64,000 nucleotides of DNA from Sthenelais limicola (lineage: Eukaryota > Annelida > Polychaeta > Phyllodocida > Sigalionidae), in assembly GCA_942159475.1 (NCBI GenBank), contig OW804094.1:55734966-55798965 (forward strand). Direction: 5' to 3'. The notes under the pieces are model-generated. The model saw only the letters and a list, made by a program, of their open reading frames with translations. It was not told the DNA's origin and did no database searches. This document shows, piece after piece, positions 1 through 64,000 of this stretch (its first letter is position 1; each line of letters begins with the position of its first letter). Both the position numbers and the translations under genes were made by a program.

Positions 1-3000
1 TCGAAATGATGGATGACTTAAATGCAATAATTAAATATCAATCCCAAGACATAGTCAATAAAGCATTATCATATATCATATATCATATACCATAGGACTT
101 ACATGAGAGATATTTAGTTCTCCAACGCCGTATGCAAGAAACCTTTGAATGGCATGAACACATGAAAAGTATTTAGCCTATTTATGCCACATTAATCCAT
201 AGTTTTGTTTCGAACATTATGCTTCGTAATATGGACCCTTAAAGTGCATATTTTTGGAAATAGTTTAGTATTGACGGTTTATATCTAATAGTAAGTGTCA
301 GTGGAAATCACTATACTTGAATATTCAATTAACTTTAAGATAGAGAGGCATTCAACAGATTGCTCTCTGGATCTATTTGATGTGTGTTTATTTAGACAGA
401 TATACACTACCTCTCCACTACCTCCATCCTCACTCAAAGAAACACCAACCAACGCCCTTGAATATATCACGGGAATATTTATCAACATCTTTTAGTTGCC
501 CTCATACTACTCCCAAAACACCAATTCATGTTACTTAATGATATAAATATTTAAAGAATTTGCCTCTTATTTTTTTCTTCTATCTATACTCTCTGTTCCG
601 AAAGCGTAGCGAACTGAAAGATTGGACTGGGCTGTTTGAAATCGTCAAGATGCAAGTCCATATTCTTTTTAGTCCTGGCTTGTGACCTTTTTCTTGTCAT
701 GGTTAAGGAGGACACGAAAGGATATATAAATCCGAACTAGTCAAAAAGACTAAAGAACAACAACGCGCCCGAAATTGCTTAATTACCAAATTGAAATTTA
801 ACGCCATTTCACTGTATCTTTAAATGTTCAATGTAGTATTTTTATTCATACTGTTTTTTAAACGTAAATAAGATGAGAGCCAACTTATGTCAACACCAAA
901 CTATCCATGAGTTTTTCATGGCGCAATATATCTAGATTGCAATTTCTATGGTTAATCCACAGGAAAATTTGACTAGGGTAAAAGTACAGGGCAATGAGCG
1001 CGGCACCTCACAAAATGTTGTCCCTTTAAACTCAGGCTAGGACATACCAATTACTTCAACCTGTTTTCTGCTCGCTCCCCAAGCCCCTTCCTTGCCATCG
1101 CAACTACCTCAGACATCAAACCAGGTACATTTCACTTTGCAGTCGTTCTGATTTTTTCCCCTTTTCCCTTGCTCTCCTTTGCTTCTTCTTGGCTACTGTC
1201 AAGAACTGCATTGCTTTTTTTCGTGACCCCCATTTTTGTTCCATTTATTTGGTATATTTTTCTTTTACACCAGTTGGACACCGTTCGGTTTCTGTAATTA
1301 CAACTGTTCTATCTGTCATCTATGTATCGTTTATGCACAGGGGACGTTGGTGGCAATTAAATGCATTGAATTTAACCACGCCCTGGAATGTATGTTTTTT
1401 TTCTTTAAATTCTAGCGTTCGATACGAACGTAAACAACCAAGAAAAATCAACCGTAATGTTGAAAAAACTAGGTGTTTTGTAACATGTTACATTTTAGGT
1501 GATGCGGGGCAATGAACTAACGGTGCTCGTTCGCCAAAATCAATACATACCTGTAGCATATTCATGTTCAAGCTATATCTGGCCTGAATAGTAACAAGTG
1601 AATCCGATCAATATAATCAGGCGTCTTTGAACCGTCTGAAGCTTAGATTTCTGAGGGGAAAAACACTTTATAGGGACTACGTCGAACTTCCATTTTGATT
1701 TTGATATAAATGGGGATTTAATGGAAAATGTATTACCTTGTCTAAGACAAACGGTCAACTCCAAGCCAACCTCAGATTGGATAAGTACACTAATTAATGT
1801 TCAAATAGCTTAAGGCTCTGGTTCATCTAAAAAGAAACACGTACGAATATACTCAGTGTACAATACCTGATCCATACAGATCTAGGCCACAATTTGTGAG
1901 TTTTCCAAATATGATAAAACAATGCGTGACATAGTACAGTGATAAGGGAACATGATTCTTGTGTGTGGGTAGACGCCATACACAGAGGCAAAAAAATTCG
2001 CATTTTCAAAAAAATATCCACTACCAGAATCATTATATTCACATATATTCATGTGATACGCATCTCTTCTAATTCGTATATATGCCTATTATACTCCTGC
2101 TGATTGGTTCCAAATTATGGCAATCAAGATTACTGTCTTAATGAGTTAATGCAATGAGCATTAACAGGGCTGTAATCCTCTGCGTTTGACAAGACCCGAG
2201 GCGTTGCACCAATTGCATACAATGCGCCCGTTGCATAACAATCTGCGAGTAGCTTTTTCAGTGTTATTTTTGAGCTCGCAGATTGTTATGCAACGTGGGC
2301 AATTAATGCCCCCGTTGCATAACAATCTGCGACCTCGTGGATTGATTCTACGAGGTCGTAGACAGCCATCTGCAATGACTGTATTGCATAACTTTCTGTG
2401 ACATCTTCTACGACATCGTACATGTCTTGGCATCCACGATCGATTTTCTACATACTGACATGTGAAATGTTTTCAAATATTTCTTCCTGAAATAATGGCC
2501 GGAATGAGACCAAAGATCAAACCTGAATACTTATGGTTATGGTTATTTATTTCATTGAATAAATATTGACATATATCATTTTGGTGATAAAATAAACGAT
2601 GCCACATTCACTGTCTTAATATTCTGCCTTGCATAACAAACATGCTCTGCGATGCACTGATACCACATTTACCCATCTTAAAATACTTTAATAGTGAAAA
2701 AAGTTCAACTTTATCTTTCCAAATATACCACTATTCAATGTTAGTTGATATTTCATGAATTTGATGCATTGCACATTTATTTATTTTTTGTACTTCAAAA
2801 TAGGTTCGTAATTTTCTACCATATTTTTAGATGAAAGTAATAAAAGCCAGATTTTTTAAATTATAATAAATTACAATTATGGATAATGTTCTCCCATGCA
2901 CCATTTCGGCGTTTTAATGCCCCTCTACCTTGAAATTGTTCTTTAATATCATTTTTGAAGCCACGAGGAATCCTCTATTCCACGATTCAGTATTATGCAA

Positions 3001-4924
3001 TGCACTTGTTGTTTATTTTTACGAGTCACAAACAGACCTCGTAGTCGTAGAAAAAAATGTCTACGATGTCGTAGATGGACATTTGTTATGCAACGACCCC
3101 AATATATAAAAAGGAATCGGCTTTGACGGCGGTCATCTCCCTCGCCAACGATTGCGCGTCTCAGGAAGTCACCTGCGAGTGAACTATCTTTCTGTGATAT
3201 AGAAATATGCATCCGCAGGAATGCCCTCATGGCCTTTAATCTAGAATAAATTGTCTCCATTTTCGAGAGTATAACCTTGGTATGTGTGCATAAATTAGGT
3301 GAGTGGGGACACATATATACATACCATAGCTTACCATATCAGTGTAGTATATCTGCTGATAGTTTTACCCCTATCTCAAGCTTGTACTTGGTGGTTCTGA
3401 GTAAATATATAGTGAACAATTCAAAAGCTTGAAATGTACGATTCAGGGTAACATGTAATCATTCCCCAGAATGATAAATTTGAGAAAGCTAGTGTTTGTA
3501 TTGCAGTGTCCTGACGATTGTGACCTTTTCTGCAGTCCGATCAAATCATACACCAATCCAATCTATCCCCCATCAGAATATTATTCACCTGTGCCCCCCT
3601 ACATACATGTATGGATATCTCTACTTTGATGAATACACCGTCATATATAGTGTGATCTGTCAGCACCAAATATCAAGCGGCAAACCGACACAGAAGCGCG
3701 CATGGATATATATATCCATATATATTTACTCCAGGCTCGTGTCTTCATATCAACCTCTTGACGCCACCCGATGAAAATACACACAATCCAAATACCTGTA
3801 TAAAGATGAGAGCTGGTGTAAAACTTGTGGACACCAGTAGATAGAACGGAAGATCTAGGACCCCCTCTTTGTGTGACTAAAAGAAGTGCTTTAGAAAAAA
3901 AGCTATGAAAAGCGTCAGAATTCAAAGAGTTGAAGAAAGGAGGTTAAGAACTTAAGTGGTATCACTCTATGCAAGGCAGCTACTGAGTATATACATACGG
4001 TAATGGGTATAATATATATTATATCTATTATTATATATATTGTGGGGTTTCTCGAGGAATATACATTTATAGAAGATTGTTTGTTATGGTATAATGCGCT
4101 CCTTTATCTTCTATCTTAGGGGCCCTATGCAAAGGAGGGGCGTGTTATCCGATATATAATTCGAAATAAACATACCACAAAACAAACATAATTGTCAGCG
4201 ACAGTCATCATTGCACAACAGTGCATAAAGCCAGATAAAAACAGTGTAATTTGCTCTTAGTTTGGGAATCAGATATCGCCAAATGCATTCTACTTTATGT
4301 AAGTTGTCTACTTTAAATTGGTGAAGTTATGGTTTTGCCACCCACGTCAGGCCAATCTTACAATCAACCAATATAATAACAGTGTCAATAACAGTATAAA
4401 GGCTATGGGACTGAATGCTGTGTAATTGAAAGGTTTGGTCTGATTTAGAATGTCCGGTAAACTCTAATAGCTGCACAAAATGTAGATCGATATATAATTA
4501 TTTTCTTTCCTGTCCTTCCACCATTATCCCCACTCCCTCCCTGCCTTTGCAGCTTCTTTCTTTGCCAGGTGGAAAATTGATTTGCAAACAAAACAGAGAC
4601 CTTTTCCCACATATGTTTGTATGGGGTAAAGAGGTTCAGGTGCACACATTGTATGCATACATATACATACATAGGTCCCTTTCCCTTTAATGCATACATT
4701 ACCTTTCCTCCCCTTATTATCATTCTAAGAATATATGCTATTTGGGTTGACTGACCAGGTGACCACACGATAGCGTGGGACGAGTAGGAACTGTCCTCCA
4801 TTCAAACAAACTTTTGTCAATATTTGCCAGATTTCCTGATATGGGAAATGTTGGGGGAGTAAGAAAGGAGGGCAAGGAAGGTGCAATGGGAGGGGGTGGG
4901 AAGCTAAGGGAAATTGTGTTGTCC
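1..4924. other. Non-coding flank upstream of the FGF-like gene
   Basis: No exon could be supported here. The open frames are short, A+T rich and lack recognisable protein motifs or paired splice sites. The stretch holds a fold-back repeat at about 2.16-3.11 kb (listed separately), scattered TA-rich patches (for example around 4010-4045) and a purine-rich segment at about 4840-4920. If the candidate start exon at 4925 is right, the promoter and 5' untranslated region of the FGF-like gene lie in the last part of this stretch. I saw no clear TATA box or initiator that would fix a start site. Confidence 0.5.
2160..3110. repeat. Fold-back repeat cluster, probable non-autonomous DNA element
   Basis: A 19-base module, gttgcataacaatctgcga, occurs forward at 2230-2248, reversed at 2276-2294 and forward again at 2314-2332, so the first two copies form a perfect 19-bp stem with a 27-base loop. 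A second palindromic module of the form ctacgaNNtcgtag occurs at 2348-2361 and 3061-3074, with a degenerate copy at 2408-2420. Near 3080-3093 a reversed gttgcataacaa core appears again. The same two modules in opposite orientation at both ends suggest one element of about 0.9 kb with complex inverted ends. No target duplication was identified, so the borders are approximate. Confidence 0.4.
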
Positions 4925-4953
4925 ATGCGTTTGTACCATAACCCGGGGTTAAG
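4925..4953 (+). CDS. Candidate first coding exon of FGF8/17/18-like gene (start Met)
   Basis: This is an ATG followed by eight complete codons and two bases of a split codon (M-R-L-Y-H-N-P-G-L-R once joined), ending at AAG/gtgatt. The phase left over (two bases) is exactly what the next exon at 5716 needs, and the joined N-terminus is a short polar, basic segment before a hydrophobic core, as in a signal peptide. FGF8-family genes start with a similarly short first exon, and zebrafish Fgf8 also begins M-R-L. Against it, the donor is weak at position +5, the frame is also open upstream of the ATG, and so short an exon can fit by chance. A start exon further upstream or outside the window is the main alternative. 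Confidence 0.45.
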
Positions 4954-5715
4954 GTGATTCAGGGGAAGGCTTCTTGTCATTTATGGCTTAGTGAAAAACA
5001 GGATAATGATATTGAAGTAAGAGCTTAATTTGATTAACCACACATTAGAAGTAATTGGTTTAGGATTTGGGTCGAGTGGCACATCTCTTCAATCCACCTA
5101 AACGTCGTCACTCCCTGAAAGTATGCTAAAGTTTAGCGATGAAAGGCTCTATAGATGATGGTTGAGAGGGGAGCATTACATTTTATTAGAACATACACTT
5201 TGAAATAAGACATTCGCACCCGTACAATGTTATGCCCCATTTTATGTATTCTTGTTTTCACTCATTTAACCTACTAAAGCTAAAGAAATTAGTTCAGCTA
5301 ATGACATACCAATTAATGGGAAATCGAACCACTGGATCCGAGAGTCGGAGTAAAGGGAGGGTAGGGAAAACAGGGACTCGCTCCCCTTTAATGGGAACGT
5401 AGAGTTTTTTTTATAAACAGTGAGCGAAAACGTTCATACATGAATCATTTTAATTTCTGTTCATCAGTTAGAAAGGCTTGGAATATTCGGGCGATCTAGA
5501 GGTACGGGTCAAAGAATATTGAATTAATTGAATTGAATTAAAGATATTGTTATTTTAATTAAAAGCACACCTTAAATGTCACAAACTACTAATAGTCATG
5601 TCCAAGGTTTTATGTATACGTGCAGTTAATATGTCCTCGTGTGTGTACTATTGCAGAGACTATTTCTACATGTGCCTATAAGGTGTATTCATTCTAGCAT
5701 ATGTTCTGATTGCAG
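4954..5715 (+). other. Putative intron 1 of the FGF-like gene
   Basis: This is the 762-base interval between the candidate start exon and the signal-peptide exon. It begins gtgatt and ends ttctgattgcag, a reasonable acceptor. No repeats or open frames of note were seen. It is an intron only if the 4925 exon is correct; otherwise it is part of a longer upstream intron. Confidence 0.4.
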
Positions 5716-5761
5716 GTTCCTGCTTGTATTCATCGTCTTGCCACATCTGTGTATAAGCTTG
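5716..5761 (+). CDS. FGF-like gene, signal-peptide exon (46 nt)
   Basis: The exon is one base plus fifteen codons, F-L-L-V-F-I-V-L-P-H-L-C-I-S-L, an uninterrupted hydrophobic stretch typical of a signal-peptide core. It is bounded by a gattgcag acceptor and an ideal gtaagt donor at 5762. It ends in phase 0, and the following exon starts in phase 0 with V-E-A-A-P, which gives a plausible signal-peptidase site after V-E-A. A tiny separate exon for part of the signal peptide is a known trait of FGF8/17/18 genes. The product would enter the secretory pathway. Taken alone the exon is short; the support comes from its splice sites, phase match and position just before an FGF core exon. Confidence 0.7.
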
Positions 5762-8276
5762 GTAAGTAGAACTTGTCTATCCCACTTTTATCCATGATTT
5801 CCATTCTCTGACACCATAATACTCACAGGCCACTTGTGTGTGGCTGTCAGTGATTCCAATGCTTGCTTAGAGTTGTATTTAAGTGGTTGTTCGTCATCTT
5901 CTTTACGTCCTTAGTTATATTTTCTAATATTTGATAAGAAATTGCCAATGTTTTTATGTCAGATCTGGAATGAATATATACCAACGTGCATTGTTATTGA
6001 CATGTCCGGTGGCATATGTAAGTTTCCGTAGACGAGTTGCAAACGTGAACATCTCGTATCAAATAAAGTAAATCAACGACCGGTTCCAAAGGTGCTGCTG
6101 GGCCCTGGGCTATATGTACTCTAACCATGCCCGCCAGTGTTACCTTTAGCGAGCCTCCACAGCAAGCAAATAAAGCAGGAAAATATTTTGAAACTATTAT
6201 GATCAGAGGGTGCCTTCGTGGGCTTTTCAATAGGGTATTGCCACCCCTCTTTATAGCTTACCCTGGAAGTATGTTGACATGACTTAAAAAGTCATCAACT
6301 CGTATGGTGTCTAGGGCAGCTAGACTATAATATATACATGATATAATATATATACCTATATTGTTGGTTGACTGTCATTCCATTTAACAGCTATATTCTC
6401 AGTTACTTTGGTGTTAAGCCCACATATGCAATCCACCTGCAGAATCTAAATTTAGGTAGCATCCACGTAGGCGTCAATTTTATTGAATATTAATTGATAA
6501 CAATTAAAGAAGGGATATGATGCATATGAGATGCCTGCACACATAACATCATGGAATGGCTTTACAAGTGTCGGTGGGAGGGATCGAAACTTGTAGGCGA
6601 AAGAGTGAGAAAATAACCCTTCTTCAGATTGCGCTAGAGTGTACTTTCCAACCACTCCAAGCCACTCTTATACAGAAACTACACACATAAACACTTCGAC
6701 CTTCTCTGTAGTGAATGTGTGGGGGATAGCTTTTCATCACAGGACCTCTTTCATGACACGGGTCCCTTAAAGGTGTGCTACACTCACCCGTTCACTATCC
6801 TCACGACTGGATTTAATGGCTCTCACTCTATTATATTCTTAATAACATTATAACGGAAGATCACAGGGGGTTCATAGGGCAGGAGGGTGGAGAGGGGGCT
6901 TGAAATGATTTGGCTGGGAATGGGTAGTTTGACATGCTAAAGCATGCATGGTGTTGTGCACCCATACTATCCCATATGTGTGCGTGACTGTCGTGGGCTC
7001 GATTTACACCCAGTCCTATTTTGGTCATGCCTTTCTTTAGTGTATCCATATATATAAGATGATAATAAAAGATAAAAAGAGTTACACGAAGGTCTACACG
7101 TATGTCTACACGTGAATAATAGCTTTCCGTACATTGTACATTTTCATATCAGATTGCCTCCCACCATGCATTCCCTGTCAATGGTACAGCCCCCTTCCCT
7201 GGTTCCACATTCTCCCCCCCCCCCCCCTCCCCCCTCCCCCGTCGCCATTGCACTAGTTCTACTGCTCATTTTGCGTTCGGCATTCGTTTGGAGAATCCCG
7301 GAAAGAACACATGACAAAATATATACATAACAATAAGAATTGAAGTAAAAGAGAATGGTTAATAATAAAAGGTGTGGGAGGGAAGCTTAGATATATATAT
7401 ATATAGTCAATACAAGTGAGAGAGAAAACATCAGTCATTTGTTAATTTTGGGATGGCTGAATATGTTTAGGATGAAATTGATAATAATGTAATTATGGGA
7501 ATAAACCAGGTTCATGCCATCTCATTGTCCTTACCTCCTCATCCCCACTCCTATACAATTGTACGTTTTGTGCCGAGGCGTGCATTGGGGCAAAGCTGAA
7601 ATGGCTGATCCTTTGACCTGGTTGAACCTCTGTTCCTCACCCCCATTGGCCTTTGCTCAGTGGCCCTGCCTATAGACATTACCCTTGCACTCTACCTCTT
7701 TTTGCTTCACACATCAAAGGGTTTTTGATGAAAGTTGACAAATTATACAAATCAGGGTCATTCCTAAGTGAACCATATTTCTGTGTTTACTTATTCCTCC
7801 CGTTTTCGTATTCAAAGAGTTTGTTTTTGTTCCCGCCACACACGCCATATGCCAATTACAGGTAACTGAAAGACTGACAACTGAAATACCCAACCAAATA
7901 TTTGAATATTCCGATTTTTTTTATCCACACCTAATTCTCAATTCGGCTTTTGTAAATTAAAGGAAATCAACAATACTATATTTAAGAAAAACATTCTAAA
8001 TTTAATATGATACATTTTGGCTGAAAAATGGATTTCCTTGTGTTCCATAAGCAGCTTCTAGTACATCCATCGAATGAATATTGAAGAATAAAACCAGAAT
8101 GCCCTGAACAAAATCAACACAAAATAATTCATTCTAACTTAATTCATGACCAGATTCTCTGTATTGAAGCATGAACATTCTTGGCAGAAATATAACAATT
8201 TCCAGTTTCCATTGAAATTCACAATGTTTGATAAAAAAAAATCCTTTATAATTATTCACTCTACTAATTACCACAG
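5762..8276 (+). other. Intron between signal-peptide exon and first FGF core exon
   Basis: This 2.5-kb interval starts gtaagt and ends attaccacag. It holds TA-rich patches near 6325-6360 and 7391-7406 and a C-rich tract at 7212-7240. Open frames inside it are short and show no protein motif. No conserved exon was recognised. Confidence 0.6.
7212..7240 (+). repeat. C-rich low-complexity tract
   Basis: A run of 14 C (7214-7227) is followed by two further C blocks each broken by one T. This is one of several long poly(C) runs in the window. Confidence 0.9.
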
Positions 8277-8466
8277 GTGGAAGCGGCCCCCGTCGAATCA
8301 GCGAACAATGTGAGTGTATTCGATAATCCTGCTCTTCTTCACCACCCGGGCAATCAACAGAACATCATCAGGCAGTATCGCCTTCTCGCCCGCTGCAGTG
8401 ATAAGTTAGTTCGTCTCCAAAAGGGGCGTCACATCCGTGCCAACGGCAGGAGAAAAAGCAGAGATA
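8277..8466 (+). CDS. FGF-like gene, first beta-trefoil core exon (190 nt)
   Basis: The exon encodes 63 residues plus the first base of a codon. Its acceptor is attaccacag and its donor gtaagt. The N-terminal half (residues about 1-30, from V-E-A-A-P to N-Q-Q) would follow signal cleavage. The second half, N-I-I-R-Q-Y-R-L-L-A-R-C-S-D-K-L-V-R-L, aligns with the FGF8 core region R-T-Y-Q-L-Y-S-R-T-S-G-K-H-V-Q-V. FGFs are secreted ligands that bind receptor tyrosine kinases with heparan sulfate. The end of the exon is unusually basic (K-G-R-H-I-R-A-N-G-R-R-K-S-R-D), where FGF8 proteins have a more acidic loop. Phase 0 at the start and phase 1 at the end match both neighbours. FGF membership is well supported; the FGF8/17/18 assignment is less certain. 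Confidence 0.82.
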
Positions 8467-9100
8467 GTAAGTCAGATTTATTTCTTAGAAATTGCATGGT
8501 TAATGTAATGCTCTAATCTAGTTATTAGTTATTTAACAAATTGGAGAGGGATATACCACCGCAGATCTATGATCCAGTATGGAAACAGACCAAAGATAAT
8601 CTTTGAGAGGAATCGACGTTACCCGATAGAGTCACACTTGTAAAATCGATATACTTTGACAACGATAATGACGGGAATAAGTGATTTAGAAATAGCAGGA
8701 AATACCCTAAGTCTGATTCAGGAAATCTGATCAAATACCTCTCTCTGCATTCCTGAGATTCTTCCTGCATTTTACAGGATTGGTGCGATGAAGGGATGGG
8801 AAGCATGGGAACTCAAAACTTGTGGGGGAAATCGTTTCCTGTAACTTTTATTCTTTGATAACGAACCCAGCGCTCTGAAAACTTTCTGCACATATGTCTA
8901 ATCTGCTTTACATTGGACTGGAATAATTTGATTAATTTCCATTACTTAAAACTGGGGGGGAAATTTTATAGAATGTTCCGAATGACTATCATATCGGAAT
9001 TATTCATCGCATTAAAACGTATACCCGAATTTTAGGGTCTTTTGCATGATATAAGCCAGACATGTTAGGTCATTTGGGTCAACATTCGTCATGGGGCCAA

Positions 9101-9150
9101 CCGGAAGTAAAAGTGTCCCTCGGCGGAAACAAACGACGGAAGCCGGAAAA
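9101..9150 (+). promoter_or_regulatory. Cluster of ETS-like GGAA sites in FGF intron
   Basis: Four GGAA cores lie within about 50 bases on the same strand: ccggaagt at 9101-9108, cggcggaaac at 9121-9130, gacggaagcc at 9135-9144 and ccggaaaac at 9143-9151. The first matches the ETS consensus exactly. ETS factors act downstream of FGF/ERK signalling, so a feedback enhancer is conceivable. The patch is richer in CpG than its surroundings. Function is inferred only from motif density. Confidence 0.35.
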
Positions 9151-10562
9151 CGACACTCGGGTAATCTAGGTGTCTAAAGTCTTGAAACAGTGATGTATTT
9201 CACCGATATCGAACTGTCGCTAAAGTGAATCAATGAACCTCTCACTAAACCTCCGCATTTCCTAGAATAAAGTAATGTGTTAGTCCCTCTTTGATGTACA
9301 CGCCGTGACCCCACATGATGCCACACCAGTATGGTTTACTTTGATTCACTTTAAATTATTTAAAACAAATCTTGCAGACGAATTCATTTTTCAGACTTTC
9401 TTATACAGTATCATTAATTTTTATTTCAAATGTTATTGTAACTACATTGGAAATAGAGCTGAATATTATTATGGTAGGCGATTGTCGTAAGTAAGGGACT
9501 GATATGATTTGAATCACGGCTGTCCAAGTCCACGTTCAAATTGTCAATATACCGAATTGTTTCTAATTACACAATTTGCAATGGTGGGGAGCCCTAGGCC
9601 TAGGCCTACTTGGGAAGGGGAGGAGGCATTTTGTCCCTAACACAACCCTCCCTGAGCCCATCAATAACCATGGTCATTGTGGCGTTTTGTGAAGGAGCCA
9701 CATAATACTCATCATTACCTTAACGATCTTGAAGCGGCCTGCCATTTTAATTAAGTCCTTCTCCAACCAATGCGCTACTACAAATATTAATTTCAGGGTA
9801 AAGCACTTTAAAAGACAGCCCTGGGGTCGATTCATGGGGTCATGAGGAGGGAGAGGTTGGACAAAATGTCTCTTCATGGGTGGTTGGACTGATGACAGTC
9901 ATTTCCAAAGCAACCTATGCATCTCTGACATCATTTGCAGAGGGTAAAGAATCGAACTTTTCTCGATGTACGAGTGATATATTTTCCATGCTTCTTTGAT
10001 CGTACTCGTACAACCCCGGTACGAGTCGGAAGGAAGGAAGGATAGATGTTGGTACTTATTTTACTCGGTATAATTGTGTGATTTGCCTAAATGTCTGTCA
10101 CAGAATTAGTGAAGGCAAAAAGCCAAAAAAATAAGCAATATACAAAGTTGGATGCGCACCTCGTAAATGTAAAAGCTATTAAGTATTGAGACCCTCTCTT
10201 CTCCAAAGCACAAAATATAACTACTTATAATTTTATGCACTTACCTACGATTGCAGAGATTGCATTATTTGCAAATCACAGAGACATGATACGTATTCAG
10301 ATCTGGACATGAAATTGAATATACATTTAGATTGAAAAGATGCGATTATTCCCAATGGAATTAGAAAAGGAGGATCTAAGAGTAAATGCAGTTTGGAGAG
10401 TATGGTAATATGTGATGAGTGTTTTACAGACTGTACTAGGTGACATTTGAGCTATCAAGAAGTTGGCATATATTGATTTTCCCACCCCAGCTTGAAGATC
10501 AAAATATGATTGCTGTCATCCAGACATTTACCTCCACTATATATCCCACTCCATGTCTCCAT

Positions 10563-10577
10563 CCCCCCCCCCCCCCC
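10563..10577 (+). repeat. Poly(C) run
   Basis: Fifteen consecutive C within a pyrimidine-rich stretch of the large FGF intron. Confidence 0.9.
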
Positions 10578-11884
10578 ATCCATCCTTATACACCCTCTCT
10601 TTGTTCAGCATCACCCCTTCGTGTTTTTACTGGTCTCTTCGACTGATATATAATATATTTTTACCTCTTTAGGTTTTTTATTACTTTTATTTACTGATCA
10701 AAAGTTGACGTCTCTCTATCTACCGCCTCTCTTTTAAACCTTTTAATATGAAATTCTTGCCATAATGCCCCCCCTCGCCTTTTAACTAATTCTTTCATAT
10801 CAGCCACCTCTGTTTTACCGTATTGATAGTTTCCCTTTCTAAAAATCTCCTTCCTATATACTATACATGTGTATATATGACCCTACCATCGCAGCAACCC
10901 ATTCCATGAAGAGGCTAAGCGACGTCAGGACTTGGTATAGCTAACACAAACTGATGTTTCTCATTTCTTCTATTCTGACCGCGTGCTCGACTCTTACAAA
11001 CACCCGAACACTCACAGATGCAGAGTCCATGAAAACATACACAGCTTTTAGCCTTTCATGTTCTGCTGGCAGGGAGACAAGGGTGTATTAGCGTGTCCGC
11101 TAAAATATTGCCCATGGTCCATGTTAATTCCCAAAGTTAGTGAGCGGAAAATAATCGTAATAACATGCTCATGCAGATGGGAGTCGGACTCGTCATATGT
11201 GTGTAATACCATCAAGGACATGGAAAGCATGTTTTACCACCCTCCTTCTACGCTTTCATCCCCTTATCTGACACTCCTACAATATTCATCCTCACAGAAT
11301 CAGAAGAAAGGATTGATGTCATCATTCATAACCATCTAAGGAAAGCAAATTTAATCAATAATTCCTTCCTTCACAATCCTGAAGTACACCAAAAAATAAG
11401 CCTTCCCATGTATCCTTTCCATCCTAGTACGAGGAAATTATGATTGTCTATTTTGATTCCATTCCCACATACCCGCACAATCGCCACTCCTGCCACCTGT
11501 TTGTATTCGATAAGTATGACGCTGAAGAAGAAATAATAATCAAATGTAATATATTTCAATGTGTTGACCAATGAATCAAATTCCCCCCAATCCTTTGCGA
11601 TGTAAACTTGTGTATTAGGACGAGACATTGACTTACATATACATGAATCCTCAAGACTCTTCATCTTCATATCCTTGATGCAAAGGCATGAAGACAAAAA
11701 AGGCAAAAAATATGTCGCTTGCCGCACCAGTAGGAACATAGCTTATTACAGAAAATGATTGGTAGGCTGTTGATATGTGGTAAAACAGATGAAAGCAGTG
11801 GGGACAGACTTGTGACTTTATATGTTGACTTTTGGGGTCGACCCTAAGCTTAAAATAGAAATCTGTTCGTGCTAGTTCCCCCAA

Positions 11885-12030
11885 TGATCATGACGGAATT
11901 CCGGACGTAACAAAACCTACGTTCTGACGTTTGCGCACGCACGGACTGCTTCCCTCTGAACACATGTGCGCACTTTCCCCTCTCCATCGCCGTCTGTATT
12001 GCTAAAATAGAGTGCGCACTGTAAACTAAA
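11885..12030. promoter_or_regulatory. CpG- and TGCGCA-rich patch, possible promoter or enhancer
   Basis: Within A+T-rich intron sequence this segment carries repeated CpG and three TGCGCA hexamers: tttgcgcacg at about 11930, atgtgcgcac at about 11964 and agtgcgcact at about 12011. TGCGCA is the half-site of NRF1-type promoters. Two gacgt motifs lie just upstream of them, at about 11904 and 11926. No transcript start could be tied to it; the flanking frames are unconvincing. It may instead be a conserved element or simply a local composition change. Confidence 0.25.
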
Positions 12031-12246
12031 CCTTTTTAAAAAGTTATACTAACTCTTTAGAAATCCTAAATTAACCGTGTTTGCCTTTATATCTGAACCT
12101 AGAGGTCTTTCTTTGCCTTTCCCTGAAACGCCGATCGGGGGGATTCTTGTCTCCCGAATTACGTAAAATGGAAATTTTGGCTCTAGAATTATTGATTGCT
12201 TGAATGATTGTCAATAGTTTGACAGCATTTCTTAGCCTGTCCCAAG

Positions 12247-12477
12247 AGTGGACAAAGCAAAACATTTGCATTCAGGTTTACAGTGCATGGACCTGGAGGG
12301 ACGTCATAAGTGTGTGTTTAAGGTGTTGTATGGAACCAATTATGTAGCTCCAAGACCACCCCAAGGGACACAGAAGCAAACCTCCTCCAGGCGAAAGATC
12401 CATTGCAAGTGGGGATACCGACCTTACACTGGATCTGTATTTATGTTTATTCCTGATATCCGACCTTCTGCAGTATA
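12247..12477 (+). other. Orphan open frame of about 76 codons, unassigned
   Basis: The frame ends at a stop at 12475-12477 and contains a run of plausible protein (K-C-V-F-K-V-L-Y-G-T-N-Y) followed by basic and aromatic residues. An acceptor-like tgcattcag lies at about 12275. The C-x-F ... N-Y pattern faintly recalls the third FGF core exon, but the frame lies between two earlier FGF exons, lacks the conserved glutamate after C-x-F and has no G-W-Y segment, so I do not assign it to the FGF gene. It could be a chance frame or a repeat-derived fragment. Confidence 0.15.
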
Positions 12478-12999
12478 ACATTACAAGTGAAAATGGATAT
12501 ATAAGACTTTTTAAACATTCATCAAAGTAACTGTCTAACCATAGGAATATGCCGCTATTTGATGAGTTATCTTTTCTGCCGGCTCCTCTTATATTTGGTT
12601 CATGTTTTTTGATGGATGGGACACATTTCAGACAGCGAAACCCCTTGGAGACAGGAACTTTTGAGAGTATCATGTGAAACATGATTGATATTAACATATA
12701 CACCACGAAAAATTGATCCAGTAGAGCCTGCAACTAATAAAAAAGGAAAATTAGATGAAACAACTTCAGACCCTCCTTCCTTGTTCAGTAGAACAATGAC
12801 ATAGGAGAAGGGTAAAAAAGTCAGGGCAAAATTCACAACAGGTAACTCATGTGACCGTGTATATGATTAAATTCTGCATATTTGACATTATTTGGCACAC
12901 GATAGCATGATTCCCTTGAGCTCGTGTAAGGGAGAAGGGGAGCAAGGAGATGATGCAAGTACGTCCTGGTTTTCAGAACGAAGGAGGGAGATATAGTCC

Positions 13000-13266
13000 T
13001 TGGGAATATGGATGAGGACATATGCAAGGAAGTTCATAGCATTGACATCTCCTATCAATTCCATGCATGGGTGCATTACGAAAGATACCAGAATATGCAT
13101 CGTTGGGCTAATTATGGCCTTTTGGAAAGTGTACAAAATTGATGAATTAAGGATTCATGAAAATGTATTACATTTCAATTTTGCAATTTGGGGCAGATTA
13201 CAACTTCCTGAAGACGGAAAGGACAGAAATGCCTACAATTTCTATTACAATAAACTGAGTAAGTAA
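13000..13266 (+). other. Orphan open frame of 88 codons ending near a gtaagt
   Basis: The frame is open for 88 codons and ends in Y-N-F-Y-Y-N-K-L-S-K before TAA; a good donor sequence (ctga/gtaagt) overlaps its last codons at 13260. Amino-acid composition is mixed and not low-complexity. No domain was recognised and no convincing acceptor frames it. It may be a fragment of a transposon gene or a chance frame. Confidence 0.15.
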
Positions 13267-16250
13267 ATATCAAAATAGGAGACGAGAGGGGACCGAAGAG
13301 AAAGAGAGATCGAGTAGGGAGAATGAAATGCCCCAATGCTAGTCTATCCTCTTTAGCGAGGTTCCAGGCACGAGACCTTACTGGCTGCAGTCTGTGATCG
13401 GGGTTAAGGGTATGTGTCGCAGGTGTGGGGTTTGGGGAAGAGAGGATTTGGCGGATGTAAGATCAAGGAGAGGTGAGGGCAGAGAGCTATACAGTTCTGG
13501 AAGACACATGATCAGAGTTCCCCACGAGCTATGCTTATATCGGCACACCTGCACGTACCTTCACAGTCAATGTTTAGTCGGGTTCTTTTTTATTGTTTCT
13601 ATTTTTATATCCTCGCGAAAAGCTCTCATATCTCACTAAAATGGAAATAACTTGCAAAGTCATCAACTATATAAAAAGAACTATGTCTACGTATTCTCGA
13701 TAATTACTACAGCGGAATTACTAATAAGTATATATGATTAGGTCCCATCAATAACTCGTGGTATTCAAACAATGAAGGCGTCTTTTTACTGCATGTCAAT
13801 ACCCGTGGGCTTATGTATGGCTTAAAAATACCCATTTCAAATCCAGGCACGCTTATCATCGCAGTTCGTGCTGGGCCCAATTTCTGACCAGATTCTTTAT
13901 AAATGAAGTTACAATGTTTTTGCCGTAACAATCTGTAATTAATTAATTAATTTGTGGTTTCCATCAATTTGCTCTCTACATCACAAACGTCCTATTATTT
14001 GTATGTTGAATTTGGAGGCGGGCCTTTAAGTGATGGTATTTCAGATTATTGATGGAATTCATGGTCCTCCCTGGACGTGGGTGGGATTGGTTACTTTACT
14101 AAAGGACAATACATAGGTTATAGAATAATGTAAATAATTAGGTACACTTGTAATCAATGGACAGGAATCATCAGTGAGTTCCAAATTGAGCCAGGTCTGG
14201 GCGCATTCGGTAGTTAACTAATTTCATCAACGGCAGGGTTCTGCTTCTTTCGCTCTTGTGACCCTTCTGCCTCCAACGCGGTGAGAAAGGACTGCATAGT
14301 GAGTCCTATTTATATAGACCAAAATTAATAGGCACATATACGTTGATTGATTGAATGAATCCTTTATATCTCGAGAGAAACATGGCGATTAACAAGAGAC
14401 TTGACTCGAGTAGAGCTCCCCCATACAGAATAAAGGAGATGTATACCCCTGATACAGGTATGGTGACAAAGTTCAAATCAACAAGCAAATGTCCCCTTTC
14501 CCTCCCCAGGCTAAGTACTATAATATCATCCTATGGTCAGAGGGGTCAGTATGTATATTTCCTGTATTTCCTGTAGTAGATATAATCTACTGAATGTACT
14601 GGTACAGACAGATTCCAGGCCTTAGGGCTGAATGGTCAAGCCGAATGCTCTCTCAATAATTGTGTCTACCATCCTTTGTGTTGATATCATGTGGATGCAA
14701 AACCTACCTCATTTATAAGCAATAATTTCAGTGACTTAGAAGTAATTGGGCTTGGGTCATTTGGGTTTACAGCAATGAAAGCTGGCTCTTTTCCAACGAT
14801 TGTATCATGCATCTTTCCTCTCTTGCATCGTGACAGTTTGAATGAATTTGACGTACCATAATAGATGAAAGAAAATATCATAATTATTCAAAAATCAGAT
14901 ATTGATGTCCGAAAGTATAATTCTCTATAGTTGGATAAGCACTGCTATTAAGTCGATCTGACAAATGAATCTTGAGAAAGCCATATAGACCAGTAGACCT
15001 AGATCAGATCAATTAACTTCTTGTATCGTTCTTTATAATTATGTTAAATGCATCTCTATGATAGGAAATGTCAATGTAAATCCTATAATCGAATCGCAGG
15101 AATGAGAATAGATTGGTACATGCAATTCTATCATATTATATCATATTATATACAATTCTATCATACCTTTGAGGTAAAATTTCTGAAGAAAGTGGAAGAA
15201 AGAGAAAATACGATGTGATCAAGAGGTCAGGATAAATACAAGAGGTGACACTAAAGGACATTCTACCAGGAAAATCAGGTGAAGGTAGATATTGAGGAAA
15301 AACTGAGTGGCATCAGTGATAACAATGTAATTGCCTATAATTGTGTATTCTATCCTATTTGCCCTTTATAAAATTTCTGGAGGGAACCCAGGAAAAACTC
15401 GGAGTTATATAACACTGAGAAGGACTTTTCCGCTTCAGTACAACATAGCAGAAATGTACATGTTTTATTGAATAAAAGTTTTATAATAATAATAATAATG
15501 ATATACAACCCCACCCCACCCCCAACACGGGACATGTTTGTACCTCGTTGCGTTTCTGTGGGTGGGAGTAAGACTAGGAGGTGGAGAACGGGGGGATACA
15601 TAGGAGAGAGTATGTGTGTAGGATCAGATAAAAAGAACAAATCCTCTCTCACCAACCACCTGGTGTTCATACACATCAACAATCACACCCTCACCTAAAA
15701 GATCACACCTTGAGGTGTACCTCTGATAGGCAAAGTATCCAGTGGGCAAATAGAAAATATACCTGGGATTACCTGTCCACCAACCAAGGCCTATTGGTTT
15801 AAAGGCCAGTTAAGCCGGCTAAACGGTGGGCACAATAGGGAGTATTTGGTTGAGGGGGAGGAGAGGCTTCACATAGCATCTTTGCTGTGTAATGATGTGG
15901 GGGAGGTGGATGGACAGGGTGGCTTGACCCTGGTCTACATCAAACAAGCATATACTAGTCTCTTCTCCACCTACAACTTCTTCCACAATGTTTTGCCTTT
16001 CCAGTGGTTCCTGTTCTTAAACTAAAAATAGAAATAATGCTGTTGTGTCTACGATGTTCCATATCGAGTTTGTGTGAGGTGGCACTGTGTATATACATAT
16101 GCACTCTCTTCCTCCCACACTTTCCCACTTTCCCCGTTTTTCAACAATATATTATGATAATTATAAATAAATTAATGATGACAACAAGAACAAGAAACAA
16201 GAACATGGCATAGTAAGTTAGAGTCAGAGGGGGGAAAGGGTACAGACGAA

Positions 16251-16296
16251 AACATATATATATATTATATATATATAATTATATATTATAAGGAAT
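16251..16296. repeat. TA-rich microsatellite
   Basis: Alternating and imperfect TA repeats of about 45 bases inside the large FGF intron. Confidence 0.85.
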
Positions 16297-18816
16297 TATT
16301 ACTATAAGTACAGTTTATTGTTCCCCAACCTACAGCCAAATGACGATCCTGTTCCACCGACGAGGCGCGAGGTCGTGCTTCACATCGCCTGCAACTAATT
16401 TTCTGTACTCCTACAGCAAATGAGCAATATCCTAATAAAACGCAAGTTGCATCAATACCAGTTTCCTTCTGCAGTCAGCTTACAATTGTGGGATCCACCC
16501 ATATCATAATGATGTCATATGCTTTTAGAGCAAGACCAGCCATATATATATATCCATTTGCCTTTACAGCATTGTGATAAAAGATTGCAACTAACCTACT
16601 GATAACAAAGTATTGAATAGTATAGGTATTTGCAAGTGGATTACTAGGTAATTAAAGAGCATTTTCAATTCTGATTATTATTTGACAACCGACCAGAAAA
16701 TGATTAATATCCTAATGAATCAAAACAATATTTCACTTCAAGCCAAAACCAGGTCTAAGAGAATGCAACTAGCCTCTACCGCATAGATACACTTAGCATC
16801 ACCGTCTGAAGGGCTGTGTTACCTGACCATGTTAATGAGAATAATCAGGCCTAATGGGGCCTAATTAGACCCTGGTTGACGCCACACACATTCGCCCCGC
16901 CTCGTCATCTTCTGCCTGGTACTGCTCAACACCGTAAAGAATGTGTGCATACAAACACTCACATATTATTATTGTATCCAATTACTGGGAGCAATTGCCA
17001 TTCCACGAGTACAAACATGTCTTGTTGCACTTACGCCGATAAAAATGCAAGGGAAAAAGACTTGCAGTGATTAGGACTCACTGCTGTTCTTAATACATAT
17101 ACCTTCAAAGAACAGGTGATTCCCAGTATGTGTACGTCTGGATTAGCGCATGATCTTATCAAATGTGATTGTCTGTGTAATCGCTTATTGAGCTGTTGAA
17201 AGTCGTCATTAGTCTCCACTAAGCATTGACATTGATGAAGCCAATTTCAAAGAAGTTAGGTGTTAGAGCCCAAGTTTGGTTTGGTCTCTATCAAAACAGA
17301 CCAATCAGTCAGTTCCTCTCTGTTGCTAAAATCCCATTTTTCCTATATTTTTCCATTTCCTCGTCAGAAAGCCAAATTTTGTCCCTCAACAGTCAGGATT
17401 TCACGATCCTCGAATATTGTCATCTTTAAATTTGATTTAACAAATGCCATTTAAAAGCTATATTGAATGTAAAAAAGGATAACCTCATTCCCAACCCACT
17501 CACACTTAGATATGAATACCTTTACATCCGTACCATGCTCGCAAACAAATTCGACAAATCTAACAAATTCTAACCTTCAGAGAGGAAATAGTGGAGTTAT
17601 TTTTAGCAGCACTTGTGTGCTTATTTATTCAATTAGTCTTTAACTGTTCCGGTAGCGTTTATATTGACTAAACAGAAGTATGTGTTTAGGAGTATATAGG
17701 AGGAGGTGGAGGTGGCGGGGGAAGAGAGAAATACCACAGAGTACAATAGATGAAAGTGAGGGAAGATTAAACCCATTCCCAACCCAATGTTTGTGCGTTC
17801 ACTTAGGTCAAGGTCCTTCCCTCCTCCTCCCTGAATTCTTCCAAGAAAATGCCAAATATGCAAGTAATTAGTGTATATCAATATAAATAAATATACTGGG
17901 CGTACCTTTAAGCTCCCACACATTTCATTTCTCTCACACAGAACAGGCCTTTATGTACATGCCCGAACATCCTTATCACCTGTTCTACACGTATATCGTG
18001 TAAGTGAAAAGAGTTTAATCTCTTAGCCACCTTACCATCTTATTCTGGTATTTTTTAAATCGGCAGAGTGCAATCTCATTTAATGTCAATAATTCAGGGG
18101 CATATTTTTGCGACCAATGATTAAAAGTTGGTGTAAGTCTTCAAAAACCTTTCGAGCATTTCCCTATGAAGATTCCAAAAAGGAACGTGTTGCATCGACA
18201 ATGTAATATTATCAAATTATCAAGGGATTGAAAATGAGGGCACGGAACTATTCATAATTTATTTCATTGGAATGAATTGTAATAGATCTCTCCTTGAATG
18301 AGGCAGATTTCTTACCAAACCGTCTCTGTTTGTAATAAATGGCTATGGATGATCAAGACGGATTATAAGGACAGACCCGAACTATTTTGGTCTGTCAAAA
18401 TAGAACGTGCATATTTTACAATTTTCCATTTAATATTTATTCTTTTGTAGGCAAACACATACCTTTCACAGGCATCGTTTTAAAATCAGTTCTTTACATT
18501 TGTTTTCACGTAGTCATATCGAGATGTAAATGCTATTACTGGGTGATACATTAAGACTATAAAAGTCTTTTTCGAGGATATGGATCTATGTAACAACTTC
18601 GGACAACCTGTAATTAAAGCTTATCAAGCGGCGTAAAAAACAAGGGCATATATATACTACTCAAGATGGGGTATACTAAAGTCTGATGGATATAATAATG
18701 TAAGGTAATAAAAAGTCATCTGGTATATCAAGAGAGAGCCATGAGGGGCATGTGAGCTGAGAAAGATGGAAAGTTGGAAGAAATTTAGGGATGGCGCCAA
18801 AGCTGTAGTCTGACAA

Positions 18817-18987
18817 TCACAAATGAGCGCTACCGCCATCACCAACGCCGTCGCCGCTGGTTTCGTCCTCAAAGTAGGGAGGAGACAAGGTTTGACCTGG
18901 GGGCCTGTACTGCTGGTCCAAGTAATCCAAACTGTGCGATGTGTCTGTGTTCCAGTGGGACCCGGGCAGACCCACACCTGGGTGCTC
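18817..18987 (-). CDS. Terminal coding exon of an unidentified antisense gene
   Basis: On the minus strand, after a ctacag acceptor (plus-strand 18988-18993), 56 codons run to TGA. The translation starts E-H-P-G-V-G-L-P-G-S-H-W-N-T-D, continues with D-Y-L-D-Q-Q-Y-R-P-P-G-Q and ends S-G-D-G-V-G-D-G-G-S-A-H-L. The segment is clearly richer in G+C and CpG than its surroundings and has codon use typical of a real exon, while both other minus-strand frames look poor. The Pro/Gly/Ser/acidic composition resembles the disordered C-terminal tail of a transcription factor or receptor, but I do not recognise the family. An AATAAA on the minus strand near 18437 could serve polyadenylation. The pyrimidine tract before the acceptor is weak. 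Upstream exons, expected at higher coordinates, were not found. It lies inside the third intron of the FGF-like gene, on the opposite strand. Confidence 0.5.
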   Translation of the reverse strand, partial: EHPGVGLPGSHWNTDTSHSLDYLDQQYRPPGQTLSPPYFEDETSGDGVGDGGSAHL

Positions 18988-20130
18988 CTGTAGAATCTCT
19001 CTCTATATATGTATAATATATGTATGTACATCTAGGTCTTGTATCGTGAATCGTCAATGTATGCTTGTACGTTGAATTAACAGTCATCAGCTTATGATCG
19101 ATTTCTTTTAATGATTGAAATATCACGTAATATGCGTCCGTGTGGACCAATTTGGGCCAGGCCCAATGCTCATACATCGGGGTATGTGGATTTGGGGTGG
19201 ACGGATGGTGGGAAGTTTATGAAATGTGTTGGGTGTCTTTGAAATTATATCTTAAAAAAAAGAGATATTAACAGATTAATGTGTGCTGTTGTTCTTGGTC
19301 TATGAACTTCAGTTAAATCTACCAACGCATGACCGAATCTCCATACCCCTCATTTGCTTGTGAAAGGCCCATCACATATACATTCGTTAGAATTCAAAGC
19401 ATTTATTAGATTCAGCATTTTTTTAAAGCTTTAACAGCAAGTAAATGAAAAGTCGATACTCAGACAATAAACTAAAATGTAAGTGAATCACCTGTAAGGT
19501 TGACAAGTAATACATTTTCATATTGACATCCAGTCTTGAGCATTTTACACAATCTTGATGGTTTGGTATTTACCATTCCTACCTTTGTGAATAATGATTT
19601 ATGTATTCAACGATTGAATTCTGATCTTTTGTTGTTGGTTTAGATAACCAAATATCAGATCAGCTGTATCAAGTGATCAATTTCAAGTTGAGAAAAATGT
19701 CTCTCCTCGGTTCTGGTTTTTCTCATACAAACTCGGGGCATTTTTCAATGTCATTCTTATCATGATTAGAGGGCTATTTATATTCCACCTTCCTTTTTTG
19801 ATTTGTGAGCATGCTTACTTACGTAAGGAATCGGTCCAGTGCAACAATTAACATACCTGTCATCGGTCTCAAATAAATTCATATGTTATGGATTTTGCAT
19901 TCTTAACCGAATTTTCAATTTACTACACATGTAACGGATATTTGCAATCTACATTGACCAGATGAAACAAATTATCAGATTCATCATGGCACAGAATGCA
20001 ATGCAGGAATTGTGAATACTAACGTTACATCTAATTGGATTAGTATTCATGGACAGAGATGTGACATAAACAAGACAGATTTAAGATGTTAGATATTGGT
20101 TATTGACATGTCGTTTTCTTTCTCTTCTAG

Positions 20131-20237
20131 GCGTCTTGACTGTGGGGGCAACCGATCTATATGGAAATGTTCGGATACAGAGTGAGAGATATAAACGCTA
20201 TATCTGTTTCGACAAGAGAGGCATACTCAAAAGCATG
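20131..20237 (+). CDS. FGF-like gene, second core exon (107 nt)
   Basis: The exon starts with two bases that complete a serine codon begun at 8466, then encodes V-L-T-V-G-A-T-D-L-Y-G-N-V-R-I-Q followed by S-E-R-Y-K-R-Y-I-C-F-D-K-R-G-I-L-K-S-M. This matches the FGF8-family segment L-I-V-E-T-D-T-F-G-S-R-V-R-V plus the FGF hallmark Y-I-C-M-N-x-x-G-K-L. The acceptor tctcttctag and donor gtaagt are both strong. An exon of just over 100 nt at this place is the conserved middle exon of FGF genes. It ends in phase 0. With the earlier exons it gives about 124 residues, so the final core exon (C-x-F-x-E ... G-W-Y) and the C-terminal tail are missing from what I can identify. Confidence 0.85.
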
Positions 20238-23200
20238 GTAAGTTAATGTTTTTATTATGCTGACCAAAGGATGTTTTAAACCCAAGGTTTTGATACAATT
20301 GAAAGGATCGTAATAACGGACACATGGCGGCGATGTTTTAGGTATAATACGTACGAGTTGTATTCGTCGCATAAAGTTTCCTGTTTCCCCATTCTTTAAT
20401 TGTCTGGTATTTAATATCAATAATTGTTTTGCTGTGATCCTCTTCAATCAATCAGTAGTTTAAAAGAAACTTTCAGTTGCAAAATTCTCTTCACGCTCTC
20501 AAAAACATACTGAAAGAGTCGTTCGTTTTCGGAGAAGAATTTACATGATCATGTATTTGATAAGACTATGTTTACCTTGTACGAAATAAACCCTTAACTT
20601 TATATAATATGTGTGCTGTAATTGATAGAAATACCTCAGGTGAGAGAATCCTAGGACCGAAAAAACATGCCTGGAGACTTTCGCTTTAGCACATAGTTTC
20701 ACGCAAAAATACAGCTTCAAAGACAACAAGTATCACAAATCTGTTGGGCGGATTATAGGCATTTAGATTCTTTCATCCAAATATTAAGTGTGCGATCCTA
20801 AATTAATGTCATTGATCTGAAAGCCAAAATTACAGATGGCCCGCAACCCCAAATTATATAATGATGTGATTGTGTCAAGGACCCTTTATGTTCTATTTTT
20901 TCTCCCACTTTCCATGATCTGCAGTTTGATGTAAACTAAGCTGCAAACAATAGGTGATTTAAATTCGAATGTATCTCTGATTAGAGTAGACCGATAATGC
21001 ATATCTTCAGGTGCTCTAAGCGCGAACAGTTATATATCCATTTATGGGCTTTCGTTATAATATTGAATCAACGATTTCTCAGAAATAGAAGATGTTACTG
21101 ATGTAATTGGATGACCTGAATATCGCCCATACCATCTTCTGAGTTCAGTTCAGATTTTATGTTTAGACGTTAACAAGGCAAGTATTTTCACAGCTGACAG
21201 AATGGGTTGCTGTGACGTAGTTTATGGCAATAAATTCAAAGTGAACATCTTTAATACATTGACAGATACATTCCATTCTTCCTTTCTCTATCCATACGTT
21301 CACGCGCTAAAACCACATCATATAAAAAAAGAGATATTAACATATGTTTATGATAATGATAATAGATTTTTATTTCCATAAACGTTTACAAAGTGGTACA
21401 GACTAGAAATTGAAATTGAATAAAATATGGAAAAAGGAGTACTATCTGTAATGTATACAGGTCTTCCAAATACCCCTGAATTTGGGAACAGTTTCTGCCC
21501 AATAATTCGCCCAAGTGTCCCAACAAAAAGCAGTACAATAGAAGTAGGATGGTTTAACATCCTACGTCGTCGTGAGAGAGAATAACTTTCATTTCTTTGA
21601 AATTGGAAATTTTGCACTTGGGGAACCTTCACATCTTGCGTTCAGAGGATGACAAAAGGGGCTTTTATTGCTCAATTATAAGGGCGATTGGGGTTGTATT
21701 TTACAGTTATTCCGCCAGAACTGATCCATGCTCTTATTCAGGTAGGCGCCCTCGGGGCCCTTCACACATACACCTAATCGTCTAAGCAGGTTAGGCATGA
21801 CAGATTCTCCCAATCACAAAACCTCAAATTTCCTCAACAGAGCCATCGGGTGTCTGATATCCGATCATTCAGTCCGTGAAAAGGCAGTATGCCCTCCATG
21901 CCATCGCGTCCCTGGCGAGCTTATCGCTAACCGAAGCTCACTGTGGATCTTGCTTTGTTGTTATTATCTCTCAGGAGGAGATTAGACGCACACGAAGTCT
22001 GCCAGCGGGCTATCGGCGGAGGATAACATATAGGGTCCCTCTGTCATTTTCGCTTTCTGAGGGCCTTTTGTAGTATGGTGTCCCCAATACCTACAAGTAT
22101 ACCTTAAATGTTGGACCCCATTCTCCAAGTATTGCGACTTAAACTTTCATTATTTGACTCTATGATTATCACATATATATGTGATATAATCAAAAGACAT
22201 GAAAGGCAATGGCCTGGGAGGAGACATTGCGATTACACCTATATTGAGGTATCATGCTAGACATATAAATACGTGTTTATGTATTTGCCACAACAAACTG
22301 AACCTTTATACAAAACGATGGCCTGGCCACTTGCCCAAAAATGTTACTGTTGGGCCTGTCGAGCCAAAGAGGCCGGGTTACTTCTTGGAGCTTGGAGGTA
22401 GGGAAAAGAGTGATTTCAATGAGGTACCTCTCTGACCAACCAGAAGTCGTGAAAAATCAGCAAATGTTGAAAACATTATGTTACAGTTGGAGAGGAGGGG
22501 GCACGGTGTACATACGCAATAAAGCCGAAAGAAAAGTTAAAGCTTGTACAATATAAAGCGATGAACAAAGAGGAAATGTGGTAGATAAAGGAATGAATAT
22601 CTAGAATACGGGTGTGTGAGAGGAGGGGGCGGGCGCGAGGGTGAGAGGAAAGTGCTGAGATGGGGAAGGCCATAAGGATACTTGCAGGGAGAAATGTACA
22701 CTATGAAAACCCCCAGCAAAATACTTCATGGTCATATTATACTTTGAGTGTTGTATACATGGGCTACGGTGGGCGGGTTGAATTCACCCATATGTACATA
22801 TATAAAACAATCAACCATCAGTAACGTAAACCACAACATTGACCCGCGATTCACCTGTTGAACAGAGACAAAACCTTGAAACATTCCTCTTCTACTTCTA
22901 ACCTTTTAAAAATTGCACCCTGGCCAAGAAAGAGATATTGTTAACAATATATAGGACAAAAAAGGCGTATCGAAATTATTAAAAGAAGTTACCAGCTGGC
23001 TGTCTGTACACCTAACGAAAAGAAAAGGATCCCCAGCGCATTGGAGTAGTTTAAAGAGTGTGTACAGCAAAGGAAATCGTGTGGAAAGGCATTTTTGGAA
23101 TGAGGGTGGGGCGGGGGGGGGGGGGGGGAGACTAACTTCATCGTTCCCATCTTGAAACCAATCTTTAAATATTATTACACAGGAAATCCCCTCCTTGGCT

Positions 23201-23755
23201 GGCAAGATAGAGATGAAGCTACTCACCTCAAATCCAGGGCATACCTCTTTGCATATAGATAATGACGAGAAACTGAAAATATTGTAAATGATAAACACAC
23301 CATGAATACTATTATAAGCATGCATATATATATATCCGCATACAATTATGCTTATCTGTATACGCAGAAATAAGGAATTGATTGAGACACATATTTTATG
23401 TCACACCGACCGAAGAATTGTGCAAGCGATACGCTTTAGATGCCCAATTTATTTCACAGATCCGCTTAAAACATAATTTGTGAAGTGACACCGTTTACTT
23501 CAACGCAATAGCTGTGACTGCGAATAGCTGTTATTTTTGCCACAAGTCAAGACATTATTCTCTCTCACTCTGCGTGTCTCTCTCAAATGACGTTTATCAT
23601 AAATTAAAGTATTCAACATATTCATTGTCTTCCTTCGTCATTATTTCAAAATAAGATAAGACCATTCATTATTCGCTGACCTCCTAATAATAGAAAATTC
23701 CTTTGCATCCGTGTAGTTTCACTATTCACGCTCAGGGTCCACAGCCCTTCTACAC
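20238..23755. other. Non-coding stretch after the FGF middle exon
   Basis: No terminal FGF exon was recognised. A frame at 21876-22073 contains a strong internal acceptor-like tract (ttgttgttattatctctcag at 21955-21974) but encodes no FGF motif. A 16-base G run lies at 23113-23128. The rest is A+T-rich sequence with small frames in low-complexity regions. It is probably the next FGF intron if the last exon lies downstream. Confidence 0.5.
23113..23128 (+). repeat. Poly(G) run
   Basis: Sixteen consecutive G, the only long homopolymer with G rather than C on the plus strand. Confidence 0.9.
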
Positions 23756-23845
23756 CATCCTCCCTAGGCAGGCCCTCTATTCCGCAATGAGTTACTCCAT
23801 ACGTAGAAACTGGTTGCGGAGTATAGGGCCTGCCTAGGGAGGATG
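23756..23845. mobile_element. 90-bp palindromic MITE with 8-bp target duplication
   Basis: Arms of 32 bases at 23756-23787 and 23814-23845 are inverted copies with 30 of 32 positions matching, separated by a 26-base loop. Both begin catcctccctaggcaggccc when read inward. The element is flanked on each side by ttctacac (23748-23755 and 23846-23853), a perfect 8-bp duplication. Eight-base duplications are typical of hAT elements and also occur with Merlin and P types. There is no coding capacity, so it would have moved with a transposase supplied in trans. The near-perfect arms suggest a fairly young insertion. Confidence 0.85.
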
Positions 23846-25509
23846 TTCTACACCTTTTATTTGGTCAGTGGTCATTCAATTAGAGTTGGTGTACTGGGTA
23901 AACCAATGGCCCATGTCAGACAAAATAATATATTGAATATGCATATCCCCAGCCCTATCGACATATCGATTATGTTTTCCCCATATATCATTGCAATCTT
24001 TTTACCTGAATATAAACCTGAATATCAAACTGATTCCTTCTCTTATATATATCCTGTATGTCCCATTGAGAGTGAGGAGAGAATGAGGGTGTGTAGACGA
24101 GGAGTTATGGGAGTGGTGGGGTCCGCCCAATCGACAGAAGTCCATGCTTAACCTATTGTTAATACCTCTAAGCTACTAATGTGATGGGATGGGATACATG
24201 GACAGTGAGTGATTGGAGAGACGGGGGTAGATGAGGGAGGTGTGCGGAGGTTTAATGGAGTCTATTGTGTGAAGGGTGTATATCCTTCCCCAGCTATAAA
24301 CTGTTGCCAATACATGTATATAGATCAGCTTGCTACATAACGGACGATGGAAACTTGCGGGATTTGAGTACACAATGGACAAAATAAAAAGTATAAATAC
24401 CACGATTCATGTTCGTGGGATAATTAGTTCTTCAGTCCTTCATTCCAATGCCCTAGTCTCCACCTTTTATTTACATGCATCTTTTCGAGTACGACTACCT
24501 TTAATTTCTTCCCTTTCCTTTACTTCACTGTTTGCACAATCTTCTCTACACCTCCACCTTACCTCGTCCCTTTTTCTCATTCCCTTTCGCGTCTTCCTCT
24601 CCAGCCTCCTCTTCCTCAGCTACAACCCGTCCCCAATAGCTCCCGGGGTGTTTTCTTCCTTGAATCGTTCACCAGTTTTCAATTAACACCTTACTTTATC
24701 TCTCCACACCTCAGATGCATTAAATCTATCAACCAAATATTTCGCCAGATCCATCACCAATGCCTTGCCTGGCTATAACACGGCTGTGTTGAGCGATGGT
24801 GAAAATTTTCACAGTAACTGACACCAAATTACAATTGCCAATACACGGTCCCAGCGCCTCTCCCTCCAGGCGGGGTCGCTGGCTACAGGATAATAGGAAT
24901 GTGGGCTATGTGTCCAGTATACTATTTGTACAAGAAGAGAAAAAGCATTAATTTTATGCCGCAGATGAGACAGAAAGGAGGGAAAAGTCCAGTAGACCAG
25001 AACTGAAGCAGTAGAAGTACAAATTAGTTGTTAAAGTATATTGCCTAAGTGGGGGTAATACTGGGAGTTAAATCTATTTATCGACAGGATAAGAATATGA
25101 ATAAGGGGTATATATAGTCTCTGAAAAGGATTGTATTATTTCTTATTTATTATGTAAAGGCGCATTTTGTTTTTCAAAAAAAGGAAAGAACGAGAGAGAG
25201 AGAGAATGAAAAAGAAGCAAATCTATAACGTGTAAAAGATCCAGAATGGTTTACATTTAACAAAGGTATCAGGACAAAGATGCACATGTTAGAGAAAAAT
25301 AAGTAACGACTTAGGAATGAGAGTACACGAACTCTATACAATGTATTTCTACAGCACCACCTTTGACATTCCGATTCCACTATGTATGTATTTAGAAACC
25401 TTGCGTTGCTAAAATTTGCTCGCTGAAAGTATGTCTAACTATGAGCCAAGTCCGTAATCTGCTTCCCATGCCCAACAGGTGGTGATACCCGGACAAGCTC
25501 TTACTAGCA

Positions 25510-25523
25510 CCCCCCCCCCCCCC
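25510..25523 (+). repeat. Poly(C) run
   Basis: Fourteen consecutive C in otherwise unremarkable non-coding sequence. Confidence 0.9.
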
Positions 25524-28500
25524 ATACCTTTCCACCGTGACTCCGAAATAAGATGGAACACTGTAAAAAATGTAGCTGGCAAAATCTGAACTCAAAGTCG
25601 ATAGCTTTCCGGGTCAATGTAGGGTCAGCAAATAACGCCTGTCTGATTAAAAACAACGAATGAATTGGTCTGTAACATACAATGTAGATCTTTGCAGTCA
25701 ACAAGACTGTTTGGGTGTAATAGTCTGTGCAATATCAATCAGGCACTGATTAATATTGCTTTATTGATATTCATTTACTGGTTGATATTGTTTTATATTC
25801 AAACATGTAGTATGATATGTAATCCATTCTATAGACCTTCTATTATGAAGCACTTACCTGCTAGCAACAACCAGTTGATCGAATCTTGCAAACTTTATCT
25901 TCAGCATATTATATATATTCACATTAGCAGCATGCTCTTACTGTGTAGGGCGAGGGATGGGGGCATATAGGAGGGAGAAAGGGGTTATACCTGGCCAAAT
26001 TGTCACTCAGGAATGTGGAAAGGTGATGGACGATCCCGGACTCGGGAAACACCACCTAGGGACCGTCTCACCCACGAGAGACCAGTAGCAGAGCCGGGAT
26101 TTAGGATACTGGAACCCTATAGATGTACCGAAATGTGCCTCTTTACTTTGGGCTACTGCCGCTGCTCACATTTACTAGAAAACATTTACATCTATCTTTC
26201 TTTTTTGCGCAATTTAACGGTTACTTCTTTCGCCCACGATAGCATCATCTTTTTCGAAGAACTTTCACCCCAGTGTTTTGTGTTTATATTTTAAACTATG
26301 AGATTATAGTCATTGCTCTGTTCATGTAAATCAACCATTTTCTTTAGCATTCCTCTAGAACTATTTATTTTTATTTTTTCCTTTCTATTCTTAACTATTG
26401 TAACTTGTATTTTTTTCTCCGATCCTCATCTCTTCATGGTCTTTTTCTGCTCTTTCATCTCCGCTATGGACTACTTCTCTGAAGAAGAATGCGGAAAACA
26501 TCGGTCTTGCTTTCACATCTTTGTCCTTCTCCTCATTATTATATTATCATTTTCATTCCATCATTAAGTCACTATGTGGAGCAAAAATGAAAAAAAATGC
26601 AGTTTACAGGCGAAAATGTGCCTCGATTTTGGTTATTTCTCTGTGAGGACGCTAACCCTTGGGGTAGGAGATTGAAAGGAGGTGAAAGGACCTTGAAAAA
26701 AACGCTGACTGTTAACGTTTCCCATCGTCAAGTAGAGGAAAACATTAATAGCCCAAACAAACCAATAAAATAATGATTCTAGATTTAGGTGGACAGGCGA
26801 AGAGGGATGGATTGGGAGCATTTTTATTAACTTCTTTATCTGTAGAGCTGTGATGAAATAAATATTGGTAAAAACGTGTTGGTGTAAAACAATTGCATTT
26901 TTGCTCTCAAATGTGCTATCTGAAATTTCATGATATCCTAGACTAACTAACAATTATTTGGTCCGCCATTTCAATTAGTATGACTCAACAATAATATTTC
27001 CAATTACGGAACATTATTCTGTTGTTGAGCTGGTTCTCTAGGTGGAGAAAAGTTGCGAGGTCTTCCCTACATGGTTCCCTGGCCTATTGTTTGGTTAGAA
27101 CGTAAAGATGACACCTATCAAATAATTTGTGCAGCAGCAGAAAGGGCAGAGGGAAATAAGGATAACATAAGAGGAGGGAATCGTAATTCAACCAATAAAA
27201 GATATTTTTGTGAAGATTGTAACTGTCTGTTTACCTGAATAAATTTTGTCCCCCTAAAAAAGATTAGGGTAACAGAGTCTGACAAAAAGATCAGCGTTTA
27301 AGCAAAGACCTTTAGCTGTAAACCTCTATTGGCTCTATGGGACGTTGGCTAATGAAACACATAAAAATGTAAATTGAACAAGGAAATGAATAAGTTGGAC
27401 GAATGACACCAGGAGACTTTATTATAAACTTTTAATTGGGTCGATTGTTTTCTGTAGTTAAATTATTGATATTTTTGACAGGCAATACTTGTAGAAGCGT
27501 CGATCATTTCGGAGGCAATAAGTACAGAAGATAATTATACGGCCTTGTGAATTAAATAATCTTTTTTTTCTTGTAGTATGCAGTATCTGTAACAATGTAC
27601 TGTGGTTAATCGACATGGACAACTTGATCCTCTATCAAAAGCCTGCGGTTTGTATTAAGCTATGAAGACATTCGTTTGTATATGTTGCTATATATTGTTA
27701 CCATTCCTTGGCCATGTTCCCCATGGGCCAAAGGTCAATCATATGCCATGAATATAAATGAATATTGCTGGCCAGGACACCTAGTCGCAGTAGTTATTAA
27801 AAGTTAATTCTTTTCTCTTAAAAACCCACAAAGAAGATGACCTTTTTATTAGTGTCATAACGTTTTATCTTGTTGCGTCACTGGCGACGTATATCTTTGT
27901 TGTCTAGTGTGAAGTGTGTCATGTACATGTACTTAAAACTAAGAACATGGCATACACATCTGAGCTGTAGAAAGGAAGGTTTTTACTGGACCTTTCCTTG
28001 TTGGGTGGAAATGTATGTATCTATGATACACATATGTTGTGTTAGTTGCTATATCCATTGTATTAGGAATGATATTTAGATAAGTAAGTGAACATAAATT
28101 ATAAGGTCCCTGAAAATAATTCACGCATTTGATATATATTATCACGGGAAACCTGGTGAAAAACGCTATGTAACTTTTAAATCATTTTCATGATTCATAG
28201 TACATCACAAATTACATTAGGAAATCTGAAATAATATGCAACAATTGAGAGTGCACCGTAGAAAAGATTATCGACCCAGCTGGGATTAAATGCTATATAG
28301 ATAACCATTGGCACTCACTGTGAAAGTTTCAAGAGAGAGTATAGGATTTCTATGACGAAATGAACATTTTATCCTAACTTCGACAACACTCTGTACTCAA
28401 TTATTAGACTATAGAGAGTATAGTCAAGTTCCGCTAAGGATATGCGCAAACAAGCCCATGCATTCTTGGTCTACAACCTTTAATTTATTCATGTAATTGC

Positions 28501-30727
28501 TGTAATTGATGTAAGGGTATATACCATTCCTGCCTCAGGGAGAAATGGTACTGACGGACAACTTCTACCTTAATTTTGCAATAACTGATTCCTCGTTCAA
28601 TCAAGCAATCAGTCAATATAAGCGGAAGGACAAATTGTCTATTGCTATACAGTGGCTGACCAAGAATGTACATAGCGTTGATAAATAGATATAGAAGAGA
28701 GATGTGGAAGAGATAGCAGGCCAAAAATATACTCTATAGCAAGGTTATGCCAGCTATTCGGGTTATGGGCAGCCGCAGTCTTGCCTAGGAGCTATCGTCA
28801 CAAAAGGTCACTATTTACATCTTTATGGACGGTGTATAAATCTACTTAACCCTAGGTTCCTTACAAGTAACGAGCTATTGTCTTGTAACGATGGCTATGT
28901 ATGAATGTACGTGTTTATTCAGAAAAAATATAATTATAAGGTAAATGTAAATGCGTTTTAATTAGTAGGATTGTGTTAATGATAATAATCATACTCATTT
29001 CGTGTCTCAAGTAAAATCTTTACGAGACTATAAATCAGCTCCTGATAGGCCGCATCCGTCAGTAGAAGTCATACGAATATGATATAATATATATAGCTTC
29101 AGAAAGTTGTTGATAATTATTTGAATCCAGAATCAATTTCCGGCTGCTGACGGCGTATGATTTGTGTGTATAGCGTCATAAATCCTTAATTTTTTTTGTT
29201 CGTAAATATGGCAAAGACGTCGTTTGACACGAAAGTTCAGCATTCTCCTCGTAACATGATTTTTCAATTACGAGTCTGGTGATGTGAGATATAGGTTGTG
29301 AAACGCACAATTGGTACAATATTCGCTGTGTTAGAGCCTGGTGCTTTAGATGTACATGTATATAATCTTACGGGGGCAAAGGGGGTGGGAGAGTGGGTGG
29401 AGAGAGAGAGATGAAAGCGAGCGAGTGTTAGATTCAGAAACTCTGAGAGATATGATATTGCAATGACAGGATTAATTTCTGTCGGCATGTAAAGTTGTTT
29501 ATACGTCATACGTTTGTCGAAAGGGATGGTATTTATATCTGTAAGTCGAGGCGGCGGGGATTCAAGGAATTTATTTAAGCTGCTTCCGAACTACACCGTA
29601 GAATTGTGTCTCTAATCCAGTTCTCTTTACGTTATCGATACACTTTCTGGCAAGGGATAATATGGAGTAAAAATATGCAAAACACTATGTATCCTGATTT
29701 ATAACTAAGTAAACCGAACGTGGCGGGCATAGACACAATGTGCATTATTTTGAAGCCATGTTTCATGCAGTGAAAACTTTGCTGATTGCGCAGAAGCGCG
29801 TGCGATTACAGGCGTCTAGTTCGGCATTGTTGCCCGCCTATAACAAGCATCGAAGGCTCCACTCCTCATAACTTGGTGAGTCTGTCATTGAATTATAATT
29901 AAACACGGTTCTCTCACATACCTTTTATAATAACCTAATATATCTTAAATATCCGACTTTTGAGGACATCGGATAAAGAAACGGCAACGATCGCTATACT
30001 GTATTTAAAGAATTGAAGTTTTTTTCGACAATGTGAGAAATCTATTCAGAATATATATGTAATGAGATTAAGAAATAGATGAATGTGAAGATAACAATTG
30101 TGCATGGGGCAGAAACAGAATTCATGAAGCACTCCGGAGTCTGGTGAGCAGCGTTCTATGGAGAGTATTATTGATGGCATTCTCTCCCATGTGGGAATGT
30201 TAATAATTGGGTCTATGACCTTGATAGAAGAAACACGGCTCTAGTGAGATGAAGGGGGCCATGCATTGCCGAGGTAAATAACAACGATCTTCATGCGATT
30301 AAAACAATTACCTAATTACTCAAAGTTACCATATATCTTTGGCAAGGTTATCAACCAAGGTGAGAAATGTCAGCTAGCAATGTTTTTCTCTATTTTCGTT
30401 TCTTTTCAATGTCTATTGTGCCGCAAGCTATTTTCTATTGGCCTTCACCGAAATATTTTGTGAAAAGTCTTTTCTTTTATATCTGTCCCCTGATGGTAAT
30501 GTTTATGGTCATGCATCTCAAGGACATTGCTGTGATTTCAAGTTATTACCATTCCCCTCATCACTAAACACTCAGTTAAGAAAGGCGGATTATGTGTATA
30601 ATTGGGTAGGTGTTTGATGTTTGGTGCGATTTCGAACCTGAGCAATGACAGTGCTGTGGTCAAGCCTATATATGTTTTGTCTGAGAAATTCCCCCATGAC
30701 AGCAATGAGGAATATATCTCACCTTTA

Positions 30728-30764
30728 GCTCCTCCTCCTCCTCCTCCTCCTCCTCCTCCTCCTC
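30728..30764 (+). repeat. (CCT)n trinucleotide microsatellite
   Basis: About twelve uninterrupted cct units. A frame through it would give a proline or other homopeptide, but the flanks show no coding character. Confidence 0.95.
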
Positions 30765-30950
30765 ACCTGTTGGCCTTCTTCATACTCACATCACAGAACC
30801 TTAGTGCTTCGCTTTCCCCTCTTTCTTTTTAGTTTTAATTTAATTTTCTCTTTGCTACTTGGTTTTGATTTTTTCCTTTTATGTCTTACCGCCGATTCAT
30901 TGTTTGTTTTCACCCCAGTGCTTCTATATTCCTGTGATTTCTGCTATTTT

Positions 30951-30982
30951 CATATATATATATATATAATATATATATATAT
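30951..30982. repeat. (TA)n microsatellite
   Basis: Two blocks of alternating TA joined by one phase shift. Confidence 0.9.
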
Positions 30983-32756
30983 GTACTGTTTGCGAGACCC
31001 TCTATTTTTATACAGCAACAACAACAATTTTAGTTTCCCATACAATATTACATCAGTGATCCCACTTGTAGAAAACAAATAAAACCCTTGGGGTAAACCG
31101 AACTGGTTTAATTTTGTACCAAATACCAAATTGGTTTCGATGTGTTCCCTCAAGGGAAATGAATAGCACCGTATATTTGTCGACCTGCGCTCTTTGTCTT
31201 CTTCAAACTTATAACAAACATCTGGACACGGTGAAAGGAACTGGGGAAGAGGGTAGCTCTGGGCGGGGGTAGTGGGAAAGAGACACTCATAAGAACAAGA
31301 ACATGCCGATTTGGAATAGAATATGTGGATAGAGGGGGTGGGAGGGGGTGGGGGGTCCAAAGGCATGAAAGACCAAAGAGTGAAGTATAAACATCAGATG
31401 ACAAATGACGAAATGACAACGATTTCGGTTTCCAATATAATACGAAACATTCTTTATTTGTCAGCGAGAAATTGTACATGAAATACGCTCGGTATGTTAA
31501 TATAATACACATGTTGATTTCTGAGCCAGCTATGTCCATACTAAACACAGATTTTATTTCTTCAACAGAAAACTAGATCTATAATAAACCACAGGCATAG
31601 CACGTTGAAAATATGGCCTTGGTTATAGGGCTATATAGTGTTCCAAAGCGTATTGGACAAAGCGATGGACTTGATATACATACATGAAATATGTGTTTCC
31701 AATGTGGTATGTACATTATACAATTGCAACAATAATCATCGATCCTGTGGATCAATAGTTATATTATGTAAACTTCGTATTGTCAAGCAGTAAGATGACT
31801 AAAATATATTTCTGTAAAGTCACTTTAATTATATCGATAGATATTCCAGCAAGTAGTCGCTCCATATTTAGAGGCCATGCTGGAAAAAATGCCAGGGCAT
31901 TGGTGTGGGCGATGTGCGCCGATTATGAGAGCCAAAGGAAACAAATTATCAGAGGAGAAAAATGAGAAAAAGAATAATCTCGTGCCTGTTTGGTGAGACT
32001 AGGTGGCGCTGTTGTTGCCTCGTAAAAGTCACTGCAAGGGCACCATTAGATACAGATCATTCATTTATTCCAAATAGTGCCCAATATTCAATGCACGGAT
32101 ATTTCGCAATAGATTGGGGGTGATCTTTCTACAATAAGTGGGACCTTAAATATTCACAACTCAAAAGAGTTGTTTTACAAATATAAAGCTATTACAACAA
32201 AATTAAAGCTGTTATGAAGGACACTTTAAATCAAACAATTAAACATACTACTTATAACTCTAAAAATGAAATTCCAATGTTGTTGGACCCTTATATTTGG
32301 TACCGTGTATAAGCTGGTTGCAACCCAACACAAATGGTAGTATTTTGCCACAGTAGTACTATCTTGGTTTTTTGGCTTGGCCAATATCAACAAATTGGCG
32401 CTGTAGGCTGTTTTCTTGGCATGCCCTGGCCTTCAACTAGTCACTCCGGCACCTGTCGAAATCAGAGATCACAAGTCGGAACTGAGCATTATGCTTTTAC
32501 GCTTATCTTTCTCTTGGGCGTTGATTGGCTTCAGAAGCATACTATTCACCAAAAGAAAAAACGAAGCGAATGATTCAAGATAATTCATCAGATATTATAT
32601 TTGGAACTCTGCTGCTGGACTCGTGCATACTAGCTACACACACTGATATACACAAGTATTCACAAGTATGATGTATAGTATTTGCATATATGTTAGGATG
32701 AATGACTGACATGTACCAGCAGATGAGGAATGGGGACATTAATCCGTTCAGTCTCT

Positions 32757-33341
32757 GCCTGGGTTCCACTGCCACGCTACTTCTCCCGCTACTACTCCCG
32801 TATCTTTGGTCCCGCTACTTTAGCAGTAACAGTAAAAGCTGGGTTCCACTGGCCGGCTACTACTCCCGCTACTTTGACAGTCTATTGAGTGTCTATTCAG
32901 CAAGCAGCTGAAAGTAATTGGAATAGGTGCCATTGGGACGTTACTTCTACCGCTACTTCTACCGCTTCTCAGAAATGTGAGCAGATGACATTCTATTTTC
33001 ACATGAAAATGGATGCATCAAGTAACGTGAGGGGTAATGTAGAGTAGTGCCGTTAGACATCAAACATGTTTGATAGTAGCAGGAGCACTCTACGCTTCTA
33101 AAATCGCGAAAAGAAGCGGGAAGTAACTTGGCTATGTAGCGGGAGCCAATAGCACCCGTCCCCGTTACACCCTGTTACAGCTCCCACTTCTTTAATCAAG
33201 AAGTGGGAGCAGTAGCGGGAGAAGTAGTGGGAGAAATAGCGGGGCAGTGGAATCCAGGCTTAAGTAGCTGTTTCAAATCAAACATGTTTGAATCGAAGGA
33301 GGAGTAGCGGGAGAAGTAGTGTGGCAGTGGAACCCGGGCTT
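32757..33341. mobile_element. Relic MITE split by a nested related element
   Basis: The left end at about 32758 (tgggttccactgccacgcta) and the right end at about 33300-33341 (reverse: gggttccactgccacactac) share ccactgccacRctacttctc, which sets them apart from the inner element's ends. They therefore pair as the outer copy of the same MITE family, with the inner element at 32836-33260 inserted in it. After removing the insert only about 160 bases remain. No coding capacity. Confidence 0.55.
32836..33260. mobile_element. Inner MITE copy (about 425 bp), family gctgggttccactg
   Basis: The left end aagctgggttccactggccg (32836) is matched by an inverted right end at about 33207-33260. Internal sequence, including gaataggtgc, a tcagaaatgt.agcaga segment, tttcacat and a terminal-proximal cccacttctttaatcaagaagtggg-like hairpin near 33183-33207, is shared in the same order with the copy at 33346-33680. 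It carries about 90 extra bases including the palindrome tcaaacatgtttga near 33060. Confidence 0.65.
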
Positions 33342-33345
33342 TAAA

Positions 33346-33680
33346 CGCTGGGTTCCACTGGCCGGCTACTACTCCCGCTACTCCTTCCGTTTCTTGACAG
33401 CCTATTGCTCCGACGGGAACAAGCAACTGAAGGTATACCGGAATAGGTGCTATTGCCCGCTACTTCCACCGCTACTTCTAACGCTACTTCTAACGCTACT
33501 CAGAAATGTAAGCAGACAACATTTTATTTTCACATAGAAATGAACGCATCAAGTACCAAGGCTTTGTAGCGGGACCAATAGCACCCTTCCCTGTTACTCT
33601 CCTGCTATTGCTCCCACTTCTTTCATCAAGAAGCAGGAGCAGTAGCCGGGAGAAGTAGCCGGCCAGTGGAACCCAGCTTT
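33346..33680. mobile_element. Second MITE copy (about 335 bp) of the same family
   Basis: Ends at 33346 (cgctgggttccactggccgg) and 33680 (reverse: agctgggttccactggccgg) are inverted copies over about 30 bases. Its interior aligns with the element at 32836-33260. The ttaa next to both ends (ctttaaac on the left, tttaagg on the right) could be a target duplication, but borders differ by a base or two between copies. It sits directly beside the nested pair, so three insertions of one family cluster in under 1 kb. Confidence 0.7.
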
Positions 33681-33861
33681 AAGGTGGTTATGGCCCTACC
33701 GTAGAGACTAGGTAGACACTAAAACATAATAATATTCATGAAGCACATGACAAGGGGTTTGATTGAGTTGTCCTGGTGGTTATAAATATGTTTGTAGATG
33801 GGATTCTCACAAGTTCATGTATTATACATATATATTGATGATAGTAATGCATTGAGCCCTA

Positions 33862-33957
33862 CACTCTATACGCGTCTTGTAGGCAGCGGCTTTCCATAGG
33901 GTTAAACGTAGCGGGCTTTGATGGTTACTGCCTACAGGACGCGTATACTATAGAGTG
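33862..33957. mobile_element. 96-bp TA-flanked hairpin element (mariner-like MITE)
   Basis: The left arm 33862-33886 (cactctatacgcgtcttgta..) and right arm 33928-33957 are inverted copies differing by one substitution and a 5-base insertion. The arms are followed on each side by TA (33860-33861 and 33958-33959), as expected for Tc1/mariner-type insertion. The internal loop is about 41 bases. No coding capacity. Confidence 0.6.
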
Positions 33958-35934
33958 TATACATGTAAGTATGTGCGCTTATTGTGTTGCACCTACTGGA
34001 CCTCAAAGAATGGCAATAATGGTTGTGATCTCTATATCACACAGAAGCAACCATATGTGGAATGCTGTATCTATGAATAAAACTACAGATCGTGATCATA
34101 AAGTAGTCAGTTTTCCTCCTAATGTGTACTATCCAAACAAATCTTACTGTCTTTTCAAATCGGTGCTGCCATTGGACTTTTTAAGCAACCAATCAAGATT
34201 AGAATGGTTTTATAGTCAGATCAAAGTTTCCAAATATATCCAACAGACTCTTTTTCTCTCACCTCTTTTACTATAGAAGTAAACATATAGAAACAATTCA
34301 ATAGTAACTGAATGCAGTCTTAGAACTGACCAATAAAACTCATAGCATGATACATTACTGATATCATAAACACTAGTTAATGCAAGTAATTTATACATTT
34401 TACTGGCAGTTATTATGGCACAAAGGCGGCGGTACAATCCATGTGGCAAATTAGCCATGATTATCTGTTATGAGAGAAGCAATTTGTGGCCTAATGATTA
34501 CATCAGTGTTAACAGTATTTATCCTTAAGGGGAGCGTATTGGTCTTGCGTCGGGGAATTAACCTTTTTCTCCGAATTTATTATGCCTAGGGGCCTGCCCT
34601 CGCGCACAGGAATCATTAAGCTCCATTTATACCGCATTTAGCTGTATATGGTTGACTGGTAGTTTATTTAGTGGGTTATATACCTCTGGGACGTGGACAT
34701 TTCTAGACCTCCTGTGCACTTTTGCCCATGTTCATTCTCATGCATACTATAACAATACCATTCTATTAGAATATAAACACGCGTACCCATAATTTCATTA
34801 AAGAGAATGATTATTTAAACCCCCAATACAAAGGAAGGCCAATTGTTATTTTAGTGCGTAATAACACTTAAGTGGCCATGTCATCTAATTAACACTTTTT
34901 GTTTTGTTTTTACAAATCTTTTTATTACGTATTATCCTGCCCTCTTGGCTCATACAATGCTAAGACATGGGGAAAATAGACATTGTTAATACAAATGAGA
35001 ATGCAAATTCGATGACTCCAGTGCCATCTCGGGTTAATCATTTTATTATATAGGCAAATAGTAAGAATCAACCTGACTATCCATGAACGTGGTAATGTTG
35101 ATGTGCAATGTGTTGCTATACATTATTGAACAAGGCGAACTATCCTACCATTGAGGGTGTACATGGAGAAACATAGGAGGAAAAGATCCAGTGTGCACCG
35201 TCCGACCGCTTGACCTCAAGAGAGCTACCGAGATTTTTACTTGATAGACTCTGGGGGACTAATTAACACTTACATAAGAGATGCTTACTTAGAACAACCC
35301 TACCACCCTCTACTAAATGATTCATTATTAATTCACAGATTAAATCATCATTTTGAATTATTTGTTCCTATGAAATTAGACACATTGATAGTGTTATGAT
35401 AGCGCAGCAAACATGTCGATGTAACATCAATTAAAAAAAATGATATCCACTTTCGTCTTGTATTTTCCCAACTTATTCCATGTTCCAATGCTCCCCTTTC
35501 CTTCTATCTTCACGCACGGCAACTGTACCGCCAAATCTCTCCATTGCCGCAGTAAAGACGTCACTGGATACTTGGAATAGTTTGCGAGCTATGAGTGCAG
35601 GCTTTTCTCTGGTGTCTGCCACTTTATATGCTCATGATATACCTGTCCAATGCACGGGCAAACAAGGCATAACCTCGACACTACCTACCAGAAGGGCAAT
35701 CACTAAACTCACCTCTATATTTTTTATTTACCTCGGCACGCTCTGTATAGTTCTTCTTAATAAGGTTTTTTTTTTAAAAAAAAAACAACCCAAACAAACA
35801 AATCCATCTAGTTTATTTCTCTTGCATTGTGACCCCGGAGCATCAACGCATCACATGCGGAGAGATAACCTGAACTTATGATGATAGGTAGATATACTAT
35901 GCATTTTGGAGACCTTTCCCTCGCTTACACACAC

Positions 35935-35938
<4 letters not shown>

Positions 35939-36008
<70 letters not shown>
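35939..36008. repeat. (TA)n microsatellite, about 70 bp
   Basis: About 35 uninterrupted TA units, the longest simple repeat in the window. Expected to be length-polymorphic and to extrude a cruciform. Confidence 0.97.
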
Positions 36009-36012
<4 letters not shown>

Positions 36013-36233
36013 AAAGGGAAGCGTGCAAGACATAGAGATTTATACAATGGTATGTAGTTGGTGTTGACTTGCCATTCACATACAAACATGAAGTGCTTTT
36101 AGAAAGATTTGACTCTGCTCCTGTATTCGCATTAAGGCATTCCTCGCCAGCATATCCCTGGCGTTCTTGACCAAAAGTCCTAAATTCCAGTCACGGATAG
36201 ACCCAAACGCTCACCTGCGTTCCTCCGCTGCTT

Positions 36234-36234
<1 letters not shown>

Positions 36235-36266
<32 letters not shown>

Positions 36267-36267
36267 A
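36235..36267 (+). repeat. (TATC)n tetranucleotide microsatellite
   Basis: About eight uninterrupted tatc units followed closely by TA-rich sequence. Confidence 0.95.
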
Positions 36268-36478
36268 CTAGGCCTATATATTATATATATAATATATATT
36301 ATACATATTATATTCATATATTTATGTATGTATAACATACAATGCAATTATATTTACGCTATACATACGTGCTTCATCTCTATGTACACAGTTAATTTCA
36401 AATAGATAGTAGATGTATTGGAAACTTGGAATGTCCGCTACCACTAGGAACAACTGAGAGTCATCGTTATTATTCATT

Positions 36479-36506
36479 TTTAGATTGATGTTATCATCAA
36501 TCTAAA
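36479..36506. repeat. Perfect 12-bp hairpin
   Basis: tttagattgatg and its exact reverse complement are separated by only ttat. It could be a MITE remnant or a structured regulatory site; flanks show no target duplication. Confidence 0.8.
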
Positions 36507-39112
36507 TGGATTGGGGTGAGATCTGTCAATCATTGATAGCATCTTGGCTCCTCCCATCCTGGATATCAGTGTGAAGAATCTGTTGATTCTGATATCAGCA
36601 GATGGGATCAGAATCATGCTGGTAATGGCTGGGAGGGGGAGGGGATGGCGTTTAGGTGTGAATTAAAGGGTAGACCATGTGTGAATTAAAGTGGCAAGTT
36701 GCGAAATAAGATGCCTCATATGCAAAGGTGTTAAAGGGACCAACAGAATCACATGGAATGACCAGTCATATATGGGATAGGGATTTCATGTTTTCTGTCT
36801 CCACTTCCTCTCCCTCCTACTATCCCTCCCTCTCGAACTTTACATTTAACTGACATCAATCTCCGTTTCCCTTGGAAACGCAATCTTCTACATGAACCGG
36901 AAATAATTAAATAAATGTAAACTGATCACTGTTAACTATTTCTTGTTTATTTCAAACATTACTATTTCTTGGCCTGTCCTGAAATAAAAATACACATAGC
37001 ATACTAGCCTTTATCCTAATATTCTGAGTGTAAGGATTTGGAGTTTGATTCTCCATGTTGAAACACCAACATATTAATCAAACACTCCTTGTCCCCAGTT
37101 TCACCCCCACCCCCTTGTTTCTTACAGTGACATAGGCACCCTCTGCAGACAAATCTTACTCACACTTCAAGAGACATAAATTAGATTAGGCCTGCCAAGA
37201 TATATTCCTTTCTTAGATCTGATGGTTCGTTTATGGAAACATCCATAATATGTCTCTTTTACTATAAATGTCTCATCCCTGGACCCCTGCTGACCTGAAG
37301 CCCCTCACAGGAGGACCAGAAAAATGATTTGCTGAGTGCCTGATTTGGTAGCAACAGGAATCAATTGCAAGTCAAGTTTTAATTTCTAGGTACTCAAAAG
37401 TATTACGAGTAACTGGGGAACTCGCTGACTAAAAAGTATTTTTCATCACACAGTTAATCGCCGATAACCAAGTTAAATCATACTGGAATGTTTAGATTAC
37501 ATTACTGTCGTTCACACTTTCTGCGACACGCCAAATCCCGTGAATATCCTTAATATTGCAGACGAGGTGTTAAATCATCCGCTAATCAGCTCGCAGAGGC
37601 GATATATCAGATTAGAAGATTGTTTTCTAAGACAATTGGGGAAATATCTTTAAAATTGAAAGAAAACTGTGCCCAAAAGTACTGGGCCTATAATAATTTA
37701 CGTTTCTTATGAAATTACATGGCCTTTTTAGACGAGACTATACGTGTGTAGCTTTTTTTCCAACCTTGGTATACAGCCACAATCCTCTAGGCCTTAGTGT
37801 TTAATCAGCCCTCAATTGGAATTCCGTGGACATCCTCAAGTTGCTCAAAAGTCTACCAGTCCGCAATCTATTTACCAACTGACAGGAGGTTTGCTGCTTA
37901 CATTACCTTTCATCATCTTTTGACAGATTTGCCGGTCCAGAAGAGCTTCAAATTCTTGAGGGGGGAGGCAATGAGAACATAGAAAGGGGGAAAAGTCTTT
38001 TGGTTGTGGGTACTTACACACATTTAACTTTCTTACAAGGAAATTTCATTGTATACAATTGGCATTCACAAAATGGGTAAAGTCCCAGACAAATTCTACG
38101 CATTAATAGGAAGATAACATTTGAATGACATTCTCTGTGACCTCCCAGGCCGACCCGAGAGGGGAGGTAGAGACATTCTGATTGGTTTTCTCCATTTCCC
38201 ATTGCGCCCCACACCAAGCACTCTTGCCCCAGCATGAAGAAACTGTTTTCCCGACGTCAAAACTTCCATTTGCCCTCCCCACCCGCAAGATCAGCTTTCC
38301 TGTTTCTTTTCACCGGTAATTGATTGTAAAAATAATAAAGATTCATCTCTCTCAGGTTTCGCTGCGCTTTTATTCAAACTGGCGATGCATTTTATATGAG
38401 TAAATGAGAAACCACCTCATGTGTAGGTGTAAAGAAGTGAAAAGTAATTGGGCTGAAAGATAACACTCCTGGCAACTTACTCTGTGTTTCAAAACGCAGA
38501 TAAAGAAGGCTCCCTGATGGCCCCTCCCAGTTAATTTTAACGCTTTCAGCATTCCATCTGGTTCCACGCAATAATTTGAGGCACTGTGAAGAAACTAACA
38601 TTGAAATGGAACAACAGAACATTTATTTCTCCAGGCAGTGTAAGGCAGTGTAAGTTTCCATGGGCATTAGTGAAATTACTTTGGGTGAGACATGGATGAG
38701 ATTTATTTTTTTCATCATAGATTATAAAAGCATTTCTTAGAGATCTGAAAGATTGAAGAACTAGTTACAAGTCAGACAAGGTTTAAAGGGGCAAGCATGA
38801 ACATGTGTCCCATTGCTGTCATTGTCGCATCCTCTGACAGTTGTACCGATGCTCTACGGGCTATTTTTAGCTTCTGTCGTCCCCCAAAATCAGCACTTTA
38901 TCGAATATAACCTCTAAATAGATACAAGATGGTGTAAGGGCATGAACAGAAGGATAACAACCCGAGATTCGCGAGGCCTCTAAGACATTCCGACCATTCC
39001 CTTTGTAGTAGATTGCATGTGCCACGATCTTCACATCTTTCTGTTGGTCGTTATTTTAAGGACATCTTTACACGCTTTCGTACTTCCCCGCTCAGGCTTC
39101 TCCAATAATCCG

Positions 39113-39136
39113 CCCCCCCCCCCCACCCCCCGCCCC
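39113..39136 (+). repeat. C-rich run
   Basis: Twelve consecutive C followed by two further short C blocks. Confidence 0.85.
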
Positions 39137-40851
39137 CGTGACTTCTTGCCCATTCCACCTGCCATCTCTCCCAGGACCCTGTCATCCTCTGGCCTATAAC
39201 CACCGTCACATTCCTTCGCTCCATCGGCTGAGACACTTACCCCACACGACCTTGAATAAAATATAAAAAAAACGGGGCCCTGCCAGGGATCCACCTCTTT
39301 CCACTGAATCCTCCCTCTACAAGTGGGACTGGCTGGAGAGAAAGTATGCGGCCTGGCCAGCTGGTTCCAGGGACCTTTACCATTACCACTCCACAAAACT
39401 ACGGGATATACATTGGTATTCTGTGTGCCTTTGTTTGTGCATAAACTATTGACTTCTTTCCCTGCCTAGCCACTGATGTCCTGGCATCAGTCTTTTGCAC
39501 ACTGATCTTATTGCATCCTAATTCTTAGCATTCCTCAGATGATCAATACATTCCTTCAAATAAGGATATCAACCATCATGTTTCCCACCCACTTCGGTTT
39601 CAACCACCACTGTGTATATATCATAGTTGTTTTTGTTGTCTCCGAGCGAGGACAGGACCTTTTTTTCAAATGTATAAGAAAATATGAAAATTGCTTGATA
39701 TGTCGGTTGGTTATCTATTGTTAGAATACATATTACATTTAGAATATTTATCACAAGCTATTCACACCTCACCATAGCTTCCCAATATAGCTTTGATTCT
39801 CCAAGGCCAACTCCAACACGCTCCTCTCCGACCACCGCCCAAATATCTATTTGTACGTTTTCTCATGAGTGCCCCCAGTAAGGGCGAGCGCCAAATTAGC
39901 AGCAGGTAGGGAAACAAATATAATACATGTACGGCTAGTGGTATGTGGTGTCTTGTGTCTCTACCCTCAGCCCAGGCACTTGATCGTCCTAATTTGAGAT
40001 CATTCTTTGCGATAAGAAGCGATCAAGATGTAGTATAACCAGATGGCTTTCTGGGAAAGGAGCTGTACATAATGATTCACATGTATGCAAAAGTAAAAGT
40101 GACTATTTGTATTTTATTATGAAGATATGAGAAGGCCAGTCCTCCAGCAACTGACCACTAACAAAGAATGCCTATTAATGACAGTAAATCTAAAGTAAAT
40201 TAAAAGGTTGCAGGCACTGCACATTGCCTAGGTAGGAAACACAGATTGTCCTGATATGGCCTTATGTCGGTAGATCCACGTGTGGCATGTGCACCGACAG
40301 GTAAAACATCAACAATGAGGATATTCATATGGAATGAATCAGATGTCAACTGGATGGAATCAGTCTAGAGACGCAGTTCTCGTTTTCCTGTGGCGGAGCT
40401 TATTAATGTTTTATTAGTACTTAGTTTATTAGAGTATAGGACAATTCACTTAACTATCATTACTCACGCAATGTATTATTGATACAGATATATATTATAT
40501 TATATATATATAAATGTGAATTATATATAACCCAAGGAATATATAATATATGAAGTGTAGCTTTACCTGATTCAATTTGTTTTGGCTGTTGCCTGGATAC
40601 CGTAGCCCGCCCAAACACTACTATCCCCACTTTATTTCAAGCAGCTGGCATATCCAGTCGTCGTTTGGGCAGTTATATTATATATTATATATATGTATAT
40701 AATTCAGTTGAGGATTTGAGGAAAAAATATTATGATGGAATAAATTATAGCGCATAATGATAACAGTGGCCCACTTGTCAGATAACACAGTATCCTTGAT
40801 TAGTGAATTGTCTTTAAATATTTTCTTTTCACATCCTAACTGACAAAGGAG

Positions 40852-40911
40852 AGGAGCGATATAAATGTATTCATGCCTAAAAGGAGCGATATAAATGTAT
40901 TCATGCCTAAA
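40852..40911 (+). repeat. 30-bp tandem duplication
   Basis: Two identical 30-base units (starting aggagcgatataaatgtatt) at 40852-40881 and 40882-40911. Two exact copies suggest a recent slippage or replication event. Confidence 0.9.
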
Positions 40912-41261
40912 TTCATTTATCCAGAATTCTCGGTTTCCGAAACCGTAAAAGCTCTTAAATTGTTTAAAGGACCGATTAAACCATTGGGCTACTCTCCCAT
41001 AATCGGCTGTTGTATGGGTGGCATGCTCCCCAATGGAGAGGACAAGGGGCTGAGGCGCGTGGCAGGGAGGGGTACCAGGAACAGGGAGGCATAGTTTACA
41101 CAGACTGCATACTCCAGAGGGTGGCCTGCCGATGGACACCATGCATACATGATGCACACTTCATCCCCAGCCCCTGGTCCCACTCATAGTGTTCTCACTC
41201 CTCAACGGGGAGTATTCAATCGAGATAATACTTAAGTACTTGGTCCAGGAGGTAAAAAAAG

Positions 41262-41274
41262 CCCCCCCCCCCCC
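41262..41274 (+). repeat. Poly(C) run
   Basis: Thirteen consecutive C, followed shortly by an A-rich segment. Confidence 0.9.
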
Positions 41275-42296
41275 TCTCCCCACACACAAAAAAAAACCCC
41301 AAAACATGCATCTTCTTCAACAATGCAGAAAGCACAATTTGCATTTAATTTTGCACTTTTTGTCACAAGATAAATGAAATACTATTGGTGTTGTAATTAG
41401 TTATTATTCAAGTATCGGACATTTATCAAGGCGATAGTGAAGAAATCTTTCGGATGTTTAGCACAATAGGTCAGATCTGAATTCAGTTTAAAAGGTTTGT
41501 GCATGGCAGAGAATCGTGAATCATAAGGCCAGAAGGCAGGATCACTCAAACCAAACCATCTTCTCTTATTCCACAACTATTAAATTGTTCCGATCAGAAT
41601 GCCATCACTGGTGCTGAAGGAGGTAGCTGTAGGGCGTCCATGGGATCAGCCAGTGGTAGACAGGCGATGGGGCATGATGGAACCGACAGGCAAACAGCGG
41701 CAGTTCAGAACATGCCATATTCTTAAGCTCTCTTTCTCTACGTGGGGGGCCCATTTTTGTCACAAAATGATGTGAAGAGTGAAAAATCCTTTATGCTGAA
41801 TTTTATCCAAAAAATATCAGACATTAAGTGCAATATTCAGCATTTTACCACACTGCTGTTAATGACATGGGAATAAATTGGTAACCGATGTTGAGGTTTT
41901 GTTGCCAGCATTTGTGAAAGAGCGTAACCAGATTGACACTAGCTACATTGCTAATCATAAAATGCAGGCAATGATTTTAATGGCAATTGTGAATCGCGAA
42001 TTTTCCAGTAGAGGCAAGACAGTGGGAAATGCCTTGCAGGCCTATTCATCCGTATCCGTACATATGCATAGTCTTCACACAACCCACGAACGGGCCGGTC
42101 ATCCCAAGGTCATGTAAATTGACCTTGGCGACCAATTAGATATTTGCAGAGTCAAAAGGCCGTGACTTTAATATACAGCAATTTCTCACGCCTACAGCCA
42201 GGTCTACCACACCTACACATAAATGACTCCCGTCAGCCAAAGTCTCAGCTCGTTTATCCTCCATGTATATATATATTGTTTGAGTGAATTTATTAT

Positions 42297-42445
42297 GCAT
42301 CAATTGAAAAAATCAATAGGCCTAACCTCGAACTGTAATATAAAGGGCAGTGGTATAAAAGATGCGCTCAGTGAACACAAAGGCATGTGAACACAAAGTC
42401 ATATTTCAGTTCGAGGTTATACTTATTGTTTTTTTCAATTGATGC
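42297..42445. mobile_element. 149-bp MITE with 45-bp terminal inverted repeats
   Basis: Arms 42297-42341 and 42401-42445 are inverted copies, both starting gcatcaattgaaaaaa when read inward, with about five differences over 45 bases. The 59-base centre contains gtgaacacaaag twice. No clear target duplication flanks it, so the class is undetermined. Confidence 0.7.
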
Positions 42446-44450
42446 CTTAGCATACACAGATGCTGATGCTGATACTGATGGGGAAATGTGAATAATTACA
42501 TAGATGTACCCCCATACATACATAAGTAATGATACCAGATTTCAATACGCGTTTACAAACATCAATGAAATTATTATGCCTCTATGTTTGATTCGTGTCA
42601 TCAAATATGTTATTCTTTCTTTGCATTGTTATTTGCGTTGGTTTCATTTATGATTCCAAAAAAGCAAACTCCAAATGTTATCATCAATGAAAAACATTGA
42701 CAATATATGATGAGCGAAGAATACCTTTGTTACTCACTATACCATTGTCGCCTCAATGATTACAGTAACATTTGATTATTAACCAAAGCTATTATTATTG
42801 CCCCATTAAAATGATAAAAGGCCGACACTCCTGAAGTCCTCACGACTCCAGTAACGTTCTACGCACGTAGTCAGAGAGTCTGAGTCAAGGACTTAAGATT
42901 CTGTGGGTGTCCTCGATTTGATGTCGATCGAGTAATAACCCTGGAGCAGATAGAATATCAAAAGTAGATGTGAGAGGAGGCTGCCAAGGTGAGGTATCAC
43001 ATTGAGTGACTTGTACGGTTTACTAACTCAGTCATCTTTGTTGTGGTTTAGGTGGTTTATGTGGTTTTGATGGGTGGATTCCTGTGGAATGACAGTCATT
43101 CTTATCTTTATACCCATCTCATTGTATTATAAATGCTAATGTCATATTATAAATGATTGAATAATTATGTTTAGGTACCGAAACGTGTATATATAAGCCT
43201 CTTCGGTGCTTCTGTAAAGTTGTTTGTAAGCAGGCTTATTTATGTTCGTAGTGGTGGTCTTCGTTAGTGGAAATCAATGATTGCAAACTCAAACTAAGGT
43301 TTTCCCCAGATCGTTCTGAGCTCCTGGTTTCCAAGTTAACACCTGTCACTGAAAGTATTTGGGTTCCAATAACGTGGTGCTTATAGTTTTCCCAAATGAC
43401 CGACAGATTAATCAAATACATCCAAATCTAAGATTTAACTTAGTGTCGATTTGTCATATTCAAATCATTTATTTTAGGCAGACCATGACGCGATTGCGCG
43501 TGGTAGAATACATGACATCAAGGGAGACTTTTCCACAAATAAACAAATAAAACAAAAACCAACATAGGTGCGTGACAGGTAATGTTTACCTCAGAAGCTT
43601 GATCTGTTTTAGTCTATGCGTGTACATGACATATAACCATCGAGGTAACGCCTGCAGACTTTGTTACCAACCAAGCAAGACGCCGCAGTCAAGAACTCTG
43701 TCTGCATGTCATCTCCCATTGGATGACATGTCAGAATATGTCATAATAATTATGATCATAATACATTATTACCACTTATATGTTGAAGAAAGCGATTTCT
43801 ACCTATCTATATTATGCTTATGGTTCGTACGATATCCAAACAATTGTCAAGCTCCTTTATATAAAACTCATAATCTAAGAGGAAGACATGTAGACATATA
43901 TATACCTGAAAGCAAAATAGCCTCAATGATATCAAACGATCTTGTGATATAAACTCATAGACTTGCATAGATTATGGCTATAAAGTTATTGCCTCTGGAT
44001 TCGAAGGTAGTTATAAAAATCAATTCCTTATGTTGATTAATCATTAGGTCAAATTTCTGGGTTTAAACATTTTATGGAAAGCAACATTACGCACGAACGC
44101 CGACAATCTTTTAGTATAAATTCTTTTCCTAATTTGACTAAACATTAAAATATTAAGAAGTGATTAGGGAATAAAGATGATGTATAAAATAGTGCTTTTA
44201 ATTCTAGTATTCTAGAAGCATTGACTTATATTCTACATACAGTAACAACCATTTGATTTTATCTTCATTTCTTTACTCTGTGTGTAAAGTGAAATTTAAA
44301 GCCTATCCTTCTTTCCTATCTTCTTTATCTTGAATATTTCCTAGCCAGGGTGTTACATGTACATTCCGTTGGTTTAAGACCTTGTTTATATCATGAATTG
44401 TTTGTACATCTGTTAAGGTGGCGGAGAAAAACAGCGCTTTTGTTCATGCC

Positions 44451-44482
<32 letters not shown>

Positions 44483-46950
44483 TTGCATATTTTGGATAAA
44501 AGACAAGATGGCAATGCTTCTTTCATCGATCTTTTAATGATTTCGAATTAGATAATCTCGGATATAGAGTAAATTCCTTGCTCAAGAATCAACCACTGCG
44601 TGTCTTGATATACTGAGCTTTGTGATTCCCGTGATAGAATTTCAACCCTGCTACTGAATTGTTCATTTTTTGCTCTTCCTTATGTGCAGTCGAGACCAAT
44701 CTGATAGCAATCTGGCATCGACTTTTTGTTTTCTGATACCTTCCTATATATACGTCCCACAGATCTACTCCCGCCCCGTCTCTGATACTTACGATTTCAG
44801 ATTAATCCATAATCAACGTGAGTTTGATAAATTCAGATAAAAGGACTATACCTAACCACCAAAAGGTGCTGTTGTTTGCATACACAAAAGTATTGTATAA
44901 AATTGGGACCTCCCACATTTGATAATTATCTTGGATGTTGAATCTATCTGTCTCACACTCTATACTCCCTGTTGTACATCTCTGGCTGGAATGTTGACAC
45001 CAGGTTGAAAGGCTGTACAGATATCTTGGGGGGAAGTTCACCGAACGCGACCTGTTACTATGGAATGCTACCAAACCACGTAAATACAATTATATTTTGG
45101 ATATTTCAGACCGTTGATTCATTTTATTATATGAATTATATATATATGAATTATATTATATGAATTTTAGATTAACTATCTGAAAAACCAATGAAATCCC
45201 AATCTTAGATAATTATAGATTGGATTCAATAGCGTGTAATGTAAGATATAAAAATCAATTATTAGCGTTACGTTGGTCCTGTCAATTTTTTTTATACAAT
45301 TTAAGGCAAAACAAGTGGAAATTTCAGAAGTGTAATTGCTTAATGGGAGGATGATATTAGGAATGACAACTACAGGCAAGGTGTAACCTTTCTCTTGTTA
45401 TTTTACTCTGACGTTATTAGGATTAGTTTACCAGACAGTAGGACCTTAATACAAGTACAATGGCAGTTATGGGGAAGACATATGGGGGAAAATTAAGGGT
45501 ATTGGAAAAATGATTTAGATGTGTTATTTGTGAAGATTGATAATAAAGACATTTCAGAATTGGTAGTAGCCGCTATCTATGTTATCGGTCCTAAGATTAA
45601 TAATCCTCTAGATAACACCTTGCACAAAGGACTGGTTTAGCCCCTTCACGGTAAACGCTGATTAAACGCTGATCACTATCTTATGACAAAACTTGGAATT
45701 TCTAAAGAATAATTAATATTCCATCGGTGTAATTATATCAAAATAAATTAAATCATTCTATAAATAGTTTTAGAATAAAACAACACATTTTACCATCCTC
45801 TGAGAAGGATTACAACATTCGTTGCATTATCATTGCACAAGGTGGACTTTGAGATCGCCAAATCACTCATGCACATGACTCAGTCCATTGGAGCCAGATA
45901 ACCATAGAAACTGTAACCTAGGAAATAACATGGTGGTCGTGTCTCCACGGAAAACTCAATAAACAATTTAATTTACAGTTTATGGTGTCATTTCACCAGT
46001 TACAACTGATAAGTTATGTAGGGGTATCAAGTGCCGGTACATATATCCAGTTTGTTCCCTGAAATCCGCATATATATATATTTGCTGGAAATATAACTGG
46101 ATTCTACCGGTATCTGATTATGATCTCTCAATACGGTTGACTCATGGGATATCAAGTACTGAGACGGATTTGGACAAATGATCAACGCATTTGTATTTAT
46201 GTTCTCTCCCCTTTCCCCTGCCCTTAGCATTTCCGTTTGAACCAAGGCTTATCGCGATAAGTGGACTGTATTTTTAATCCAAGACTGGAAAGACGTCCTC
46301 ACACTCTTCCTTTTAATAATATCATTGAAATATGTGTGTCCTATTCCTAGATCACAAATATCTGAATGCCATCACTGCAACAAAAAAACACATCTTTGGT
46401 TACGAACATCTTTAATAATTATGGTACAGCAGGGGGAACTCTGAGTAAAGTATTGATTGTCCCATTTCCCAAATGGCCCCCAAAGTAGAAATCTGTGACA
46501 GTCATTACTTCAGGGCACATATGTTGAGGGCTAAATTCTTTTCATTCTGCGATTTGTATTGCTCCGCCCCCACCCCACCCCTAGCGGCTCTAACCAACAG
46601 TTAGAGATAATTCTATCTGCTAAAAAGGGGCGCTGCATTTCCCTTATCAACAAAGTTTGGGGTCACTGGACCCTCAGCACGATTTTACGGCCGCGGGTTT
46701 TGTATTGGGCGCAGCAGGCTCTCAGGCACTTGAAGGGAGGGCAATGCCCGACACAACGACCAAAGCATTGTTCCGGACAAAAAACACCTAGCCTACGGTC
46801 ATCTCTAACCCCTGGTGTGAGTGAAATCGACACCTATAGCTGTCCTCCACCTCTCACCCCCTGTATAGTTTACCCTGAGGGTTCCGGGATTGAGAAAGTA
46901 TGGGGAAGGTTTCAGAATTCACCAAATAGAAGAAAAATTAATTGTGCTGC
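42446..46950. other. Non-coding stretch between MITEs
   Basis: No exon supported. It holds a glycine-coding-like ggtggtttaggtggttta repeat near 43050 that I regard as chance, a poly(C)/(AC)n tract at 44449-44481 and a TA-rich gaattatat repeat at 45121-45166. The frame at 46559-46981 is partly inside the element that starts at 46951 and shows no domain. Confidence 0.5.
44449..44481 (+). repeat. Poly(C) run followed by (AC)n
   Basis: Nineteen consecutive C run directly into about seven AC units. This is the longest C run in the window. Confidence 0.95.
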
Positions 46951-47667
46951 CTTAAAGCCCCCACACACATACCCGATTTGAAGCCTGATTTGGGCTTCCG
47001 GCCAGTCCCAGGATTTCATTTTGAAATCGGGGATGTGTTGATTAGTCAGGCGAATCTACGAGTAGTCGGGGGACTAATCGGTTTACTTTTTATGGTCCAA
47101 TTTGGCAAATTTCCACCCACCCACTTTTATACTGCTCACTTCTCCCTCTGCACATGCCAACATTCTAATTGTTGTTGACAAATGTGATGTGTCACAGGAA
47201 GGTGAGTCATAAGTCACAAAAGATGGATTTTTAGATACCATCCGATTTTAAATAATGGAGATAGGTATTTGTTTTCTTCATAATGAAACAAAAATGAAAA
47301 GAATCACATAATTTGTACTGACACAGTGAACGACAGAATGAAGGAGGGTATGATGTTATCTAAATGTCCAGAAAATCAAACCCAGTATGTATACTAATAA
47401 AAACATCCCCGATTTCAAAATGAAATCCTGGGACTCTGTGGGAGCCCAAATCAGGCTTCAAATTGGGTATGTGTGGGCCGGGTACAGCCGATTTCAGTTT
47501 GGGGAGAGGTCTGAGTAATACTATAACAAAATACTATAACCGGGACTCAAATCGGCTCTGTGTGGCCCGACTTTACAGACAATTCCTAGGATTTCAGCCC
47601 CGATTGGTCGGTGCACCGCAAATCGGGCTATTTTTTAAATCGGGTTTTGTGTGTGCGGGCTTTTAGG
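46951..47667. mobile_element. 0.7-kb element with terminal and internal inverted arms
   Basis: The left end (about 46954, aaagcccccacacacatacc) and right end (about 47663, reverse: aaagcccgcacacacaaaac) are inverted copies, both followed by cgattt. In addition a block of about 65 bases after the left end (from gaagcctgatttgggctt to ttgaaatcggggatgt) reappears inverted at about 47405-47472, followed by a third cacacataccc-like arm. The element therefore has two nested sets of inverted arms. There is no transposase-like frame; the frames across it are made of the repeats themselves. Exact borders and target duplication are uncertain. Confidence 0.65.
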
Positions 47668-50600
47668 TAGAGCCCCCCCCCTCCCACACACACACACCCC
47701 ACACTCACACACGGTAAAATAATGTCAATGTTTCAGCACAATTAGCTTCCTGTTCATCATCATTTGTGACACTTTTTGGATTATTCAGATGGTGCAGCTC
47801 AACGTCATCCCTATATTTATATAATATTGCCTATATGTAGGTAAGTAACGAAAGGGGCATACATACTGTCCACTGCACATTTTGCAGTCTCATTCAGTTT
47901 ATTATGGAAAACACATCACGTTGACATACGGTAGCTATTTTATTCTAGCCTCTAGATTCACCTCAAATGCATGACTGTACGTCATGACATTGGGTAATAC
48001 ATTACTTTGATCTCCAATCAAAAGACCATCCTGCGTTGAGCTTAAATCCTGTTTCAGTCATAGTAAAACAGGATGGTGATGGAGGTCCTGTTTGGCGTTT
48101 GCCTCTACAATAAGGCAAGGTCAGGGTTGTTTCCCTTCTGTTGTGTCACAGCGGGGGTTGGCCGATCTGTCGAGTGGTACTGTCCAAAGATTAGCACCCT
48201 GAGGTGTCGGAGTCACTTCTTCCTGAAATATTGCCTCTATTTCCTCCTCACTCAAATATCCATCAGGTTCTAAGCATTAAATAATGGCCAGAGTCATCAG
48301 AGTCTAACCCAAGCCTGTCATCATGACCCCTCTTGATGTACCACGCATGAGAAATAGTATAATTATATTTTAAAATACTTTCTGAAGTTAAACATTGAAA
48401 ACATCTCGAATGAGAAATTAGAAATGCAATAGATATTATCTCCGGCACGTGATAACAATGAAAGGCCAAGTTGAAAATGTGGGACAAACTGTCACATATT
48501 TTCTACATTATCTTGTTCAGACAGACAGACAGGTCTTTTCTTATACATTGCTTCTCAATCTATTGTGCTTTGCCTATTGAACCTATCCTGAGTAATTCAG
48601 AAGAGGAGATACAACGCCTGATGGAGCTCGAGTCCCGTCCAGCTATTGTCCAAATAGAAAAGAGGAGTACACATTCTAATACATACACACCTTAGTATTA
48701 GTTGGAGTTACCAGTCAACGTTTGAGGAATTCATCTATGTGAGGAATGTACAGTCTCCCCCACTTGGATGTAACGTTTGAGATTTTAAGTAACACTGTAT
48801 TGCATATCTACAGTGCTATACACATGGAATGTGGAATGTCTAATTCATTTTTACTATCTCTCTATATCGTCTCTGAATCATACCAGATTTCATTTCAAAA
48901 GTTCAAAAATTCCCTACAAAAATGTCCCATATAAGAGCAAAAGACTGCTATTGGAAGGAAGAATCATATCATAATTAAATATACTAAGTGGGCTCCAATT
49001 AAAGATTTTGAACATGTTGTTAAAATAGGATCATCAGTTTTATCAATTTTCCTCAGGAAGGGGAGGGTATGTCTTTGAGGTATTTCGCGCAGATTTTCTT
49101 ACGTGGGGATAGGAAGGCTATACTAGCAACTTATCTACTTACCGCGCAAAATCAACAAGGAATTTCATAGCAAATGTCATTTTATGCTTGGTGTAGTTTC
49201 ACGAGCGTTTACCTTCCTACACCTTGCTGCCTGGCATCCCAAAATAACCAACTCATAATCTAATTTGATGTGAGTGGCAGAGGGCCATCATCTATCATGA
49301 TATTATCTGGGCTAAGTAAGTCATGAAAAATTAAAAAGGGTTTCATAAGTGTTCTTGTTCATGGAAGGCTGATCCGATGCAAAGTTTTATGATGAATTCA
49401 TGTATAGATTTATTCATGACGGTTTTGATTAAATTCCCAATGAAATTTAAGTTTTAATTTGTAGATCTGAAAAGGAATATCTTTGCATGACGCTGTCGCT
49501 GGATGTAGAAGTGTACGTAGGCAGCAAGAAATTATGGTACCTATATGGAGAGGAAGGAAATCAGTACAATCATGATGGCAAAATATCCATTATTAAATAC
49601 AGAATTAAGAAACAAAAAGGGGAGGCAAGCTTAAAAACAGTGGAGGTGGAATTGACCCGACAATAGTGTGGTTGATTTAGGATGAAAGGGGACGGAATGG
49701 AAACACCTAGGAATATGTGAAGAGGAATTTGCGGAAAAATATATGTGGAGTAGCTCACGGCGAGTCGGTCGTGTACTCATTTCTGATGTTGATGATCACT
49801 CCCCACCTGTAGGGGTCGTTGTGACCTGGGCTATTTCAACCCCGCGTGCTAAGATGGGGAATTCCTGAAATAACTGGCATACCTGGCGGCAGGTAAGGTG
49901 GACTAGGGGGAGGGGCAGGGGCAGGAGCTGGAGCAAAGGACGCAGTGTACGCAGAGAGGCGGAGCGGAAGAGGAGGGACATTTTTGTGTACGAAAAGTGA
50001 GGAGGGGTTATGCAAGAGAATAATAATAGATACAAATGTTATTTTTGAGCTCAAGTATTAATATATTATGGGGGCTTGGAAGAATACATGTATAAACCTG
50101 GGTTTGCGCAAAAAGATGCGATAATCCTGGCCAAGAAGGCTACATTACTATAGAGTAGGATTTCGCATCAACATGTACAATAAAAAACTTGATTAACAGT
50201 AGAGCAATATGGAAGCGAGTAGTAGTACTGAAAACATTTGACAAAGAGGAGCAAAAAGGTGGGAAAAGTTCATGTAATCTCAAAAAAACCTGACTGTTAT
50301 ATAACATTCGGTCTGCTTGCAATAAATCAGACGTTGAAACCAACCAAAGAATTGTTTTCCCAGTCAACACTTGAGCAATGAGAGAGAAGTGCACTCTGTA
50401 GGGTAGATGCTTCGAGGTGAATAATACATGGTAACTCACTCAGTCAGGTTACCCTAAAACACTTTGAGATATGTTTGGGGTTTCCCTGGGCCAAGGGTTC
50501 TAGAAATAACGGACATCAGACCTATAAGTGATTGGTTCTTCAACTGAATGCAAACAAACTATTAGTAACCGAACAACGTCCAGGAATATACCACCACAGC

Positions 50601-52004
50601 AGATCTTTAAATACTTCAATCATCACTCCAATCATTCTGTTTGACATATTGTGAGTTACGAAAAACTTGGCCAAAGTTGATCTCGTTTGAGATCTATTCG
50701 AATCATACACTAAGTTCGAAATAATTTCCGCTTCTGCGGAATATCAATGCAAAAACAGATCATTTTAATTCGATATAATTTCTGCGATGATTAAAAAGAT
50801 GGTAGGTGATGCGAAGACAGGGATAATTATTTAATTACTAATTATCCAATTAGCAATACACAACACATATATCAGTAACTACTGTTGCTGGTAGACGGTG
50901 AATATTTGGAACAACGAAAAGTCTATGACACGTTTACTTAGTCGGTCCATCGTAAATGAATTACTTTATAGAAGGCACATATTCTCTTAATGCCGGCATC
51001 AAATTTAAATATTTTTTATAACGGAGAAAGCCTTGAACTTTAAGTATTCCCATCTCGACATGATATCAAGCTAAGGCCTGACATGGGTGCACTATGACTG
51101 ACCATGAGTTGGGCCGTTGCCTCGGGTCGAATACTACAGCCATAGAGGCCAGCCTGGGCTCGGTTGTATAAGCAAAGGAAGGGATTTCTTTGTGTGAATT
51201 TTTTCCGTTCCTACGTGCCATTCCCAGCTCGTAGGAATATTCCTTGCTGTACATGTGTGGGTCCATAAGGTAAATGGTAAATTGGATGCATATTATTCAC
51301 TTATTTCGTGCGATTAAAGACTAATATAACACATTTCTTACAATTTGAAGTGGGTAAAATAATAGACAACCTTTTCTTATACCCTTAAATACAATGTTGA
51401 ATACCTGAGATAGATTACAATTTAGATTCACAGGCGTGACCCAGACACTGATCTTGATTTGAAAATATTTTATTCTGGATCTAATACCATTTCCATACAT
51501 GAAGCACGAATGTTCTCAGTATAGCCTGATATTAACATATACATTTTACATAAGTCTCGAGTAAGAGATAGGTAATAGAAATACAGAAATATAGCATGAT
51601 AATAAAAGAATAACACATTACATCTGCCGGAATATGTTATAAGTACACACACGATACAGATATAGTTTTAAAATACCCCTACACTAGCGTTCTCACACAT
51701 ATACCATTGACCGTTTGCAGTGGTTCCCTCTGTAGGAATTTCCTTCATTCTTTCCTCCGAGATAAACTTGAAAAGAGGGTAAAACTAAGGAACACGTTTC
51801 AGTCTTCCTTATGGAATTCCTTAGGATGTATTAAGTGCGAAAATATAATTTCCATAATGTATATCTGTTATTATTATAGTTATTAGGTTTCTGCTGTTAG
51901 ATGATTTTTCTGTTTAGTATTAACATAATTTGAATGACCCTGACTCCTGAGCCGGGGCCATGGACATGAGTGTCACCTTGGGTAGTAGAAAAAGACAAGC
52001 AAAA

Positions 52005-52044
52005 CTGGGCGGGACTCGAACCTACGACCTGAGATTTGCAGGTC
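52005..52044 (-). repeat. tRNA-like fragment, probable SINE remnant
   Basis: Read on the minus strand, ggttcgagtcc (plus 52013-52023) is a perfect RNA polymerase III B box. It is preceded by a hairpin of gacctg and caggtc around a seven-base loop (52026-52044), in the place of an anticodon arm. The loop lacks the U33 of a real tRNA and no A box or acceptor stem pairing was found, so it is not a functional tRNA gene. A tRNA-derived SINE head is the likeliest origin. Confidence 0.45.
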
Positions 52045-52731
52045 AAATTTGGCATTGACATAGTTTTTCTCAATTGTTTGTGTGTCAGGTACCTTGAATA
52101 ATTAGGCAGGGAATATTGAGTGGTTCAAGTAGGGAAAGGTGTTAGTAATTTCCTTCGTCTATACCTCTGCTTGGTGGGAAGGAAAAGTCGAAGGAAAATT
52201 CCCAGAAAAACATAACTGAAACGGTATGGAGCTTAAGGAATTAACTCGTGAGCAGCCATTTTCCTTGCTTAGCAACTAACTAGCAAGGCATGATTTAGGG
52301 AAGGGGTAGCCTACACACACAATGCATTTTACCATAGGATCTTCCTATTGACGTAAAGGAAACAAATATAGGAGTTCACACAAAGAAATCCTTTCCTTAG
52401 CGTATAAAACGGGGCCCTGGTCCCTAACAAGAAATAACCAACTATATGCCTATGGAACCTCCACAGACAAGGGTTGAAATGGTCATAGATATTAATTAAA
52501 GTAGATTTGTATGTGGACATTCTCGAAAGGGGAATAATCATCAATATTATGTATGATGAGGAAAATCCATCCTCCCTGGACATTAATGTAATGGTAATTG
52601 TATTGGACCGAAGGATGAAGAACTGGTTCAAAGGCCCTGTGACTATATAATATACATGCTTTATGTCAGAGGTTGTCGCTTATGCAAGTTGGGTCCTCAT
52701 TGAGCCAAGTAGAGAATTGATGTAGTGGCAC

Positions 52732-52764
52732 CGTAAAGTGCATTATTGTAGAAGGCACTTTACG
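52732..52764. repeat. Perfect 10-bp hairpin
   Basis: cgtaaagtgc and its exact reverse complement gcactttacg enclose a 13-base loop. No flanking duplication seen. Confidence 0.7.
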
Positions 52765-55700
52765 TGGAAATGAGCCCATATGAACCGTAAAGACTTAAAA
52801 TCTCTAGGCATGACATAGATAACCAGAATAAACCCCGTAAATGCCACCTCCCCTCTGCCTCTCATTTCCCCTCCCTAAATCCAATTCACGTTTGTAATGA
52901 TATGGACTGTCTGTTAAGTGTCCATATCTCTGGTCATCCCACTGCAGACCATGGCCAGGTGGACCAAGTGACCGTCAAACTGACCACAGCTATCCATACA
53001 TAGCCTGGGGCAAAGCGTCATCAACTTCACCTTCTCTATAGTGCACCAGGTAATGATGTACCGACCTCTATAATATGTACGGCAGGCATTTTGAACGCCA
53101 GTATATCAAAGTGTTTTTAAGTTTTGTTAAATCATTTAGGCTTACTCCTCCTTCATTTCATGCCAAGCTAACATAAATGTATTTTATATGTACGACCACA
53201 GGGTTATGAACTCTGGTGCCAAATGGCATGTTTTCTCTCTATATACCATTTATTAACTTTACCGTAAAGGTTTAGCCATGCAGAGAAAGGCCACGAGGGG
53301 TGAGTCAGTTATTTCATCGAAATAATTATTACAATTTAGAAAGTTTACCATGAAATTATTCTTGGGAACAATTATTCAATGACAAATAGTTTGGAGATAT
53401 TTCCGAAGAAGCTCTGCTAATATCAGTAAAGGTCTTCATGTTCAAGGCGAATATTATAATAATTGCGATAATTTCCCTATTGATCAACAGTTATTTGTGG
53501 ACGTTTTGGTATATTCGGAGAAGGTTCCATGGTGATAATTATATTTTTTCACTACCGATATGCACTTTTTAAAAGCAAATATTAGCGACAGATAAATCAC
53601 ACGCGAATTCTTAATTGCTGTCTCTCGCACAAACTACGGTAAGGGCCTACCGGGCATATTGCAGTGGTTCTGCGTGTGTTCTCCAGACATATAGTACTGG
53701 CACCAATTCACACGCACTCCCGATGCATTGTCTCGGGCATATATTTATATTATATGGAGAGAGGTGGGAATGACGGAGACATGTGCATTCATGAATGTAT
53801 AAATAACTAGATAGAAACCCTAAACCATAATTAGCGTTTCCCTGTAAAGAAATGTTAGTAAAAAGCAACTCTGAAGGTAAACAAGAGATTCTAAGGTTGT
53901 ATTAAAGTAGAGAAGAATCACCATACATATATAGGAAAGAAAAGAAAACCGTGCAAGCAATTATGGCGATTGCCTTGCACATTGATTTGTTGCGGCGGCA
54001 CTGTCAATGATGACAAACCAAAAATTTGATGAATGTTATGATGAGTTTATTTTTTGCCTAAGCCAAACAATATTAAATAACATATGATGTTGTAAATACT
54101 GTGTATGTGAGGATGGGATGGTCGTGGCGTATCCACAACAGATGATTATCTCAAAAGCTTTGCATTGACATGGCGAAGAAATTCGGAGCTAAATGTGTGG
54201 CCTTGGGAACTAAATATATAGGATTCGGTACCCCTTATTATAGAGTGCTCTCGGTATCAGCATAAAGCTTACTGAAATGACTGATCACCTCACTCTCTCA
54301 AAGCTCACCTCAATGATCCCTAGGCACAAAACATGCAAGGAATTTGACTTTTTGTTTAGCCAGGGTCTCGCGAGGGAATTCATCATATTATTATGTGTAT
54401 AAATATAAATGTTGCTGTTCTTGGGTGGAGACAATCAGTTTAATCAGTAGGGCATAGGGACATAAATCGAGGGGCATTTATGTCAGAAGTGATAAGGTGG
54501 CGGCGGCAGTGGTGGTTGTATTGGGGGGTGTAGGTACTTAGGATTATTAAGTATATTGATGTAAATTGTATCGGGGATATGAAGACAGGTAAACCAACAT
54601 CGGAGGGGAGTCCTTTGCCCCCTTCCCCAACTGCATTACTCATTCCCTTCTTCTTAAACACGGCTGTTGCACAAATCAGTGTCCCATTTGGTATTTATTG
54701 AATTAAGAGCCATTATCCTAAAGGGTCCTGTCATGACATTTGTCGTAATTGTCTGATTTAATCATTGGGTGTGGTGGACCTATAGTCGGAATAAGAGGGA
54801 TAACCAAGTAAGGAATAAGTAACAGGACGAAGTAAAAGATGATGATGTAGGAGGGGCTGGGGGATCCTACTGCTGACAGAGAAGTTTGAGGAAAGGGAAC
54901 AAACTAAAACAAAGGAAGGAGGAGTTTGAAATATGCTATACTCTAGAGGAAATGGATTTGCAGGGTGTGTACCGATGTTAAAGTGGATAAGGAAGAGAAA
55001 GAAATGGTTAAGTATATGGAAAACTAGAAAATATGGACATTGTATATAATAGCTCAGGAGAACACATGAGCAGCAGATGTGGAATAGGACGGAACTCCCT
55101 GTAACTACCAAGTCAAAAAGGACCACCATGTTTGCTCAAACGCCAATTTTCTTTCTGGATTATCCCTCGTCGGCATTTAACCAATGGCACAACGGGAGAC
55201 GAAATGCCATAAAGACGAGTGTATATCAAATGCATGCCCTGGGACGAAGTAACGAGAAGATATTCTGATCAGATTAAACAAACAAAATTCCACCAGCAAC
55301 TTTACACATACCTCTTTGTCAACGATACAAAGGTACCCCAGGCAGACACTTGGCCAACAAATAATAAATGCAAACAATTGGTGAAAATGTTTCCCATACT
55401 GACAATCGGAATTTGTCTGATTGAATTTCACAGCCGAAAAATGAATTTTATTTTTGATTTATCGGAGCTCAACTTTGATTCACTATTGTTGTCGACGATA
55501 TATGAGACCTGAGACAAGGAATCGTAGGTGGGCGTATAGAATGAAAATCGAAATTGGGCATAGTTGACATTTTTCCTATTAGTTGCATTCCGGATGGCGA
55601 AATACCCACCATTATTTTCTCTTATGAGAGTCTTTGAAAGTGGCAGGAGGTTGTATACACGATACCGTAACGGCGTGATTAACAATATTGGAGGACTGAT

Positions 55701-58700
55701 TGGTGTCTCGTGTTTTTCTTCAAGAATCCTCCTCACTCGACTTGTAACCTCCGGTGGAATTATCTTTAAGTAATAAGTAATAATCTGTCTTCAATTACCA
55801 TGCACCTATAGTGGGAAAACCCATTGAGCAATTACAATAATTATAGAAATCAGTATGTTAATCAGCCCCCTGAATCATGTAATGTTATATCTTTAAAACA
55901 ATTTCAAACAGACTTCTTGATTTAAAAAAAATCAGACTCCATGCATACAACAAGTTCTATACCTTCTATAATTTCCACCAGGCTCTAGTTGGCATTCCTT
56001 TAATTCACCAAACCTTTAATTCACCTGCCTTATAATCATCCATACATATATATGTATATAACATAATCAACGTAGAAGTGAATAGCCCAGTATTATGCTA
56101 AACTTACATCCACGGTGTAGCCGCTCAATTCAACAAGTACAGAAGTAGACTCTGGGTTGATCTCTGGAATTTTGATATTTACTTAACATCTGATTTAGAA
56201 ATAGGAAAAAGAATTTGGCAACACGGCGAATACAGGTCGTAGTCATATCTACTTTCCTATGCTTCTCAATGTAATGTTTAGGAAGGGGGGATTAGAGGAT
56301 TAGGAGCATCAATCTATGGGATCACCACATAGCGTTCTCGCTGCACTTTGTACGAAAGCTTTCAAGTGAACTTTTCCATAGTGGCTACTTCAAAGTAAAC
56401 TGTAGCTCCAGTCATTAAAATTGATGGCCTTTAATTTATAAGAGGGGTTTCAGTTGTATTTTTACTTAGATATTTTTTGTATTTGAGCATTTAGTTGCAT
56501 ATTTGCAAAAAGATGGTATCAAATACATAATATTTGAAATATATTGCAGTTTGGAAATAGAATCTCACCAGTCTATATTGTGTGGCAGTTATAAACTTTG
56601 GATTTGGGTACCGGTCAGCTAGGTAATCAATTGACTAATCAATATCCCCCTTGTAAGCGGACTGGAAAAGCCTTTTCATTGTCATGTTGTAACTTAAAGC
56701 TGATCTTATTCATAAGTAAGCACATGTTGTAACCGTGAAAATGATAAACTGACATACACCATGTCGGAATTAAACACAGAACTCAAGGCACCACGCGCCC
56801 GCTGCTCTTATATGCCATGCAGGTGATCTATACCCATACCGCTGTGCTTCACCACACCGCCCGTAACCCATGCCACACGGCAATTACCCACTTTGACCTT
56901 ACCTGCAATGATGAATAATAGTTAAATGCAATAATATTATATCGTGGTCAATTCATTTTAACATGCGAGGCTCACTTTCTGGTGTCCATCCATGGGGCCT
57001 ATACACGTATGCTGGACCATCTGTCCAAATAGCATGTTTAATAACAATGTATGCGTGGAGGTTCCCATCTTGTTCTCTTTACGGTGGGATGACGGCTGAC
57101 TATACCTGGGCTTTACCTGGCATTATACCCAACCCGTTCGCACAAGCACCATCCACAACAGAGGCATCAAGGCAAATCCACTCTATATCCCTCCTCAACC
57201 CCAGCCTACATCCACGAAGCAAAGTTCTTTCCAGATTTTATGCGTGAGCATCCCCTGCACCTGCAGAAACTTTTGAGTGACGACCATCTAAAGTATTTAG
57301 ATTTACCGAATCAATTGCAAATAACTTTTGTGCACTGGTTTGATAATTCTCTATTAGATTAGCATAAACCCAAAGGTATACATCGAGTTTACACAGCATT
57401 GATAAAAGAAATCGTAGGTCAAAATGAATGTACATGTATATATGTACATGTATAAGGTATAATGTTAAATATAGACTAGCATCGGGCAGCAAATACCACG
57501 ACCTAGAGGAACATGGCATAACAACAAAAATGGTTCGATATTTTATCGCCATCACCTCATTATATAAACAGTGCTGAATTAAATAGAGCATAGAAGAATT
57601 CCCGTAAGAGGCAGAATTTTTTTTAAAAAAAAAGATCCTACTCCCTTTCCGATTCTAGCAGATTAGAGTGAGTGACAACAGCAATATGAAGTTTTCCTAT
57701 CAGACACATCAATCTAAGAAAGCAGATAAGACATATCTCTGGGAGGGAAAATGTATGTCACAGTTCCCTTCTTGCATAAATTAGTGAAAATATGATATGT
57801 GACAAAAATTATACGGTGTAACTAATCTTTTTAATAAAACATCGCCCTTCAAATACCCCTTCTTAATAAACAGGATAATTCTCTTGTGGAGCTGCTGAAA
57901 ATCATTTAGGCGTGTCCTCATTAACAAGGGAACACTGCTAATTTGATAGAATTACCTTATCAAATATATAATTAGTTATTAATCTATATAATTGGCCTCG
58001 TAATTTACTTTTTGCCTCGGGCCTCCTCGGTGTATAAAAAAAACTCGCACTGTTTGAAATAAAATGTTGGCATATGATTCTGGAGTCTGAATCGGTTACG
58101 TTGGCATCTGGAACCAGTGGGAACTAGTCGAGGGGCCAGTCTACATGGTCCTCCCCTCATTGATGTTTTGTTTTCTCGATAATGAACATCGTTTCACCAC
58201 GAATAACATTTATGAAAGTGCATCTAACGAAAATTGTCGTGACAATATAGTTGCAAAGTTACATAGATTGGTTAATTTTACAAAAGCATATATTCCAATA
58301 AAAGAAGAGATCTATAGCATTTTTCTGGCTGCACGTATTTTGTTTCATATTGATAGGTCGAAAAACATCCAAACGATATATATGTATATAATATATGTAT
58401 GTACAGTGTATGGTAAAGAGTATTCAAAAACCGTTATAATATCACATATGATACAATACATGTGATCCTAAGGAGATGGTATATGTGTACATGGAAAAGG
58501 AGAGGTTATGCTCGGGAGATCCGGAGGTATGCGAGCTACGAGTGATAACAGCGCTTGACTTGAGCAGACTTCCAATTTAACTCGCGATTTACCCATTCCC
58601 AGTAGATGAGACCTGCCACTTGATAAAAATCAAACAAACTATCTAGATAATATGTGTAGTACTGATTAATATGATAATTCCCGGAACCTATCATAGACAG

Positions 58701-58964
58701 TTATATCGACCACTTAAATTTGGAGTAGTTAACAGTAGTACTCAGAATGGTGCGGCATACGTTGAATTTTAAGGCACTCTCAAGTATTACTGAATATTCG
58801 CAGAATATCTCATATTCATCCATTTAGACCTACTCAAATGTGTAACCCTTATAAAACATAAAACACAAATAAATCTAAAACCACATGGGCTCATAACGCG
58901 ACCCCATCTCTATCATTGAATGTCTACGTTCTTCCCACCAAACTCCAAGTACCATAAGCGTTAA

Positions 58965-60299
58965 GTATATACTTCCCAGGTACTTCAATTACACCTCAAA
59001 GGCATCTCATCAACACTCATTTGCACGAAAAACAGGAACTCCATCAAAAAGCATGCGACAGTGATTAGAGCCCAAACATCGGTGCTGAAAGAGGTTAGGA
59101 ATGATGTTAAAGTAATCAAGGAAGAGGGGCAAAAGAAATCAGTGGTATATGATGCCCTAAAGAAACGAGTAGAGAAACAGGATGGAATAATACAAAGGCA
59201 GGAGGAGGAAATTAAGAGAATAAAGCAAACCATGGTATGCAAGGAGGACGCAGCGTTCATGAGAATGGCTGAAGAGGCCGAGAAAACTGAATATGACAGG
59301 CTTCAGAAGGATAAAGAGGCTCTGAAAAACTATCTTGTGATGGAAGGGATCCTCAGAAAAACATCGGAGGAAGATAAAAGGTATCTGCCGAAGGTTATGG
59401 AGAAAATCTACGAAGGCATAGGAGTACCACAAGGCCTAAGATACTATCGTGTGGGATACAATGTGAGGCTGGTTTTCAAAGAAACGTGGCAAGCAGAGGA
59501 CCTCTATGAGAGGAGATTTGATCTGAAAAACTTGTATTTTGACGGGGTGGGACCCCAGAAAGTGTGGATCAAAAGGGATCTACCGAAGGTGCTAAGAGAA
59601 AGGGTAGCACGAGCTGAGTTTATTGTGAGACAAGCTAGAAAACTAGGAACGTATGGTAAAGCCATGCAACATGAAGGAAATATCTATCTAGGAGAGGGGC
59701 AATATGCCCAGGTGATCCCACATGATAGGCTGGATCTGTTACCCAAGGAGTTAAGTCCAGTGGCGCATTCAAAAGTGGAAAATGCGGAAATATTTGCATT
59801 TTTTGGACATGATTCCCCTTTGTCCAATCATTATATAGCTGAGTTCAGTTTGAATGGTGTACAGTTCTCATCGATGGAACAGTATCTTACATACTCGTGC
59901 CTCAAAGCAACAGAGGATCCGACTAGGGCTAGAGCAACTCTCGACCTACATGACGTGGGTATGCTTAAAAAGACACTCAACTCGGAAAGGAACGCAGGGT
60001 CAAGAGTCTATAGGGAGTGGTTTGCAAGAATCAACACTATTGTTGAGGAAGGCCTGAGAGCCAAGGCAAAAGCCAACATACATGTGGTGGATTACCTAAT
60101 GAGCACAGGTGACAAGGCTTTGGCCGAGGCGTCTCCTACAGATAGCATTTGGGGTGTCGGAATTGGGCTGAAAAACCCTGATATTTTCGATAAAAGCAAA
60201 TGGCCCCAGGAGGGTAATATCATGGGTGCCCAGTGGACCAAACTCAGAGAGTCCATAAAAACGTCAAGAACGGCCAAGAACAAGACCGCGAAAGTTTAG
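58965..60299 (+). CDS. LINE ORF1: coiled coil, RRM-like, C-terminal RNA-binding and NADAR domain
   Basis: The frame is open from 58965 (after TAA at 58962) to TAG at 60297-60299. No ATG occurs before 59232, so the true start is missing or upstream of a truncation. Counting from 59061 as residue 1: residues 1-90 form a charged heptad-rich coiled coil; about 90-165 (Y-L-V-M-E-G-I ... V-R-L-V-F) resemble the L1 ORF1p RRM; about 166-222 (V-W-I-K-R-D-L-P-K-V-L-R-E-R) match its C-terminal domain; 243-400 form a NADAR domain. L1 ORF1p is a trimeric RNA chaperone that coats LINE RNA, and usually ends after the C-terminal domain at about 340 residues. The extra domain is in the same frame with no stop, frameshift or intron. 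Basic residues close the protein. Confidence 0.88.
   Translation, partial: VYTSQVLQLHLKGISSTLICTKNRNSIKKHATVIRAQTSVLKEVRNDVKVIKEEGQKKSVVYDALKKRVEKQDGIIQRQEEEIKRIKQTMVCKEDAAFMRMAEEAEKTEYDRLQKDKEALKNYLVMEGILRKTSEEDKRYLPKVMEKIYEGIGVPQGLRYYRVGYNVRLVFKETWQAEDLYERRFDLKNLYFDGVGPQKVWIKRDLPKVLRERVARAEFIVRQARKLGTYGKAMQHEGNIYLGEGQYAQVIPHDRLDLLPKELSPVAHSKVENAEIFAFFGHDSPLSNHYIAEFSLNGVQFSSMEQYLTYSCLKATEDPTRARATLDLHDVGMLKKTLNSERNAGSRVYREWFARINTIVEEGLRAKAKANIHVVDYLMSTGDKALAEASPTDSIWGVGIGLKNPDIFDKSKWPQEGNIMGAQWTKLRESIKTSRTAKNKTAKV
59787..60260 (+). other. NADAR (YbiA/DUF1768) domain within LINE ORF1
   Basis: The domain spans residues 243-400 (numbering from 59061). Family landmarks appear in order: F-F-G-H-D-S-P-L-S-N-H-Y (247-258); S-S-M-E-Q-Y with Glu273; L-K-A (281-283), the site of the family's conserved K-A; W320 in R-E-W-F; L-M-S-T-G-D-K-A-L-A-E-A-S (346-358); D361 and W364-G365 in P-T-D-S-I-W-G-V-G; and G-N-I-M-G followed by L-R-E-S (385-398). 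These are the positions conserved in YbiA-type N-glycosidases. Known members hydrolyse N-glycosidic bonds, in riboflavin intermediates and in ADP-ribosylated guanine. Because the acidic and tryptophan residues are kept, the domain is probably catalytically competent; its substrate in a retrotransposon is unknown. Confidence 0.85.
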
Positions 60300-60346
60300 T
60301 GAACGGAACATTGCCGAGCTGAGCCTCTCTCTGAACAAAATCCAAG
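60300..60346 (+). other. ORF1-ORF2 intergenic spacer (47 nt)
   Basis: Forty-seven bases separate the ORF1 stop from the first ORF2 ATG. A TGA in the ORF2 frame at 60332-60334 rules out simple readthrough fusion from upstream in that frame, so ORF2 needs reinitiation or another unconventional start, as in L1. Confidence 0.7.
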
Positions 60347-63300
60347 ATGGAGGACAACAACACAGATTCGGCAACGATGCAGGAAACAAATCAAGGAATA
60401 CCGTCCCTGCTGATAATTGACCAGGAAAAAAACACTAATCTTAGCTTTATATCATTAAATGTGAATGGTCTGAGCCAGATTAAAAGGAGAAAAGCTGTCC
60501 TAACTAAATTAATAGAGAAGAAAAGAACTATCGTGGCGCTACAGGAAACACATAGCTGCACGGACTCGGAGACCATATGGCGCGGACAGTGGCCTGGCAA
60601 GCTATTCTGCAGCCATGGGTCGTCGAACAAGGGTGGTGTAATGATTTTATTCTCCCCAGACTTGGATGTTAATATTATTCAAGATAGAAATGATCAAGAG
60701 GGGAGATTTGTATGTGTTGTTGTAGAAATATACGGAGCGAAGTTATGTATTACATCGTCATACTTTCCGAATGCATGTTTCGCCAAAAAACAAATTGATA
60801 TGTTCACGAAGGTGGGTGCAGTTCTCAATGAGCTAGATTATGACAGTCTAATTGTCATGGGAGATTTTAATTTGGAGTTAGATGGGGATCCGAGAGATAA
60901 GGCTAGAGTTAAATGGTCGGAGTTTTTAAACGAGTTTGAATTATGTGATGTGATGGCGGAATTTGATGTAACGGGTCACACATGGAGGAGAAAGCATCAA
61001 ACATCGAGATTAGATTATATTTTTATACAAGAAAATTTAAGAGTGAAGGTGTTAGACGCGTATTCAAAGATAAATACATCCTCCGACCATAAGGAAATAC
61101 ATCTGGTCTGCTCGGGGGGGGAGGGGGGAAGGGGAAAAGGTTATTGGAAATTTAACAATAAACTTCTGTGTAGAGAAGAATATGTTGAAGGGGTAAGAGA
61201 GATAGTGAAGGAATACGAATTCTCAAAAACTAATATCAGTGACAGTTTTAGATGGCATATAATAAAGAACGAATGCAAAAGTCTAGCTGTAAGAATGAGT
61301 GTTCAGGATGCTAGGATAAAGAGAAACAGAGAGAACGAGTTAAAGGTCAGATTATCCGAATTGGATCAAATACATGTTCTTAGTGATGAAGAGATAGATG
61401 AAATGAAAAACATCAGAAATACCTTGGAAGATAGTGAGCTAGCTAGAGCTGAGGGAGCACTATTTAGGGCTAAGGCAACCTGGGCTAGGGCGGGTGAAAG
61501 GCCCACTAAGTTCTTTTTACAGCTCGAAAGGAAAAATGGGAAAAAGAAGTCTATCAATAATATGTTTGTTGGAAATAAATTAACCAATGATATTACTAAG
61601 ATAGTGAAGGAAGGTAGGGAGTATTATAGTGAATTATATAAACGAAACGTAATAGATAGTCAGAGCGCCGAACCATTTTTACAGAACATGGATGCCAGTA
61701 TAGATGAAAAACATCATGAGAGATTGTCAAGAAAGATCAGTGAACACGAGATCTGGCTTACAATTAAGCAGATGAATGATGGTAAATCCCCTGGTCATGA
61801 TGGATTGTCTGTCGAATTTTATAGATACTTTTGGCCAGATATAAAGGGGATATTTTGTAAAATGGTAGCGGAGGTGGAGAAAAACAAAAAGATGTATTGG
61901 GACCAATATCAGGGCATCATTTCTGTGATACCAAAGAAGGACGTGGACATACGATATTTAAAAAACTGGAGACCCATTACTCTACTCAATGTCGATTACA
62001 AGATCATTTCGAAAGTCATTGCTGAGAGAATCAAAGGAGTAATTAGCGAGGTTATTGATGAAGACCAGTATGGCTTTATGCCCAATAGATACATAGGGGT
62101 CGCGGTAAGAAGGATTCATGACATTTTAAGCTACCAAAAAATGAAGGGAAAGGGGGGAAGAATAGCCACTGTGGATTTCCAAAAGGCTTATGATTCCATC
62201 AATTGGGACTTTTTGTATCGAGCATTGGCAGCCTTTAATTTCCCCGAATATATTATCGACTGGGTTAAAACTTTATTATCCGGTTCTGTAGCATGTTTCA
62301 CGAACAATGGGCATATGTCGGATTTCTTTGGTGTACAGAAAGGTGTTAAGCAGGGTGACCCAATATCACCATATTTGTTCACGATTGCGGTTGAGTTTCT
62401 ATCTAATTATATAAGAAAAGAAGAGAGTGTTAGAGGTATTGTTACAGGGAAAATCGAGCACAAAATAGTGCAATATGCTGACGACACCACTATTTTCACA
62501 GCTGACGAAGACTCAATGGGGAAAGTAATGGATATTATTCGAAAGTTTGGGGAAGGGTCGGGACTCAGACTAAATTTAACTAAGACAAAGGGTATAAAAA
62601 TTGAGAAAAAAGCACTTAATAACGATAAGAGCTGTGGAATTGATTGGGCGAATTCGATAAAAATCCTGGGGATACACATATTTAATCCTTACTGCAGGGA
62701 GAATGAGCCCAGCAAGAACTATGAGTCGGCGTTAGCTAAGATGAGGGGTGTCGTTGGAGTCTGGGGGGCAAGAAATTTGTCTCTCAGAGGTAAAACATTA
62801 GTAAACAATACATTGATTTTGCCTATAATACAACATGTAATTTCCGTTGTTCATCTAGATAAGAACATTGTCAAGGAGATAAACAAGATGACTAAGGTTA
62901 TGATGTGGGGATCGAGAAATGTGAAAATCAGCTTCGACTTCATGAAACAAAGCTATGAAAATGGAGGGCTGAAGGTCAGATGTGTAGACGAAATAACAAA
63001 AGCAAACAGAATCAAATGGATTCAGAGAATGTTGTATGGAAAACAGCATAAATGGGTTGGGATATTAGAAGCGTTTCATCAAGAAGATATTAGGAAGATA
63101 CTTGCCTGTAAAAACATGCCACAGATATCATTAAGTGTGTTCTATACAGATATTTTTAAAGTGTGGAATGAGGTCTATTATGATAACGAACCAGTCTCAG
63201 GTCTTGAAGTCTATGTAGAAAGATTATGGAACAACAGAAATATTCTAAAGAAAGAAAAACCGATTCAAAACGATCATTGGTTAGAGAGTGGTATCGAAAC

Positions 63301-64000
63301 AATAGGTGACCTGTTAAACGATGAGAAGAAGATCATGTCTGTAAACGAATTAAATGTGAAATATAACATACACTGCGATATAAGTGATAGATTAAAACTG
63401 GTGGCTGCGATCCCCAGAAAATGGTTACAAATGGTGGCAAGGGAAAGTTTTGTGATACCAAAGAAAAAGTATATTATGTTCAAAATCAACAACAAATTGC
63501 TGAAGGTTGAAGACTTGTTAACCAAGAATGTTTATGCGGAGTTGGTAAAGCAGGTGAACCCAGACTATGAAAAACTTGATAGTTGGGAAAGTCTTCTGAT
63601 AGAGGATAAATTTGTTAGTTCAGAAAAAACCTGGAAAGAGAAATTTGTTATACCGAACAAGAGCTATGATGTACCAAAATGGCAGTCGTTACAATATAGG
63701 ATCATACATAAAACGGTGGGATGTAATGTGTATTTGACTCAAATCAAATTTAAGAACAAAATATCATGTGATTTCTGTCCAGAAGAAGATACTATTTGTC
63801 ATTTCTTCGTTAACTGCAACAACCAGAGTTTACTGTGGAAAACCTTAAGATCTTGGTTTCAGAGAACTGCCTTAATTAAAGGTTTTAGACCGAGTGAGTT
63901 GAATTTAACTAACATCCTCCTTGGATACAGCGGTAAGAGCCCTCAGAGAGATTTTATTAATTGGTTGTTTTCTGCATTGAAATGGTATATATATAGGCAG
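60347..64000 (+). CDS. LINE ORF2: endonuclease, reverse transcriptase, CCHC knuckle (partial 3')
   Basis: The frame starts with ATG and is open for 1218 codons to the window edge. The endonuclease keeps the L1-type catalytic set: N40 (S-L-N-V-N-G), E67 (A-L-Q-E-T-H), D173 and N175 (M-G-D-F-N), D223 (R-L-D-Y-I-F) and D247-H248 (S-S-D-H). G-Y-W-K-F-N follows. The reverse transcriptase runs from about 480 (K-S-P-G-H-D-G) through N-W-R-P-I-T-L-L-N, Q-Y-G-F, D610 in V-D-F-Q-K-A-Y-D, K-Q-G-D-P-I-S-P-Y-L-F and Y-A-D-D at 710-713. A C-x2-C-x7-H-x4-C knuckle starts at C1141. The enzyme nicks the target and primes cDNA synthesis on the nicked strand. Length fits L1/Tx1 ORF2, so the stop is probably just past the edge. 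All catalytic residues are present. Confidence 0.95.
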   Translation, partial: MEDNNTDSATMQETNQGIPSLLIIDQEKNTNLSFISLNVNGLSQIKRRKAVLTKLIEKKRTIVALQETHSCTDSETIWRGQWPGKLFCSHGSSNKGGVMILFSPDLDVNIIQDRNDQEGRFVCVVVEIYGAKLCITSSYFPNACFAKKQIDMFTKVGAVLNELDYDSLIVMGDFNLELDGDPRDKARVKWSEFLNEFELCDVMAEFDVTGHTWRRKHQTSRLDYIFIQENLRVKVLDAYSKINTSSDHKEIHLVCSGGEGGRGKGYWKFNNKLLCREEYVEGVREIVKEYEFSKTNISDSFRWHIIKNECKSLAVRMSVQDARIKRNRENELKVRLSELDQIHVLSDEEIDEMKNIRNTLEDSELARAEGALFRAKATWARAGERPTKFFLQLERKNGKKKSINNMFVGNKLTNDITKIVKEGREYYSELYKRNVIDSQSAEPFLQNMDASIDEKHHERLSRKISEHEIWLTIKQMNDGKSPGHDGLSVEFYRYFWPDIKGIFCKMVAEVEKNKKMYWDQYQGIISVIPKKDVDIRYLKNWRPITLLNVDYKIISKVIAERIKGVISEVIDEDQYGFMPNRYIGVAVRRIHDILSYQKMKGKGGRIATVDFQKAYDSINWDFLYRALAAFNFPEYIIDWVKTLLSGSVACFTNNGHMSDFFGVQKGVKQGDPISPYLFTIAVEFLSNYIRKEESVRGIVTGKIEHKIVQYADDTTIFTADEDSMGKVMDIIRKFGEGSGLRLNLTKTKGIKIEKKALNNDKSCGIDWANSIKILGIHIFNPYCRENEPSKNYESALAKMRGVVGVWGARNLSLRGKTLVNNTLILPIIQHVISVVHLDKNIVKEINKMTKVMMWGSRNVKISFDFMKQSYENGGLKVRCVDEITKANRIKWIQRMLYGKQHKWVGILEAFHQEDIRKILACKNMPQISLSVFYTDIFKVWNEVYYDNEPVSGLEVYVERLWNNRNILKKEKPIQNDHWLESGIETIGDLLNDEKKIMSVNELNVKYNIHCDISDRLKLVAAIPRKWLQMVARESFVIPKKKYIMFKINNKLLKVEDLLTKNVYAELVKQVNPDYEKLDSWESLLIEDKFVSSEKTWKEKFVIPNKSYDVPKWQSLQYRIIHKTVGCNVYLTQIKFKNKISCDFCPEEDTICHFFVNCNNQSLLWKTLRSWFQRTALIKGFRPSELNLTNILLGYSGKSPQRDFINWLFSALKWYIYRQ

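Follow-up and report, generated by a model that had tools for sequence, protein, structure and literature searches.

Transposable elements that carry a NADAR domain are on record. According to PMC12477816, several Crassostrea gigas Tx1 families in Repbase appear to have NADAR in ORF1, where it is suggested perhaps to process RNA intermediates, and Ectocarpus Gypsy elements carry a YbiA-type NADAR in Pol, with blastp matches that are almost all bacterial and a possible horizontal acquisition proposed by the authors. Within the open-licence literature examined, and as far as the text available from it extends, this is the only source to mention NADAR in a retrotransposon; the main text of PMC11203168, on gastropod LINEs, contains no NADAR, DUF1768 or YbiA. 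A NADAR domain in a LINE ORF1 is thus, from PMC12477816, an already known kind of fusion, and the LINE class for which the original prediction knew of no description, while allowing for one in repeat libraries, had been noted earlier. NADARs tested biochemically hydrolyse guanine-ADP-ribose (PMC11543638, PMC11125620). PMC11543638 calls a lysine (K50/K95) essential if hydrolysis is to be efficient; K95R still hydrolyses in vitro, and cysteine is absent among the changes described in the available text of PMC11543638. PMC11125620 describes the part played by NADARs in animals as unclear, and animal RNA viruses embed the domain in their replicase polyproteins (PMC9503650).

The LINE described here lies at the end of a 64-kb stretch of Sthenelais limicola DNA (the window), in which Rfam and tRNA scans gave no match and of which positions 1-58900 contain 27 stop-to-stop frames of at least 110 aa. 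As can be seen in Table 1, a single open frame encodes a long helix, an RRM, a C-terminal domain (CTD) and NADAR, and is followed by ORF2 with endonuclease (EN) and reverse transcriptase (RT). That one frame joins an L1-type ORF1 to NADAR, as originally predicted, is borne out by the Pfam family PF08719, which matches residues 251-399 significantly (E 1.2e-17, 65.1 bits vs a cut-off of 35.1), by the YbiA/NADAR fold of this segment, and by alignment of LINE-1 ORF1p to residues 41-235 of the window model, with the coiled coil, RRM and CTD of the L1 superfamily. ORF2 likewise has the APE-type endonuclease and RT of that superfamily (RVT_1, E 4.7e-45), its best match among solved structures in the PDB being LINE-1 ORF2p (E 9.8e-74, residues 28-877). 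It had been called intact and directly downstream: it does adjoin ORF1, and both enzymatic domains are detected, while the frame itself continues beyond the window to a stop at ~64153 in the genome. The uninterrupted frame does not cover ORF1 as a whole. The window copy is 5'-truncated at 59026 and the native start is missing, the frame running from the first GTG over 59061-60299 (412 aa) and remaining open upstream to 58965. A second copy of the target-site duplication follows the A-rich tail just past the window end, duplication and tail both being features of L1-superfamily LINEs. Two full-length copies elsewhere in the genome, L009 and L010, retain open frames of 572 aa for ORF1 and 1272 aa for ORF2, and their 99.6% identity over ~6.4 kb suggests that the LINE was active recently. 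The window copy is a 5'-truncated insertion of this recently active L1-superfamily LINE, which is probably Tx1-like by analogy with the families in one source, PMC12477816.

Table 1. Features of the LINE insertion, in window coordinates.
Feature	Position	Strand	Remarks
5' target-site duplication copy	59013..59025	+	~13 bp, length blurred by A-rich tail; read from sequence by eye
5'-truncated LINE insertion	59026..64000	+	extends to 64377 in genome; 99.7% identity to full-length L009, L010
ORF1 remnant, in frame	59028..60299	+	~150 N-terminal residues of 572-aa ORF1 absent
Long helix, presumed coiled coil	59061..59321	+	residues 1-87 of 412-aa frame; AlphaFold helix 2-87
L1-type RRM + C-terminal domain	59322..59780	+	residues 88-240
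NADAR domain	59787..60260	+	residues 243-400
Cys280 codon TGC	59898..59900	+	at essential-Lys place (Lys/Arg in other NADARs examined)
ORF2	60347..64000	+	AP-type endonuclease, reverse transcriptase, weak zinc-binding C-terminus match

With active-site positions numbered after PMC11543638, the window equivalents of E43, K75, W89 and E125 are retained (E273, K303, W320 and E356). The residues singled out by the original prediction, E273, W320, D361 and W364-G365, are all present; they seem to make up the catalytic set of YbiA. Conservation was assessed over 42 sequences from the same genome (44 less two duplicate loci; they form 14 clusters at 80% identity), a subset of the loci behind the 103 ORF1 matches described below, and is high throughout: E273 in 42/42, W320 in 41/41, D361 in 39/41, W364 in 40/41 and E356, the catalytic Glu of the last strand (E125 of 8bau) by which the YbiA subfamily is recognized, in 41/41. 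The domain had been called complete, which is true of domain and fold and fails for the active site, where the essential lysine is replaced by Cys280 in 42/42 sequences, encoded by TGC in 30 and TGT in 12. Decay of the window copy as the origin of Cys280 is ruled out by this uniformity and by the two codons. Among the 23 database LINE ORF1s, 15 have K and 8 have R at the same position, which is K in five and R in four of nine class II sequences (see below), and K in 80/80 bacterial sequences (the best 80 of 530 loci, found with a K-bearing query), including 49/49 that lack the K-containing search pattern. On this alignment one normally essential active-site lysine is a fixed cysteine in this host's LINE branch. 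The branch lacks the essential basic residue of guanine-ADP-ribose hydrolase NADARs; we therefore do not file the window NADAR with these hydrolases, and reversal of guanine ADP-ribosylation is not to be assumed for it. Further changes surround Cys280. The R79 equivalent is Asn in 36/42 sequences, and the R93 equivalent is non-basic in 41/41 of them and in 22/23 database LINE sequences, its loss thus extending beyond the Cys branch. A basic residue occupies position 289 in 42/42 Cys-branch sequences vs 0/23 database sequences and 1/80 bacteria, and position 323 in 34/41 vs 0/23 and 15/80, and three extra residues precede W320 relative to the database LINE sequences. Basic residues at 289 and 323 may be compensatory, and the chemistry of the Cys-branch NADAR probably differs from the textbook one.

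The original prediction had named lack of a significant NADAR match or a wrong fold, confinement to a single copy, and neutral evolution of the NADAR codons with ORF2 under purifying selection as outcomes that would speak against it; none of these was found. Searching the 1.13-Gb genome with ORF1 gave at least 103 matches (40-100% identity); residue 395 or further is reached by 90 of them, and 84 have no internal stop. These counts are lower bounds from 101 scored out of 4168 first-look candidates. The Pfam NADAR search of the same genome placed 150/150 scored candidates above cut-off (150 of 5561 candidates scored), and in the control genomes it gave matches in 3/14, all three bacteria. Selection was examined among 18 own-genome representatives, for which 136 of 153 pairs have all three ORF1 domains; L023, the frame of which begins in the RRM, is presumably the representative lost from this set. 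NADAR pN is below pS in 136/136 pairs and below the pN of RRM+CTD in 112/136. Synonymous sites are saturated in all pairs but two, themselves still at dS 0.8-1.4, and in these two NADAR dN/dS is 0.04 and 0.07 vs 0.04 and 0.06 for RRM+CTD. For the three families in which ORF1 and ORF2 are both open, pN of NADAR is lower than that of the ORF2 C-terminus in 3/3 pairs and than that of RT in 2/3, the third pair having a NADAR pN above both RT and RRM+CTD. Nine class II sequences show pN below pS for NADAR in 36/36 pairs. NADAR thus recurs across many diverged families, and the purifying selection on it roughly matches that on the rest of ORF1.

Database searches yielded 23 ORF1-NADAR proteins (P0001, P0124-P0145) and two of other architectures: P0002, a 578-aa protein with NADAR in its middle and no RRM-CTD before it, and P0003, whose 610 aa include two NADAR stretches as well as a weak MYND finger (E 0.081). 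Among 29 pattern-matched stretches in IMG/VR, tblastn with a single-protein query, which finds close relatives only, confirmed 0 as relatives of the window ORF1. A second class of element is present in the host genome itself (class II: L054-L063, L066, L067); twelve of the 150 Pfam-matched loci were fetched, of which ten (L054-L063) belong to it and two hold solitary NADARs. Class II proteins begin with what looks by eye like a coiled coil, followed by RRM-CTD, NADAR and, in stretches that continue far enough, a C-terminal tail; their Pfam NADAR scores exceed those of the window's type, and their RRM-CTD is homologous to that of class I, to which the window's type belongs (hhalign probability 99.7). 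Two class II loci were followed downstream and both have an extra ORF, in 2/2 without a Pfam match. The element with an EN-RT ORF2 looks Jockey/CR1-like, a placement drawn from motif style, from the weak similarity of this ORF2 to that of the window (26% over 236 columns) and from the absence of a match to LINE-1 ORF2p at E <= 0.001; at the other locus, the 482-aa frame matched no Pfam family. Just upstream of the class II NADAR ORF1 in L061 lies a Gypsy-like RT fragment (RVT_1 + RT_RNaseH_2; L061 1-1101). The solitary NADARs, L064 995-1480 and L065 (C1:94854254-94856679, C1:66982187-66984612), are 162-aa frames beside ORFs without Pfam match, apart from one neighbouring ORF that matches a phage endonuclease family (E 1.4e-6); these loci look like another kind of mobile element.

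The distance from the leucine at the CTD end to the NADAR 'SN' motif is constant in 10/10 class II sequences and at 65/69 class I 'SN' motifs, the four exceptions including two sequences that start at the motif and one chance motif in P0137. NADAR trees place the window's type together with the LINE ORF1s from the databases (UFBoot 99-100). A NADAR tree that also takes in 32 of the 80 bacterial loci, and from which the incomplete P0136, P0145 and L058 were omitted, unites class I, class II, P0002 and one solitary NADAR in a single clade (UFBoot 97). The trees of RRM+CTD and of NADAR contain the same groups, namely Cys-type, K/R-type and K-type in class I and three in class II, but conflict on deep branching order. 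In class I the NADAR tree joins Cys-type with K/R-type (UFBoot 100) and the RRM+CTD tree K/R-type with K-type (94); in class II, L055/60/61 is joined by L054/57/59 in the NADAR tree (94) and by L056/62/63 in the RRM+CTD tree (98). Long branches or domain exchange could account for the conflict, so that strict co-inheritance of RRM+CTD with NADAR cannot be assumed. P0002, which we take to resemble a CR1-type ORF1, has its NADAR within the class II group and lacks RRM-CTD, and the domain may therefore also have moved alone. The simplest reading of these data would be one CTD-NADAR fusion, later present in more than one LINE class.

ORF1p coats LINE RNA, so that a NADAR domain on ORF1p would act locally; ORF1p is expected to trimerise on the element RNA, whereby each RNP would display NADAR domains on its surface. 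There the domain would cleave ribosyl or ADP-ribosyl groups from RNP nucleic acid or proteins and might so protect RNP or cDNA against host ADP-ribosylation, as a counter-defence. The pocket has been rebuilt in this branch (Lys to Cys280, three added residues, basic 289 and often basic 323), and its substrate or chemistry is in consequence probably unlike that of characterised guanine-ADP-ribose hydrolases. We lean, at slightly less than even confidence, towards such an RNP-borne N-glycosidase with altered specificity; the lysine lost in 42/42 sequences and the changed R79 and R93 equivalents count against it. These same changes at the lysine and the phosphate-contact positions, and the place of NADAR directly after the RNA-binding CTD, would suit a non-catalytic reader with ADP-ribose, NAD-capped RNA or nucleic acid as its ligand and a role in RNP assembly or localisation. 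We consider this somewhat unlikely, as E273, W320, D361, W364 and E356 are near-invariant over 14 families, more than binding alone seems to need. Another option is the breakdown of soluble signals derived from NAD, such as cyclic ADP-ribose variants, that the host would direct at mobile elements; PMC9503650 suggests this for the NADARs of phages. The fusion to a protein bound to RNA speaks for a local target, and PMC9503650 itself prefers macromolecular targets for eukaryotic RNA viruses, making this option quite unlikely here.

A metabolic role in riboflavin repair could be imagined, YbiA being a homologue of the window NADAR and NADARs being known to remove riboflavin-pathway intermediates; it is highly improbable, since a LINE RNP has no obvious use for such an enzyme and the lysine is changed. 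That NADAR is a neutral passenger captured by chance in one or a few copies, as the truncated state of the window copy might lead one to think, has a negligible probability: it is refuted by the genome copy count of 103 matches and by purifying selection, and the common CTD-NADAR junction and conserved active-site residues argue against it too. On a more far-reaching account, RRM-CTD-NADAR would be an ancient ORF1 cassette, fused once, exchanged between LINE superfamilies and spread by defending the RNP against host ADP-ribosylation, then re-engineered in this host's L1-type branch into a cysteine-type NADAR with new substrate or chemistry. This we judge unlikely, and the more so in view of the conflicting deep order in the trees of RRM+CTD and NADAR.

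As to what an RNP-borne N-glycosidase might act on, clam CARP-1 and butterfly pierisins are reported to attach ADP-ribose to guanine; erasure of these marks by NADAR is an unconfirmed assumption of the authors concerned, and a link between shellfish-type ADP-ribosylation and the present host may be drawn by analogy. Should NADAR indeed erase ADP-ribose from retrotransposon RNP or cDNA, this would be direct evidence that nucleic-acid ADP-ribosylation counters animal mobile DNA, and the LINE NADAR would be the transposon counterpart of viral macrodomains. Since K, R and Cys all occur at one position among LINE NADARs, with many copies in a single genome, these domains make up a natural mutational series on the NADAR lysine.

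The Crassostrea gigas Tx1 LINEs are like the window LINE in having NADAR within the ORF1 protein, and receive a single mention in the available text of PMC12477816, which there analyses neither their residues nor selection nor copies; in the open-licence literature examined, neither the Cys-type branch and the selection on it nor the pair of LINE classes was found described. The Ectocarpus Gypsy elements of the same source are also retrotransposons with NADAR, but LTR elements that have it at the Pol N-terminus. Nematode SNA-3 (PMC9303266) is an animal NADAR protein in RNA metabolism, an RNA-processing protein in which the homologous residues matter, with the authors' caution that folding may be disturbed; it differs in being a host gene with three NADARs rather than a transposon. 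Human LINE-1 ORF1p (2yko/2ykp) shares coiled coil, RRM and CTD with the window ORF1 and has no NADAR. The NADAR fold is common to the window domain, Phytophthora nicotianae NADAR (8bau) and E. coli YbiA (2b3w). The equivalents of 8bau E43, K75, W89, E125, D130 and W133 are kept, whereas K50 corresponds to Cys280, R79 to Asn307 and R93 to Ile324, in a domain that is here fused to ORF1.
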